The notes below the pieces were generated by a model that made no database searches, was not told the DNA's origin, and saw only the letters and a list, made by a program, of their open reading frames with translations. The position numbers were made by a program, and so were the translations under genes. This document shows, in pieces, positions 1 to 64,000 of a DNA stretch of 64,000 nt (positions within the stretch are counted from its first letter, which is position 1; each line of letters opens with the position of its first letter). Origin of the DNA: Cyanodermella asteris (taxonomy: Eukaryota; Ascomycota; Lecanoromycetes; Ostropales; Stictidaceae); the NCBI GenBank assembly GCA_900618795.1, contig UYJD01000006.1:1589256-1653255 (forward strand). The letters are read 5' to 3'.

Positions 1-256
1 GTCGGCAGAGTTGACGGTGTCGACTCTTTCGAGCGACATCGTGGGTGACGTTTCGATCATGGGCATGGTGGGCGACGGTACCGGTGGGACGAGGAGGACT
101 AGGGAGGAGAGTATGGGGGAGGAGGGCGGCGAGGCTCCGTTGACAAGCAAAAACACCAAGAACTTCAGATTCCGGCTGACCGACTTGCTTCACGCCAAAA
201 GATTCGTGCTCGAAGAACAAAAGAGAAGTATCTGGGCAGAGAGATGCAACTTATAG
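1..256 (+). CDS. 3' end of an unidentified protein (5' partial)
   Basis: The frame beginning at base 2 is open from the window edge to the stop at 254-256, so this may be the last 84 residues of a gene starting upstream. The C-terminus is rich in Lys, Arg and Leu and looks like ordinary coding sequence (it ends WAERCNL). The N-terminal half is Gly, Ser and Thr rich and acidic. I do not recognise a family. Coding status rests only on frame openness and composition; an intron or antisense origin is possible. Confidence 0.35.
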   Translation, partial: SAELTVSTLSSDIVGDVSIMGMVGDGTGGTRRTREESMGEEGGEAPLTSKNTKNFRFRLTDLLHAKRFVLEEQKRSIWAERCNL

Positions 257-894
257 ATGCCAAACCTCCGTCTGTCCTTGAGTCCAGATACACCCCTGCA
301 CGCCCAACAAACATCTGTCAGTCTCTTCCCCGCAAAAAGACACTTGGACGCTTTCCCATACCCCGGATTCAGTCCAGGACCATGACGAGAAGTATATTGG
401 CAATGGCTTGCTCCGTGTGAACGAAGTGGATCCACACTTTTCAACAACAAAAGGATGCAAATGAACAGATTCGCTCACGGACCATAAGGGGATCCGAAAC
501 CGATACACCGACCACAGCTACCAACAAAGGTCGTAGAGAACAGGCATTACGGAGGTACCAGAACCATGAATCAGGGTGGATATGCAGGCTCAAGATCGAG
601 ACCCACGTTCGCGGTCATGACATGCTTAAACGAACAACTGGGACGGGTAAGTGAGTACTAGCATACGTGTAGAACCTGTCGTGAGCCCTCCAGAATCCCC
701 CGATCGGCAGAGCAGAAACGTGCTGGAAGCCGGGAAGTCCGACCTCCAGAGCTTCGATCCCTAACTCTAAACAAGTCGTGTTCGTGTCAACCGTAGTCGA
801 TAGTCTTGGTGGTTGACCAGAGTCGGCTGTAGCTACTGGGGGGGGCGGGTTGAAAGAGGCTGAGTCTCGGCCCTGGGCAAGACGCCGCTTCACC
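257..894. other. No supported gene
   Basis: Only short overlapping frames on both strands, with composition typical of non-coding DNA. A run of eight G at about 838-846 is the only visible low-complexity feature. It may hold the 3' UTR of the upstream gene. Confidence 0.5.
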
Positions 895-1200
895 TCAGCC
901 ATGGACCTTGGCGGAGCGAATCAGACGTCTGGATGCCTCACGATCTGGTACTGATTGTCGATTGAGCTGATGAGCTGCCCCGGACAAATGGCAATGGCGT
1001 CCGGCAACTCTCTTTCTTTGAGTTGTTTGCGTGATTCCATATCGATACGGTCGGTTCGTGATGTCGGTGGCCGCTTCCGATGGGTGAGGCTGCTTCAGAC
1101 GCCGGTGGAACTTCCGCATGGAAGCTTCGGAGGTGTGAAGTGTCTTGGCAATCAGGAACGTGCCAAGGAGGAGGATCGAAGCGAGATGGAAATTTGTCAT
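895..1200 (-). CDS. Possible small secreted protein
   Basis: A 101-residue ORF with a true ATG. The first 26 residues form a plausible signal peptide: MTNF, then a hydrophobic core rich in Leu, Ile and Ala, then a small-residue cleavage region near TSEA. The mature part is very basic (Arg, Lys, His) with one Cys. No family is recognised. The distal part could contain an intron or be read-through of non-coding sequence, because it becomes Arg/Ser/His rich. This is an effector-like candidate only by its signal peptide and size. Confidence 0.3.
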   Translation of the reverse strand: MTNFHLASILLLGTFLIAKTLHTSEASMRKFHRRLKQPHPSEAATDITNRPYRYGITQTTQRKRVAGRHCHLSGAAHQLNRQSVPDREASRRLIRSAKVHG

Positions 1201-2552
1201 GAGAGATGGAACGAGGGGCGGGAATCGCGATGAGAGTGGAAGTCAAAGACGGTCTGTCAGGGCTGAAGTTGGGTGAAGTTCACGGCTCGTCGAGGTGTCG
1301 TGGCGCGCCGTTGAACATCCTGTTGGCTAACGTCCTGCGATAACGAGCTTTAAAGTCTTACCTGCATGGCCGTATGAGCGGTCTGCTACACCTCAGAGAT
1401 AATGTTACATTGCATACTTTGCGCGGATGCATCTTCGGGTGTGGGTGATCAAGATGCACGAGCAGGTAGTCGTATAGCTGGAGCGCTACCCCGGGAAATC
1501 GAGATAAGGCAGCTCGAACCCTTGGCCAGCACTGCCTCTTTTCGTCTTCAGGGACAGGACGAATAATGATGGCGGACGGCAGTTCGTATCGATTGCAAAC
1601 AAATCTCGGCGGCAGCGCTGAAGCCTCAAGCCTTGGGCATGTTCGAGGGATTACGAAAAGGTATCTTTGCCCCGATGCCCAGCGTTCTGAACCGCATATC
1701 TACTGGGCGTGGCGCTTCAGAGGCCGGGGTCAACTGGTACGATCGCTCTAAAGTTCACGAGCCAGATTCAACAGAAAGTCAATCGCGAATAATGCTGATC
1801 GGAGCATTGACTCTTGACGTGATACTTTTTCTTCTTCTTCTTCTTCTTCCATGCGCATGCGCTGTCAGCATTCCGCGCACAAGTCTTTCAGTTTCCCCTC
1901 CATCTCATGATCTGGGTTTCTCTACTCATCCAGAGGAGCTCCGGTCAATGCAATTGCAGTACAGCATGCGATAATGAAGCGATTGATGCCTCGAAAATCG
2001 GATGCTGAACACTTCTAAGTATGGGCACAAGAGAAGTCGTGGCGTCTACAAACTATCATCAGCCTGACGAACCTGACCTCTGAGTACCTGGAGGGCAATC
2101 AAGATTGATCTACAGATAAGCCACCCACCACGGAATATCCAAACTGCCCACGGGATCAAAATGCTGGACAACTACGAGGTACAGGTATTGGAGCGCAATC
2201 ACGTGGACACATCTACAGCAAGCAGAGCACGAACGCAGCAACCTTCAATTCACTCACGACCTGCGGCTGAGCACTCTGCGGACAGACGATCGTGAACGAT
2301 CGGACAAGGATCCACCAATGAAAGCGCAGCGAAAGTAAGCGGGGCATACCTGTTCACCGGATCAGGTCAAAGAGCTCGTAAGGTTTGAGACGCGGGGATG
2401 TAAATACAGAATACCAGCCTTTGCCTACATTACCTGCCTACCTCCCTACCTGTCCTTTGTCTCTACGATTCATCTTTCCCCATCCAAACGACCTGTAACT
2501 CCATCCAAACATTCCCACATACCCTTCCCGAAAGATCCAATCAACCGAAATC
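1201..2552. other. Intergenic; CTT microsatellite
   Basis: No gene can be supported. A frame with an ATG at 1639 and a stop at 1974 is open, but its hydrophobic stretch is just the translation of a CTT repeat at about 1831-1849. The last 150 bases are pyrimidine-rich (repeated ctacc/cttacc), as expected for the promoter and 5' UTR of the gene at 2553. Confidence 0.5.
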
Positions 2553-3242
2553 ATGCCTGCAGCCGTGTGCCCCGTCGTAGGAACAACCACCAACGTCCTA
2601 CCCCCAAACCATCCAGAGATCCCCTCAGGTGTGTGTGTGTTTTACACTTAAACCGCCCCGTACAAATACGTTTTTACACGGTACACACATACCTACCTTA
2701 CCCCCCCATCTTACTGACAACAATAAATCGAATTCGCAGACCCCGAAGCCCGCTGCCCCGTCGTAAACGCCAAAGTCTCCCACCACGACACCATAATCCA
2801 CCACTCCCACCCTTCGGAGGAGACCGGCCCCTCCGCAATGGACGCCTCCCAGTGTCCCGCGCTGAAGAGCGCCGCCAACAGCGGCGAATCCGTCACCGAC
2901 GCCGTGTGCCCAGGTAAGTAAAACCAGAAAACCCACAGAAAACCCCACAGAGAAGAACCGGGGGGAGGGGGAAACCCCCAAGATTCAGTTTGGGGTTGGG
3001 ATAGAAAGAAAAGAAAAACGACAGTTTTGGGACTGACATTTTTGTTCTGCGATACAGTCGTCGGTGCCGTCAACAGCCATCTGCCTCCTGCGCATCCGGC
3101 GCTCAACGAGGAGGAGGCTGGGGCGGTTTGTCCGGTTACGAACGCGACTTTGGAGCATCATAAGAAGAAGGTGTTGATGCACAAGGCCGTGTCTGGGAAT
3201 GCTTCGGCGGCGCAGTGCCCGGTTTTGATGAATAAGGCTTAG
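2553..3242 (+). CDS. Internally duplicated Cys-Pro (CPV) repeat protein
   Basis: Three exons, 2553-2628, 2740-2913 and 3058-3242, join in frame (phase 1 at both introns, GTGTGT and GTAAGT donors) into a 144-residue protein. No signal peptide or membrane segment is visible. It consists of two tandem units of about 70 residues. Each begins AVCPVVG, continues with LPPxHP, then a second CPV, a His-rich stretch, and ends with a third motif (QCPAL or QCPVL). That makes six Cys-Pro dipeptides, and these Cys are the only ones in the protein. Cys-Pro followed by a hydrophobic residue is the core of heme-regulatory motifs in heme-responsive proteins, and nearby His could be a second ligand. Heme or metal binding is therefore a reasonable inference, not shown. 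The second intron falls inside the first CP motif of unit 2, near the unit boundary. I do not recognise a named family. Confidence 0.8.
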
Positions 3243-3553
3243 GCGCGCCTCGTCGGATTTACACGGTTACTGGCGTTATGGATTCGACACTGTTGAGTGC
3301 ATGATTGTGGATTACGAACTTTTATGGATATCGGCCGGATTACCGATGACTTTTAGGCTATGGGAGTACGATATACTGAGATTCCACGGATGCAGAGAGC
3401 ATACTTGTTGTTGCACATGTCTTTGTAAATTGTCCATCGTGACGAAGACTCCTTTCTTCTCCAATGATCCCGATGCGAGGCTGAGGGTGCTCTTGTCCAC
3501 TAGATCTCGATGCCTACCCTATCCTACATATTCAAGAGCTTCTGGTGAACCTT

Positions 3554-5944
3554 TCAGTACAAATCGGCTTCATCAATGACCTTCTTCGCAGCCTTCAAGC
3601 TTCCTGCAATGATCTCCTCCCACTTCGCCACACCATCAGGATTGGCATCTTCAATATTCTCAATCAATCCCGGAAACGTCGCTCCCGCATAACCAGTATT
3701 CCTACCCGGAGCATAGACAACATGCTTGAACCACGACCTGTTGTCAAGGCCTCCGTCATACAAGAATGATCGCTCAAGCAGCGTGTAGGCCTTGTTGACC
3801 TTTGCAACCTCCCGGCGCAGATAGCGTCCTCTCAGTCTTGACCACCAGTCTGGACTTTCGGTAACCTGCAAACGCAGTACGGCCGCCTTACGGTCCAGAG
3901 CGAGGGATGCGGAGCGCAGCTCTTCGATCAGTGCGGCCAAGCGCTCGAAACCCGTTTCGCCGACGGCTAGCTTCTTCTCGGCGGCTTTGAGGTACTTTTT
4001 GAGACCTTTAGCGTAGTCTGAGGCCCTGAACGGTATTACCGGCTGGTCTGCAAACGTAGCAGCAAGCAAACCCAGGATGCGAGCTTGAGCTTGATGGTAC
4101 TTGAATCCGGGGTCACCGTACTTGTCCATCCAGTAGAAGGAATCGTAGTTACTGTGGTAGTGGTAGATCGGTGAGCTCGAGCCCCGAGGCTTGAAGCCCA
4201 TGTCGACGCTAGCCACGCCGGCAAAGTCTAGGAATGCGGTGTAATCGGAGCCGGAGCCGAGGGTGCCAATGCTGGCTCCTTCTGTTTCTTGCCATATATC
4301 GAATACGGTTTGGCCTTTGCGAGTTTGGTTTGGGCTGAGCACTTCGGCTGTAGCGTGGGTGACTGCTCTGTTCACGAGAGGTGCAGCTTGGGCTCCAAAG
4401 CTTGGGCCGGAAGCGCCGACATCGACGTTGAGGTACACGATTGCGGACTTCTTGATCCACGGGACGTATTCCTCGACCCACTCGGTACTGCCGAGTAGAC
4501 CGTACTCTTCGCCGTCCCATGAGGCGAAGACTAGGGTGCGTTGTGGCTTCCAGCCTTTGTCGATGGCCTCGCCGTACGAGCGGACAACCTCGTTCAGCAC
4601 TGAAGAGCCGCTGTTGGGATCTCCCGCGCCTCCAGCGATCCAAGCATCACGGTGGTTGCCTATGAGGACGACCTCGTCCTTGTAGTCGCCTGTACCGTTG
4701 ATGGTGCCAATGACGTTCCACAACGGTGTGATTGTGAAGTCAACCTCATTAATCAGGTTGATGGTCAGCTCAGGAGGGCTGGGTCCAATATTATAGTCGA
4801 CGCCCAAATGTTCGAGCCCTCCACCTTGCCAGTACTCATTGAACTGGGGGTCTTTGCTACTCAGTCCATGGCCGTTGAGAGCCCTCAGTAGTGGCAGTGC
4901 GTCCTTGTAGCTGATAGGCATGCTCGGGATCTGGGGCGTTGTGTTGTTGGGGCTCTGACGTGGCACTCCGGGCTTACTGGGATAGCCGATAGTGGTAGGA
5001 TCACCGGGTCCGTAACTCAGGTACTGCACACTACCTCGCTGAACTGCGCTGGGGTTCCTGGCCCAGCCTTCCGGGTAAGCCTTGTGGCCGTTGAGCTCGG
5101 TGACCTCGCCGTCCTCCTGCGGGTCGTCGTAGATGAGTACTCCAGCCATTCCGAGGCGCTCGGCGGCCATGACCTTGAGACCGCGAAAGCATCGTCCGTA
5201 TTTGACGATGGCGATCTTGCCCTTGAGATCAACTCCAGCGGCAACGAGATCGTCAAAGTCGTGGTAGGTACCAAAGTTGGCAAAGACGTACTGAGCGGTC
5301 ACATTACCATTTGCACTGTAGCCATGGAAAGTCGGCACTCGATCAAGGAGTCCAGTTGTGGGATCTTCGTCTAGGACGTCTTCTTCCAAGCTGGCTTCGT
5401 ATGCTATTTCAGAGCCACCATCGCTTTGTGATCGTATCAAAGCAACACGGTGGCCTTTCGGGTAGTTGATGTAGACGTCGTAAGGTACGATCTCAGCTTT
5501 GACACCAAATGACTTCCAGAGGTCTCGCGTGTACTCAGCTTGGCTCTTGTTCTTGCCAGCAAGATGAGGGCCTTCTGTATAGTACTTGGAATAATCTCTA
5601 ATTCGCTTGGTGCTCGGTGTGTCGTTCAGGATGCGTCTGAGATCGCCCTTTTTCAGACCTTGCTCCGAGAACTGCATCGGCGGGTTCCCGATAGGCTGCC
5701 ATGGCTCATCGAGGTCGCCATGTTTCGGACCATGCGGATGCCCATGTCTGTGGCCGTCGTCGAAAGAATCTGGGAGGAGGAATACAATTACAGCAGCTAC
5801 CAGCGCAACGGAAAGCACTGCGGTGATGATTCTTCGGCAGATTGATGGTCTTGGCCGTTGTTGAACCACGACCAGTGTTGGCAGCAGCGGGGTCTGTTCC
5901 GACTGCGACGCCATCGTCTTTTCGTTGACTCCTAACTGTGTCAT
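3554..5944 (-). CDS. M28 glutamate carboxypeptidase II-like membrane peptidase
   Basis: From the ATG at 5944 this is a 796-residue type II membrane protein; ATG 5914 is an alternative start. The order is a short cytoplasmic tail, one transmembrane helix (about residues 35-60), a protease-associated domain, the M28 catalytic domain and a C-terminal transferrin-receptor-like helical domain. Zinc and catalytic motifs of the GCPII/Vps70 family are all visible: GNHRDAW (His), AGDPNSG (bridging Asp), DGEEYG (catalytic Glu plus ligand Glu), LNVDVG (Asp) and YHYHSNYDSF (His). It should therefore be an active co-catalytic zinc exopeptidase acting in the vacuole/endosome lumen or outside the cell. The longer frame reaching 5983 begins with GTG, so it was not used. 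It is a single exon. Confidence 0.93.
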   Translation of the reverse strand: MTQLGVNEKTMASQSEQTPLLPTLVVVQQRPRPSICRRIITAVLSVALVAAVIVFLLPDSFDDGHRHGHPHGPKHGDLDEPWQPIGNPPMQFSEQGLKKGDLRRILNDTPSTKRIRDYSKYYTEGPHLAGKNKSQAEYTRDLWKSFGVKAEIVPYDVYINYPKGHRVALIRSQSDGGSEIAYEASLEEDVLDEDPTTGLLDRVPTFHGYSANGNVTAQYVFANFGTYHDFDDLVAAGVDLKGKIAIVKYGRCFRGLKVMAAERLGMAGVLIYDDPQEDGEVTELNGHKAYPEGWARNPSAVQRGSVQYLSYGPGDPTTIGYPSKPGVPRQSPNNTTPQIPSMPISYKDALPLLRALNGHGLSSKDPQFNEYWQGGGLEHLGVDYNIGPSPPELTINLINEVDFTITPLWNVIGTINGTGDYKDEVVLIGNHRDAWIAGGAGDPNSGSSVLNEVVRSYGEAIDKGWKPQRTLVFASWDGEEYGLLGSTEWVEEYVPWIKKSAIVYLNVDVGASGPSFGAQAAPLVNRAVTHATAEVLSPNQTRKGQTVFDIWQETEGASIGTLGSGSDYTAFLDFAGVASVDMGFKPRGSSSPIYHYHSNYDSFYWMDKYGDPGFKYHQAQARILGLLAATFADQPVIPFRASDYAKGLKKYLKAAEKKLAVGETGFERLAALIEELRSASLALDRKAAVLRLQVTESPDWWSRLRGRYLRREVAKVNKAYTLLERSFLYDGGLDNRSWFKHVVYAPGRNTGYAGATFPGLIENIEDANPDGVAKWEEIIAGSLKAAKKVIDEADLY

Positions 5945-8194
5945 GGTCAGTGGCGCAGGAATGAGAAGAAGACACAGAGACACACCTACTTGTTCAGTGG
6001 TATTCTACTCCATCTGAAGGATGCAGATAAGCCCGTCTATCCGAAGTCGTCGCCTTCTGATTGCTGAGGTGGAGCGTAGGAGTCTAGTTGCTTGCCGCAT
6101 TGGGAAGGTGTGAGAGCGATCAGTGGATGAGATCAGACCGTACGATGGATTGCGTGATTACGTCAGTTTCTAGTCAAGCCCTGAAGATGGACTTTCGTGG
6201 CTTCATGATCTTCGATCGCGATATATGATATCAAGCTAATCTCTGCTCTTCTTTCGCCTCTATGTCGCCAAGTTGGGTGCAGGTCTGAACGCCTGTGCCG
6301 CGAATGGCCCATGTTACACATGCGATGCGGCATTCCCGGGAATGTATAGCGATTATTTTTCTATGAGTTTGTTTCCCAAATCACATTTACTCAAACCACG
6401 AGCCATAAAATATTGTTGCTCAATTACTGTATGCGGTTGGGATTCACTTACGTGGGAGGTGCTTTAGCATGAATCTTTGCATAGGGGCATGCAGGAGAAA
6501 CGGAGTCGCTGCTTGCGCGACGGCGTTTAAATTCTATTTGCTTATCTTCTTAGCTCACAGGGTTGCGATGGAGGACAACCTTCGAAAGGACAAACCGCAC
6601 GTGACGGTGTTGCGAATGCTTGTTTACGCGACGACAAACGAGCATGCGATTTGAGGGCTCGCATCTAAATGTTTTCGTGAATCGTCAATCTATTCTACTA
6701 TCCTATCGCCAGTGTACATGTCATCTTGAACGAGATTCAGAGTGCCTGGCTCGGTGCTAGTCGCATATCTTGAAACGTCTTACATCGGAACGACGTATGT
6801 CTTGCATGCTGAGACTACAGCTAGCAGACTTTCGTGTCACACACGACATGCATAAATGCCGGGCGGCAACTTTTGCCTAGGGAGCAGGGAGCTTGGAGCT
6901 TGGAGCTTGGAGCTTGGAGCTTGGAGCAGCTTGAAACCCGGTCGACAGAAATACGGTTGCGATTATGGCCTGCGAGTGGTCGCTCTATCATCCATAAATT
7001 GCATTGCCAGATCGCAGCTCGCAACGGGGATGCCGTCTTTAATTTTCCTTGCAGCAAGGCAAAGTAGCTTCTTCGAAAAGGAGTCGCGCAAGCAAAATCG
7101 CCAATGTGCCTGTTGAGGAGTCTCGACCTGCAGTAATGCTGAGGGATGATGACCTGCAACATTGGCGACGCTTGATCTGGGCCATCTGGCTTGATCGAGG
7201 TTGATCTAGCTTGACCTGGCTCGACCTGTGGCATCTGTCAGTTGCCGGAATGGCCAGCCACGCCAGCCTACACCACCACAACACCAGCCAGCAGACGGCA
7301 AGCCGAAGAGCAGATCTGCTTGTGGTTAGAGGCAGCGAGCAAGTGTGGTCGATGCAGCCCAAACGAGTAATAGCAATTTGCGACATTGGCTTGATGAGGT
7401 CAGATGTCGACGACGGTCCTGCAAGTACCGGGACGCCGATCATCAGCTGTCGACAGAACTGTGGAAGAAGACGACAGGCCCGAGCCCGAGCCGGCGTGGA
7501 AATGTTGGTTGACTGATGCTGGTTACTCTAGTCTGCTTTTGTGCTTTGGTGGGGGAGTTGACGATGCTGCATGCGACAGGTCGGCCCAAGACGACGAACA
7601 CAGGGCGTTCGCATATCGCTGAAGAAATAAAAATATCTGCAGTACGGTGTATGTAGTCAATGCTCGCAAAGATTTGAGCGGTTTCATAGAGTCCAAGTGC
7701 ATGTCAGGAGGCTGCAGGGCGAGTGAATCTGTCGTCTCGCCCTGACTTTCTGGTCTCTCGCAAGCGCCGAGAGCGCACCAGCGGTGGAGCAGCGAGAGTC
7801 TCTGCCGACCTTGCTTGCATCCCAAATCAGCTCAGCAGCGCCAACGACACCTTGTGTCTGTTTGTTCACACCCATCTCCATCTTCATCGCAACCTGCCGT
7901 CCTTCTCGCGAACCGTCGCGTAATTGGCTTCGTCCTTGGTGCAGCTTCACAGTCGCCATCGTCCTGCCGTGCTTCCAGACGCAATCAGCCGCTACTGCGG
8001 GCGCATCCAGCTTCGATAGATACCTCCAATCCCGGCGCAAGCTGCCGTCTTTGCACCCTTTCCCTTGGTCCAGCCTGCACTACAATTCAGCGTTCGAGCG
8101 ATCCTTTCCCAGCATGAGCAGAGCTTGGTGATCCCTGGCTTCCGGAGCAGGCTCTCCAGAAATTCAACGACCATCGGCTGCGTCGAGAGCAGAC
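5945..8194. other. Intergenic region with short repeats
   Basis: About 2.2 kb between two divergently transcribed genes, with no ORF of convincing composition. It contains the heptamer repeat at 6890 and a degenerate run at about 7180-7230 in which cttgat/cttgacc blocks recur. The final few hundred bases are pyrimidine-rich and probably hold the promoter and 5' UTR of the SH3-SAM-PH gene. Confidence 0.6.
6890..6927. repeat. AGCTTGG heptamer tandem repeat
   Basis: Five perfect copies of AGCTTGG (6890-6924) followed by a partial AGC. The imperfect GGGAGCAGGG just upstream suggests slippage growth. It lies in non-coding DNA. Confidence 0.97.
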
Positions 8195-11100
8195 ATGGCG
8201 CATCGTCAGCCCGGCGAGGCGCCCAAGCGGGCACAACCTGGTGACCTGCTGCTTGTCATCCGTGAGTGAACTCTAGCCTGGCGCGGTGGTGATGCGCGAC
8301 AATCTGGATCGAGGAAAGCACACTGGCTAACACAACCTTTTCACAGACGACTTCGTTGCCCGCAGCCCCGATGAGCTCAGCCTCACCAAAGGCGACAGGA
8401 TAGAGCTCCTGGAGAAAGATGATGACTTTGGCGATGGATGGTATTTGGGCAAAATGGTGGCCACGGGCATCAGTGGCTTGTTCCCTGAAGGTAGGACACG
8501 CGCGAGACGAGCCTTGCCAACGAAAGTGCTGAGACAATACTAACAATCTCTTTCAGTATACACCACGCTTGCCCCTCGCAATTTCATGGCCCAACAGCCT
8601 CGCCCGAACGGCGTCTCTACAGTGCCTACCCCAGCGCCAATCCAGACACAATCACCCTACGGCGATGAAATCAGTCCTCGAACACAAGACTTTGCGACGC
8701 AGGACGTCAACACAAGCAGGTCTCTGACCCCAACCAGTCCGCAGCCCAGCATGATGTCCGAGGCAGAGTCCGCACGAGTTGCGCCATTGAACACGGGCGC
8801 GTCGCCTCAGCGTGTGGCTTCTCTTCCCTACAATGCGTATGCATCACAGCCAATGGCGGGACCGCTCCCGGCGCAGCGGAGTATAAGCATGATGATGCAG
8901 AATAGCCACAGCCGAGAAGACAGTCCGGTGATACACGAAACGTTGAATGTAATCGACGAGCACATCACGGACATGAGCACCCCCAGATCAAGCGTGGTGC
9001 AGCGCTCGGCGGCGGGCAACGACTCTGGTAGCGAGTACAGCGCTCATGTGAATCCCAGAGCTTCGTACGTGCATGGCGACGAGAGCGACGAGGACGAGAG
9101 AATCGCCTTCAGCGAAGAGGAAGTATCTAAATGGACATCCTCCGAAGTCGCCCGCTATCTGGAAAGTATCGGGGTGGACCGCAAGCATTGCGATGTTTTC
9201 AAAGAGCAAGAAATCTCGGGTGACATTCTGCTGACCATGGATCAGTCGACGATCTTTATGAAAGAGTTTGAGCTGGGCGTGGTAGGGCGCCGGCTGCGAA
9301 CGTGGCACAAGATTCGAGCCTTCCAGGAAGAAGTGCGGTCGAACAAGGACGTCAACTCGCGAGCGGGTGACTTCTTCGACGAGCCCGACTTTACCGCTGG
9401 GAGTCAGGGCAGCGGCGCCAAATTGCCGTGCATCCCATCGCTCGTCAATCGCCCAGGCGCGCCTGGCAGCCCTCAACATCGACGCCAGGGCAGCCCTTTT
9501 GCCAGACCTGCCTCGCAGCTGCCTTCCTCGGCCAACGACAGCCCCGTCTCAGTGCGCGCTCCCGACTTCGCTGGAGACGTTCACAGAGGCTCTAGACGCC
9601 ATTCATCCATCGACTACACCAAAGCAGCTCATCAGTCATTAGTGCCTTCAGCTTTAGATACAACTCCTCCTCAGACAGGTGTTCCTCATCGCAAGCAGCC
9701 GTCTCTCGACAAGGCCTGGTCACTTGCAGCTGCAACTGCCGCGGCTACTTCACCCGAAGCCCTTTCGCCTGACGTGGTCGACGCTGGCTCGACAACCCCT
9801 CGTTCTGAGCGACACGTCTCCCTGATCGATGCGAAAGCGGAGGAGCTGGATCGGGGTTACATGTCCGGTAGTGATCTCGAACTGAAGAAGAATCGGAACC
9901 TGCTTCGCAAGCGAGACGGACCTACGGCGTCCCATTCACGACAGAGCAGCTATCGAGAGGAAAACGGCAACCTTGCCGCACCAAACAAGCGACATTCACG
10001 GTTCGGTAGTGCTGGGTCCATACGTGATACGATCACAAGCATAGCAACTGGAGGGAGGATGCGTGCGCACAGCGCCAAAGATCCCGTGCCAACAACAACT
10101 CATGGTCCGCCTTTGGTCACGAAGCTCGACTACCCGCCCAAGCCGGTAGAGTCGACGGTAAGAAGGAGCAATTTTCTCACTGCAAAGTCAAAATTTGAAT
10201 CTCTGATCCGCAAGGCCGGGGATGCCCTAAATGTACCTCTCCCAGCAATTGCTGCTCTTCGTGAGGAGCAGAGCTTGAGGAAGAGTCTGAGTTTGCCAGA
10301 ATTTTCGATTGACCGTACTGACAAGAGGTTGTCGGATGAGCAGACCATAGCAGGTTCGAGCACGACTAAATCCTCTGGAGAGAAGACCCCGGTCAACTCA
10401 CCCAGCATATCATCTCCCATGGGTGACTCCGTCACTGCCACAAGCTCGCCGAGCAGAACGACATCTGCCGCAGCTTCGACCAAGGCTCAGAGCATTGACT
10501 CGACCGATTCGATTCGAAAATCATTGACTGGCCGCTCGTCGACTGGCTCCAAGCCGCCACGACCCAAGCACAAGTCTAATACATCGGCTTACACACGAGG
10601 CTTGCTGAAGATGACACCCAAGGAGGCTCTGCAGGATTGCGACTATTCGGGCTGGATGAAGAAAAAGTCTCCCGGGTTGATGGCAATCTGGCGACCTAGA
10701 TTGTTCACCTTGCGGGGCCGCCGGCTTGCTTACTATTACACAGAAGATGATACGGAAGAGAAGGGATTGATCGACATCTCAAATCATCGTGTACTGCCTG
10801 CTGAGAACGAATTCCTTGCTGGCATGCACGCCGCCGCGACAAGAGCTACCACTACCCCGACATCACCAGCCAACGCATCCCTGGAAACGAAGAACGACAT
10901 CGAAGTAGCTGCACAGGTCGAGAAGTCGCCTCCACCCACCAAGAGCCCCAAAATTGGATCAGGCGACTCGATGTTCATCTTCAAGTTAGTCCCACCACGT
11001 ACTGGTCTCAGCAAGGCAGTGCAATTCACCAAGCCAACTGTTCATTACTTTGCAACCGACAACGTCAAACAGGGCAGACTATGGATGGCTGCCCTGATGA

Positions 11101-11591
11101 AAGCGACCATTGACCGCGACCCAGATGCGCCGATCACAAGCACTTACCAGCAGAAGACCATCAGCCTTGCCAAGGCCAAAGCCATGCGACAACGGCCGCC
11201 GGCATTGATGGGAGTCGACGAGGAAGTTGCCAAGCAGGAGGTTGAAAAGACGGAACATGAAGGTGACCAGATTACAGTCACGGACGCCACACCAAAAGTT
11301 GACGGTCTTGATGTCGAAGAGAATGCGGCAAAGCAAGGCGGAGATGGTGAACCAAACACAGCCATATCATCCGCCGGGGGGCTTGGTATCGAAGGTGTCG
11401 ACTTCAAGCCGGAAAATCTCGCCCTTCCCGGAGAGGCTGAACGCAGTCAGAGTCCCGGAAGGCCCAGTCTGCGTCTTGTTAGAAGCATGAGCGGTGGTAT
11501 CAGCAATAAAGAGAAAACGGTGCAAAGAACGCTCAGCGGGAGCAGCCGAGTCAGCAGCAAGCCAGCAGAGGCGGAAGACGTTGCGCAATAG
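8195..11591 (+). CDS. Boi1/Boi2-like SH3-SAM-PH scaffold protein
   Basis: Three exons, 8195-8261, 8347-8490 and 8557-11591, give 1081 residues. The short 5' exons complete an SH3 domain (about residues 17-80; HDFVA, ALYDY-like start, and GLFPEVY at the end). A SAM domain follows at about 261-330 (SKWTSSEVARYLESIG...). After a long Ser/Pro-rich disordered region comes a PH domain at about 766-920 (SGWMKKKS ... WRPRLFTLRG) with a Thr/Ala/Pro-rich insertion. This order is that of yeast Boi1/Boi2, which link Cdc42, formins and the exocyst at sites of polarised growth; the same role at hyphal tips is inferred. The first ATG begins MAHRQPGEAPKRA and matches the frame of both splice sites. Strong signals: GTGAGT/CACAG and GTAGGA/TTTCAG. 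Confidence 0.93.
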
Positions 11592-12373
11592 CACCGCGAT
11601 CGTGCAGACTCGGCACCGAACTTGAGTCTTGACCTTTCCAAGTCTCAGGCAATTGGAATATGCAGGAAGAAGACGGCGAGTGGTAGCTGGTTATTTACCG
11701 TGATACTAGAAGAGGTGGAAGAGGCTACGCGAGAGTGCGACAACGACAGGCACCACAATCAGCAATCGCCCATCGTGGCCGCGTGGTTGAAGATGGTTTC
11801 CTTCGTGAGAGGTCAGCGGAATGCGGAGAAGTCCAGGATTGAAGGTGAACGTGCTGTCAAGGATCTATTCGAATACATAGCCTACCTGCAAGACAAAGAC
11901 GGTAGAGCGCCGGCTAACGCTGAAAAGCCGGCCTGGTAAGGCAATGATGTGGTGGCATGCGTTTGCGCCAATAGTGCGAAATCATGCCTCTTCATCGTTG
12001 AACTGCCAGTTCGGAGCTGGCGACACGACTTTGCTGCGACCCAGATTTGTTTTTATGATACCAACACAGCGGAAGGAAAGGACTTTGACCAGCCCATCGT
12101 TCCCTAGCTCAATGCATTACTTGTTGTACAAATGATTGTAGCCGTTCCTTAAGGTGCTGTGTGACATGTGTAGCGACCATTTCGGGACGGGCTGAAGACA
12201 TTCAGATCGCACCCAGAACCGACAGCGGGCCGCGGAGCGAAATTCCGCTATCACGTGACCCACAAAACGCACGCATCAAGTGCCGCCAACTTATCCTCGC
12301 GATCGTGTCGTCGAAAGCTGTTCAGCACGTCAATTCTATCCACAAGCCTATTTGAAAACTCTCAACCGTCAAC
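11592..12373. other. Intergenic
   Basis: Holds the 3' UTR of the Boi-like gene and the promoter of RPS21. A frame at about 11622-11939 is open but starts with TTG and has no ATG until late; I do not support it as a gene. Confidence 0.5.
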
Positions 12374-12846
12374 ATGGAGAACGACAAGGGAGAGCTCGTT
12401 GACCTGTAAGTTCACCAACTTCTGCCCATTTTCGCCCCTGGATCCTCCCCACCACGACCTTGAAGAAAGTCCTTGCAGCGCTTCACATCAGCGATCGACC
12501 ACATCTCAGCTGCAGCTGTGAATCAGACTTGGAGCGTTTGGAGCACCAATTTCCAGCAAAGAACGAGCGGCTTTTGAATTTATCGTGAGATAGAGATCTG
12601 ATCCTTATTCTGCATAGTTACGTCCCGCGCAAGTGCAGCGCCACCAACCGCATCATCAAGGCCAAGGACCACGCATCCGTCCAGATCAGCGTGGCCAAAG
12701 TCGACGAGAGCGGCCGCGCCACCGGCGAGATCCAGACCTACGCCCTGTCCGGCTTCGTCCGCGCCATGGGCGAGAGCGACGACTCGATCAACCGCCTGGC
12801 TCAGCGTGATGGCTACCTCAAGAATGTCTGGAGCGCAAGCCGATAA
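12374..12846 (+). CDS. RPS21: 40S ribosomal protein eS21
   Basis: Exons 12374-12405 and 12618-12846 encode 86 residues, the normal length for eS21. The start [16 protein letters not shown] and the body with [17 protein letters not shown] are diagnostic, and the end [11 protein letters not shown] is typical. The protein sits on the solvent side of the small subunit and helps late 20S pre-rRNA maturation. The intron is long for this window (212 nt) and interrupts codon 11, an early position common for fungal ribosomal protein genes. The upstream 70 bases are consistent with a short leader. Confidence 0.96.
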
Positions 12847-15146
12847 GCGTTTTGGAAGGGATTGGGAAGAATGAAGAGAGGTGGGTAAGAGACGCTTGGA
12901 ATTGAAGTAATACGTTGAAGAATCGGGGCTGACCAGGGTTTAGGGGATTTTTCCAGAGGATGAACAACATGGCATTTTGGCGTACGGGTCCCCGGAATTG
13001 AACGACGAAATACAAAGACGGACGGCCAGCTGGACGTGATGGATTGGGAATCTTCGGGTCTTGATCTTTCTGCCCGAGGAGTGTATGAGAATATGCCCCC
13101 GATAGAAGGCCGAAAAATGACATGAAACATTCCCAAGCAAAAGAAGAGACAAATGAGACCAGGCCCTTTCTTGCCAATATCTGTGCGATTGAACGACCTG
13201 GCCCATCGAGGATCCCTCATCCGGCACCCTGGCGTGCCCCTCCCTTTGGATGAGGAAGACTGCTAGAACATGGCCGGAGATTGACAGACCGGTTCGTAAA
13301 CGAACCGTCGCTTTCGCCTTCTGAAGAGCCGCCTCCTGAGGTCCATTGGAGCGTGGCACAGATACGGGCGGGACACTTCATACTCGCTTTAAGTACCCTC
13401 CAGGCGTGGTCTGTACTCAATGCATTTCGCAATACCCTTTTCCTTCTGCTCTCCAGTGTGCTTTGCTCCGAATCAATGTCCGTCCAGATCAGACATGATT
13501 GATCATCAGCCTTGTAGAAAGACTACGAAATGGAAGCATGAGGCTGATAAGCTGCGCCGCCTAGCCCGAATCTAATGTAAGTAGACTATACAACCCCTGT
13601 CCTTTTGCATGCCTCGGATTTTTGCCATTAGCAATTATTGTAATTGACAGTGTCATGCGTTGTATGCAGGGTGGATAAGTTGGCCAGTTCTGAACTCTTG
13701 CCATGTATTCGATAGCCCAGTCATCCAGAAACCAACGAACCTTGATCATCATATCCTGCAAATCAGAAGATCAAAGAATTTCCGTTGCTCGCATCTATAT
13801 ATTTCCTTCAACAATACCGGTCACACCCCGACATATCTGTGCATCCAAACAGTACAACACCAGCAGTACTTGAATCCTCTAGCATGGCGGCTGTGGCAGC
13901 TCAAAGTCGCAATCCCATGCTGAATGCACTACAAGGAAACCAGGGCAAGGTACATAATCAATCCTGCTGCGGATCATTCCCGTCGACAACCCAGGATCCC
14001 ATGGAACCCGGGAACACGAATAACGCAAGTGGATATATTAGGGGCGCCAGAAGATAAAAAGGGGGCTCATTTCATTCCACTCGGTTTTACCTTACACGGT
14101 CGGCTGGCCCCAGGGTCGAGTCCCGATTGACCGACAAAAATGGATGTCCACTTTAATCATGGGCCCCATTTCACAGGCTAGGGTTGTTTGTCCCTTGATA
14201 CTTTTCAGCAAAAATCGGGGGCGGGTTGGGTTGGGTTGGGTTCTAGTATGTGCAGGCATATTGTCAATAGGGCGGGCAGCTGGCTGTGAAACGCGATCGT
14301 TCAGTCAGTTGAGACCGCGCTGGGAAATCTCGCATCTCTGTCCTGTTTCGCGAATGCTTTCTTTTCTATCTGTTTCAAATTCTGTAGCTACATAGCGACG
14401 ACTTTGTGTGGAAAAGCGTTTGCTCACTCGGTATGTTTCACTTAGCTGTGTGGAACAGGACACTACTAAGACTGTGACGAAACAGGTGATTGATCGTGTT
14501 TGGCAGGCGCACAAAAGTCTTCGCGTCTTCCCGTCTTGCCCTCCGTTTCCCTTACATCCCTTCGGACTTCCGGCTCATTCACCTTGACGGCACTAGCTTC
14601 GTCCTGCTTCCGCAAAAAGTTGCGAGGCATCGGAAATCTCCAAAACCCAACATTGACACCGGCTCCGAGTGGCGATCCCATCGTTGACAGAATCGTCAGC
14701 ATGGAATTCTTCTAGAAAGACAACAGGCACCAGAACATATTTCGTGGGCCCTTTCGCACGAATCGAGACCGGCTGATGGTCCGTCTCGATATCGCGGAAA
14801 GAGACAGAATCGAACAGCACGTTGCTTGCGCTGCACAGCCGGATTTCGACGCGAGTGACGTGAAGACGCTCAGGGCTCTGGCGACAGCTCTGGATGTTAT
14901 CCGTCTCTTGCGCAAGGTCATGTCATACGTGTTGCCAGACATTGGTGACCGAGATGATTTGGAACTTACGGTGATTTGTCACAGCGACCTCGTGCCGGTA
15001 ACGTGCTGTCCATGAGGACGGACAGCCTTCGGGCATCGTGGATTTGGAATGCGTTTCTGCTATGCGGCTTTGGTATGCATGCGACTTCCCGAAGTTTCTC
15101 AAGGGTGACTACCACGAGATTCCAGACAGCAGCAGATTCAAGCGCA
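12847..15146. other. Gene-poor region
   Basis: No gene can be defended in 2.3 kb. On the minus strand at about 14470-14880 two frames overlap in which parts look protein-like, but neither has an ATG and splice pair that makes a coherent product. The region also holds the GGGTT repeat at 14223. Confidence 0.5.
14223..14242. repeat. GGGTT x4 tandem repeat
   Basis: Four perfect GGGTT units, preceded by a GGGGGC run. It is G-rich on one strand and could form a G-quadruplex. It is not the TTAGGG telomere unit. Confidence 0.95.
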
Positions 15147-15515
15147 ATGAAGATGACACTCGACGAACCCCATTACGAGAGGCTCGAAGAGCATGAGAGA
15201 GCGCAGCTGCGCAAGCTGTTCATTTCTGGGATGGAAGCATTCGAACCGTATTGGGCCAGATTCCGCAGCGAAAACTTGACGTTGAGGGAGATTGACTGGT
15301 CTCTTGAAATGTGCGACAACTGCTGGCGTCAGAACGTGATTGTCGAGTGGTTGCGTGGTGTAGATAAAGCCGGAAGCGCGGATGTAGCATCAGGATTGTT
15401 TGCACGTTTTGAGGTTTTGCGACAAAATGATGAAGGAATTCAGCCAAGGCTTTGCCCGGTTGAGCTCAAGCTGGATTCTAATTGGAGGGAACATCTTTTG
15501 TACGCCTGCATCTGA
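15147..15515 (+). CDS. Hypothetical protein, possibly the 3' exon of a longer gene
   Basis: A 122-residue frame from ATG 15147 (MKMTLDEPHYERLEEHERAQ...) to the stop at 15513-15515. Composition is balanced, with many Glu, Leu, Trp and Phe, and predicted helices (EEHERAQLRKLF, LTLREIDWSLEM). This differs from the Ser/Arg/Cys-rich spurious frames nearby. The same frame is open upstream to about 14976 but without a better ATG context, so an upstream exon is possible. No family is recognised. Confidence 0.45.
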   Translation: MKMTLDEPHYERLEEHERAQLRKLFISGMEAFEPYWARFRSENLTLREIDWSLEMCDNCWRQNVIVEWLRGVDKAGSADVASGLFARFEVLRQNDEGIQPRLCPVELKLDSNWREHLLYACI

Positions 15516-18500
15516 TCCGTGAGAGACTCTAGTTTAGAGTTAGGCAATCGTGTTTCAACAAACAGAAAAGGCGCGAGATTGGCCAAGCCATCATCTGCTG
15601 TCAATTGCATATGACTTCACGTAACGTGCCAGCCGTCAACATAGGCCTAAGCAATTGATAGACACCAGCTTCGGGCTCGCACATGCTCCATCTCTGAGAC
15701 TCACGTCTTGAGCTGCCGAAAACGCCTAGCACAGCCAACGGTGTTCACGTTACCATCAGAATAGTCCCTATGAAGGTCAATCAGCATTTGCGCCGTTCGC
15801 AAGATGCCTGTCTTACTGCCAAACAACAACCAAGCCCGAAGTCTTTCCAAAATTGTGTTGGCATCTATTCAAAAAGGATCACAGGCATCACGGGTTAATT
15901 ATATGGGCACCCTGCAATCGACTCTGTGAGTGCCCATACTCGAGAAAGACGCACCAGTGCAGGCGAGGAGCATGCCCGGGTCAAGCCCTCCGTCGGACTA
16001 GCAGAATTCGTTGCCTCGATTCCTGACTACAAGCACCCTCGAGGACCTTTTCTCCGATGGCGAACAAAGTATCTTCAAGGACACCGACCGACTTCCGCTT
16101 GGAGGTGAGCAATGTGAGTGACGAAGGGCAGTGTGCAGATTGCCGCCGCTCATTCCTATTGCGACTTCCTTTTTTTTTCTCCAGCTGACTTTCGTGCTTC
16201 AGGTGTCAGCCAAGCTACCTCGCCATCAGAAAATTGAAAGTGTCTGTGAACAGGGGCTGTGTCGATCCCAGCATTGAAGCGGTTCCCTTCTCACGAGGAC
16301 GGGGGTCAAGGGGTCGGGTGGATGTTGTTGCGACTGCCACTGTGGCCATGGGATAATGTTTCGGATCCACAAAGCCGTGCGTGATGAGTTGACCGTCAAT
16401 GCCGCGTTCCAAGTTGGACATGGCTGGTCAAAGACGGGCTTGCGCAATGGCTGTTCTTGAGCTAGAAGTGAGCGGGCAGCGGCAATAAACGCTAGCGACC
16501 ATGATGGCCAGAGGACAGATTGCCGACGACAGACTGTCGACGCCGGGCTGCCAACGACGGGCACGAATAACGATTCAAACGGCTAATTCAACGATTTGGG
16601 CGACAAGCAGAGATGAATTTTGAGTGCCCGATTGGCATTTCACCGTAAAATTCTGCCAAACAGGCGTATATCCTTGTGCCTCTCGTTGCGAAGACAGCTG
16701 ACGAACAGACAGACGCTTTCGACGTGAGGCACCGTGCCGAGCAAGAAGCGGTAGGTGATTTAGGAGGGAAAACGAGTACAACGACAGGAGAATGAACTAG
16801 ACCGTAGCCTTTAGGCTTGCAGCCAAGGCAAGAGACGGATGAAACCAGCGTCAATGTAGAGCAACGAACGTCAAGAGGAGAAGGATACTTGCCTATCCAT
16901 CATGTCACGGTGGCGTGTCGCTGCTGTCTTGGGCGAGCTCTCAGCGGACCGGAAACTGGTGAGCCAGCAACGATGCAACTCGGTCACGTCTCGCAGTTTC
17001 GAAGGCGGACAGTATGATCAAGCCATGAAGTTTGCAAAGAGCCCGAAAAGCCAAGTTGTTGCCAGCAACGTAGAGCAAAAAGTCACGGTCACAAACTTCC
17101 ATCAGCCCTGGCGCAACTCATCTCGCGTCCGCGTCCCGAGCCGGGCGCAGCAATCCGTCGAGACACGACGATGGATTGAAGTTCTGCCTTGGGTAGGTTT
17201 ATTAGGCTGTCAGCATCGAGCAGGGGTAGCTTGATCCCTTCGCGTGGTCGTTGTATTAAAATGGCAACAGTTGTGGATCACGGGTACGTGCGTTGCATCT
17301 CTCCGACTCGCCATGGGGTACGTGCGTGCTTTCCTCAGCCCTGCGGAAATTGTCACTCGAAACGCAACACGGCGGGGGTCCAATGTGCCCCTGCACGGTA
17401 TTGAAGTTCGAACTCGTGGCGTCGGAGTGCTTGAACCTGAAGGAGTTTGCAGGAGATGGACGTGTTCGGAATCGCGGTACGCCGGCACTTGTTCTGTTCG
17501 AAGATACTGCAAATAATGATTTAGTGTGATCGTGGCACGTCGGCGCTTGCTGAGTTTGAGATGTTGCGTAATGATTGAGTTGCATGGGGATTATTCCGGC
17601 CATATGACTTGCGACAGTATGACGGCGGTCGATGTGACTATCCGCTACGGCGCAGTTGTCCTGTCGGAGCAAGTTCGAGGAAGATGCGAGACATGCGAAC
17701 GATTGTTACACATGTTTTTCCGGATGTGTCAGCAGTCTGATTGCCGTGCCTCCAATCTGTCTTTTGACTGTCTTGCTCGTCCGTGTTTGCTTTGAGGACT
17801 GACTGAGCTAGAATCCACTGCGCCTTTCGGGGAACGATGGTCACTGTGGTTAAAGTAATGCTTACAAGTCTCTGCAAGGCTATGATATGACAGCGATGGC
17901 CTCATACTAAGCTATTTGAAGTCTGTCGGCTAACACAAGTATCCGCGTATAGTGACGGACATGATCCATGGACGTCGGTATCGGACAAAGCTTGAGGTCG
18001 CCACCAGCGTTGTTACTTGCGCCGACCTTTCATGCGACCACTGTCGTACAGTTGTTGCAGGTGCAGTACCTGAAAACAGGGGCGTCAGCACTCTGAAGCC
18101 CGCTCGAGACGAATACTCGTTCAGGCAGATATCGCGAACTGCGCGACGTTATGAAGTATTGCGCCTTTGTTGAACAAGGTTGCCGCAAAGAATGAACGCG
18201 ACGGCTGCAGAGGGATCCACGCGTAGAGTCGTGCCTCTTCCAGAGACCCTTGTCTACATTACGAGTGAGTTATGAGATTTGAGCAATCTTGGCCAATGTG
18301 GTGTCATGCGACGCTTCTGACAATGAGCTGGATGAGCGCTTGTTTCAGGATGAAGACCAGTGAGTCTGACGTCTTCTCTGCGCTCGTACGAAGTCACGAG
18401 AGTCAACGATCGGGGCCATATTGGCTCCGCTGGCAGTCGTGTGCGAATCTGGCGTCAGTATGTGCATGCAAGTCTCTACCTCGCGTCTGACACGACGCAC

Positions 18501-19539
18501 ACCACTTGCCTGCAGCAACAGCTTATACGGTCGATTTTTCTTGAAGCATCGCGACGAGTGACGACTCTGGCGATGCATGCTTTCACACAATTCCTACTTT
18601 TCCATGGATGGAAGCCTTGGGATTTCACCGTCCGAAACGCGTTTTGAATCCAGGTGGCACTGAACACTGCCTTCATCATCATCTTTAAGGGAGTCAGGCT
18701 CAGTCAGCCAAGATCGCATCGGCCCCTGGCCGATTTGATGTTTAAAGGCCGCCGCGGATCACCGACGGACTCCGACCACTCAGAGGCTGGGAATAGACTC
18801 AAGCCACTTCTTGTGACAAGGTTGCCGCCGAAACATACGCCTGTCGACTTCTCATTGGACTGGTCGCCAGCGCGGACCATGCCCGAAATGGATGCACCGC
18901 CAACAGCCATCCTTACACGACGCTCTCAAACACGCAGCACGACTCTGCTTGGCCCTCTCTTTCACCACCACTGCTCCTGCAGCCGGCCCTTCGTGCTGCC
19001 GTCAGCGTCCAGTCTGCCTTTCTCCTGTCAATCAGACGTCGAGTATCCGGCATTTTAGCCAATCATGCTGCATTCTCAGCGTATGCTCCTTGCGGACACG
19101 CCTCCGCCGGTGGTAATGTTGACGCTTGATACTGCCCCTCCTGCTTTTCTTAGCCGCGTTCCAACTGTCAGATGTCTGTTCGCTGCTACCTCTGCGCCTA
19201 CCGGAGACTGGATTCGTGATGCTCCGATCGTACCCTGTTCGAGCCTTGTCGATCCGGAGTTCAGCTCGCTCAGGAGGTGAGCTGATGGCGCTGATGCTGC
19301 CGCAGCGACATATCCGCGATGCCGTCTGGTATATATCTCTCCGCCCTGCTCGTCTCCGGAACTCTCTTTCTTTCTCCATCCCACTCACACAATCTGATCT
19401 CTTGTCTGTCTTTCTCTGGTTGACCCAGTCCATTCTTTTACACTCTTTTTATCACACGCTCTTTACAGTCGCTCTCTAGCAACAGCAACAAAACTCCACG
19501 TCCCGGTGACATCTTTATCTAAACAACCAACCAAACAAG
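15516..19539. other. 4 kb gene-poor stretch
   Basis: Many short frames on both strands, none over about 140 codons and none with recognisable protein composition. I see no terminal repeats or transposase-like motifs, but an old, heavily mutated element cannot be excluded. The last 250 bases are the chitinase promoter: a TATA box at 19330, then a CT-rich leader with repeated ctctttc. Confidence 0.55.
19330..19336 (+). promoter_or_regulatory. TATA box of chitinase gene
   Basis: TATATAT, followed by a long pyrimidine-rich tract, about 200 bases before the chitinase ATG. TATA plus a CT-rich start region is common in highly expressed genes of filamentous fungi. Confidence 0.55.
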
Positions 19540-20817
19540 ATGCAGTTCACCACTCAGAAGTTGGCGGTCCTGGCGGCCGCCTTCGGTCTCACCAACGCTC
19601 TCCCTACCACCCAGAAGAGCGAAATCACCAAGCGTTCCTTCAACGCCAACGCCAGCAACAACCTTGCCGTCTGGTGGGGTAACTCTAACAAACTCACCCC
19701 TCTCGCCGACATCTGCAAGGACAGCACCAGCGACATTGTCATCCTGACCTTCGCCACCGGCTTCTCTGGCGGAAAGTGGACCTTGGCCGGTAACACTGCC
19801 TCGGCATCCGACATCAAGGCCTGCCAGAGCGCCGGCAAGAAGGTCTTCATGTCCATCGGTGGCGAGACCGGCTCTCTCAGCTGGTCCAGCCCCGACGATG
19901 CTACCACCGCCGCCAAGGCCGCGGCCAAGCAGTTCTACGACGAAATGGGACTCGACGGTATCGATCTCGACATCGAGAACAAGCAGCCCGCCCACTGGGA
20001 CGACTTTGCCAAGGCGCTGAAGACCCAGGGCAAGTTCATCTCCGCTGCTCCCCAGTGCCCCAGCCCCGACGCTTCCCTCCCCTTCAGCGTCCTCGACCAG
20101 GTCGACTTCACCTGGGTCCAGTTCTACAACAACCCGGGCTGCGGCCACGGCTCCAGCGGCTTCGCCGCCTCGGTCAAGGACTGGTCCTCCAAGACAAAGG
20201 GCAAGCTCTACATCGCTGGCCCCGGCTCTGCTGACTCTGCTGGCTCCGGCTACCTCGACGCCGCCGCCATTGCCCAGGAGATTGCCCAGGTCAAGGCCAT
20301 GAACCTGCCCAACCTCGGCGGCTACGCCCTGTGGGACGCCTCCACCGCAAAGGCCAACGGTGACTACGGCGCGGCCGTCAAGAAGGCCCTCGGCGGCAGC
20401 GACGCCCCGGTCTCAAGCCCCTCCGCCACCGTCTCCGGCCCCAAGGTCACCCAGACCGCCACCCAGACCCACAAGGACCAGGACACTACCCCGACCCCGA
20501 CCGGCGGCGCCGGCAGCGGCACCACCACCGTCAAGGCCACCTCCACCGCTCACGTCACCAGCACCGCTTTCGGCGGCAGCAGCGACGATGCCTCGGCCAC
20601 TGACGCTCCTACCGACACCGCCACCGGTTCCGCCCCGATTGCTACCCCCACCGGTGGCTCTTCATCAGGCACCTCTTGCTCCGCCGACGGAACCCTCGTC
20701 TGCTCTGCCGACGGTACCCGGTTCGGTATCTGCTACGGTGGTCAGGCTACCATGATGGCCCTCGCCGCCGGCACCGAGTGCACTGGCGGCCAGATCGTCG
20801 CTGCCGACTCCGCCTAA
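19540..20817 (+). CDS. Secreted GH18 chitinase (class III type)
   Basis: A single exon of 425 residues. A signal peptide (about 1-20, ending TNALP) is followed by a likely Kex2 site (KR at about 31-32). The GH18 barrel spans about 35-290 and contains the substrate motif MSIGGE and the catalytic motif DGIDLDIE, with the acid/base Glu at residue 146 and the supporting Asp present. After the barrel come about 90 residues of Ser/Thr/Pro/Gly-rich linker, probably O-glycosylated. A small Cys-rich C-terminal module (SCSADGTLVCSADG...GICYGG) resembles those seen on fungal chitinases and is probably carbohydrate-binding. It should hydrolyse chitin outside the cell or in the wall. Codon use is strongly C-ended, as in highly expressed genes. 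Confidence 0.95.
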   Translation: MQFTTQKLAVLAAAFGLTNALPTTQKSEITKRSFNANASNNLAVWWGNSNKLTPLADICKDSTSDIVILTFATGFSGGKWTLAGNTASASDIKACQSAGKKVFMSIGGETGSLSWSSPDDATTAAKAAAKQFYDEMGLDGIDLDIENKQPAHWDDFAKALKTQGKFISAAPQCPSPDASLPFSVLDQVDFTWVQFYNNPGCGHGSSGFAASVKDWSSKTKGKLYIAGPGSADSAGSGYLDAAAIAQEIAQVKAMNLPNLGGYALWDASTAKANGDYGAAVKKALGGSDAPVSSPSATVSGPKVTQTATQTHKDQDTTPTPTGGAGSGTTTVKATSTAHVTSTAFGGSSDDASATDAPTDTATGSAPIATPTGGSSSGTSCSADGTLVCSADGTRFGICYGGQATMMALAAGTECTGGQIVAADSA

Positions 20818-21853
20818 GCGACTCACACTCATGACAGCTTTTGTTTGCATTTTCAAAGGTGTTTTTGGGAAGGGCGGTCGATTTACGTGAGGAATCTAAC
20901 TGCATTGAGAGACAATACAATATAAAGACAATTCAAGAATCAGATTTGCGTCTGTGAAAGAAAGAGAAGAAAAAAACCTTCCTTCGAGTTGCGTATCTTG
21001 CAATCGTGATTTTATGCTTTTCTGCGCAATGGGAACGAGGACCGGAGGCTCTGCAGGTGGAAACAACCGTAGAAAGAACCGTCTTACCCGATTGCGCTTC
21101 TCTGGAACTGTGCCACTCTGCGCCAACATCGCGAATCTGCGACTTGCTGACTCGACTCGTGTCATCGTCGCATCGCCACGGTGTACCCAACGAGCCAAGC
21201 ATCTCACATTCACACTCTGACCCAACAACGCCTCCGCCCACCGGCCGTCGCGGACGCCCGCGTGCATGAAACACCGATCCATATCTCTCGTGTCGTCTGC
21301 AGGTGCCGCACAACTTGAAACCTGGGGTTGGGCTTATCCGCGCTCAGATAGTATGGTATGCAGGGGAGCCCAGGCCATATCTCCGTATCGTCAGGGTTTA
21401 GGGGGGGGGGGCAGTTAGTTGGGCGCGTGCATGAAGAGTGCGGTGTTCTGAAACGTGGTTCGATCGGCTTGCGTGGTGAGGCTGAAACACCGACCCCCTC
21501 GGCAGCCATCTTCGCCACGATTAACGCCGCGTCTGGTTCAGCCTTGTTGGCTAGGCAAATAGGCAAGGGGCGTTGTGAGAATCGAAAACTCGAGTTGCAG
21601 TATGTACAGAAGGCCAGGACCAGGGCCGAGCATGCCTCGTACATCTGTTCGCTCTACGTGTTCGTCAAGAGTCGCTGTTCTGGCAGTTGAAGACCGTCTC
21701 GAAGTCGGGTCAAGACCGCCTCATCAGCCTCGCGGACTGAAAACTTGTCCAGGCCGCTCCTGACCTGAGACGAGGCTCCAAGATCTGGGACACCTCAGAG
21801 ATAAGACACTTCAGTGCTACGTCCGTGTGACAAGCACGCCACGAGCTGCCATC
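20818..21853. other. Intergenic
   Basis: Chitinase 3' UTR followed by about 900 bases without a supported gene. A run of nine G occurs at about 21401-21411. Confidence 0.5.
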
Positions 21854-23534
21854 ATGAGGCTCATTCGTGCAAGGACGCTGACGCTCGAGGACTTTTCGTT
21901 GCGAAAAATCCCGCCGTATGCTATCCTCAGCCATACGTGGGACGAGGGCGAGGTCACCTCTACCCGAGATGCTGTCCTCGAGCGGTACCAAGAAGAAGGG
22001 CTATCGAAAGATCGAGATGACGTGCAAGCTCGCTCTCCAGCACGATCTGGAGTACTGTTGGGTCGATACCTGCTGCATCGACAAGACGAGCAGTGCGGAG
22101 CTGACCGAGTCCATCAACTCCATGTTCCGCTGGTATCGGGATGCGGAAAGATGCTTTGTCTGGCTTGCCGACGTCTGGATTAAGCATGATTGGCATCCCG
22201 AGGACTTTCAGGATGGTCTCGCGTCTAGCAGATGGGTCAGACGGGGATGGACTCTCCAAGAGCTCCTAGCCCCCAAAGCAGTTGATTTCTACGATGCGGG
22301 TTGGCGTCATCGTGGGACAAAGTTAGAGAGAGGCAAACTGATTTCAGATGTCACGGGGATTCCATGGACTGATTTGTGTCACCCAAGATTGGTCCAGAAG
22401 AATTCTGTGGCCGCAAGGATGTCATGGGCGGCGCAACGTGAGACGACGAGGCCGGAAGACATGGCATACTGTTTGCTCGGTTTATTCGACGTGAACATGC
22501 CTTTGATCTATGGTGAAGGAGACGGGGCGTTTCGGCGCCTTCAAGACGAAATCATTAAGCGCAGCAACGACCTGACCATATTTTCCTGGAAAAATGAGCA
22601 CGAGTTCTCGGAAGATACCAAGTTCTGCAATATTTTTGCGTCTTCGCCGCTCGCGTTTCGCTCGAGCCATGATATTGCGTACTTCGACACCGAGTCGGCT
22701 ATTTTCTGGACCTCGAACAGAGGACTCGTCATTTCTGGCGGCTTCGAGGGACCACCCATAAGGCAGGTTCAGGTGACGGATGCCACAGGTCGAGTAAGCT
22801 CATGCTATATGCTAATATTAGGCCACATGGTGCGCTCGTCTAGTCACAGCACGCCGGGAGGAATCATCCTGCGTAAATTCAGTCCAGCTTTGTTTTGCCG
22901 TGATGGAAGATATCCGCTCATGGGCTCCGGGAACAAAGCATTGAGCTTCCGGAAATTCGAATCCTACATCAACGTTCCTGACTATTGCATTGCCACTGAT
23001 CTCATGCAGCTGACGGGATTGCAACCATCCTCGAACCTGTGGCTTCTGCATCGATATCGTGGCATTCACATTCAGAAGAGGGACGAGTACGAGCTGGGCT
23101 TGGTAGCACCAGACCAATTATGGGACATCAATGACAGGATTATCCTGAAGCATACTCTCTATTCGCAGGTTCCTGGGGCGGCACCTGTAGTGCTAATGGA
23201 ATTTTACGTCCCTTTCGCAGACAATGAATTCCATCTCAGCACCGTCTGTCATTTCCGAGACGCGAAGACCGTGCGAACCATCTTGTTCGAGGCCGGGGAT
23301 CCCATTCTCAAACAGATCAAGGGGCTTTTCGAGAAATATGGTCACGAAAACAAGCTGCTGCTGGTAGACCAGCTGCAACGAAAGGTCCCGAACTTCCATA
23401 CGCTCAGTAGCCGACTGAAAATAATCAGACACAGGCTCACCTATTCTATCGTAGCAGGCTTCAAGACCGAACTATTCCCCAAGGCGCATTTCTTAGGGTG
23501 TGGTAACGTGCAGATTCCTTTCTTGATACCATAA
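21854..23534 (+). pseudogene. HET-domain protein, disrupted by a 1-base frameshift
   Basis: The ATG at 21854 opens MRLIRARTLTLEDF...YAILSHTW, the classical HET-domain start. About 35 codons in, the matching frame moves by one base between about 21953 and 21966. After that the HET domain continues to the stop at 23534 with GTKKKGY, YCWVDTCCIDKTSSAEL, SINSMFRWYRDAERCFVWL, RRGWTLQELLAP, MAYCLLGLFDVNMPLIYGEG and FRRLQDEIIKRSNDLTIFSW. Without the shift it would be about 559 residues. No intron can bridge it, because the gap is only a few bases. HET proteins trigger cell death when incompatible fungal individuals fuse. A start at ATG 21918 in the downstream frame would yield a protein missing the first HET strand. 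It is either a real pseudogene or a sequencing indel. Confidence 0.85.
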
Positions 23535-23774
23535 TTTGAGATCACGCGAAGCTCGTTCCCAGATGATGAAGATACGAGGATGGCTTCCTGAGGCTCCCTT
23601 GTTCGGCCCAGCCGCAGCACAACCGAACCAGATACATAAGTTGACAAGAATGCTCACGCGAATGTAAGACGTGATATGCAAGCGAACCAAACGCTTCAGG
23701 AACAACTTGTAAAAAGTCGATCGAAAATTCCAACAACTTAATACAAAATTACATATTGTTGCTCAATGCACGCC

Positions 23775-25599
23775 TCAATGCGCTGAAGTTGTTGCGCCAT
23801 ACCCAGCTGGGGTGTCTCGTCGCGGACGATCCGTGGCACCAGGCATGAGTTGTTCGCTCTCCTCACTCGCTTCAGCCTCTTCCTCAAGTTCGTCTCTTTC
23901 CATTGTCAAGCTCTTTCGCCACACGAAAGTGACCAAGGAGCTGCCGACGAGCGCTACCAACGTTAAGAGGATGACGTTGACGGGTACCGGGTTGTCATGG
24001 AAAGTCGTATGCGTCAGTGCATCAAGCCCACTCTGACTGAAATTCAGGATGCCAGCAATACAGATGATCAGACCGTAAACTTTGCCGAAGGTATGGAAGC
24101 CAAACACCTTGGCTGAGTAGTCGCTGACCGCCGTATAGTATAGCGGGCGGTAGAGCACGAAGAGAAAGATATTCACATATGCGGCCCACATGAAAGGAAG
24201 CACACCGAATATACCAATCGCTGTTGCAACCACGATGAGGACAGCCAGCGTCACTGGCGTGCTGAGATTGTCCAAAAGAAGACCGATGAATGGCACTGCT
24301 AAAACCCCGCCTGCAGGCAGGGCAATGTCGAATATTTGGTTGATGTCTGCAGCCCTCGTGGGACTGTGTAGCAGTTCGGTATATTGCGTGCGTATGGTTG
24401 CGACAAAGTAGTTGATCCGAGTCATCTGAATGACCGTAAACAGCGTGATGAGGATGAACCATGGCGTCCGGATCTGTTGCAGTGCAGAGCGGCCGTGCAG
24501 CGCTCCCCAAACACCAGATATGGTCTTGATGCGCTCCTCCTGCTTGGTCTGCGTATCCGCATCTTTCGTACCAATCAGTGGCTCAATTTCAGCCAGCACG
24601 CTTTCCCTTTGCTCTCGCCTCTGCTCGTTGAGTATATTGTATCGAGTCTCGGAACTGATCTCTTCATCTTCCGGCAAATCATCGATTGCTGGGAACTCCG
24701 CCTCTTTGATCAATTCGCCCACCGTCTTGTAGCTGTCCCTCGGCATGACTAAAAACTGTACGACAAGGATAAAGACCGGAACAACCAAGTAGACTGTGAA
24801 GAAATTGTCTGGCTTGAAGCCTCGGTCAGTGTGCTCATAGATCAGACGGTAGACCAAGAACACCGCCGAACTCGTGTCAAAAGCTCCAGTCAAGAGCGCA
24901 AGTATCAGACCAGAATGGCGCGGGAAGCAGTTGCTAAGCTGAAAGCTGCTGAGAAAAATAAACGGACCCCCAAGAGCAAGAAATAGATAGCCCGGAATAT
25001 AACAATCGAACGAAGCGTGCGGAGCTCCGATCAGGAAACCTGACCCGATGGTGATGAGTATGGACCCTATTATGGAGCTGACCCGGGGGCCGTACTGGTC
25101 CAGTATCGTCCCTACCGGCAATGCACACATGTTCGTCGCAACAGCAGCTATTGTGAACATCAGATTGAGTCGTAGCTCTTGCCCATAACACGTTGTCATG
25201 TCACTCCCCGGATCGTCCTCTGTGCAGTATTCGTTATATACGCCCTCAGCAACGAGAACGGGTTTGAAGGCGGCGAATCCAAAGACTGGGCCTGCGGCGA
25301 ACAGACAGTACAACGAAGCGACGAAAACCTGCACTGTTGGAACATTAGCGTATGAACACACGAGACAGGCACGCAGGCTCACCTATCCTCCTAGCTTTGG
25401 AAGCTTCTGCAGCAGCAACAGGAGGAGGCTTGTGGTTTGGGTCGGATTGCTTCGCAGTTTGCGTCTGGGTTTGTGCATTTTCTGTCCAGTCGCTGATCGG
25501 ATTGAAGGACATTCTTCGATGCTCGGGAGCTGGCGAAGTTCCCCTGGAGCCTTGGGGCCGTTCCCAAGACTCCATAGAGTTGACTCTATGCAGCGACAT
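23775..25599 (-). CDS. MFS transporter, FMP42/SLC43-like
   Basis: Two exons, 25599-25383 and 25333-23775, separated by a 49-base intron (GTGAGC...GCTAATG...AACAG), give 591 residues. A cytoplasmic Ser/Pro/Gln-rich tail of about 70 residues precedes TM1 (VQVFVASLYCLFAAGPVFGF). About 12 transmembrane helices follow, with a charged central loop at roughly 290-360 and an acidic C-terminal tail (EEEAEASEESEQ). The loop LDQYGPRVSS after TM2 is the A-motif of this MFS branch. Yeast FMP42 and animal SLC43 amino-acid transporters are the nearest families I recognise; the substrate here is unknown. The frame that runs through the intron starts with a non-ATG codon, which is why the spliced model is preferred. 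Confidence 0.85.
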
Positions 25600-26178
25600 C
25601 GTGGCGGTGGTGTAGGAAAGAAATGCGATGGGAGGAGAGTAAGAGAAGACTCGAGTCTACAAGCAAAATTTTGGAGCGCATGCGGCAAACGCCCCCGCTA
25701 GGAAGCGGCCGGGTGGGGTCGGTATAACCACGCCAGGATCTAGGCTTTACAGCACCTCAAACATGAATGTCGTGCGGAGGCCGTGGAGCGAGAGACATGA
25801 TTGATGAGTGAAATGCGCTGGTGATTGGTCAGTCGACGAGATTCAGAAGCTTTGGAGCTCTGCGCGCCTGTGCAGAAGCGCTTACGTAGAATACGTACGC
25901 CAAGCCATCGAACACGGGCCATGCGAGGCTCTAAATCTCGAGCTCGAAGGAATCGAGCGAGTTCGAGTAATGCCACAAAAAACATTCAAAAGCATTCAGA
26001 ACAGAGGAGCCTAGAAAACGAAGTGGAGGGCCGTCGACTGTTCTATCGGCTTGAAGTCTTGATCTATGAGAGCTTTGCATCGAGCTGTTTCAACAATTGT
26101 GTTCCTGACTTTTCACCTTCTGCAAGGCTATGTTTATGCCACCTTGTACACGAAAAATATTGAACACTTTGAGATCAT
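25600..26178. other. Intergenic
   Basis: Promoter of the MFS gene and 3' UTR of the SDR gene; no gene supported. Confidence 0.5.
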
Positions 26179-26931
26179 CTACCAGTCGTAGAGCGGTGCT
26201 CCACTGTTAACAGCAGCCTCGTGCAAGAACCTCGCCGCATTCTCGTCCTGCTTCCCCAAATGAATCCCTACCAACCCCCTCGCACTCTTCTCAGGGCCCG
26301 GAACACCCATGTCAGACTTCGCCTGCCTCATGCCCGCCAAATCCGTCGTAACAAATCCGGGACAATAGTCAAAGACCTTGATACCATCCTTCTGATACTC
26401 CCAAGCATCGCACAGCGCCAGCATGTTGACCGCCGCCTTGCTCATCCGGTACACCTTGTAGTCCTCATTATACGCCCTCTCACTGTTGTCCGACCGGATG
26501 CTGCAAGAGCCCAGCCTGCTCGTAACATAGATGACCCGTGGACTTTGCGACTTGCGGAGCAGGGGTGCGAATGCTTTGGTGGTCATTGCTGGGGATGTGG
26601 CGTTGGTCTCAAAGGCCTGGGTGAAGAAGTCGCGGGTGGTATCCAAGGGACAGATACCGGCATTGTTGATAAGGGTGTCAAGGTGGCCGTGCTTGGAGGT
26701 GACATACGCAACAGCGACTTCGATGGACGCGTCGGACGTAATGTCGAGTTGGACGACTTCGATGGAGGCATTTGGTGTCCTTTTCAGGATTGTCTCGACT
26801 GCTTTCTGGCCCTTTTCGAGTGATCGGCTGGCCATAATGACGTGGGTGTTGGGTTGCTCGGCGAGCTGGGCGCAGGTTTCGAGGCCGATGCCGTTGTTGC
26901 CTCCAGTTACAAGTACCATGCTCTTCGACAT
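26179..26931 (-). CDS. Short-chain dehydrogenase/reductase (SDR)
   Basis: A 250-residue single-exon classical SDR. The NAD(P)-binding motif TGGNNGIG lies at about 9-16, NNAG at about 90-93, the catalytic Ser region YVTSRLGS near 138, and the catalytic YRMSK (Tyr-x3-Lys) near 163-167. ASRS after strand 2 suggests NADPH preference. It ends GAPLYDW. The substrate is not predictable, and no biosynthetic partners adjoin it, so a stand-alone carbonyl reductase is most likely. Confidence 0.93.
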   Translation of the reverse strand: MSKSMVLVTGGNNGIGLETCAQLAEQPNTHVIMASRSLEKGQKAVETILKRTPNASIEVVQLDITSDASIEVAVAYVTSKHGHLDTLINNAGICPLDTTRDFFTQAFETNATSPAMTTKAFAPLLRKSQSPRVIYVTSRLGSCSIRSDNSERAYNEDYKVYRMSKAAVNMLALCDAWEYQKDGIKVFDYCPGFVTTDLAGMRQAKSDMGVPGPEKSARGLVGIHLGKQDENAARFLHEAAVNSGAPLYDW

Positions 26932-27524
26932 GTTGATGTGTGTGAGTCAAATGATAAGAAGAAGTGCTATGTGATCAAAGATTCTTTCAGGCAGCGATAG
27001 TGAACAGTTTGGGGCTTTGAAAGTATGGATGCAGGGCTCATCTACTGAGGAAAAGGGTCCGCTTTATATGTTTTGAAGCCCACACGTAGCATGCGCACGC
27101 GAGCGTCATGTCGCTGAAGATCTTTGAACATCTCGCGTGTTTGTTCGGAGAACCGAATGTAAAGACCGACACACGAGAAAAGAGACGACGAAGTTTGCTT
27201 GGTTCCTGGACCGTCTTCGTGCAGACCCCTCGAGGCGTTCAGGCAAATCCGTGCCGCACGGAGATGGCTTCATCGCCGTACTGCGTCGGAGTCTCGGCCG
27301 ACCAGTCGGCTCGGCTCTCCAACTTGCGGTAGGACGCTCTGAAGCATGATGGTGCAACCCTTTGGATAATCATTGGACCAGAACGAAGGCTACGTGTTGT
27401 TGCAGAGACAGCATGAAGGCTGTGCAGCTCGGGTCACTACATGAGATACTTCAATCCTTCAAGTTGATCTTTACGAGCATTTCAGTCAAAGATTCTCTGC
27501 GCTTTCTGTGAACCAGCGAGACAT
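26932..27524. other. Intergenic
   Basis: SDR promoter and 3' flank of the next gene; nothing else seen. Confidence 0.5.
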
Positions 27525-28859
27525 TCATGGATGTACAATACAGATCCCATATGCAACCAATTGCTTCCCAACGACGACCATACCAGCGATGGCAAGAAAG
27601 CTAAAAATGCCCAAAATCGATATCTGGAGCGCTTCAATGAATTTGTCCTGATCTTTCTTGCTGAGTTCCCCCAAACCCCCATAAATTGCGCCAATAATCT
27701 GACCTCCAACCAACCAGGTTGTTATCAGTCCCCTCTCTGTCGAAGTGCTCTGCCCAGGTTTGAATCGAGTCAGCGCACCAATGATAATATAAGGTGCAAT
27801 GAGCGCCAACATGGCCATGGTCCCTGCGAAATACTTTCTGCCTCGCCCACTTCCATAGTAGCCCGTGTGTCGGTAGCGACCATCTTCATATTGCGCTACT
27901 CTTGCCATAACGCCGGCGAATTGTATACCCTCCTTCTCAGCCTCGGCCATTGCATGAGTCCGCACAAGGCTTAATGCGGGAAAGTCGGGGCTGAGTGTTG
28001 TTGCAAGCAAGTTGAGCAGCGACATGACAGCGTACGGAATGACTGTCAATCCGAATGAGGCATACCCCCAGCGCTCGATCTGACTTCCGAAGCTTTTATA
28101 TAGGGTAAGAGACGCGTATATCAGTTGGCCGATGGCGATGACAGACTTGATTGCCGAGTTTGTGTGCGCAATGTGAATCTTCGTCTTGCTGCTCTTTTGG
28201 CCAAACAGTGGTAAGCTCAGTGTGCCAGAGGGTTCGCCTGCGCATACGTCCGACGAGTCCCTACGCCCTCCCGTCGAATCGACCACTGAGCCTTCGCATA
28301 CGTCTGAGATGTTCCCGGGTTTGTCTGTCGGATTACTGTTCAAGGGAACCAAGACATGGTTCGGTAGGACGATTTCAAGGTCGAAGCCATGTGCGGCTAG
28401 ATTGCCAGATATCTGGCCCTGGATTGAGTAGTATTTCGAGCTTAACGCGACCGGGTTATAAAAACGTGCCTTCTTCGCTTTTGCAGGAGAGGTGCGTTGT
28501 ATGACCATGCACAAGGCGCCGACTTTTTGAGCATGCCATAGCTCACTGTCTCGATACTTCGCCAGTGTGATTGCTCTGCAAGCTCGGACGACGCCAGAAA
28601 AGGGCAGCAGAAGCGCACCTAATGCCAAAACAAAAGTGACTCGAGGTGTTGCGCCGGGTACCGGCTTGACAGTGAATGCGTGTGCGAAATAGTTGAGGGC
28701 AAAGAACTGTATCACGTCCCAACCAGTGGCGGGGCCACATATCCATTCATCAGTCTTGCGTGCCGATTTGACAGGTAGAGCTTGGACCCCTACACATACG
28801 ACCAGCAATACAAATGCAATCGTGAAGTATCGAAGCTGGCGCCGCACCAAAAAGGCCAT
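27525..28859 (-). CDS. Polytopic membrane protein of unknown function
   Basis: From ATG 28859 the protein has 444 residues. The open frame extends to 28931 but starts with GTG. About seven hydrophobic helices are visible: FTIAFVLLVVCVGV, VTFVLALGALLLPF, VIAIGQLIYASL, LTVIPYAVMSLLNLLA, FAGTMAMLALIAPYIIIGAL, LITTWLVGGQIIGAIY and a long final one before the C-terminus. A hydrophilic segment of about 100 residues with four Cys lies between helices 2 and 3 (DVCEGS ... DVCAGE). The topology resembles orphan membrane proteins of filamentous ascomycetes. I do not recognise a functional family. Confidence 0.8.
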   Translation of the reverse strand: MAFLVRRQLRYFTIAFVLLVVCVGVQALPVKSARKTDEWICGPATGWDVIQFFALNYFAHAFTVKPVPGATPRVTFVLALGALLLPFSGVVRACRAITLAKYRDSELWHAQKVGALCMVIQRTSPAKAKKARFYNPVALSSKYYSIQGQISGNLAAHGFDLEIVLPNHVLVPLNSNPTDKPGNISDVCEGSVVDSTGGRRDSSDVCAGEPSGTLSLPLFGQKSSKTKIHIAHTNSAIKSVIAIGQLIYASLTLYKSFGSQIERWGYASFGLTVIPYAVMSLLNLLATTLSPDFPALSLVRTHAMAEAEKEGIQFAGVMARVAQYEDGRYRHTGYYGSGRGRKYFAGTMAMLALIAPYIIIGALTRFKPGQSTSTERGLITTWLVGGQIIGAIYGGLGELSKKDQDKFIEALQISILGIFSFLAIAGMVVVGKQLVAYGICIVHP

Positions 28860-30767
28860 GACATGTGTCAGCCGTGATGCCACGACCCAATCGCGGAGAA
28901 AGCCAGACAGCAGCTCTGAAGAAATCAACACCTGGACTTGACAACGATCGAGACAGGAGTTCCGTTATGAGAAGGTACCGGGACATGGAGAGCAGAACAA
29001 CAACATGTAGAGGGCACTCCCCTGGACATATAGCCTTATCATATCTACTTCGCAGCGGGGGTTCCTGCAAGGCGTTGCCGGCTGGACTTGGCATAGGAAC
29101 ACATGGCTTACATGCCAGCCGAACGAGGCTAATCTAGTAGGACAGGGCGTACCAGCAACATTGCGACCGAGAGCGGGCCTAGAATGGGATGGACCAGACT
29201 GTCGCGCATCTTAAGCGCGGTGGACATGTTCCGTTATTGGCCGGACACCGATCAACTGTGCTTCAACAAGTGCGACTTAAGGACGAGAGAAGAGCGCATG
29301 GAGACGTGGTCGCGTTTGAGTACGTAAGCACCATTTGACTGGTCACGTGTTTGCTAAAAACTGAAGCTGCTGCGCAGCCAGCATCCTTGCAAGAACGAGA
29401 CCCGGACCTCTGTGATGGTGGTCAAATGGTCCAGCCAGAGAGACTGTCCGCTGTTTTAACTGAGACCTCATCACCGATTTGACCAGTGTGGTGACCCAAT
29501 GCGAGCCCCCCGCACGCGAACGGGCTGCCCAGCTCGCTGCTCTTGCACTGTGCTTGACACATGTACAAAGTGGGTCCAGTATTACGAACACATTCAAGTC
29601 GCTCGTCCGGGACTGCGCTCTTTACTTGCGTAATATCGCCTCGCTCCAGTCCGGCGACGCAAGCGTCCCTCGCGAAAAAGTTTGTTGCTAATTCTTGAAT
29701 TTGTTGTTTGGCGCAAGACGAATGAGGTCAACCAATTATGCTTGCAAGGCGGTATAGTTTCTGTCTTGACGTGTCACTGCGTCGGTATTCGGCTGATATT
29801 GTTTTGTCAATTTTTTACTTCCCAATCCGATAATATGCGAGTTAACTTCGATCTGTCAGTGAGTCCCTGTACAAGCCTGGCTTTCTCACACGCGCCTGCG
29901 CAGCAGGAGCTACAAAGTCTTCTGTGTCGTTGATTGCAACCTTTCTCACTTTGACTTTGTTATCAATACGCCCTTTCTTTTTGCCCTTGCCCTCGTTTGC
30001 ACAGCGATCGACGCTACTTGGATCTGGCTTGGTGGCAGGATGCCTACGGTCTTGTGTCTATGGGTGCCCTTGCAATGATCTCATCTGTTTCCAGCAAGCG
30101 GGAGAAGCTCAAGCTTGTAAACGTTGAGCTACTTCACAAGACCCCTGGCACTGACTCTCATGCTTGACAAACACAGAGCGCCTCTCCAACAACCATAGCT
30201 TTATGTCAGCAATAACAAACAACTCGATCAACATTCACTTCAAAAGATCTGTCCGTTCCCGTGCTGCAGAGCCTATTGCGTAATTGGCATTGCCTCACAA
30301 CATCAGACATGAGGGGTGATAAATATGATGAGTTCATTATGACTTTGCAGGTCACGCGGGCCGTGCCGCCGAACTTCACACCTTTTGCTGGGGTAGACAA
30401 TGGAATGGAAGGGTTCGTGACTGTCAAAGCACGAGCCACTCCACGGCAACCTGGATGTAGAACTGGCAACTTGCAAATTATACCGGGTGCCTGCAGACAT
30501 TGATATATTATTGGTTCAAGGAGCAGTTCCGATGTTGTTTTCTATACCGAAAATGAATGCCCTCTATGATTCACTCTACTGGATCGTATGATGCCGTTAA
30601 CAATGATGTATGGGTTGTTGTTTCTCTTTGCATGCGTGTCTGCTTGCCCATACTTGGTTACCACGACTATATATACCTCCCATCCTGCATCTCTAACTAC
30701 CTTCTATCTGTCGTATCTCAGCTCAATCACAGCACTCTGATACCTTTCAAGTACGATCTCCACAAAG
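28860..30767. other. Intergenic, upstream of the exonuclease array
   Basis: About 1.9 kb without a supported gene. The right end holds the REX-A promoter with a TATA element at 30668. Confidence 0.5.
30668..30675 (+). promoter_or_regulatory. TATA-like element of REX-A
   Basis: TATATATA, 93 bases before the REX-A ATG, followed by a pyrimidine-rich stretch (ctcccatcctgcatctct). Confidence 0.45.
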
Positions 30768-31972
30768 ATGGCCCTGTCTGTTGCATCTGATGTCGAGTTC
30801 TTAGACCAGCTCGAGGATCACGTCCCTGATCAACTAGTTTTGCGGAATGCTGTCTATGTGCAGCAAAGTCGGGGTCGTGCGGACATGGAAGAGGAGCTCC
30901 GTTGCATGAACTGTGGCAAGAGTAAGTTGTTTCGGCATCCAAGAAGTATTACAGAAAGGCTTACCCTTTGGCAGAGAAGAAACAAACCAGGAAACAAGAT
31001 GGTTCGATGTGCCACTCACACCCTGGAAAGTGGGTCTGGAAGCTGCAGGTACGTTTGGAATGGCTTTCTCTTGAAGTAAACAGACTAACGCATCCCTAGC
31101 GATGGTCCTGCTGCAATAGCAAGGACAAAGACAAGGAGACCACCAGATTCTGCCACCACCAACCCCAACGCTCATGGCCAGTGCGTAACGATGCATTCCT
31201 GCAGCGCCACTATCAATACTTTGGTACCCCTGCGATTGGACTCAGTGATCCGAAACTCTTTGCAGTCGCGATTGGCTGCGAAATGAGAGTGAACCGCTAC
31301 AACGATCAAGAGCTACTTCGTCTCACCTTGGTAAACGTCTTGAGCGGAGACGTTCTCATTGACAGTCTCGTGGCTCCGGAAACGCAGATCAAAGATTATC
31401 TGACATGGGTCACTGGAATCACCGCAGCCAACATCAAGGACGCTCGCGCCAGTGGAGATTGCATTTTGGATCGCAGCCAAGCTCGGAGGGCGATTTGGCA
31501 ATTTGTCGGTCCGAAAACCATTGTGATCGGCCATGGCGCGAAAGGGGACTTTGCGGCACTGCGTTGGTTTCATCCGCACAATGTCATTGACACGCTACTT
31601 CTCGCCAAGGAGAAGAATCAAAAGACTGAAGAAGAAATCGACCAGGAAGTTGCCAAAGTGGGAGAGGAAATGAGGCTGTGTGCAGCCATTGCCGAGGCTG
31701 CGAGGTTGAAAGCGGCAGATGGGTGGGTGACTGTGACAAGGAAGCGCGAGCCGAAACCGAAGCCCTACCAGGCCACGTCTTCCGACAGACGGATGGTGTC
31801 GAAGCGCTTCGAGGGTTTCAGTTTGAAAGCGTTGACGAAGGAGCTCCTCGGTCGTGACATTCAGATGCCGGGCCAGCCGCATGACAGCGTTGAGGATGCG
31901 TTGGTGACCATGGATATTGCCTTCGCTTTGTGCCAGTTGCCTTTAGCTGTGCCAAAGGACATTTTTTCATAG
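30768..31972 (+). CDS. REX-A: CHORD-like zinc module + Rex4-type exonuclease, first Asp lost
   Basis: Exons 30768-30921, 30975-31048 and 31100-31972 join in frame (phase 1, then phase 0) to 366 residues. The N-terminal module has CMNCGK, then CHSHPG, then RWSCC eight residues later, then a CHH. The order and HPG...WSCC signature resemble CHORD zinc domains. The C-terminal domain is a DEDDh exonuclease of the Rex4/ISG20 group: Exo I region IGCEM, Exo II GHGAKGDFAALRWFHP, Exo III PHDSVEDAL. In Exo I the metal-binding Asp (normally DCEM) is Gly (codon GGC), so catalysis is probably lost or weak. A charged insert of about 70 residues containing WVTVTRKR separates Exo II and Exo III. First gene of the tandem array. 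Confidence 0.87.
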
Positions 31973-32073
31973 ATATGAAATGCCTCTACAGGCTGGAACG
32001 ATGCCAGAGATGTCATAAACGGATAAAGCTCATCATTTGTGCAGTGGCAGGCTTTCAAAATGAGGAGTGATCA

Positions 32074-32339
32074 GTGCAAAAGCGCCAACAAACGTTTCGG
32101 ACTATCCTATTTCACTGTTGCCAATACAGTGGTAGCCTCTTATATCAAAGCCAAGTTCTAGAATGCGAAGTCGACAGTTTTTTCTACGCCCACGAAGAGC
32201 TGTTGGACGGTACCAGTTCTGCCAACACGTCATTCAACCGCCTAGCGAACCACACGATAGTAACGAGCATGCTTTGACGACACTAGATATTGCGGTCGCG
32301 CTGATCAAAATTCCGGATAATACCCAACTTCCGGAATGA
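32074..32339 (+). pseudogene. Decayed, internally deleted fifth copy of the exonuclease gene
   Basis: Translation in one frame gives FHCCQYSGS (compare FRCCGRYSRS of REX-B) from 32110, then LECEV (compare IDCEM), then HEELLDG (compare TKELLGR of REX-A). A frame change follows. From 32226 the frame HVIQPPSEPHDSNEHALTTL continues as DIAVALIKIP to a stop at 32337-32339, matching DIQMPGQPHDSVEDALVTM and DIAFALCQLP at the end of REX-A. The Exo II part is missing and the Exo III Asp has become His. The order matches the intact genes, so this is a shrunken relic, not chance. Confidence 0.8.
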
Positions 32340-33396
32340 TGACCTTCCGCCTTTCATGAAAGAACAAAGGGTGTTTGCGGACTGCTGCTTATCACGTTTG
32401 GGTGGGTTATTGAGAGGTTTGATGCTGTAAATGACTGGGGAAACTTCCAGGAACATCACAAACCGATTATGCTCCGTTTGGGCAAACTTGACCGTTTTGT
32501 AAATCAATTGTCTATGATGAACTCTTCATGTCCCACTAGATGTCTCCCTGCTGTTAAACCTGCCGGTCGTGAATACCTTGGAAAATGACTTTTCCTAGAT
32601 GGGAAACAGTCCTCCCTAGCTAGTTTGACGGCAAAGTTCGCGCTTGAAGGGACAAGGTACTCACCCAATCGTACAAATATCAGAAGGTGCATCTGCAAAT
32701 CAAATGGAATTGCTCAATACTAATAACTAGTATATGTTCAAAGGTATTCTGCAAGGCTTGATGTCTTGTCATTGTAACGGCGCCGCCTCGTTACGTACGC
32801 GCCCAGCAGTGTTATTGGGACTGTTGCATTGACCGGAAGAACAAAATTAAGAGATTTGACGAGAATAATCTTCTCAATACCAACTTGGGAGAGCCGTCAC
32901 CGGGTATTTAGGTGACTGGCAGGTTGGGAAAGGAGCTTAGATATGAGACCGCCATTGTGAGTCGGCAGGTCACGCAATCAGCGGGACTGCTTCACTGCCT
33001 CTTTGGCATGGGGAGAGGACTTCTAACTGGTTACACGAAACCAGTAGAGACCGAAATGGTGACTGCCGGCAGCTGTGAGCGATACAGGTCCACTGGTCAA
33101 TGGACAAGCTCCGTTGCTGTGAGTTGGCATCAGATTGACTGCTGAGCGAGCACCCATTCATGCTGCTCACAATGACGGAGTTTGAGGCTAGGAACAAGGA
33201 GTGACCTACTGTCTTCAGTGCTGCCTAGCCATGTGTCTGTCAGCATACCCTTTGATAGGGCTATGAAAGTAGCCTTGATGCCCCGAGAGGTCTGGATTCG
33301 TCGATCTCTATCACTCCCTAGTATTCGTTGCTCACTACTGTTCCCCAGCTCAAGCGTTTTCGGGAAGAAGACACTTTCCACGTCAGATCTAACATC
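32340..33396. other. Intergenic within the array
   Basis: No supported gene; presumed REX-B promoter region. Confidence 0.5.
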
Positions 33397-34786
33397 ATGT
33401 TCGAGATCGATGACCCAGAAGTCTCGTTGGCCGACATCCTTGACCACGTCCAATCCAAGCACGAACTTGATAAGAATGGATACACGACCGAAGTACTTGA
33501 CGTAGGGGAGCTTGAATGTTTCCTCAAGTGTAAGCGGTGTCATATTAGTAAGTAACTTGGGCGCATTGAAACACCTGCTCCTGTTCTATTACTGATCTTG
33601 ACAGAAATGCACAAAAGCACTAGCAACAAACTGCATGACCTTCGGAACCGAAACAACCCAAACGCCAAAGTCCTTGACGGTGGATGTAACTTCCACAGTG
33701 AGAAGTTCGATCCCAAAAGAAAGGTACTTCGTATCTCACGCTCCTATCCTCCTTGCTAACGAGATCGTGACACTAACCTGAATCTAGGTCTTTCGTTGCT
33801 GTGGTCGCTACAGCAGGTCTGCAACATGCCAAAGAAGCAGCGAACATGTATTTCCAATCCCAAACATTAGGAAACTGATTGACGAGCATGCATACTTTCC
33901 GACTCCAACGATTGAAACGGACACTCCCAAATACGCCGCTGTGATCATAGATTGCGAAATGGGGGTCAACACTCACGGCGAGCCAGAGCTTATCGAAGTC
34001 GGTATGATCTGTGCACTTACACGCAAGACTCTGATTCATAAATTAGTCAAGCCTGCTGTCCCGATGCGCCACTACCAGACGCAGATTACCCGAATAACAG
34101 CTGCGGATATCGAAAAAGCTGTCGCTGATGGAAGCTGTATCCTTGGAGGAAGAGATGCGGCGCGCCACGAGATTTTGAAATTCGTCGGACCAGATACCAT
34201 CGCTATCGGCCACAGTCTCAAGAGCGATCTGAAAGCATTGAGGTGGGTCCATCCACATGTTTTGGACACTAAAATTCTTGCTCACAAGAAGAATCGCCTG
34301 AGTGATGGAGAAATTGCGGAGGCCGTGCGCAGAATCGAGGCGCTGATGAACGACGAAGATCCAGAGCCAGGATTTACGACCATCAAATCGAAGACGCAGG
34401 GCCGAGCGGAAAGGAATAAGGTGACTGATCGAGAAGTGCGCAAAGAGGCGCGCAAGCAAAGGTTCGGGAAATTCTCTCTAAAGTTTCTGACCAAGTTCCT
34501 TCTGAACAAGGAGATCCAGAAAGACGGAGTGGAACACAGTAGTCTGGAGGATTGCAAGGCGACACTTGGCATTGCAGCTGCAATGTTCAAGCTTCCTTCT
34601 GCAGCAGCTGGAGAGGATGAAGAAGAGCCAGACTGGATCGCTGAAAATTACCGCCGTGACGCGCTGCGGCGGCAGCAGGTGGTACAGGAGCCGACCAGTC
34701 AGGATCCTTCGGTTGCTGCTTGGACTGCTTGGCTAGCTATAGGAGATGGCGCAAAGAATCATGACCTCCTCTGGGAAGTCCTCTGA
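33397..34786 (+). CDS. REX-B: zinc module + Rex4-type exonuclease, all catalytic residues kept
   Basis: Exons 33397-33547, 33605-33723 and 33788-34786 (phase 1, then phase 0, as in REX-A) give 422 residues. Zinc module: CKRC, then CNFHSE, then FRCC eight residues later, then further Cys and His. The HPG of REX-A is HSE here. Exonuclease motifs are complete: IIDCEMG (Exo I), GHSLKSDLKALRWVHP (Exo II) and EHSSLEDC (Exo III His and Asp). It should therefore be an active 3'-5' exonuclease; RNA is the usual substrate of Rex4/ISG20 relatives. The insert between Exo II and III is Lys/Arg/Glu-rich with FTTIKSKTQGR. An acidic C-terminal tail is present (EDEEEPDW). The ATG at 33397 was chosen because the frame upstream has no other ATG. 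Confidence 0.87.
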
Positions 34787-34930
34787 AGATGCTTGGACAA
34801 GCATGAAGAATGAACACAATAACGCAATTTGGAAAGGCAGAAGTTGTGACGCAAAAATTCGTGGTTTACTCTGGGAAGGTATGTGAAGATACTTGGACAA
34901 GCATAACGATTGGAAATAACCTTGTGATTG
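34769..34930 (+). repeat. Direct repeat, 100-base period, over the 3' end of REX-B
   Basis: A diverged block of about 60 bases starting CTCTGGGAAG at 34769 recurs at 34869. Both copies share tgaagat(g/a)cttggacaagcat and the following a-rich segment. The first copy includes the REX-B stop codon, the second lies in the 3' flank. Confidence 0.85.
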
Positions 34931-36093
34931 TGTCTAGAAGTACTTTGGCTATGTTGTAGATCTCTCAATCACAGTGCAGTGACAGAAGTGAGATGCGATT
35001 ATGGAGATTGTCACAAGCTGCTGCCTGACGTGCTGTGCAGCATAGAGCTCATGTGTTTTGCACAAACCAGCTGAGTTTGATTGACCCAGTGACAACAGGA
35101 CAACGTCGATTGTCAAAACAGATCGATGCTTGGTTTGAGCAATTGAAGAGCGGTTTTGCTTCCTCCATCGCCTATTTAAGAGTGGTAGCAATTGCGAGGT
35201 TGAAGCTTTGCCCCGCAACTATGCGGTGTTGCCAAAGTATTTGAAAATGTGCAAGGAAGCTTCTCCGACTCAGAAGCCGAACAACCCATGCAACGTCGAA
35301 CAAGAAGATCATGAGCTTGAAGCGTGATCCTCGTGGCTGCTTGTATTTGGACTGAAGGTTGACTCAAGGCTGTCATGTCAACAGGGCATGATGGTATTCA
35401 AGCCGCGCCGTGATGTCATAATCATGACATCCAGTCTCATCAACAAGTGGTCAATTAGGGTTGCCAGTCCATGCCGCATTCAGGTTATTCCAGAGATTGC
35501 AATCCTTTTCGCTGATGCGAAGCATGGTGGCTGGAAACAAATCGGCATCTGTTGCTTGGTAGGGGCGCGCCAAACAACATAATGTAAATATGAACATTGA
35601 CTCCAGTCGAAAAACGCCGCTGCTGAGTCCATTGTTTTCACTTTCGGTGAATTGCCGTATTGGCCCAATCCGAACAGGATTCGTCACTGTTCTCGGGCCG
35701 CGTACCCGTGGCTAAAGCCTGCGGCATTATACGCAACAGCAACACCCAGATTGGCTAAACAGCCCACTCAATAAGAAACCTGCCTGGGCACTGACAGGGG
35801 TTGTTCCCAGCCACCTTTGAGCCTTCACTCAATTGTTTACTCACAATGGTTCTTGTCGTTGTGCGTTGCCGGCAAGCCGGCAGCGAGCGGTGCGAATGCA
35901 GCGGCTATAGATAGCCTCAAATCTTGCCCGTATGCTGCACCGTCAACCATCTGCATCTCTTGCCTATCTGTGGCATGCTCAAGTAACGCATCACCCTTGA
36001 ACCTTCGAAGCTTCCTTCTTCTCTGCCTCCTTGCCTTCTTCCATAGAAGACTGCCCAACGCATTCGCTTTCGGAAAGTTGACAAACGAGCAAC
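34931..36093. other. Intergenic within the array
   Basis: No supported gene. The end is pyrimidine-rich (cttccttcttctctgcctcc) and is the likely REX-C leader. Confidence 0.5.
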
Positions 36094-37580
36094 ATGGTCG
36101 CCAAAAAGCTTCAGGTGACTCCGGTGATCCCGCTGAACTTCCCTGCTAGGATGAAGAAGCAATCAGTCACCCCAGGATCTGAGCCTATCACGTCTGGATC
36201 GGCCATTCCTATTGCCTCGACACAGGTGATGTCAGGCATTCCGCCGAGCTCTGCAGATTTAGAGTCTGCCGCAGACAACTCGGCGCAAACTTCAACTCAT
36301 ATCGCCGCAGAAGAGCTTCCTGTCATCCTGGCGACAGTACAGGTCCAAGATCGCTCTACCCTCGTCGAGCAATTAACGGCACAGGTCCTTCACGGAAAGG
36401 CCCTGCAGAAGGCAAACTTTGTAGAAGACACTCGATATGCAGGAGCTGATGAAAACATTGAGGTGCCGGATATGTTTCAAGAGTAAGTCACAGATCCCAA
36501 ACACGAGTTCAGGATTTTGACATCCGACAGCAAAACACCAAACCAAATCGCAGAGTCAGCCAAACTCAAGAACTAGGGGAAATGCTTGCAGGCATCACAG
36601 TGGGCGGTATTCTTGCCAAGAAGGGGTAAGCTGCTAGTGTCCTAGCTTTTCAAACTATCGAATGACTTGGACTAACGTATTTATAGAAGTGGTCTTGCTG
36701 CAGCGGCGACGGCGACTGGCCGGGTTGTATCCAACAAGCCGACCATACGTGGCCCTTGTTAAGCCAAGATCACATCAAACGCCACCAATACCACCATACA
36801 CCGCCATTGAACGATGAGAGCGATCCCCGAGCGGTAATTTCGCTCGATTGTAAGATGGGAATTTCGACTACCGGAGAATCTGTCTTACTTCGTATAAGTG
36901 CCTTTGATGCAGCGACGCGAGAGGTTTTGATCTCCAACATTGTCCGACCCGAAGTCAGGGTGTCGCGTTATGTCACACACATAACAGGCGTTTACCCAGG
37001 CACGATCAAGGAAGCCGTGCACAATAACACGCATATCCAGGGGACGTCCGGAGCTCGCAACTTAATCTGGAAGTTCGTTGGTCCTGACACTGTGATCGTG
37101 GGCCACGACATCAAGAACGACTTGGACGTTCTGAAAATCATCCATCCACATGTTGTCGATACCTTGTTCCTCGCTCGCGAGAAGGATCGTTTTACCGATG
37201 AAGAGGTGGAGCGTTTCCTTGACCAGGACAGAAGGAGGAGAGAAGCAGAGGCCCAGGCCGAAATTGGAGAAGGCTTCACGCTGGTCGACCCAGGGCGGAA
37301 GCGGAAGCGGAGTCAAGCTGCTGCTGAACACGCTCGGACCTTGAACGACAGATTGATGCTCCGAAACCGACCGCGCTTTATAGGAAAGTCTTTGAAGGCC
37401 TTGGCAGACCAATTGCTTGGTCGGGAAATTCAGGTGGAGGGCAAGCCTCATTGCAGCACTGAAGACTGTATTGCCACGGCGGACGTGGCATTTGCTCTGA
37501 GCAAGCTGCCGACGGTGACTCACAGGTTGTTGTATAATGATGTGGCTTGGGAGGCTGCCCATTGTGCGGAATATGATTAA
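36094..37580 (+). pseudogene. REX-C: zinc module + exonuclease-like domain, frameshifted, Glu lost
   Basis: Exon 1 (36094-36482) encodes a Ser/Thr/Pro-rich N-terminus up to about 36425. The conserved frame then shifts by one base: TLDMQELMK and LRCRICFK appear in the next frame, matching LDDNQLMELLRCVNCG of REX-D. Exons 36531-36625 and 36687-37580 continue in frame with CRHHSG and, eight residues on, KWSCC. The exonuclease domain reads LDCKMG (Exo I; normal DCEM, so Glu is Lys), GHDIKNDLDVLKIIHP and PHCSTEDC. The insert contains FTLVDPGRKRKR, a possible nuclear signal. A shorter product of 344 residues could start at ATG 36437 and would keep both domains, so complete loss is not certain, but catalysis is unlikely. 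Confidence 0.82.
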
Positions 37581-39197
37581 CAGCTTGTGTAGTGTTTAGT
37601 GATGTCAGGCATGGCTAAATGCACTCCAGTATCGCAATTGCGCCGGCCTTCGAGTCCGGGAGCAGCGTGCGACGCGGTAACGTCTGAGGCCATCTCATGC
37701 AATGAGGTGCTAAGTCAGTTGCAGTAGACGGCGAACGCATGAATCAATCAACATCAATTGGAACAAAAAGAACATTCTCTCTGCAGTGTTATCGATGCGC
37801 CAAGAAGCACGATGTTCCAGTTACTTATCAGAAGTAGGATCAGGTTCTGCTTCAACAGGCTGTCAAACTTCGCTTCACAGATAAAAGCGCAAGCATACAC
37901 AAGACTGACACAACAACAAGTACAACGCGCAAAGACTAACCTGGGTCTATCGTAGCTCATGGAGGGGGCCTTTGAGAAACATACTTCGTTGCCACCAAAG
38001 CTCGACTGAGCGAAATCTTTGACAAGACTTGTGCGACGCCGCCAATGTCACGCGAGCTGGGCGATCTGTACGGCAGTTCGTTGACTTTCCGAGGCTAGCA
38101 CTACTTACTACTAACACTGTAGCAAAGTCTCGTTTTCAATTCACACGTTTGCAGATGTTCGTCCTCCCAAACACCTGAACTTGACATGTCTGTCCAGTTC
38201 CTCCAATAATAATGATGTCACGACGAGTCATAATTCGTACACGCAGACAGAAACGCATGAAGCCTTTCTTCAACTCTGGCCGGCCCCAAAACTGTCGTTT
38301 CGCGAGCAAACACAATTCCAGACTAAAACAAAAGTAAGTGTCACTCAGCCAGTGCCGATTCCGCTGGAGAAGAAGTTCCCTGCATTCTACCCAGCTCGCC
38401 ATGCCTAACGGCCGGAGGAAGCCACTCTTTACGAATTTTTCCATGCTCACGGTCGCCCTGGCGAGGGACTTGGCACCAATGGTGCATATAGCAACGGAGG
38501 CGCAGTTTTATGTACACTATGGCTCATTGAGCTCAAAGTAAGCACAAAATCAGGTCGGTGAACCCACTGGTATTGATGGCTCCGCCGGTCGGAAAGGAGT
38601 CACGATCGTACCCGCGACATCTCAAAACCAGGAGCAATTCCTGCATCCCTTGCCCCTTACAATTGCACAGGCTTCATGCAGACCACTTTTTGTTGATCAG
38701 CTGGCAGTATACAAGTAAATATAAATATGAGATACCCTTGGTTGGGCGGGCCGCCCCCGTGAAGTTGTTCATTGGAAGACACTCGGTGAAGCGCCATATT
38801 GTAGCAAACAGGAGCCGTGACTGATTGGTTAGCCCATCCATTCCGGCAAAAAGGAATTCAGGCAACATTCAAGGTCCGAATGACGAAAATCAATGAGTTG
38901 CCTGCGCAACAGCAGCGTTCTGTTTGTGCTGTCAAAGGTATTGACAGCTTCGCTCAGGTCCTTCACCTCCAAGCACTTGTTGTTGCCAAAGAGTATCGTG
39001 ATCATGTGCGGCGCCGCCAGAGGAAGATATTGTTGCGTCGATAAGAAGCACTCCCAGTCTCTTCTCACTCCGCTGCATCATCAGCTCTTTGCATCTCTGT
39101 GCTGCTGCACGTCTCAGTCCTGTATCACCTTCGTTGATCTTAAGACTCGATCACTCGGCAACACTATCCCTTTCAATCGCCATCGAATAGAGACACC
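37581..39197. other. Intergenic within the array
   Basis: No supported gene. A short frame at about 38331-38408 (VTQPVPIPLEKKFPAFYPAR) weakly resembles the N-terminus of REX-C (VTPVIPLNFPAR) and might be another relic. The last 150 bases are pyrimidine-rich, the probable REX-D leader. Confidence 0.45.
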
Positions 39198-40799
39198 ATG
39201 GTCAACAAGAACGAACCCATAGTTCCGGCGCTCCCGGACTCCGCCTTGCTTTTCAAGAAGTGGAAGCCCGAAAGACCATCCCAACCGCGGAAGCCGGCAA
39301 CATGGGCAAAAACTCTGGCTTACTGCCCGGATCCAATTCCAGGTCCAGTGATTAGACCATTCATGCATTTCTCGCCAGCTCCGGTCATTTCGACTGGGAG
39401 CACATTCTCAATCGTTCAAAACTTGGCGAAAGAGGTGCTGGATGCAGGGAGTTTGGATAAGGGGAAGATTGTGACGTCTCAACTGGATGATAATCAATTG
39501 ATGGAACTGCTCAGATGCGTCAACTGCGGCCAAAAATTGTCACATATCCCTGAAAAGGACCTCGCAATGCCTGAGGTGTGGCGGGAGGACCATGAAATGG
39601 AAGGCAAATGTTTCTTCCATGACGGAACATGGTCCGCGATTGAACGAGTAAGCTGCTTCTCTGATTATCTCCGAGTCATTGCAAAGAACCCCAGACTAAC
39701 TTGATTTTAGGAGTGGTCCTGTTGCGAAGGCGCAGGCGACTCATCTGGTTGCTGCCCGTTTCCTCGGCACCGGATCCCGTCCGTGGATTCAGAACAGGGA
39801 CAGCGTCCCCAGTATTATCGAACTCCGAACGTGGCAGCCGGTGTTATCCCACAAGTTATCGTCGTTGTGGATTGTGAGATGGGCACCGCTTTATCTGGGG
39901 ACAGAGTGCTCCTTAGCGTGAGTATGGCCGACGTAGAGACAGGCCAAGTGCTGCTCGATAGCTTGGTGGACCCCAAAGTTGAGGTGCTGGACTACATCAC
40001 CAGGATCACCGATATCAGGTACAGCGATATTCAACGCGCCTCAATCCGGAGCCAATGCCTCCAAGGTGTTGCAGCTGCTCGGGAGGCCATCTGGTCGTAT
40101 ATCGGGCCAGAAACAATTGTCGTTGGCCAGGCCATCAAGAATGACCTGGATGTCCTGAAGTGGATTCACCCCAACATAGTGGACACTCAGGTGATGGCCC
40201 GCCGACGGAACTGGTTGAGCGAGCCTGAGATCGAGTCTGGATTCCAGAAACACAAGCAGATGGACGCTGAGATTTTGAAAGTACACGCGCGTCTGCAGGC
40301 TGAACAAGAAGCAAAATTGAAGCGTCAACAAGACGAGGATGGGTCAGACTGGACCAGAGTAGGCCCGAAAATGAAACGCATTCCGGCTCCAGAGCTCCAC
40401 GTTAATTCGAAACTTGAAAGAGGCTTGCTTGAAACTTCGGCGCGCTTCGAAAGGGTATCGCTCAAAGCGCTGGCAAAACAGCTTCTCAACAGGGACATCC
40501 AAATGGATGGCCACCCACATTCAAGCAAAGAAGACGTTCTCGCCACAAGGGACATTGCGATTGAACTTTGCAAGTTTCCCGCAAAAGTCTACGGCTTATC
40601 GGATGATGACTGGTTAGAACGCCATTTGGAGCAGTACGGCGCCATAGTCGGACCAGCAGCAAACACACTAGGGGAGAGTACCAAGGTAGCGGCCAACCCG
40701 GACCCGAACTCATCTTCGAGCAACAACACTCTTATAGTTGTTCCAACCAGCTCCGGCCCGGGCTGTAACGACACAGCAACAGAACTGAAAGAAGATTGA
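39198..40799 (+). CDS. REX-D: zinc module + Rex4-type exonuclease, all catalytic residues kept
   Basis: Exons 39198-39647 and 39711-40799 (phase 0) give 512 residues, the longest of the family. A Pro-rich N-terminus of about 100 residues precedes the zinc module: CVNCGQ, CFFHDG, then EWSCC eight residues later and a GCC. The intron after the first CxxC in the other copies is absent here; the one before WSCC is kept. Exonuclease motifs: VVDCEMG, GQAIKNDLDVLKWIHP (the usual GH is GQ; the catalytic Asp is present) and PHSSKEDV. The insert between Exo II and III is a long Gln/Glu/Lys helix with DWTRVGPKMKR. A Ser/Asn-rich tail of about 50 residues follows. It is predicted to be an active 3'-5' exonuclease. 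Confidence 0.88.
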
Positions 40800-41398
40800 G
40801 AGGAAAGGATCGAGCTTTTGACCCACCAAGCTATCTTTTGAGAGACATTGGTCTGCATTCAGACACAAACAAAGGGACACATAGTTCGTTCAACTGGGCA
40901 GCAAGGCGCCTGGTTCCGCAAGGGCGTCGTGATTTCGCTGCGCGCACATAAGAAATTATTGGATTAGCTTATCGATTTGGATAGACGATACTACTCGCAA
41001 GAATTCCACACCGCTTGTTCCGAACATATTGTGTATCATGCAGAAGGGTACCATTTTCGAGTTTCTCGTTTGCGGGTGGATCAATGTTGTGCGACGATGA
41101 CGGCGATGTCACGTGAGCATCATGATCTGTGCGGCAGCTTCATGGTTTAACAAAAGCCGCGATGAGATGCCGAGGCCCATGCGAAGACTAGAGTCTCGTC
41201 CAGTCGTCGGAATTCACACAATAAGTAACATTCATCCTCTCAAGCGTTCCGATCGCTGCTGACCTCCCGGATTCACTTTCACCGCACACAGTTTTCCGTG
41301 ATAACCTCAAGATCTCCATTCTCGTACCTTGCATGCATTTGCCATTTCGATTTTGAGTTCAACCAACACTTCATAGAGACCGTCTGCCATCGTGTACC
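40800..41398. other. Intergenic
   Basis: 3' flank of REX-D and promoter of the hydrolase gene; nothing else seen. Confidence 0.5.
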
Positions 41399-42718
41399 AT
41401 GTCAATCTCACTCTTCCACGTCACCGAGCACATCATCCCAAGCCAGCATATCCGCGACTACCCCAGCGCCGTACGCAGCAACCAAGAAGAAACCCTCCAT
41501 CTACACGTAAAGCAATATGTCCCGCGGCAACAGCCCCCGTCCAACCCTTCCCTCCCCGGCATCACCATAATCAGCACGCACGGCAATGGCTTTCCGAAAG
41601 AAGCCCACGAAGCGCTCTGGGACGACCTCCTCGCAGCATCACATTCCTCCGGCTTCACAATCAACAGCATCTGGATCGCAGACCCCACGCACCAAGGCCT
41701 CAGTTACGCCTTGAACGAAGACAAACTCAGCGACGACCCGTCATGGCTGGACCACAGTCGTGACACGCTATACATGGTGAACCATTTCCGCGAGCACATG
41801 AAGCGTCCGATTTTTGGGATTGGCCACAGCATGGGTGGCGCGCAGCTCGTGCATCTTGCAATCATGCACCCGAGATTGCTCACGGGGCTCGTCCTATTGG
41901 ACCCGGTGATTGTGCCGCGTGTACGAGAAGACGAGCTTGGAAGCCCCGCAAGCACGAATTTGACGAATCTTTCGACTTATAGGAGGGATTTGTGGCCGTC
42001 GAGGGCGGAGGCTGCGGTGGCGTTGCGGAAATCGCCAATGTTTGCATCGTGGGATGACAGGGCATGGAAGGCGTTTGTCAGGTATGGGTTGAGAGATGCA
42101 CCGACAGCGGTGCATCCAGAGGTACCCAGAGACGCGAAACTGGGTAGCCCGCCAGTTACCCTGGCGACGCCGATCCAGCAGGAGGTGCATACTTTCATGC
42201 GCCCAAACTTTGACATGAGAGCACCCGATGGGACGTTGGTGGTCAATCGCAAAACGCACCCGGACGTCTCGTGGATCCAGGGAGAAATCTACCCGGGTCC
42301 GTTCTACAGGGCCGAGCCGATGCAGGTTTACAATGAGCTACCCAACCTGCGACCACCCGTATTGTTCATCCTGGGTGGGACGTCGTTTACTGCGGACCCA
42401 GAGCTGAGAGACACGTATAAGCGTGCCGGCACCGGGCTGGGTGGAAGCGGTGGCGTGGCAGAGGGAAAGGCAAAGCGCGTGATCCTGCAGGACATGGGAC
42501 ACGGTGTTCCGTTTGAAGCACCGAAGGTCACTGCGCAGCATGCTGCTTCGTTTGTTTCCGAAGTTGTCGCGGAATGGAAGTCTGATGAGGTGGAATGGCT
42601 GCGGAAGCAGAATGCAAAGCCGACGCGAGATCACGTCTATCCGAGTGACGAGTGGAGGAGGCAGATCGGGCCGCCACCACAGCGGAAGAAGCCAGCGAAT
42701 GGTCAGTCAAAGATTTAG
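41399..42718 (+). CDS. Alpha/beta hydrolase with C-terminal peroxisomal signal
   Basis: A single exon of 439 residues. The alpha/beta-hydrolase fold shows an oxyanion region STHGNGFPKE, the nucleophile elbow GHSMGG (Ser 144), a strand VLFILGG and the catalytic His in DMGHGVPFE (His 368). It ends QSKI; SKI is an accepted variant of the peroxisomal targeting tripeptide. The domain layout is that of the fungal AKT2/AFT2-like peroxisomal hydrolases, some of which serve host-selective toxin pathways in Alternaria. Most relatives are not in such pathways, and no partner genes lie here. A peroxisomal esterase or thioesterase is inferred; the substrate is unknown. Confidence 0.85.
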   Translation: MSISLFHVTEHIIPSQHIRDYPSAVRSNQEETLHLHVKQYVPRQQPPSNPSLPGITIISTHGNGFPKEAHEALWDDLLAASHSSGFTINSIWIADPTHQGLSYALNEDKLSDDPSWLDHSRDTLYMVNHFREHMKRPIFGIGHSMGGAQLVHLAIMHPRLLTGLVLLDPVIVPRVREDELGSPASTNLTNLSTYRRDLWPSRAEAAVALRKSPMFASWDDRAWKAFVRYGLRDAPTAVHPEVPRDAKLGSPPVTLATPIQQEVHTFMRPNFDMRAPDGTLVVNRKTHPDVSWIQGEIYPGPFYRAEPMQVYNELPNLRPPVLFILGGTSFTADPELRDTYKRAGTGLGGSGGVAEGKAKRVILQDMGHGVPFEAPKVTAQHAASFVSEVVAEWKSDEVEWLRKQNAKPTRDHVYPSDEWRRQIGPPPQRKKPANGQSKI

Positions 42719-42905
42719 AAGGCGATGCCTCGGAATCCATAAGATATGCCCTGCCGATAGGTTATTGAAAACATCAGTTCATGCTACTGTAAGTGCTTGG
42801 CAATATATCGACCGTGGACACGCCGTGAACCTGGACCTCTAGGTTGCCTTAGCTGCCTACCACCTTATGTCTCGATGTATATCCCAACGAACCATTGCAA
42901 ATCCC

Positions 42906-43427
42906 CTAGCTTGAGTACGTGGCTACAAAGGACAAATAGCCGCTCTCGTTGACATCCGGGTTTCTCTGGTTGCCATTCACCTTTGCCTGTCCATTTCGTC
43001 AGCGGTGGCCAATGCCCGCAGGCCCAGTACCACGGAATATGCATAGGACAGAATGCGATAAAAAGAACAGCGCAGTACTCACAATGATTAGAGCATCATT
43101 GCCGGCACAATTAGCATTCTTGAACAGAGCAATGATCAAGTTGGCGCTAACATAGCTTCGGAAGCTGAACGGACCCTTGACGGCCGGCTGAAACTGATTG
43201 CAGAAGACTTCCTCGCCTTGGTACGTCACGACCGGGATGATCTGGCTCGAGCTGCCGCCGAAGTTGGGCTGCGGGTAGAATCCAATGATACCGTTCGGGG
43301 TGCAGGATGACTGGCGGGGTTGCAAGGAGGCGAGTACATTCACTTTTGGATTGGGACTGGCGTTGTGAGCCGGTGCGGCATGGGAAAGGGTCGTCAAAGT
43401 GGCGATGAGAACGGTGCTGAACTGCAT
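42906..43427 (-). CDS. Small secreted protein, beta/gamma-crystallin-like
   Basis: Exons 43427-43083 and 42986-42906, with a 96-base intron (GTGAGT...GACAG, phase 0), encode 141 residues. The start MQFSTVLIATLTTLSHA is a clear signal peptide, followed by a propeptide-like stretch ending LQPRQ. The mature part of about 90 residues has three Cys (SSCTPNG, VFCNQF, NANCAG). It carries IGFYPQPNFGG, which fits the crystallin Greek-key signature (aromatic-x4-aromatic-x-Gly), and a second IIALFKNANCAG strand pair. Several small fungal secreted proteins have this fold. Role unknown; an extracellular or effector-like function is possible. The unspliced frame ends in intron sequence, which favours the spliced model. 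Confidence 0.75.
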
Positions 43428-45075
43428 TTTGATACTAGCGGCCAGATGAACGATTCTAAAATCTGCTCGGCTGAAAGACTGAGAGCTGGGATGAGATCCA
43501 GCACAAGATTGCGGATTGTGAGAGGTCTTTATACCTGCTTCGAGAGTCGAGCAAACCCGCATCGGTCCCGAAGCCTCTCACATGCTCTCAACGGCTGTGC
43601 GGAGAAGTTGTGACGGCGTTCGTTCTTGTTGCCCGAAAGGGTGTTTTTGAAGCCACACATAAGCAGCTGTCAGAGCTAGATGACCATGGCCAGAGCTGTC
43701 AAGTTTTCTGTCCACTTAATCCCGCCAACTATGAAGACTAGAGGGAAAAGGGATCTTGGAAGTGTCCGAGCGGCAGGCTCGGTGTAAGGTCCATTGCAAA
43801 CGGGGCGCTGTCAGAAGCATTGGTTTAGACACGTGTATGATGACAGGCAACGAACGCAGTGGAACTCGTATGCTCGTGAAAGACGATGTCGGAAACTGTG
43901 CGCATGAATGAACAAGAGCCCATACAGCTCCAGAATTTTCCAGCTGTTGCCGAGGGTCAATCGGATTCGCCCTGTCAGTTGTGAAGGGAGTTGACAGCTA
44001 TGTGCTGTTTGATGTCCTAGCGCTACATGACGAAAGGGAGGGCAACGAGACTCTCCGTCTCGTCCAAGTCCACGTTCAAAGAAGCAACTAGCACTCTTTA
44101 TCAGATCGCGGGTTCGCACCACGAGTTTGTGAGATGTGTGGCAAGCCTTGCTAAGCATGCGGCATGACCTGGAAATGTCAGCAACCCCACTGTCATCAAG
44201 ACCGACCTTTCTGCGAGTCTCGAGTAGACTATCCAAAACAACATCGAGTTGCGTGATCTGGCTCCTGGCCAGGTGATTGCTTCGAACACATTGTGGCAGG
44301 ACACTGAAGGCTATCAAAGATGAGGATTGTGTACTACGCCTCCATCGAAGCGAAGACGGACGACAATTCAAGAGATGCCTCGGACTTTGCCGAAGATCTG
44401 CACACCAACACTTGCCCATTATTATGCTCCAAGTTGGTTTTGATCGCTTCGGTGGCGACATCGTCAACGTCACGATCGTGTCACNNNNNNNNNNNNNNNN
44501 NNNNNNNNNTCGTGGACCTCTTCCAGTGTAGTTTATGGCTGCTTTTGCAGGTTAGTGGCGCAATACGAGACCGGAGGGTTCTTCGGTCGGTAGTGAGATC
44601 AGAAGCTTATCCAGGCCGGGACTGAGTAGTCTGATGGCTATTCAGTCGGTATGTCGAAGGACATGTCTTCGATAGGGACTCGAATATCAGTGATTACTAG
44701 CGTACGCATTGAAACGAAAAGCTCGTGAGCCACTGAGCTGAACGGCTGCTCGGATAGCTGAGCCCAAGTATCAGCCATCGTCAACTGGGTAACAGTAGCC
44801 GCTCAAGTCTTGCTGAGATCTGTGCGACGTGGTACGGTGTGGACTGAAAGCGTCGAGAACAGAGGGGAGGTCGGGTCGAGGGCGTTCCGGCAACGCTTTT
44901 AGGCGTGTTTATTCAACTATAACGTCTTGAGCAGCACTCAGCTCTATTGTCTATCGCAGTCGTGCTCTCATCGAACATACCTCTGACCCGAGCTTCAAAC
45001 TGCCACCGGCGTCTCCACTCCCATTGTTTGTAGCGGCCGATTGTTGACTGAGTCGATCTGTTGGTCGTACCTGCG
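43428..45075. other. Intergenic, contains the assembly gap
   Basis: No supported gene. A 220-codon minus-strand frame at 43811-44473 starts with GTG and has a Ser/Arg/Cys/His-rich composition typical of antisense noise. Sequence around the gap may be incomplete. Confidence 0.5.
44485..44509. other. Assembly gap (25 N)
   Basis: Twenty-five unknown bases. The true gap length may differ. Confidence 0.99.
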
Positions 45076-46752
45076 ATGGTGGACCTGAAATCCTTACGCT
45101 GCCTGTCTTCAGTCTCAAGTGATACCCCGTTTGATCATGTGATCGATTTGTGTGGGAGCAGTGAGCTTGTAGCTGCTTACGAGGATGCGGAATGTGTGCG
45201 GCCAACTAATCAAAGACAGACACGCGGTCACCGCAAACGAGATTCTCGCAGCCTGCGTCTCCGGAAATATCGACATGCTGGAGTTGTGTCTCTCTGAACT
45301 CCCGGATCCTAACGGCAGGCTGCCGGAGGCCGATACCACAGGCTCCGGAGTGCAAGACGGATGGCTCGCAACCGACTGGACTCCTGAGATGGGAGAGGAT
45401 TGACGTGAGTGGTACCCACTCGTCCACGCAGCTTTCCCGCGATTCTTTACCAGAACCAGCCGAGAACATTCTTTTGCGGTAATGAATGCTCTACTTCGGT
45501 ATGGACCCGATCTCTATGCGGTCTACAAGCAACCGTTGTGGCAGCCAACATTTTTCCCGTTCCCTCGCTCTTTGGAGGAGGCAGACCACCTGGAAGATTT
45601 GAGACCGTTGGAGGACCCCTGCGTAACGCCCCCCATTGACATCGCGTTTGATCACACATACCTCAGCGAACCTCAACCTGGACCAGAGCTGGGCTATGGT
45701 CTCCGAACCATATTGCACGCCATTCTTGAAGACGGCGGAATCATCAAGCCTATCCTCGACCATCCAGAAATTCGAATTGACTCGAACATCCGTGACACTT
45801 ATGGACGAACTTTGTTACATGCTGTCTGCCGTAGCGCCATCGGCGCTGATGCGATTGTTGAGCTGACTTTGGACGAAGCTCATCTCCTATTTCAAACGGA
45901 GCTCCAAGTGGCCCCAGATGACGATCAGACTTCCCTTTTTCATACGATTAAAACGCTTGGTGCTGACATGGATGCCAAGGACCTTCATGGCAAGCATATC
46001 CTTCACCATTTGCTTGAGGCAAACATGCCGAAGCACCAGCGTATGCCCTTGACCTTCAACACATTGCGGTACATATTGAAGCACGCATCGCACCTGGCCA
46101 ACGAGCCCGGTTTGCATGGCAATCACCCCCTCCACACCTCGCTGCAGCGAAATGCGAGGGCACGAAACCGAATCGTGGTGGCATGATCAATCCCCACTCG
46201 AGAAGGCAACGTTCGACCTGCTTGACGCCGGCGCCGATCCACATGCCCGCGAACGGCCGGGGAAATACCGCTCTCCATTACCTGGCCGATTGGGGCGTTG
46301 CCGACAGGAACCGCAGCCAGGCCACACGCAAGCTCCTGAGACGGTTCTGCGAGGCCGGCGCGGACGCCGATATTCGAGACAACTGCGGCCACACCCGCTC
46401 TGGAGGTCTTGCTCGACGACTCTGGCGAATTTGCGATTTATCGATCTGTCCGAGATGGCGGGGACGATAGGCCATCAGTGGAGCGAGTCGATGGCGAGGT
46501 GCTTTGGATTTCTCGATCGGGCAGGCGCAGACTGGTACGGATTAGCTGCACGCTCTCAAACGCTGCTGCATCTCGTGGCAAAGCACAAAAATCCCACAGG
46601 TGTATTCGAGGTTGACATTCCTCCTTGCGCAAGGAGTCGATCCATCGCATGAGGATGAAGATGGGAAGACTGCCCTTGATATTGCGAAACGAACGGCCAA
46701 TGTCGTTGCAATGGCAATCTTGGGCCAGCAGACGGATGTCTTGAGCGATTGA
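45076..46752 (+). pseudogene. Ankyrin-repeat protein gene with many breaks
   Basis: Ankyrin-type repeats can be followed across the whole region: NEILAACVSGNIDMLELCL, PLVHAAF, VMNALLRYG, TYGRTLLHAVC, DLHGKHILHHLLEAN, LLDAGADPHA, GNTALHYLADWG, FCEAGADADIRDNCGHT, FLDRAGADWYG, TLLHLVAKH, FLLAQGVDPSHEDEDGKTAL. The reading is interrupted by an in-frame TGA at 45401-45403. At least five frame changes follow, near 46160, 46250, 46395, 46500 and 46605. The final stop is at 46750-46752. The gene begins at ATG 45076 or 45185; the two are in different frames and may be linked by an intron. Ankyrin repeats mediate protein binding. It lies just after the assembly gap, so poor sequence quality is an alternative to true decay. 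Confidence 0.8.
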
Positions 46753-47091
46753 GGAGGACTCTGTTATGCGAGGCGGACGTTGCAAGAATGTGATAGACTT
46801 TTCGGGACCGGGAGCAAGATTGCGGCTCTGATGGAAAGAATAGAGAGAGTAATGGGCGCGTGCCGCTGAGCAACGAGCGGGTGAAAACATGTTCACGAGT
46901 GGACACATCGCCACGAACTGAACGGCTGTGACCATGAAATGACGTACGGCTCTTACGCCTCACGACTGGGACGATGATTTGAACACATATAGAATTCTCA
47001 TGGACATTAGATCTCGTGCGTAACATCCCATTGACCTTTTCTACGGCTTTCAAAGAGACCAGGGATAATCTCTCCCAGAATCACGCCATCC

Positions 47092-47454
47092 TCACTGTAT
47101 CTTATGCTTCCGTCCCAGCGCCCTCAATTTATCCTCCAACCTCGCCTTGATCCCCTTCCCCTCCCCGTCATTCCCGCTGCTCCCGCTCCCGCTTCCACTC
47201 CGACTCGAACCACCCCCACTCCCGCTCACGCTGCTCTGTCTGGTCAATTCCACGCCGAATTCGACAAGATCGGGTTGCGCGCCGTGCACGGTGTGCTGTT
47301 GCGTAGCACATGCCATCTTCTCACGCTGCTCTTCATCGGATGTCTGTCGACCGAGGTCGTCGTCTCGGAGCTTGAAAGAGCCGCGGTCTGTGGATCGTTC
47401 GGCAGAGGTCTGGAAGCGTCAGTTTGCGACTGGAGACGGGGCAAGTGCTGCCAT
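47092..47454 (-). pseudogene. Short protein interrupted by an in-frame TGA
   Basis: From ATG 47454 the frame reads MAALAPSPVAN, meets TGA at 47421-47419, then stays open in the same frame to the stop at 47092. It passes RFQTSAERS, KLRDDDLGRQ, SDEEQREKMAC, a Gly/Ser-rich stretch, and ends KLRALGRKHKIQ. From the internal ATG 47316 the ORF is 74 residues. The downstream part is charged and protein-like. Either TGA is a nonsense change, or an upstream exon splices in after it (an acceptor CTTCCAG lies just downstream). No family recognised. Confidence 0.4.
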
Positions 47455-49222
47455 CTTAGACAGAATGCGATTCGATGACAGTGACTGCTGGGAATGCATC
47501 CATAGAGGTAAAACAATTGGGTGTTCTACGGACCTGAAATTGCCGACTCGCAACCTCTAGGGGATCGCAGGACAGGGCTTTCAATTCAATGGAGACGTCG
47601 CGTCACGACGAGGTGGGAGGACACGCTGAGCCTGGCGCGCTGAAGCGAAGGGCTATGTGTTCTTGCTCGTGAATTACTGCAGCGAACATCTGTGGAATCG
47701 CAGATGGAAATAACGAAGAAAGCGCAGAAACTTCAATGGTAAGAGCAAGACCTCGGAGAAATCTCGAAGATGATATATCAGCGACTTCCCCGCAAAAGTC
47801 AAGGCAAAAAGCATCAACTCTTAAACAGCCGCAATGAGACAGAATTGTCTAGACCTTTAGCGTCAAAAGTAAGCAATATGTCTCAAGACCTGTATCCCAA
47901 TTTTCATTGCTGGACCACCAATGATGGCCAGCACCTACAGCCAGCCTACGGGGGCAACCCAATCGATTGTTCTCCAGCTCAACCAATCTCCACACAGCAT
48001 CTGACAACTGACACGTGAACCTAGAGCCTAGATCGCGGGGCCATCGAAAAGAACGAAGAACAAGCAAGCAAAGGAGCAGAAAGATCAGACACGAAGCGGG
48101 CAACCAGTCAAGATTGCGAGAAAAAGAAAAAAAAAAAGATCCGGATCTCGAACCCCATGATGTATGAATTACACAACTCGGAAGAGAGAAGCAACACCCT
48201 TTTCCCGCGGGCTGTTCCGAGGACCCTTAGAGATGTACGGTCATCTTTACAAAATCAGTTCGAAAGCAGATGAGAAATCGGATAGTGATGTGCGATGCGC
48301 ATTGGATGGGATGAAGGGCTGGAAAGTGAGGGGGGGGGATCGAACCTGTGGACGGGCGTGTCATGCCCACAGGCGGAACCGTGGGCGAGACGATCAGGAG
48401 GGGCTGTTCGTGTTCAATCTCGAGGGGGCTCTTTGGAAGCTTGCACATGGTCTTCTCTTCTCCATAGCGAGATGTGGTTTGAGACATTTGAATTTTACCG
48501 AGCTGAAGCGTCTGGCTAGGTAATGATGGCTCAATGGCTTGAAGTTGATTCTTCAAGCTGACTAATCCGAGATCGGCGATCAACGCAGATCGGAGGCGGC
48601 AATCTTCGCTACACCAGATTTGAGATGGCGGGGTATCGCGGCCGGACTCACAAAAATCCACATCGTGAATAGACCTGCCTCATGATTCTGCCGCACCGTT
48701 ATTATCAGTTCCGTGGCATCTAGCACTGTTCTACGAAAAGCACGATGCATGGGACAATCAAAAAGACAGTAAATGAGGAAGGAAGGTTGAGAATGTATTC
48801 CAATTAGCATACAAAAGCCGCCATACCGGCAGGCTGGTCCAACACTCCGGTCGTTTTCGCCAACCACGCGTCACGCTCCAAGAGCGGACTGCAGAAACGG
48901 AAGGCTGCCGGAGACACCGTTTTTGAGATCCCGAGATAGAAAGCAAGTATATGGTAGCGTCATGACAACTCTTGCAGCTTGGCAAGCAGCGCAGATACCC
49001 TGCAGCTGAACGTCATCTTCAGGTCGGACTTTTCAAATTGTTGCCGACCGTGCTGAAATTGAGAAAAGATTGTGCGCGTCTTCCGCCGAGTCCTTCCTCG
49101 AGCTCGTGCGGTGGTAGGTGGTGATGACAGCGGTGCTGGCGCCATGACTGAACGCAGCTGGCTGTGGGGAACAAGTTGCAGATGCAAACAAACATGCTTC
49201 ATACGCCCATGTGATGTTGGCC
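47455..49222. other. Intergenic
   Basis: No supported gene. An A-rich run lies at about 48119-48138 and a run of eight or more G near 48330. The right end is the 3' UTR of the bZIP gene. Confidence 0.5.
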
Positions 49223-50968
49223 TCATGCCGACGAGCCTGCGGGGAGAGGGAGGCCGGCCTGGAGAATCAATGCCTTGAGCATAGCGTTCTCGTGGGCCAG
49301 AGCAGCGTTCTTGGTCTCAAGCGCCTGTTCGCGAGCCTCTCGTCGAGCCCTGGACTTCCGTGCAGCCAGAGTGTTCTTCTTCTTTTTCTTCTCGGCTTCA
49401 GTGGCACCCTGTGATGGGTCGATGGGCTCGAGAGCCTTGGTTCGTTTGCGACCCTTGGTCTTGGGCTGGTAGCCAGATGATGGCGAGTCGATGCTGCCTG
49501 AGGTATCCTGTCGAAGCATATCTGATCCCCCAATCTCAGGGCCAGGAGTGGCAAAGTCCATCGAGTCAAGAGGGGCGAACAAAGGCGTGTTGGTAGCATC
49601 CTGGCTGGCGCCAAAGTCATCCAGTTGATCAAAGAAGGGCGTGTTGTCCGCCGACATGGCGAGTTCCTCAGGGGTGCTGAGGTCGTCTAGTGCGGGGGTG
49701 GAGAGGTATGTCTGCGCAGCGGAAGGTGGCTGAGAGCCGAAAAAGCTGTTCGAGTGCGAAAGCGACAGCTCGTGGGGAGAGCAGGTGTTCTCGTCGTTGC
49801 CGACGGCCGTGGTGGTCTCCTCGAATGAGGTCTGCGCAGCCTCCGTGCCAAACAAGTCGAAATCGTCGAAGCTGGCAGAGTTGCCAGCGTCGAGATCGAA
49901 CATGTCGGTGGGGGAGTCTAAGTCCGGAGTTAGCATTGACGAGGCCGAAGAGCGGCGCCGCGCACGGCGTTGCGGAGTCGGCTCACCTGCAAAGTTCATT
50001 CCGGAAGCCATCATGTGGTGAGGCGTGTGGCCCTGTTGCGGAGCGTTTTGGTAGCTGGCACGAGTCGCGTTGGACTGCGCACGTCGGGGAGCAAACAGTC
50101 GGTGTGCCGAAGCGGGGTTCGGAGAGGCGAAGCTGTTGTTGCTCGTGAATCCCGGGGAGGATGAGGTGCTCTGTGGAAGAGAGCCTGCAAATAGACCGGA
50201 TCTTACTCCTGGAGGGAGCTGTTGGTACTGTAGTTGATTGCTTGAATGACGACGGCTTTGCTGATTGGAGAGATTGAAGCCTCTGTGGGCAGAAGCAGCA
50301 GGGTGATTAGGGCGAGTACTCAACGTCGCCCGAGCAAGCGCAGCACGTCTGGCTTGTTGCGAGTTGGAGGGAAGCTGAGAGTGGGCCGGGCTTGGGTCGT
50401 AGAGTGCGAAGTCCTCGTTGAGAAATTGGGGCTGCGTCGAGACGCTGGGCAGCGGTGGGGGTGTAGGACGCCATTGCTGCTGAGAATCCGTGGTGAACGA
50501 CGTGTAGTCGAACGCGAAAATGGTCGCTGCTGGGGAGCGCGAACGGGAAGCTGGGCTACGCGGGGGAGCGTGTGCTTGCTTCAGACACCGTAAGGGGTCT
50601 GAGGGGGGGTTGTCTTTCTTTGATAGTGACAAGTGGTCCAATGTGGCGATGGGGGACCGTCTAAGCAGCCATTGCGACTGACTATTACGGTGGTGCTGTG
50701 GGTGTGATTGCTTGTTGATAGTGGGATGGAAGAGAAGAGGAAGAGAGAGAGAGAGGAGAAGCGGCTCGGGAATAGGCAGCCTTTTGTGCGCGAGCCGGGC
50801 GCAAGCAGGGCTGAACTCCCCCGGGTCGCCCATCGCGCCTGCCTCCCGAATTACCTTACCATTCTTACCGCTAAGCCCGGCAGGATTCAACGCTGCATAT
50901 TGCGTTTCCGTCTCGCTTACCACCGGCCTGCGTGCGTGGAGCTGGTGGCTAGCCAGTCTTTGCTTCAT
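49223..50968 (-). CDS. bZIP transcription factor, Gcn4/CpcA-type
   Basis: The frame from ATG 50968 is open for 581 codons. At the C-terminus lies a Gcn4-type basic region (KKKKKNTLAARKSRARR) and a leucine zipper with heptad positions in LETKNAALAHENAMLKALI. Before it are acidic activation-type segments (FDDFDLFGTE, FFDQLDDFG). This matches the CPC1/CpcA group, which activates amino-acid biosynthesis on starvation and is about 240-270 residues long. A start at the internal MMASGMNF would give about that size, while FAFDYTSFTTDSQQQ further upstream still looks coding. The first 100 or so codons look like leader sequence (Leu/Ser/Arg from CT-rich DNA). The start is therefore uncertain. A possible 69-base in-frame intron lies at 49918-49986. 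Confidence 0.75.
   Translation of the reverse strand: MKQRLASHQLHARRPVVSETETQYAALNPAGLSGKNGKVIREAGAMGDPGEFSPACARLAHKRLPIPEPLLLSLSLPLLFHPTINKQSHPQHHRNSQSQWLLRRSPIATLDHLSLSKKDNPPSDPLRCLKQAHAPPRSPASRSRSPAATIFAFDYTSFTTDSQQQWRPTPPPLPSVSTQPQFLNEDFALYDPSPAHSQLPSNSQQARRAALARATLSTRPNHPAASAHRGFNLSNQQSRRHSSNQLQYQQLPPGVRSGLFAGSLPQSTSSSPGFTSNNSFASPNPASAHRLFAPRRAQSNATRASYQNAPQQGHTPHHMMASGMNFAGEPTPQRRARRRSSASSMLTPDLDSPTDMFDLDAGNSASFDDFDLFGTEAAQTSFEETTTAVGNDENTCSPHELSLSHSNSFFGSQPPSAAQTYLSTPALDDLSTPEELAMSADNTPFFDQLDDFGASQDATNTPLFAPLDSMDFATPGPEIGGSDMLRQDTSGSIDSPSSGYQPKTKGRKRTKALEPIDPSQGATEAEKKKKKNTLAARKSRARREAREQALETKNAALAHENAMLKALILQAGLPLPAGSSA
50661..50672 (-). promoter_or_regulatory. Minimal upstream ORF in the bZIP leader
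   Basis: ATG GCT GCT TAG, a three-codon uORF out of frame with the bZIP ORF. Another uORF of nine codons starts at ATG 50978 and overlaps the first in-frame ATG. Short uORFs are the translational control device of Gcn4, cpc-1 and cpcA; the same role is inferred here. Confidence 0.45.
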
Positions 50969-53900
50969 GGCGACGCATCGTGATGGTCGAGAAAGAAAGC
51001 GCCGGGGAGAAAGATTCGATATATAGACCTTCCCGGTGACTGTAGACTCGAATGGAGTGATTCATGTTACTGGGTGACTATCTCGCTCAAGTCATATCTC
51101 TGGCACGCCGATGTCGGCAGTGTCTTTGACTCAGCGCGACACAAGTCGAGTGTATGTGTATATAGGCCAGTCGCCTCTTGAGCACTTTCATGTATCGTTT
51201 TATGTCTTTTGAACAGTCTTCTTGCGTTTCGAGCAAAACTGCAATGCGACCCTGATGGTATGGTTCGGGCGCTTCGAGTGTGTTGGTGTGATGGTTGTAT
51301 CTCGAATGTACAATTCCCGACACTGATATATACTGTGAATAGTCACCGTCCGAACAGAAACTATCTTCGGCGTCCTCGCAGTACTCTACGAAAGACCCGC
51401 GAAGTCTGCCCGAATAATATCAAAGATAGAACGAGACGGTCGGCAGGTCTCGTGGTGGGTGACAACGATCTCGTCTGTAGAGACAACAATGTCCTATACA
51501 GAACATCCATCATCAGCTTGAAACTGGACAAACATCTCAGTGATTGGCTCCGAGTGCATGTCACCCAGTCTCCTTCTGCGGTTGGTATTCTCGTCGTTTT
51601 CTCAACACCATCAACCTCTCGTGGCCATGGTATATGACTTGCTTTACACAGCACGTGTATAAAAAACCGCAGCTTAACCAAGTGCAGTCAAGCGTGTCAG
51701 CACCAAACAGCCTTGGAACCGCTCTTTGCTCTGACTCACAACTGCTCGCAGGCCGGTCAGCACACGCGCGTTCACTGGCTCGACTGCTCGTCTGTCCCGC
51801 TGTGCTGCCTTGCGCTCGCTTGACACTTGACACTTTCGGCACAGCAGCGCTCGCAGGATCGCAGCGGCCAGCATCGCCATGCGAGGCTCCCCGGCCGGCA
51901 GAAAGACTCTCTCGCGCAGTACTTCTGCGCTGGCGCATCACCCATACCGCGCACAGAATCTGTTGTCCTGGCGAGACGATGCTTCCGAAGCGTTCCCTTG
52001 CACTGCACTGCCATTACCAACCAAAGTATATCGAACTGCCGGCATCGTTTCATTGCAACGCATCGCGACAGCGATTATTGCGATCGTGACTGTCGAGAAG
52101 TGACTACCTTCGCCGCTGCGAACCGTAATCCGATGGGCCTAAGAATGATCATCGCAGCAGCGACCTCATCGTACATCAACAAACCCACATCGTCGTGGAT
52201 GTACCTATTCTCCGAAATCGAGCACAGTGCTACGAATCTTCAAGAGCTTGTAGTCTGTCGAAGGTCCTTCTTCACGCTATCGGGCGCCATCATCTCCACG
52301 ACGCTGAGCCTCTTCCTCCGTCCCGCCCGCCAGCACCGGTGAGACGGCACAGGCACCAGCCAGCACGTTGTTGCGACGTCTCCTCTTCACGACGAAGATC
52401 ACCCACAAAAGTCAATCGCTGTAGGAGACTACATACCTCAGGTAGGAGTATCGCACACGAAACGACAGTAGGAGACTAGTCTCCGTTCGAAGCGGCGCAT
52501 GTACGTGCAGGTACGTGCTCAATTTGCGGATGACTCACAGCGAGATGTGCGTTTAGCCCGACCGCATCGGGGCTCGAGATTCATGGCATGTGCAAGTCGC
52601 GACTCGTCCGTTGTGGTCAAGACCGATCACTCGCAGTAGATCCGGACAACTGTCCTCGCCGGAGGGACGAAATGGCGCCGTCGAAACGGGCAAGTGGACG
52701 CTTGGTGGAGAGGACAAAGAGTCATCCTGTCGCCGCAGTCCCGGTAGCTCGAACCTTGGTCCCTGGTCTCGTGTGGTGTTTGTAATTTATCGAAACAGGA
52801 GTCGCTGATTGGTGGGCCCGGAAAACGTGGACGCTACCTCCGACCTTTGCTCGTGTCGTCTTCGCTGATTGACTTTCCCGTGGAGGCTTGGACGGCTGCA
52901 TTGCGGTGCATGGCGTCGGGACCGTCAGATGGATCGTGAGAGACCTTCGAGATGAATCTTGATTGTTCCTCGACTTTCTTGAATCGGTTGCAGGTATTTA
53001 TGCGAAGACATTTGGCCCGAAGATCTGATTTGCGAATGCCTTCGGAACTGGGCGAAACGTGGTGGGGCAGCCGCAGTGCAGGTCAATGAGGTGAAATTGT
53101 TACACCTTCATTCCCAGCTGCGACACGTATTGCCTTCGCAGGTTGGTCGTTGTGCTAGAGACGAGGTTTCAAAAATTTGTTTGTGAGGTTCGGCACGCGA
53201 TGGACGCCGCATCCCACGTTGCACGGCTTTGCTTCCGTTCACTCACGCACTGTAGAACCGTTTCAACACCGCGCCGCCTCACGCATTCGGTTGACATCCG
53301 ACGGAGTTCTCATCTGTCTCTGAGTTGACTACATCAGACCGCTGGCAGCCAAGCTCTGGGACTGATAACTCCGTTCAACTGCCTTGAAAGGGTTCCCCGG
53401 CCGGGGCCCTGCCGGGGAAGGAACGACTCGTGCTCGACACAAGGTGACTCGCCTGCAACCGATCTTTTACTACGAGATGCCTTTTCACTCCTTGCATCTT
53501 CATTCGCGCTGCTCGAGATTTTGATCGGTCAGGGTTCCCTTGGAGATACGTGCCACGGCAGAGTTGGTTTCTTATTCTTGTTTGCTATTTTTCAACCTTT
53601 TTATTGTAATAATAAAAAATAGACTAAAAAATCTGCAAGCCTGCCATGAATGTCAGAAGAGGCCATGCTCAGTAATGGGCCTTTCCGGTGGTGTGAATGT
53701 TGAAGCGACTGATTGGATCACAGCTGCAGGCTGACCGTGGACGGGCAAATCGATGATGGGGCATCTTTCGGGCTCTCAGCCTTGTGCACGTCTACTTCTT
53801 GCCTAGCGCTCTGTCACGCCCCGCATCCTCATCAAGGTAGCGAACACCTGTCTGTCTCACAAGCCATGACATCTGGACGCCAAGCTCGAACGTTAATACT

Positions 53901-54016
53901 GTTGTTTCAAGCAATATCTAACCATTTGCGTGTCACGCCCTCCCAAACACCGACCAAAACGCTCTGCTATCAACAAGACGATTTTGGCAAGGACCACCAA
54001 GACCCTTTTGGCTCGA
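50969..54016. other. 3 kb gene-poor stretch
   Basis: Contains the bZIP promoter at its left end and otherwise no supportable gene. The longest frames (about 180 codons near 51544-52342) are Cys/Ser/Arg/His-rich and start in non-ATG codons or lack motifs. A palindromic GC block (ccccggccggggccctgccgg) is at about 53395-53415. Confidence 0.5.
51019..51025 (-). promoter_or_regulatory. TATA-like element upstream of bZIP gene
   Basis: TATATAT on the minus strand, 51 bases before ATG 50968. If used, transcripts would begin near that ATG, which supports treating the first ATGs as part of a leader. Confidence 0.35.
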
Positions 54017-56103
54017 ATGGATTGTCCAAGCTGTCGCGGGCAAGCACTGTCTTCGAGCAATGCTCATGAGATTCGTCCCATGTCTTTCAAGAGCACAGTC
54101 GAAGCACTGGCAATGCTCACTGTCCGAGGCTGTGGGGCTTGTAAGATGATTGCAGCTGGGTTGGTCGCTGTACATCCCAGTATCAGTCAATGGAAGTGGG
54201 AAGGCTCGAGGCTAGGCTTTATTTACTTCCTTGTTCGTTCGGATCCATCTGTGACTGTTATCGAGGTCCCAGAGCATGGGGACTTTTGGCTAGATATATA
54301 CTCTTCACTCCGTAGGTGGAATGCATACAGTTGGTTATCTCATGGTCAAGTTGAAGCTGATTTTTGGCAGTTCCTCGGGAATTGCTAAGCTCGCTTGCAA
54401 TCGGAATCACGGGGCGTCGACACATCGCACCCACAGCTGGGGATCCCTCGATGTGGGATTTTTTGATCCGATGTCGTTGGGAATGCCTGGAGGAGCATGG
54501 TTCCTGCGCACGTCATCAAACCCAGGGGTGGGTTCCCAAAAGACTGATTTCCCTTGAACGAAAAGAGAACTGTTTAGCAGCCCGGCTCATAGAAACTGAT
54601 GTGACTACTTTCCAAGGCTCTTATCTCGCGTTGAGTTATTGTTGGGGGCAGCAGGTACCTCTGCGCACTTTGACCCACAATCTTCGGCGTCACCAAGAGG
54701 ATATACCTTTCCATTCCTTTCTAGCTTGCTTCCAGGACTTTATGACAACGGCCCTCAAGTTTAATGTAAGCCATGTCTGGATCGACTCTTTGTGCATTGT
54801 ACAAGACAATGCCCGGGACTGGGCCACACAAGCGCTCGAGATGGACAAGATATTTGCCAATGCACACTTGACAGTCCGTGCCGTCGAGTCAGGCAATAGT
54901 GAAGTGTCATTTCTGGGCGAAGATGCGCCAAACAGTCGTGCAAAATATCAAGGCTTGAAGCTCCAGGTCGATGAACCATTCCCCGACAATACAGTATTCG
55001 CCCGAACCGCATTGACGGGCGATCTCGCGCTTTATTATTCCAACGAGAGTACGCCTCTATCAAGTCGCGCCTGGGCTTGGCAGGAAAAATTCCTCTCGAC
55101 CCGCACGATTTCTTTCCACAAAGAAGCTGCCATCTGGCGCTGCCAAACTGCTGTAAGTTCCGAATGCGGAAGCACCTATCGTAGGCCATCTCACGAGGTG
55201 GACCTGATACTTGCAGAGCGCAGTACATGGGGTGCTCAAGCTGCCGATGCCGACATGATATGGGCCTTGGACCTTAGCTACGATGGTTGGCGGGAAGCAG
55301 TCGAAGAATATTCAACCTGCAAGATTACCTATCACTCAGACAGACTGCCGGCCTTGTCTGGGACGGCCGCTCGGTTCCAGACTAAGCTCGCAGACAGGTA
55401 CCTTGCAGGACTTTGGAAGAGAGACCTGATCCGGGGTCTCAGCTGGCACAGAGAAAGTAGAGTTTTGACCAAAAGACCTATAGAGGCCCGCATGTCCAAC
55501 GATTGTCCGAGTTGGAGCTGGGCATCGGTTGATGCACCCGTTGTCTATCACGAAAGAAACTGCGTCCGCGCTGGGAGCGTGGTGCAGCTGTCTGCTCAAG
55601 TGCTAGATGTCAGTTGTCAAGCCAAGTCTCCTTCTAACATATATGGAGATGTCCGCTGTGGAAGTTCAATAACGCTCTCTGCACCTGTCATCCAGGCGAG
55701 GCTGGAGGCAGATGATCAAGGCAACGCGGTCGTGGCGATCCGGGATTCGTATCTCCTGCCTGTGTCTGTGGACAACGCTACTGTTAGCCCACAAAGCTTT
55801 CTTCCATCAACACAAAGACGTCTCGACAATTTCTCGAATTGTGAAGACTGCGGGATCGTCTCGGGCAAAGTCCTCTGCGCAAAGATTCTGACCCATTATG
55901 ATGGTGGATACAGCGCACTCGTCCTGGGAGAATCTGACGAATACGGCGACAGCTATCAAAGACTCGGGTATTTTGATACTTTTACCCCGAAAAGTCGAGA
56001 GCTGGATGGTGGCCCGTGGTTGAATGTCAGGGATCCGATCCTCGAGTGCTTTGAGCCTGATATATTCGCTGGAGCTGAGATACGCACATTCAAGCTATAC
56101 TAA
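54017..56103 (+). CDS. HET-domain protein (intact)
   Basis: Exons 54017-54311 and 54371-56103, separated by a 59-base intron (GTAGGT...TTTGGCAG, phase 1), give 675 residues. The N-terminus has Cys pairs (MDCPSCRG, GCGACK) common before this HET subtype. The HET domain spans about 185-340, with LALSYCWG, HVWIDSLCIVQD, DWATQALEMDKIFANAHLTV and, further on, LSSRAWAWQEKFLSTRTISF. RYLAGLWKRDLIRGLSW and CPSWSWASVDAP complete the family pattern. HET domains signal programmed cell death in vegetative incompatibility; the partner is unknown. No breaks are visible, unlike the HET gene at 21.9 kb. Confidence 0.9.
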
Positions 56104-56703
56104 GCTAGCCGATGCAGGGGCTATGGGCCGGGAGTCGAACGAAGCATAGGCCTCGAGGCTTCTGATACTGCTCGACGAGGAGACGTGTAGATCTAGTCAA
56201 CGTGAATCACAGATTCGCATTCTCTGAGATCTGAACAAGACCAGAGCTTTAGTAAACTTTAGTAAGTTCCAGCAGATTGCGCTGGATCTTGGTCCAACAT
56301 TAGTTGAGCGAGGGTGGTTGTTCGTAGTGAAGACTGTTGGCATGTGGTTGAAACGCCGTCAAACTTTAGCGCTATTGCAGTTTAGCGTCTCACCAAGCTC
56401 GGCAGGCAGGCGGCGGCACCAGCTCCGCCTTCATGACAGCCAAACACGATGCTGACAATGCCTCCCGTTCAGTGAGACACGACGAAGTTGATGTATGGAC
56501 TGTGCTTGATCAGTATTCTTGAGCTCTGGTCAAGTCGCGTCGAGGCTTTGATGTTCCCGATCCGCCCGCTGACGGTCGCGACAAGACTAGGGCGTACCTG
56601 ATGTGCACGCCTGTATGATATATACTTAAGCCGTGGTCTAGTCATCTGCAGAGGCATCGTTGTTCCCTCCTTAGCACCGACGAATCTATCCCTCTACATC
56701 ATC
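56104..56703. other. Intergenic
   Basis: HET 3' flank and ATG29 promoter; a TATATA element lies at about 56619-56624. Confidence 0.5.
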
Positions 56704-58248
56704 ATGACCGAGGCAGCTGTGCAGTACAAAGTCTTCATCAAGGTACCCTTCAACAGAGGCGACTTCATCGACCCTCCCGATCCGAACTGGAGCTCCACCA
56801 AAGACAAGGAGCTATGGCGCATCTTGTCATCGACATCCAAAGGCAAAGACATCGACTGGCATGGCCTTGCCGATAAATTTGATGTCACTCTCCCGTTCTT
56901 ACTTCAGCAAGCAGCATGGCTGTATGAACGGCAGCTATCACAGGTCCGAGAGCAGCTTCGCAGGGTCAACAAGCCTTCCCTCTCGGCGAATGCATCACCC
57001 AGTCCACCTCCACCATCAGAATCTATTATGGCCAGTTCTGCGGGGGCTCCAGCCGCCCAGTCTATGAGACGAGGGCCCAGTGCGGGGCAGGGTTCCTTGG
57101 GTAGACCGCAGTCGAATCTGGCGCTCCGAACGAAACGAAGCGACGATGCTGGGCAGAGTTCACCTGCGGCCAGCCCGGTTCCGGAGCGTCCACAGCGTGG
57201 TATGTGAATGCCTTGTATGGCCGTTCAAACGTCCAAACTGACATGGTACCTAGTTCCATATTCTCGCACTGCTTCTGCCAACACCATCACTCAAATCCAA
57301 AAGTCTGCTCTTTCGCCCGTCGCTGCCTCCAGCCCGAAATCTCCTATCACCGGCCAAGATTCGGTCATCCGTCGACCCCAGCCTCAGAACAGACAGGCCA
57401 TCAGCCCGATAAGTGATTCACCCAAAGCATCACCATCACCTTCCGAATCGTCCTCGGAGGATGACGCTCCACCACTGGGCCAATCTCGAGCTTTTCAACG
57501 CCGGCCTCGCTTCCGCAGCATCATGATCAAAGGCAAAGGCAAAGCGCCAACAGGAGGACGAGGTCTTGATTCGGTAGCCGATGTAGCAGAAGATTCCGAA
57601 GACTCGGACTCTGGATTCCTTCCATTTGCCGCCGCTCCGGCATCTCAAGGCATGACCTCGAAATCAGGAGTGGCTAAACCCACCGCGACGGCCTCATCAC
57701 GACCAACCGGACCAACACGTACTTCAGACATTGCAGGCCAATCCCACGTCTCAGCTCAGACACAACCCCAACGCACCACCCGTCCCTCCAACGACAGTCC
57801 CGGCCGTAACCGACCGAAACCAAAACCAGACTCCGACCCCGCCTCCCCAACCTCCGCCTCAGCCTCCGCCTCAGCAGCCTCCCACTCCTCTCAAGGCATC
57901 TCCGTCTCCGCCTCCCACCCATCACTACCTCCCAACGACCACCGAGCCGCGCTCGCCGCGCTATCGCCCCGTCAACGCCGATCCGTGGCCCGAGACGGCT
58001 CCGATACCGGAACCCCGAGTATGGGAAGCAGTTTCAGCGATTTGGACGATGCGAGCGTGAGCATGAGTGCGATGGAGGAGGCGTTGGCGCAACAGATGAG
58101 GGGCGGGAATGGTGGTGGGGGTGGTATGGGGAACGCGGCGGCGAGTGCGCTCAGGGGCAGTCTAGCGGTGGGGATGAATATGGGTGGGTTGTGGAAGGGG
58201 CGGAGTGCGGGTGGTGGGAATGGGCAGGGCAGGGGGCAGGGAAGGTGA
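56704..58248 (+). CDS. ATG29: Autophagy-related protein 29
   Basis: Exons 56704-57199 and 57254-58248 (intron GTATGT...CCTAG, phase 1) encode 496 residues. The conserved Atg29 domain is at about 8-85: YKVFIKVPFNRGDFIDPP, SKGKDIDWHGLADKF, DVTLPFLLQQAAWLYERQL. Atg29 joins Atg17 and Atg31 in the scaffold that starts autophagosome formation at the phagophore assembly site. The rest is disordered, Ser/Pro/Thr-rich with an acidic patch (SESSSEDDAP), as in other filamentous fungi. It ends in a Gly/Met-rich tail (MRGGNGGGGGMGN). The disordered tail is the likely site of regulatory phosphorylation. Confidence 0.93.
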
Positions 58249-60355
58249 GCTGAAATGGTGTGAGTCAGTCCTGATGTGATGCGCAGCAAGGTTATCCCGC
58301 CTACTTGACAGCATCAGCTGCAAAGTCTGGTTGGGTGTCCTTGCTTTTGGAATCTAGCCTTTTGTGAATACTGTACATCTCGGAAATGGGATGACCAAGT
58401 GGACTTGTCAGCAAAGTGCTTCGTCGCCGATGCCCTGACGGCCGTCCTTTCTTCGCAGATGTACCGGGTAAAGAGTGTCCTCACAGTACAACATTTGTGC
58501 CTTTACACAAGCTCCCAATATTGCATAATCCCGCAGCATGAGTGCACTGTATACAAGCAACAGACGGCGGTGGTCAGCACGTACTTGCAAAGTCAGGGCA
58601 GAAAACGAGGTATCCCGTCAGCTCTGCCATATCGAAGCCCTAAAAGAGAAGGTAGTCAGTACTGCGGTGGAGTGAGGCCAGCCTCATGGACTCTCTCAAT
58701 GGAACACTTCCCTGCCGTACGTTTCCAACTTTTTTTTTTCCCTTTTTTTCTCCTTTTTTTTTCTTTTCTTTTCAAATCTGTCGTCCAGCTTATGGTTTTT
58801 TGCAAGCGTGCATCTACGAGGGAAGAGTCTACTACTTTGGTGGCAAGGCCCGGTTGTTTGGAAAGATTTTCGGTCCCATATTGCGGCAACTTTCTGCGGA
58901 GGACCCCTGAATTCCGAGCTGGTAGGAGAAATCTGCCACTGGCTTTCGCCAACCCCCGTGTTGCGAGCGTATACATGGCATGTCACTCAGAGACAGCGTG
59001 TAGGCATCACGGGAGGGCAGCTTTGATCTGAGGAGGCTCGTGGCTGGATGGCTGAATGGAGCGTATACATTAGTTGAGTGGTGACCGGGCCAGGCGTGAG
59101 TGTTTACAGGTCGTGTCGAGGAATGATGCGTTACTGAATGCCATCGTTTTCCATGTCGCGCCACAAAGCCATACCGTTACCGCGATCAAGTAGATGATAG
59201 AAGTAGTGTGTCTAGGTTCGCCAAAGCTGTTTATCTTCCGTGGTCATGGGAAAAGATGAGTGTCACATGGAGAGGTCTGAATTCCTATGATCACGTACGG
59301 CTATCTGTGAGCCCGTGTGAGGCATCCCGTCGCCCTGCCCTATCTGAGATCCAGAGCGGAGAAGCTGTGCCTAGGAGGGCGACTAGCGCACGCATCTCGC
59401 CGAACGTTTTGATCCCTTTTTTTGGTCCCGCACTACTGCACGACAAAGAATGTACTCAATTTTGAGTAAATTGGGAATTTTGACCATCAAGTCTCCGAAC
59501 ATATCACAGACCCAGCTTAAGCGGCTATCCGTCGTTGTCTAGACAAGAAGAAATGCTACCGTCCTGAGTAAGCTCCTAACAGCCTGGTGATTCTCTGGAA
59601 AAGAGGTACCACGTCTGCGGAAGAACAATGCACAGCCTCGAGCCAAGGTGAAGCCACCTCAGAGACAATGATACAGATGGAGGTCATTAAACCGCGCCCC
59701 GGCGGCTTCTTCAGTATTTGGACTCTGGTGCGAGGTATATCGTTTCGTTGGCGGGGCCTGATTCTCACTCCTGATTTCAGCGATCTACAGGCCTCAGTTC
59801 TATAGCTTTTTGTTCAGCGAAAGATAGAGCTCGGAATGAAGCAGCCCTCAGTCATACATGCAGAGTATTTCATCCTGGGATTGTTGTCCTCAAAGCTTGT
59901 CTTGAAGTCTGAATCTCTGGATTATGATTGATATATTCCTTCGAATGGTCATCAGAAACGCCGGTGATGCTGCAAACCTCCGCAACTCTTTTGGCGAGGC
60001 CGCAGAAGCACCGGGTATATAAAGTGACGGCAGTCATACCACGCACCAAGTCGGTGATTCCCGTTACCCTGCTCTCTGTACATGGGAACAGGTGCAAGCC
60101 AAGTGAAGGTTTTCTGAGGCGGCAGTAGAGCGATGTCGTCTGGCGGGCAAAGAATAAGGCCGCCAGGCGACAGACCACGTGACTTCGTGATGCGTCGCGT
60201 CACACTCGCGCCGTCGCGTTAAGTGGCGGCCCGCCTCCATGCATCTGATCACTCACAAACTGATCGCAAGAAGACTCCACCCTCGCTCTGTTACCAGACA
60301 CCTGTAAATACCACGAAAGAGCCTTGCCGCATGACATGCACTGAACTTCATGGCA
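58249..60355. other. Intergenic
   Basis: About 2.1 kb with no supportable gene. A long T-rich tract lies at about 58729-58775. The frame running over it gives Phe/Leu-rich or Lys-rich translations that are artefacts of the tract. Confidence 0.5.
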
Positions 60356-63073
60356 ATGTCTGACCCTGCTGGACCTGAAGAGGTTGCGCCAGCGCCAGGT
60401 CTTTTCGCTCAGGTCTGCTTCCATATTGTCGAGAGCGACGGTCTCTCGGCTGAGCGTATTTCTGAGGTATGTCATGTCCGAGGCGCATCTTTCAGTAAAC
60501 ATCCACATGATCGGTAGCACCGTCTTATTCCGAATGCGCTCTAACAAGACCAGATTCAACGCGTCCTCATCGAAAACGGCGCCGAGCAACACACACCCCC
60601 ATCGCGAAATGCTCTGTTCAACCTTACGGGTCTCACGCATGTCATTGCTACGACAATCGACTTTGAGGGTTACGATGCACTGGAGGAACATTTGCTCAAT
60701 ATTGTGAATCCGGAATGGGTCGATCACGCCTTAATCCGCAGAAAGCTACCGAACCCGAAGCAATACAACCCAGATCCGCGCATGTTCTTCTCAGGCTTGA
60801 TTGTGACTATTGCGGAGGACATACCCGAAGGTGACAAGGATGCTATTATTGGCGGTGTGCTGGCGATGGGTGGCCTCTACTCTGCTGCGATCTCGAGAAT
60901 GGTCACGCACGTGGTGGCTCTGACCACAGCTCCAAAGAAGTGCGCGGTGGCGATTGAGAAGAGCCTGGATTGCAAGATCGTTCTTCCTCATTGGTTCGAC
61001 GACTGTCTGAGGTTACAAACCAAGATCGACGAAGCTCCATACACTCTCCCAAACCCAGAACTCACGGATGGTGGCATACCAAAGCCTCCGGCCAAGGTCT
61101 CACGGCCGGATCTCGTCACATCGATGTACCCACGCCCGGCTGGTCTGCCTCGAGTGGAAGGAAAGGACAGCGAGCGAGCAGCCAAACTTAGCGTCTTCAA
61201 GGATCGCAGCATTGTACTACTGGACGACCTTGAGATCTCCAAGCATCTACGAGCGAGCATCGAAGACATGATCCATACCGGAGGTGGACAAGTTGTCACA
61301 GACATTCAAAAGGCAGAGATTCTGGTATGTCAATATCGACAGTCGGTTGCATACCGAACAGCATCAAGTCAAGGCAAGACAGTAGGCAATCTCCAGTGGC
61401 TGTACCACATGATCATTCACAACAGATGGACCAACCCAACGCGACGGCTCCTCCACTACCCGATTGTGAGGAGTGGACTGCCCGGATTCGAAAACTACCG
61501 CCTGAGTCTGTCAAATTATAGCGGCGAAGCTCGCGTGTATCTGGAAAACTTGGCCAAAGCAGCGGGGTGCGAATTCACGAAAGCGTTCAAGATGGACAAC
61601 ACGCATCTTATCACGGCGCATAAACTCAGCGAGAAGTGCGATGCAGCACGAGAATGGGGCATTAATATTGTCAACCATCTATGGCTGGAGGACTCGTACG
61701 CCAGATGGAAGATTCAGCCACTCACAGACCCTCGCTATACACAATTTCCCGAACGGACGAATCTCAGTGAGGTGGTTGGACAGACGCCCATCGACAAGAC
61801 TGTCCTCGAGAAGTATTTCTACCCGAAAGCCTCGAATCACCCTGTTGCGATGGAGGATCTGGAAGACGAAGATGAGGATCTGCAAGCAGACAACGATGTT
61901 TTCATGACCGCAGATGGACCACGTGAACAACCCGAGGAAGAGGACCACGTCAGCGTGGACGGCAACGTGATGAAAGACAAAGACCAGAACATTGCAGTCG
62001 GAACTTCTGCCAACGATCCCGAAACGCCGGCTGCAAAGAGTGGAAAGCTCAACAGGCCAAACAAGAACACGAAGCAGCCCAAAACACCTGCTCCCCAGGT
62101 ACAGCCTGATGGCAAGGAAAATGAGACGCCGGTACCTACAACAGGCCGTACCGCCAAAAGTCGTGCAGCCGCAAAACTCCACGACATGGCGGATGATATT
62201 GAGCTGTACAATAAGGAACGGAAACGAGTCGGAGGCGTCACACACGGCGGCAGACGCTCGAGAGACGACACAGTTGACGATCGGCCCCCGTCGCGCAAAC
62301 GCTCCGCATCTGTAGCAGATGGTCCCGACTCAGATGTTGATTACGAGTGTCCTCAAAAGAAGAAAGCAAAACCGCCCCCACCCATGAAGTTAATGGTCAC
62401 GGGTTGGGAAAGTGCTGCAGCTTCCAAGGCGAAACTACGTGATCTAGGCATCCTTCTCACTGACGACTACACAAAATGCACGCATCTCGCAGCCGCCAAG
62501 ATCGTTCGGACGAAGAAGTTTATGTGCGCTTTGGCTTATACACCAAAGATCGTGTCCATCAAGTTCGTCGAGGCTTGTCTCGAGAAGCAACAACTGCTCG
62601 ATCCTGATAAATACCTCCTCGTTGATAAGCCCGGCGAGAGGAACTACCACATCTCGCTGTCAATTTCCCTGGCCCGCGCTCGTAAGAATGGACGGAAGCT
62701 GCTTGAGGGTATGACGATTTACGTGACCAAGGACATTCACGGCGGCTTCGAGACATACGATGCAATAATCAAGGCGAATGGTGGTCAGCCGTTGATGTAT
62801 CAAGGCCGACCAGGCACTGTGCAATCACGAAGAGAAACCGCCAAAGAAGATGACGACGAGAGTGAAGATGTCGAAATGAATGCAGACGACGATGCACTAT
62901 ACCTCATTCGTGGTGATACTCCAGCAGAAACGAAGATTGGTGACAAGTTCGTCAAAGCTGCTATCAGCAGTCACTGGAAGCCCCGTGTTGCGAGCACCAA
63001 TTGGCTTCTTGACTCGGCGTTGGCGCAGAAACTCGAATGGAGGCCTGAGTACGAATACCATCACGAAGTATGA
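60356..63073 (+). CDS. RTT107: Six-BRCT genome-maintenance scaffold, Rtt107/Brc1-like
   Basis: Exon 1 (60356-60466) and exon 2 (60554-63073) join in phase 0 to 876 residues; the first BRCT starts in exon 1 (FAQVCFHIVE...). Four BRCT repeats fill the N-terminal half. The second has FFSGLIVTIA...THVVA...VLPHWFDDCL, the third SIVLLDD...LQWLYHMI, and the fourth RLSLSNYSG...HLITA...VNHLWLEDSY. A charged disordered linker follows (about 440-600), with acidic and Lys/Arg clusters. Two C-terminal BRCTs begin KLMVTGWES and LLEGMTIYVT; in Rtt107/Brc1 this pair binds phosphorylated H2A. The four-plus-two layout is diagnostic of the family, which supports replication-fork repair with Slx4 and Smc5/6. Confidence 0.93.
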
Positions 63074-63421
63074 GCAAAACACCATTATCGGTCGAGCGAC
63101 GTTTGCAGGGGAGAACACCATCAGAAGTGAGACGGCTTCTTGTGACAGGACTGTATGTATGGGTTGCATTAGCGTGATACCCACTTTTATGTTTGCATTT
63201 CAGCGTTGGCGCTTGGACCGAGCTACAGCTTCGGGCGAGTGATTTTATGACGGTTATGAATGGAACATATTTGCCAGCCCTGATTTGAGTCATCACTGAC
63301 CTGCGATACTGAAAGTGAACTAGTTTACAGGAAGTGAACGCGACGTAACAGATTCCGGCGATGCCCCTGCATCGAGTGGCGAAAGCATCAAAGAATTGGC
63401 CGTCATGTCCTAGCTATAGCG
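63074..63421. other. Intergenic between convergent genes
   Basis: 3' flanks of two convergent genes; nothing else seen. Confidence 0.5.
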
Positions 63422-64000
63422 TCAAGAATCTCGTGTTACAACATCCTTGAGAGACTTGAAGATGGCAGGAGGCGGGTAGGGCATGCACTTCGCCATGATG
63501 ATGGCCTCGAAAGTGAGATAATCGTACGACGCAGCTTCCGATCCCCCTCTCTTCGACACAATCTTTCCACACCCCAGCACTCCCTGCGCATGTGAAATGT
63601 GATGCTTAACCATTATCGCGCGAGTTTCTAAACCTCACCACCACAGCCGCGAACGCCGTAAACGCGCTCTTCTCGAGCGGCCGCTTCTTCTCCGCCTTCG
63701 CCACTTTCGATTTTGTGGGTTCGTAGACGATACTTGCGGATCCCGATCGGACCGACGGTCTCTGTGATCCCGTGGGCGCGATTTTCGGTTGCGTTGGGTA
63801 TTTTGCGCGCGTGGTTTGGGTTTGTGGTGAGGTGTGAACAGGCCTTCTCGAAGGAGGAAGTTGGTGATGCGGATCGCTTCCAGGGCGTTGGGTGAACGCG
63901 CAGAGAGTGATTTTAGAATCTTCGGCGTCCGAGTCTTTGCTGTCGGGGGAGGTTTCGGACTCGTCTGACTCGTCTTCGTCGACGATACTCGGGTTTGGGG
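63422..64000 (-). CDS. 3' part of an unidentified gene (5' beyond window)
   Basis: Two exons, 64000-63639 and 63583-63422, separated by a 55-base intron (GTGAGG...CATGCGCAG, phase 0), keep one frame open for 174 codons. The upstream part is acidic and Ser-rich (DEDESDESETS), then Pro/Gln/Arg-rich and disordered. A conserved-looking C-terminal segment follows across the splice: KSAFTAFAAVV, GVLGCGKIVSKRGGSEAASY, DYLTFEAIIMAKCMPYPPP, ending TRDS. I do not recognise the family. Confidence 0.6.

Follow-up and report, generated by a model that had tools for sequence, protein, structure and literature searches.

The window, the 64,000-nucleotide stretch of Cyanodermella asteris DNA analyzed here, contains at 30768-40799 four co-directional genes on the + strand (A-D), each joining a CHORD-type zinc module to a DEDDh exonuclease domain. 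The features of the locus are as follows.

30768..31972, + strand: gene A, Rex3-like; exons 30768-30921, 30975-31048 and 31100-31972; 366 aa
30903..31171, + strand: CHORD-like zinc module of gene A; two introns within
31199..31918, + strand: DEDDh exonuclease region of gene A (tblastn of P0009)
31274..31276, + strand: Exo I catalytic Asp changed to Gly in gene A (GCEM); D in 79/79 relatives and 17/17 Rex3 rows
32163..32324, + strand: remnant of a further copy (Exo III part), similar to gene A; absent from the original prediction
33397..34786, + strand: gene B; exons 33397-33547, 33605-33723 and 33788-34786; 422 aa
33529..33847, + strand: CHORD-like zinc module of gene B; 8/8 ligands; two introns within
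33935..34561, + strand: DEDDh exonuclease region of gene B (tblastn of P0009)
36094..37580, + strand: gene C; 36094-36482 (frame problem within), 36531-36625 and 36687-37580
36384..36443 (approximate), + strand: frame-change stretch of gene C; no consensus intron; possible decay
36437, + strand: ATG start of a shorter model of gene C
36464..36746, + strand: CHORD-like zinc module of gene C; 8/8 ligands; two introns within
36828..37487, + strand: DEDDh exonuclease region of gene C (tblastn of P0009)
36852..36854, + strand: Exo I catalytic Glu changed to Lys in gene C (DCKM); E in 79/79 relatives and 17/17 Rex3 rows
39198..40799, + strand: gene D; exons 39198-39647 and 39711-40799; 512 aa; phase-1 intron missing
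39516..39770, + strand: CHORD-like zinc module of gene D; 8/8 ligands; one intron within
39861..40556, + strand: DEDDh exonuclease region of gene D (tblastn of P0009)

The long exons of A-D are all open (290-362 codons), and the exonuclease regions of the copies share at most 44% identity; in neutral simulations at 0.1 substitutions per site, only 3-5% of runs left such an exon open. Gene C does not read as one clean frame, as a stretch resembling the N terminus of D and the C-x2-C exon lie in different frames at ~36384-36443, reflecting a short intron that lacks a consensus donor, a disrupted frame or a start at 36437. The remnant matches gene A with an E value of 1.8e-5 (61% over 28 aa) in a search of the window and gave an E value of 0.006 in the whole-genome search. 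A repeat search found no long repeats able to explain the duplications, and the telomere repeat pattern was found in 0/1 genome, a result that does not bear on whether the array is subtelomeric.

The same genome has a fifth relative on contig C4 that is better conserved (gene E), and a Rex3 gene with a CHORD-type module at C13:90840, in which Pfam lists no KIX domain. Open frames on C6 and C8 are candidates for Rex4 and Rex1, respectively; a CHORD-type module was not seen in either open frame. Searching with D alone returned at least 9 homologues, and a profile search at least 250 related proteins at E ≤ 0.001, the named ones in filamentous ascomycetes (~8,000 candidates scored in each search); among the 120 matches listed of 250, nine are named RNA exonuclease 3 or "3 like." The main alignment (96 rows) comprises 79 of 123 family proteins, left after manual removal of short, chimeric and other sequences, plus 17 Rex3 proteins out of 120 listed (1355 found). 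One further alignment (A2) was built without gene C.

All four genes carry the Cys/His spacing reported in the original prediction, namely C-x2-C, C-x2-H-x-[G/E], exactly eight residues and [W/F]-[S/R]-C-C followed by a DEDDh-type exonuclease, in the variants HPG-x8-WSCC (A), HSE-x8-FRCC (B), HSG-x8-WSCC (C) and HDG-x8-WSCC (D). The module has two further ligands, not recorded there, in a C-x5-H after the CC. Gene E has 8/8 ligands, and gene A has an arginine at the last (eighth) ligand in one alignment, giving 7/8 in a neighborhood that aligns ambiguously. Each of the eight ligands is kept in 74-77 of the 79 relatives and in 17/17 Rex3 rows. In a motif survey of the family proteins of at least 330 aa (95 of 123), a strict eight-ligand regular expression matched 83 and missed 12; gene A also fails it. 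In 4/4 window genes a phase-0 intron with a CTRAY site at -15 stands directly before the [W/F]xCC block, and three of them have a phase-1 intron just after C-x2-C, which is absent in D. Because intron placement is common to the paralogues and the ligands are kept in relatives, the module is not a product of chance. That it might be an artefact of the exon joins chosen was ruled out by the ligands of the database relatives and by the agreement of the paralogue intron positions. The spacing of eight residues is no hallmark of CHORD domains: H and CC are separated by 12 residues in B-E (by regular expression, and likewise by eye in A), by 10 in 69 of the 83 matching relatives and by 21-27 in 120/120 Rex3 proteins listed (1355 found).

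The profile searches suggested in the original prediction covered both domains. Pfam RNase_T (PF00929) matches gene A (E 1e-8) and gene B (E 8.5e-9), with no match listed for C and D even at E 10, and of the four array genes a whole-genome RNase_T search found only A. Pfam CHORD (PF04968) matches gene A at E 0.47, with 11.6 bits against a cut-off of 24.6, and lists no match for B, C and D; 16 of the 96 alignment rows match at E ≤ 1 (best E 0.011), all below cut-off. Since the scores stay below cut-off, Pfam alone neither proves nor excludes a CHORD domain. Another, related zinc finger, the BTK motif, fits the module no worse than CHORD does: a 13-row module profile compared with solved structures found the BMX BTK motif at E 0.0018, CHORD containing protein-1 (2yrt) at E 0.002 and RAR1 at E 0.068. 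The modules of A-E (five rows) match a Rex3 module profile with 95.6% probability (E 1.2e-8) and those of the relatives match the Rex3 module with 98.7% probability (E 2e-16), the match spanning the whole length, preceding helix included. The proposed joining of a CHORD-like module to an RNA-type DEDDh exonuclease is supported. A structure model from 7 sequences was poor (pLDDT 49.2) and was set aside, and a model from 96 sequences was good. The P0057 model, which represents no window gene, has pLDDT >90 in five of eight ten-residue blocks over residues 41-120 and only 54-81 in the linker 51-80. Its 50 matches listed by Foldseek and VIA-align are exonuclease-fold or DNA polymerase chains with no CHORD chain among them, which does not speak against CHORD, the list being filled by a single domain.

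All five catalytic residues (D, E, D, H, D) are kept in 79/79 relatives and 17/17 Rex3 rows and also in B, D and E, whereas A and C keep four of five. The Exo I, II and III motifs ascribed to all four genes are therefore complete in B and D, and Exo I is altered in A and C. Taking the Tyr/Phe of the Exo I motif as the residue following DCEMG, we find tyrosine in 17/17 Rex3 rows and in the C13 gene; the residue is V, V, I, T and Q in A-E, respectively, and T in 62, V in 11, N in 3 and others in 3 of the 79 relatives (Tyr 0/79). The insert between Exo II and Exo III comprises 72-116 residues in A-E as against 40-48 in 17/17 Rex3 rows (spacing parsed in 74/79 relatives).

In a tree of the exonuclease region only, built with 32 of 123 family proteins and 10 of the 120 listed Rex3 proteins, A-D form one clade (100/96), and E is the next to join, as sister (100/97). 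At the level of sequence, the proposed expansion in place thus holds up, as does a common origin of the array. The deep branch between Rex3/Rex1/Rex4 and the Rex3-like group is weak (62/59) and joins long branches, and a common Rex3 clade is unsupported. The copies have diverged fast: A-D keep 54-60 of 76 family-conserved positions and E keeps 70, and the 79 relatives, left out one at a time, each retain 87% or more, a figure that partly reflects how the relatives were selected, namely by similarity.

The canonical Rex3/REXO1 architecture is KIX, CHORD and DEDDh, the CHORD of Rex3 having been found by structure comparison; CHORD with DEDDh but without KIX is present in Prage (fly), Q9N5W0 (worm) and nonpathogenic Cryptococcus, and this form coexists with canonical Rex3 in some organisms (PMC12129344, 2025). 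The array genes have in common with Rex3/REXO1/GOR, of which fungal Rex3 was compared, a single CHORD-type module with eight ligands and a preceding helix directly upstream of a C-terminal DEDDh domain. Unlike these proteins, which have a KIX domain, the A, B and E models have only 42-45 residues before the module and hence no room for one, barring further 5' exons; the ~100 residues preceding it in C and D, Pro-rich in D, contain no Pfam domain. The array genes also depart from Rex3 in lacking Tyr/Phe after DCEMG and in their longer Exo II-Exo III insert. As no KIX was seen upstream of the CHORD, we file the array as KIX-less Rex3-like and not as canonical Rex3. By description, it resembles the Prage, Q9N5W0 and Cryptococcus variants, likewise CHORD and DEDDh only, and in A, B and E that arrangement stands beside a Rex3 gene in the same genome. 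The ascomycete relatives (Fusarium, Colletotrichum, some named "RNA exonuclease 3") belong to the same family by profile, with the same ligands and catalytic residues, although divergence is greater in the window copies, two of which (A and C) have each lost an Exo I residue kept by all 79. RAR1/CHORDC1 proteins share the C-x2-H-x-G...W-S-C-C block (as in 2yrt) but have tandem CHORDs without a nuclease; a gene of that type is found in this genome at C5:1027513-1028123.

We consider it highly probable that the array represents a KIX-less Rex3-like 3'-5' exoribonuclease in four diverged copies and one remnant. The N-terminal module would form a single CHORD-type domain, probably binding two zinc ions, and may serve as a protein-docking platform beside the catalytic domain, which would use two metal ions to take nucleotides singly off RNA 3' ends. 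Judged from their residues, B and D are most likely active, and A and C, each without one Exo I metal ligand, are most likely impaired, being either decaying copies or non-catalytic regulators. A plausible role is the 3' trimming or turnover of cellular RNAs alongside the genome's own Rex3.

The other readings are not mutually exclusive. One, which we regard as unlikely, is that A and C are retained pseudo-exonucleases that have lost an Exo I ligand but kept the CHORD docking module and a folded RNA-binding domain; if so, they would be decoys or partners regulating active B, D and E, a locally evolved RNA-decay switch. Slightly less probable still is that the whole array is decaying, its genes being redundant duplicates of E that are heading to pseudogenes without a function of their own. 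This accepts the same family assignment, so that its odds overlap with those of the preferred reading, and it would account for the loss of an Exo I residue from each of A and C, the frame anomaly of C, the remnant and the many conserved positions gone in all four copies; against it, four long exons have stayed open while the exonuclease regions share at most 44% identity, and in B and D the five catalytic residues and the eight ligands are complete.

Far less probable is a new, lineage-specific CHORD-exonuclease fusion, possibly a defense nuclease against viral or transposon RNA. The original prediction knew of no described family with this fusion and thought it lineage-specific, yet the architecture is published and the profile search returned the at least 250 proteins described above, which rules out both novelty and lineage specificity for the fusion. 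Defense genes often expand fast and locally, and the array is tandem and fast-diverging, although relaxed constraint accounts equally well for the divergence. Ten flanking open frames were scanned with Pfam, and the eight with matches (GH18, HET, MFS, SDR, alpha/beta hydrolase, ankyrin below cut-off, bZIP and BRCT) include no known antiviral or RNAi component; a HET-domain gene of the non-self recognition type ~7 kb upstream is the one hint of defense, a role that otherwise gained almost no support.

That the array belongs to the Rex4/ISG20 group, defined as a DEDDh domain without an upstream CHORD-type module, and gained an unrelated Cys/His module by chance is very improbable. Among solved exonucleases, ISG20L2 (7yw5, E 1.5e-25) comes nearest in sequence, followed by SDN1 and ISG20, and the DEDDh fold and motifs are shared with Rex4/ISG20/ISG20L2; however, the 10 PDB matches include no chain of Rex3/REXO1, and their ranking therefore cannot decide between Rex3 and Rex4/ISG20, and neither does the tree. 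The module match to Rex3 along its whole length argues against this reading, as does the Rex4 candidate, whose open frame lacks the module that all four array genes carry. As whole proteins the array genes are thus closer to Rex3, which has the module at C13, than to Rex4/ISG20, the kin originally named.

With the claim of a new fusion gone, follow-up on it is saved, and novelty is confined to the duplication in place and the two damaged active sites. In filamentous ascomycetes the KIX-less Rex3-like exonucleases make up a large group, to which literature searches, mostly of titles and abstract openings, found no dedicated paper. Taken as diverged copies of such an exonuclease, the genes provide a natural series in one genome, with a conserved E, intact but fast-evolving B and D, and A and C with a changed active site, which could help to separate the contribution of the CHORD module from that of catalysis.

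The four forward-strand genes A-D, which lie in tandem at 30768-40799 of the window (G000:C5:1589256-1653255, in a genome of 28.5 Mb and 25 contigs), form a genuine array of Rex3-like exonucleases without the KIX domain, one that has expanded locally and is partly degenerate. Gene D as the sole query found 9 relatives, and a profile built from 11 sequences retrieved 250 at E ≤ 0.001; among the 120 of these matches listed, nine carry the name RNA exonuclease 3 or "3 like" in their source records, and the named relatives come from Trichoderma, Colletotrichum, Fusarium, Cordyceps, Chaetomium, Talaromyces, Aspergillus and Pyrenophora, among other fungi. Both the relatives and the introns suggest a filamentous ascomycete as host of the array. 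The Rex3 gene of the same genome, on contig C13, is a 674-residue open frame with the Cys/His module and DCEMGY; it has 1355 homologues at E ≤ 0.001, at least 16 of them, among the 120 matches listed, named RNA exonuclease 3. The original prediction had taken the fusion of a CHORD-like module to a DEDDh exonuclease to be undescribed and lineage-specific. Such a spread of relatives does not support the second claim, and the fusion is already in print, since PMC12129344 describes canonical Rex3/REXO1 as KIX, CHORD and DEDDh, with KIX-less forms in fly (Prage, the subject of PMC4889664), worm and nonpathogenic Cryptococcus; it credits its reference 54 with an earlier sighting of the canonical architecture, in a Rhizopogon vesiculosus CHORD protein. 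We found no paper describing a Rex3-like tandem expansion in Ascomycota in the open-licence literature, judged by title and start of abstract.

The reading of the motifs themselves was good. All four genes have C-x2-C, C-x2-H, eight residues after H-x-[G/E], [W/F]-[S/R]-C-C and then a C...H pair; in gene A the last module position is R in one alignment, and the strict regular expression is not matched. Compared with a Rex3 module profile, the module regions of A-D and of E, a better conserved relative on contig C4, matched with 95.6% probability (E 1.2e-8), and the wider family with 98.7% (E 2e-16), the helix before the module lying within the match. A module-only profile (13 rows, four from the window) matched, among solved chains, the BMX BTK motif (E 0.0018), CHORD containing protein-1 (E 0.002) and RAR1 (E 0.068). 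In the proposed Pfam check RNase_T scored over cut-off in A and B, with no match listed for C or D, and CHORD gave no score over cut-off in any set scanned. A protein of the RAR1/CHORDC1 type, carrying two CHORD domains, is encoded on the same contig (G000:C5:1027513-1028123, loci L007-L009), ~590 kb away.

Models built on GT-AG introns gave clean proteins from A (366 residues), B (422) and D (512). The exon joins that form the module are supported by intron positions: a phase-0 intron directly precedes the [W/F]xCC block in all four genes, with CTRAY at -15 every time, and a phase-1 intron follows C-x2-C in three of the four, one of these three having a CTRAY site. By inspection, gene E has both introns at matching places, the first acceptor being weak. 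Upstream of the module in gene C, a stretch resembling the N terminus of D and the C-x2-C exon are in different frames, so that this gene has either a short intron lacking a consensus donor, or a broken frame, or a start at 36437. A further copy, absent from the original prediction, has left a trace within the array:

32163-32324, remnant covering part of Exo III (61% over 28 residues against gene A, E 1.8e-5; E 0.006 in a whole-genome search)

A 73-base direct repeat (34747-34919, spacing 100, 74% identical), formed by the 3' terminus of gene B and the stretch that follows, hints at a past local duplication.

When 79 relatives were aligned with 17 Rex3 proteins, all 96 rows had the catalytic D, E, D, H and D; DCEM occurs in all 95 relatives that are 330 residues or longer. 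All five residues are present in B, D and E and in the Rex3 on C13. A and C are probably impaired as nucleases because the first D is G in A and the E is K in C; this makes loss of activity likely rather than certain, since some DEDDh enzymes with unusual centres remain active, according to PMC12129344.

In a 53-row exonuclease tree, the four array genes group together (100/96), with C and D as sisters (100/90), and E is next to join (100/97); the deep branches (62/59) are too weak to place the group with Rex3 or apart from it. Of 76 positions kept in at least 90% of the 79 relatives, E retains 70, whereas D retains 60, A and B 57 each and C 54; each relative, left out in turn, keeps at least 87%. 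By these counts E behaves like the conserved gene and the array is fast-evolving. In neutral simulations at 0.1 substitutions per site, comparable long exons remained open in only 3-5% of runs, so for most of their history the array reading frames were probably constrained.

What the sequence shows is the pattern of zinc ligands, the catalytic residues and the family to which the genes belong. By analogy with CHORD proteins and Rex3, the module would bind two zinc ions and dock partners, and B and D, judging from their DEDDh domain and from Rex3, would trim RNA 3' ends. Yeast Rex3 has roles in RNase MRP RNA processing (PMC12129344) and, on genetic evidence, in RTR1 mRNA decay (PMC4793211). The suggested defence role found almost no support, the points in its favour being fast divergence and one neighbour:

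21882-23531, gene with a heterokaryon incompatibility (HET) domain, ~7 kb upstream of the array (Pfam HET E 3.6e-9)

Scanned with Pfam, eight of ten flanking open frames gave hits: GH18, HET, MFS, SDR, alpha/beta hydrolase, bZIP, BRCT and, at a score below cut-off, ankyrin. A reverse-strand open frame at 43814-44551 contains unknown residues from a run of undetermined bases, which marks an assembly gap or masked stretch.

Other DEDDh genes occur in the genome. Locus L043 (G000:C4:101500-104800; open frame 492-2084, 531 aa) has an upstream Cys/His block of C-x2-C, C-x2-H, C-x2-C in place of CC, then C...H, unlike Rex3 and the array, and may represent another type of zinc-exonuclease fusion in this genome. 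Two related DEDDh-type genes, L044 (C11:1449k) and L046 (C15:1750k), have Gly/Arg-rich N termini, a single C-x2-C before the domain and DGEF or DAEF replacing DCEM; they pair at 100/99 in the exonuclease tree.
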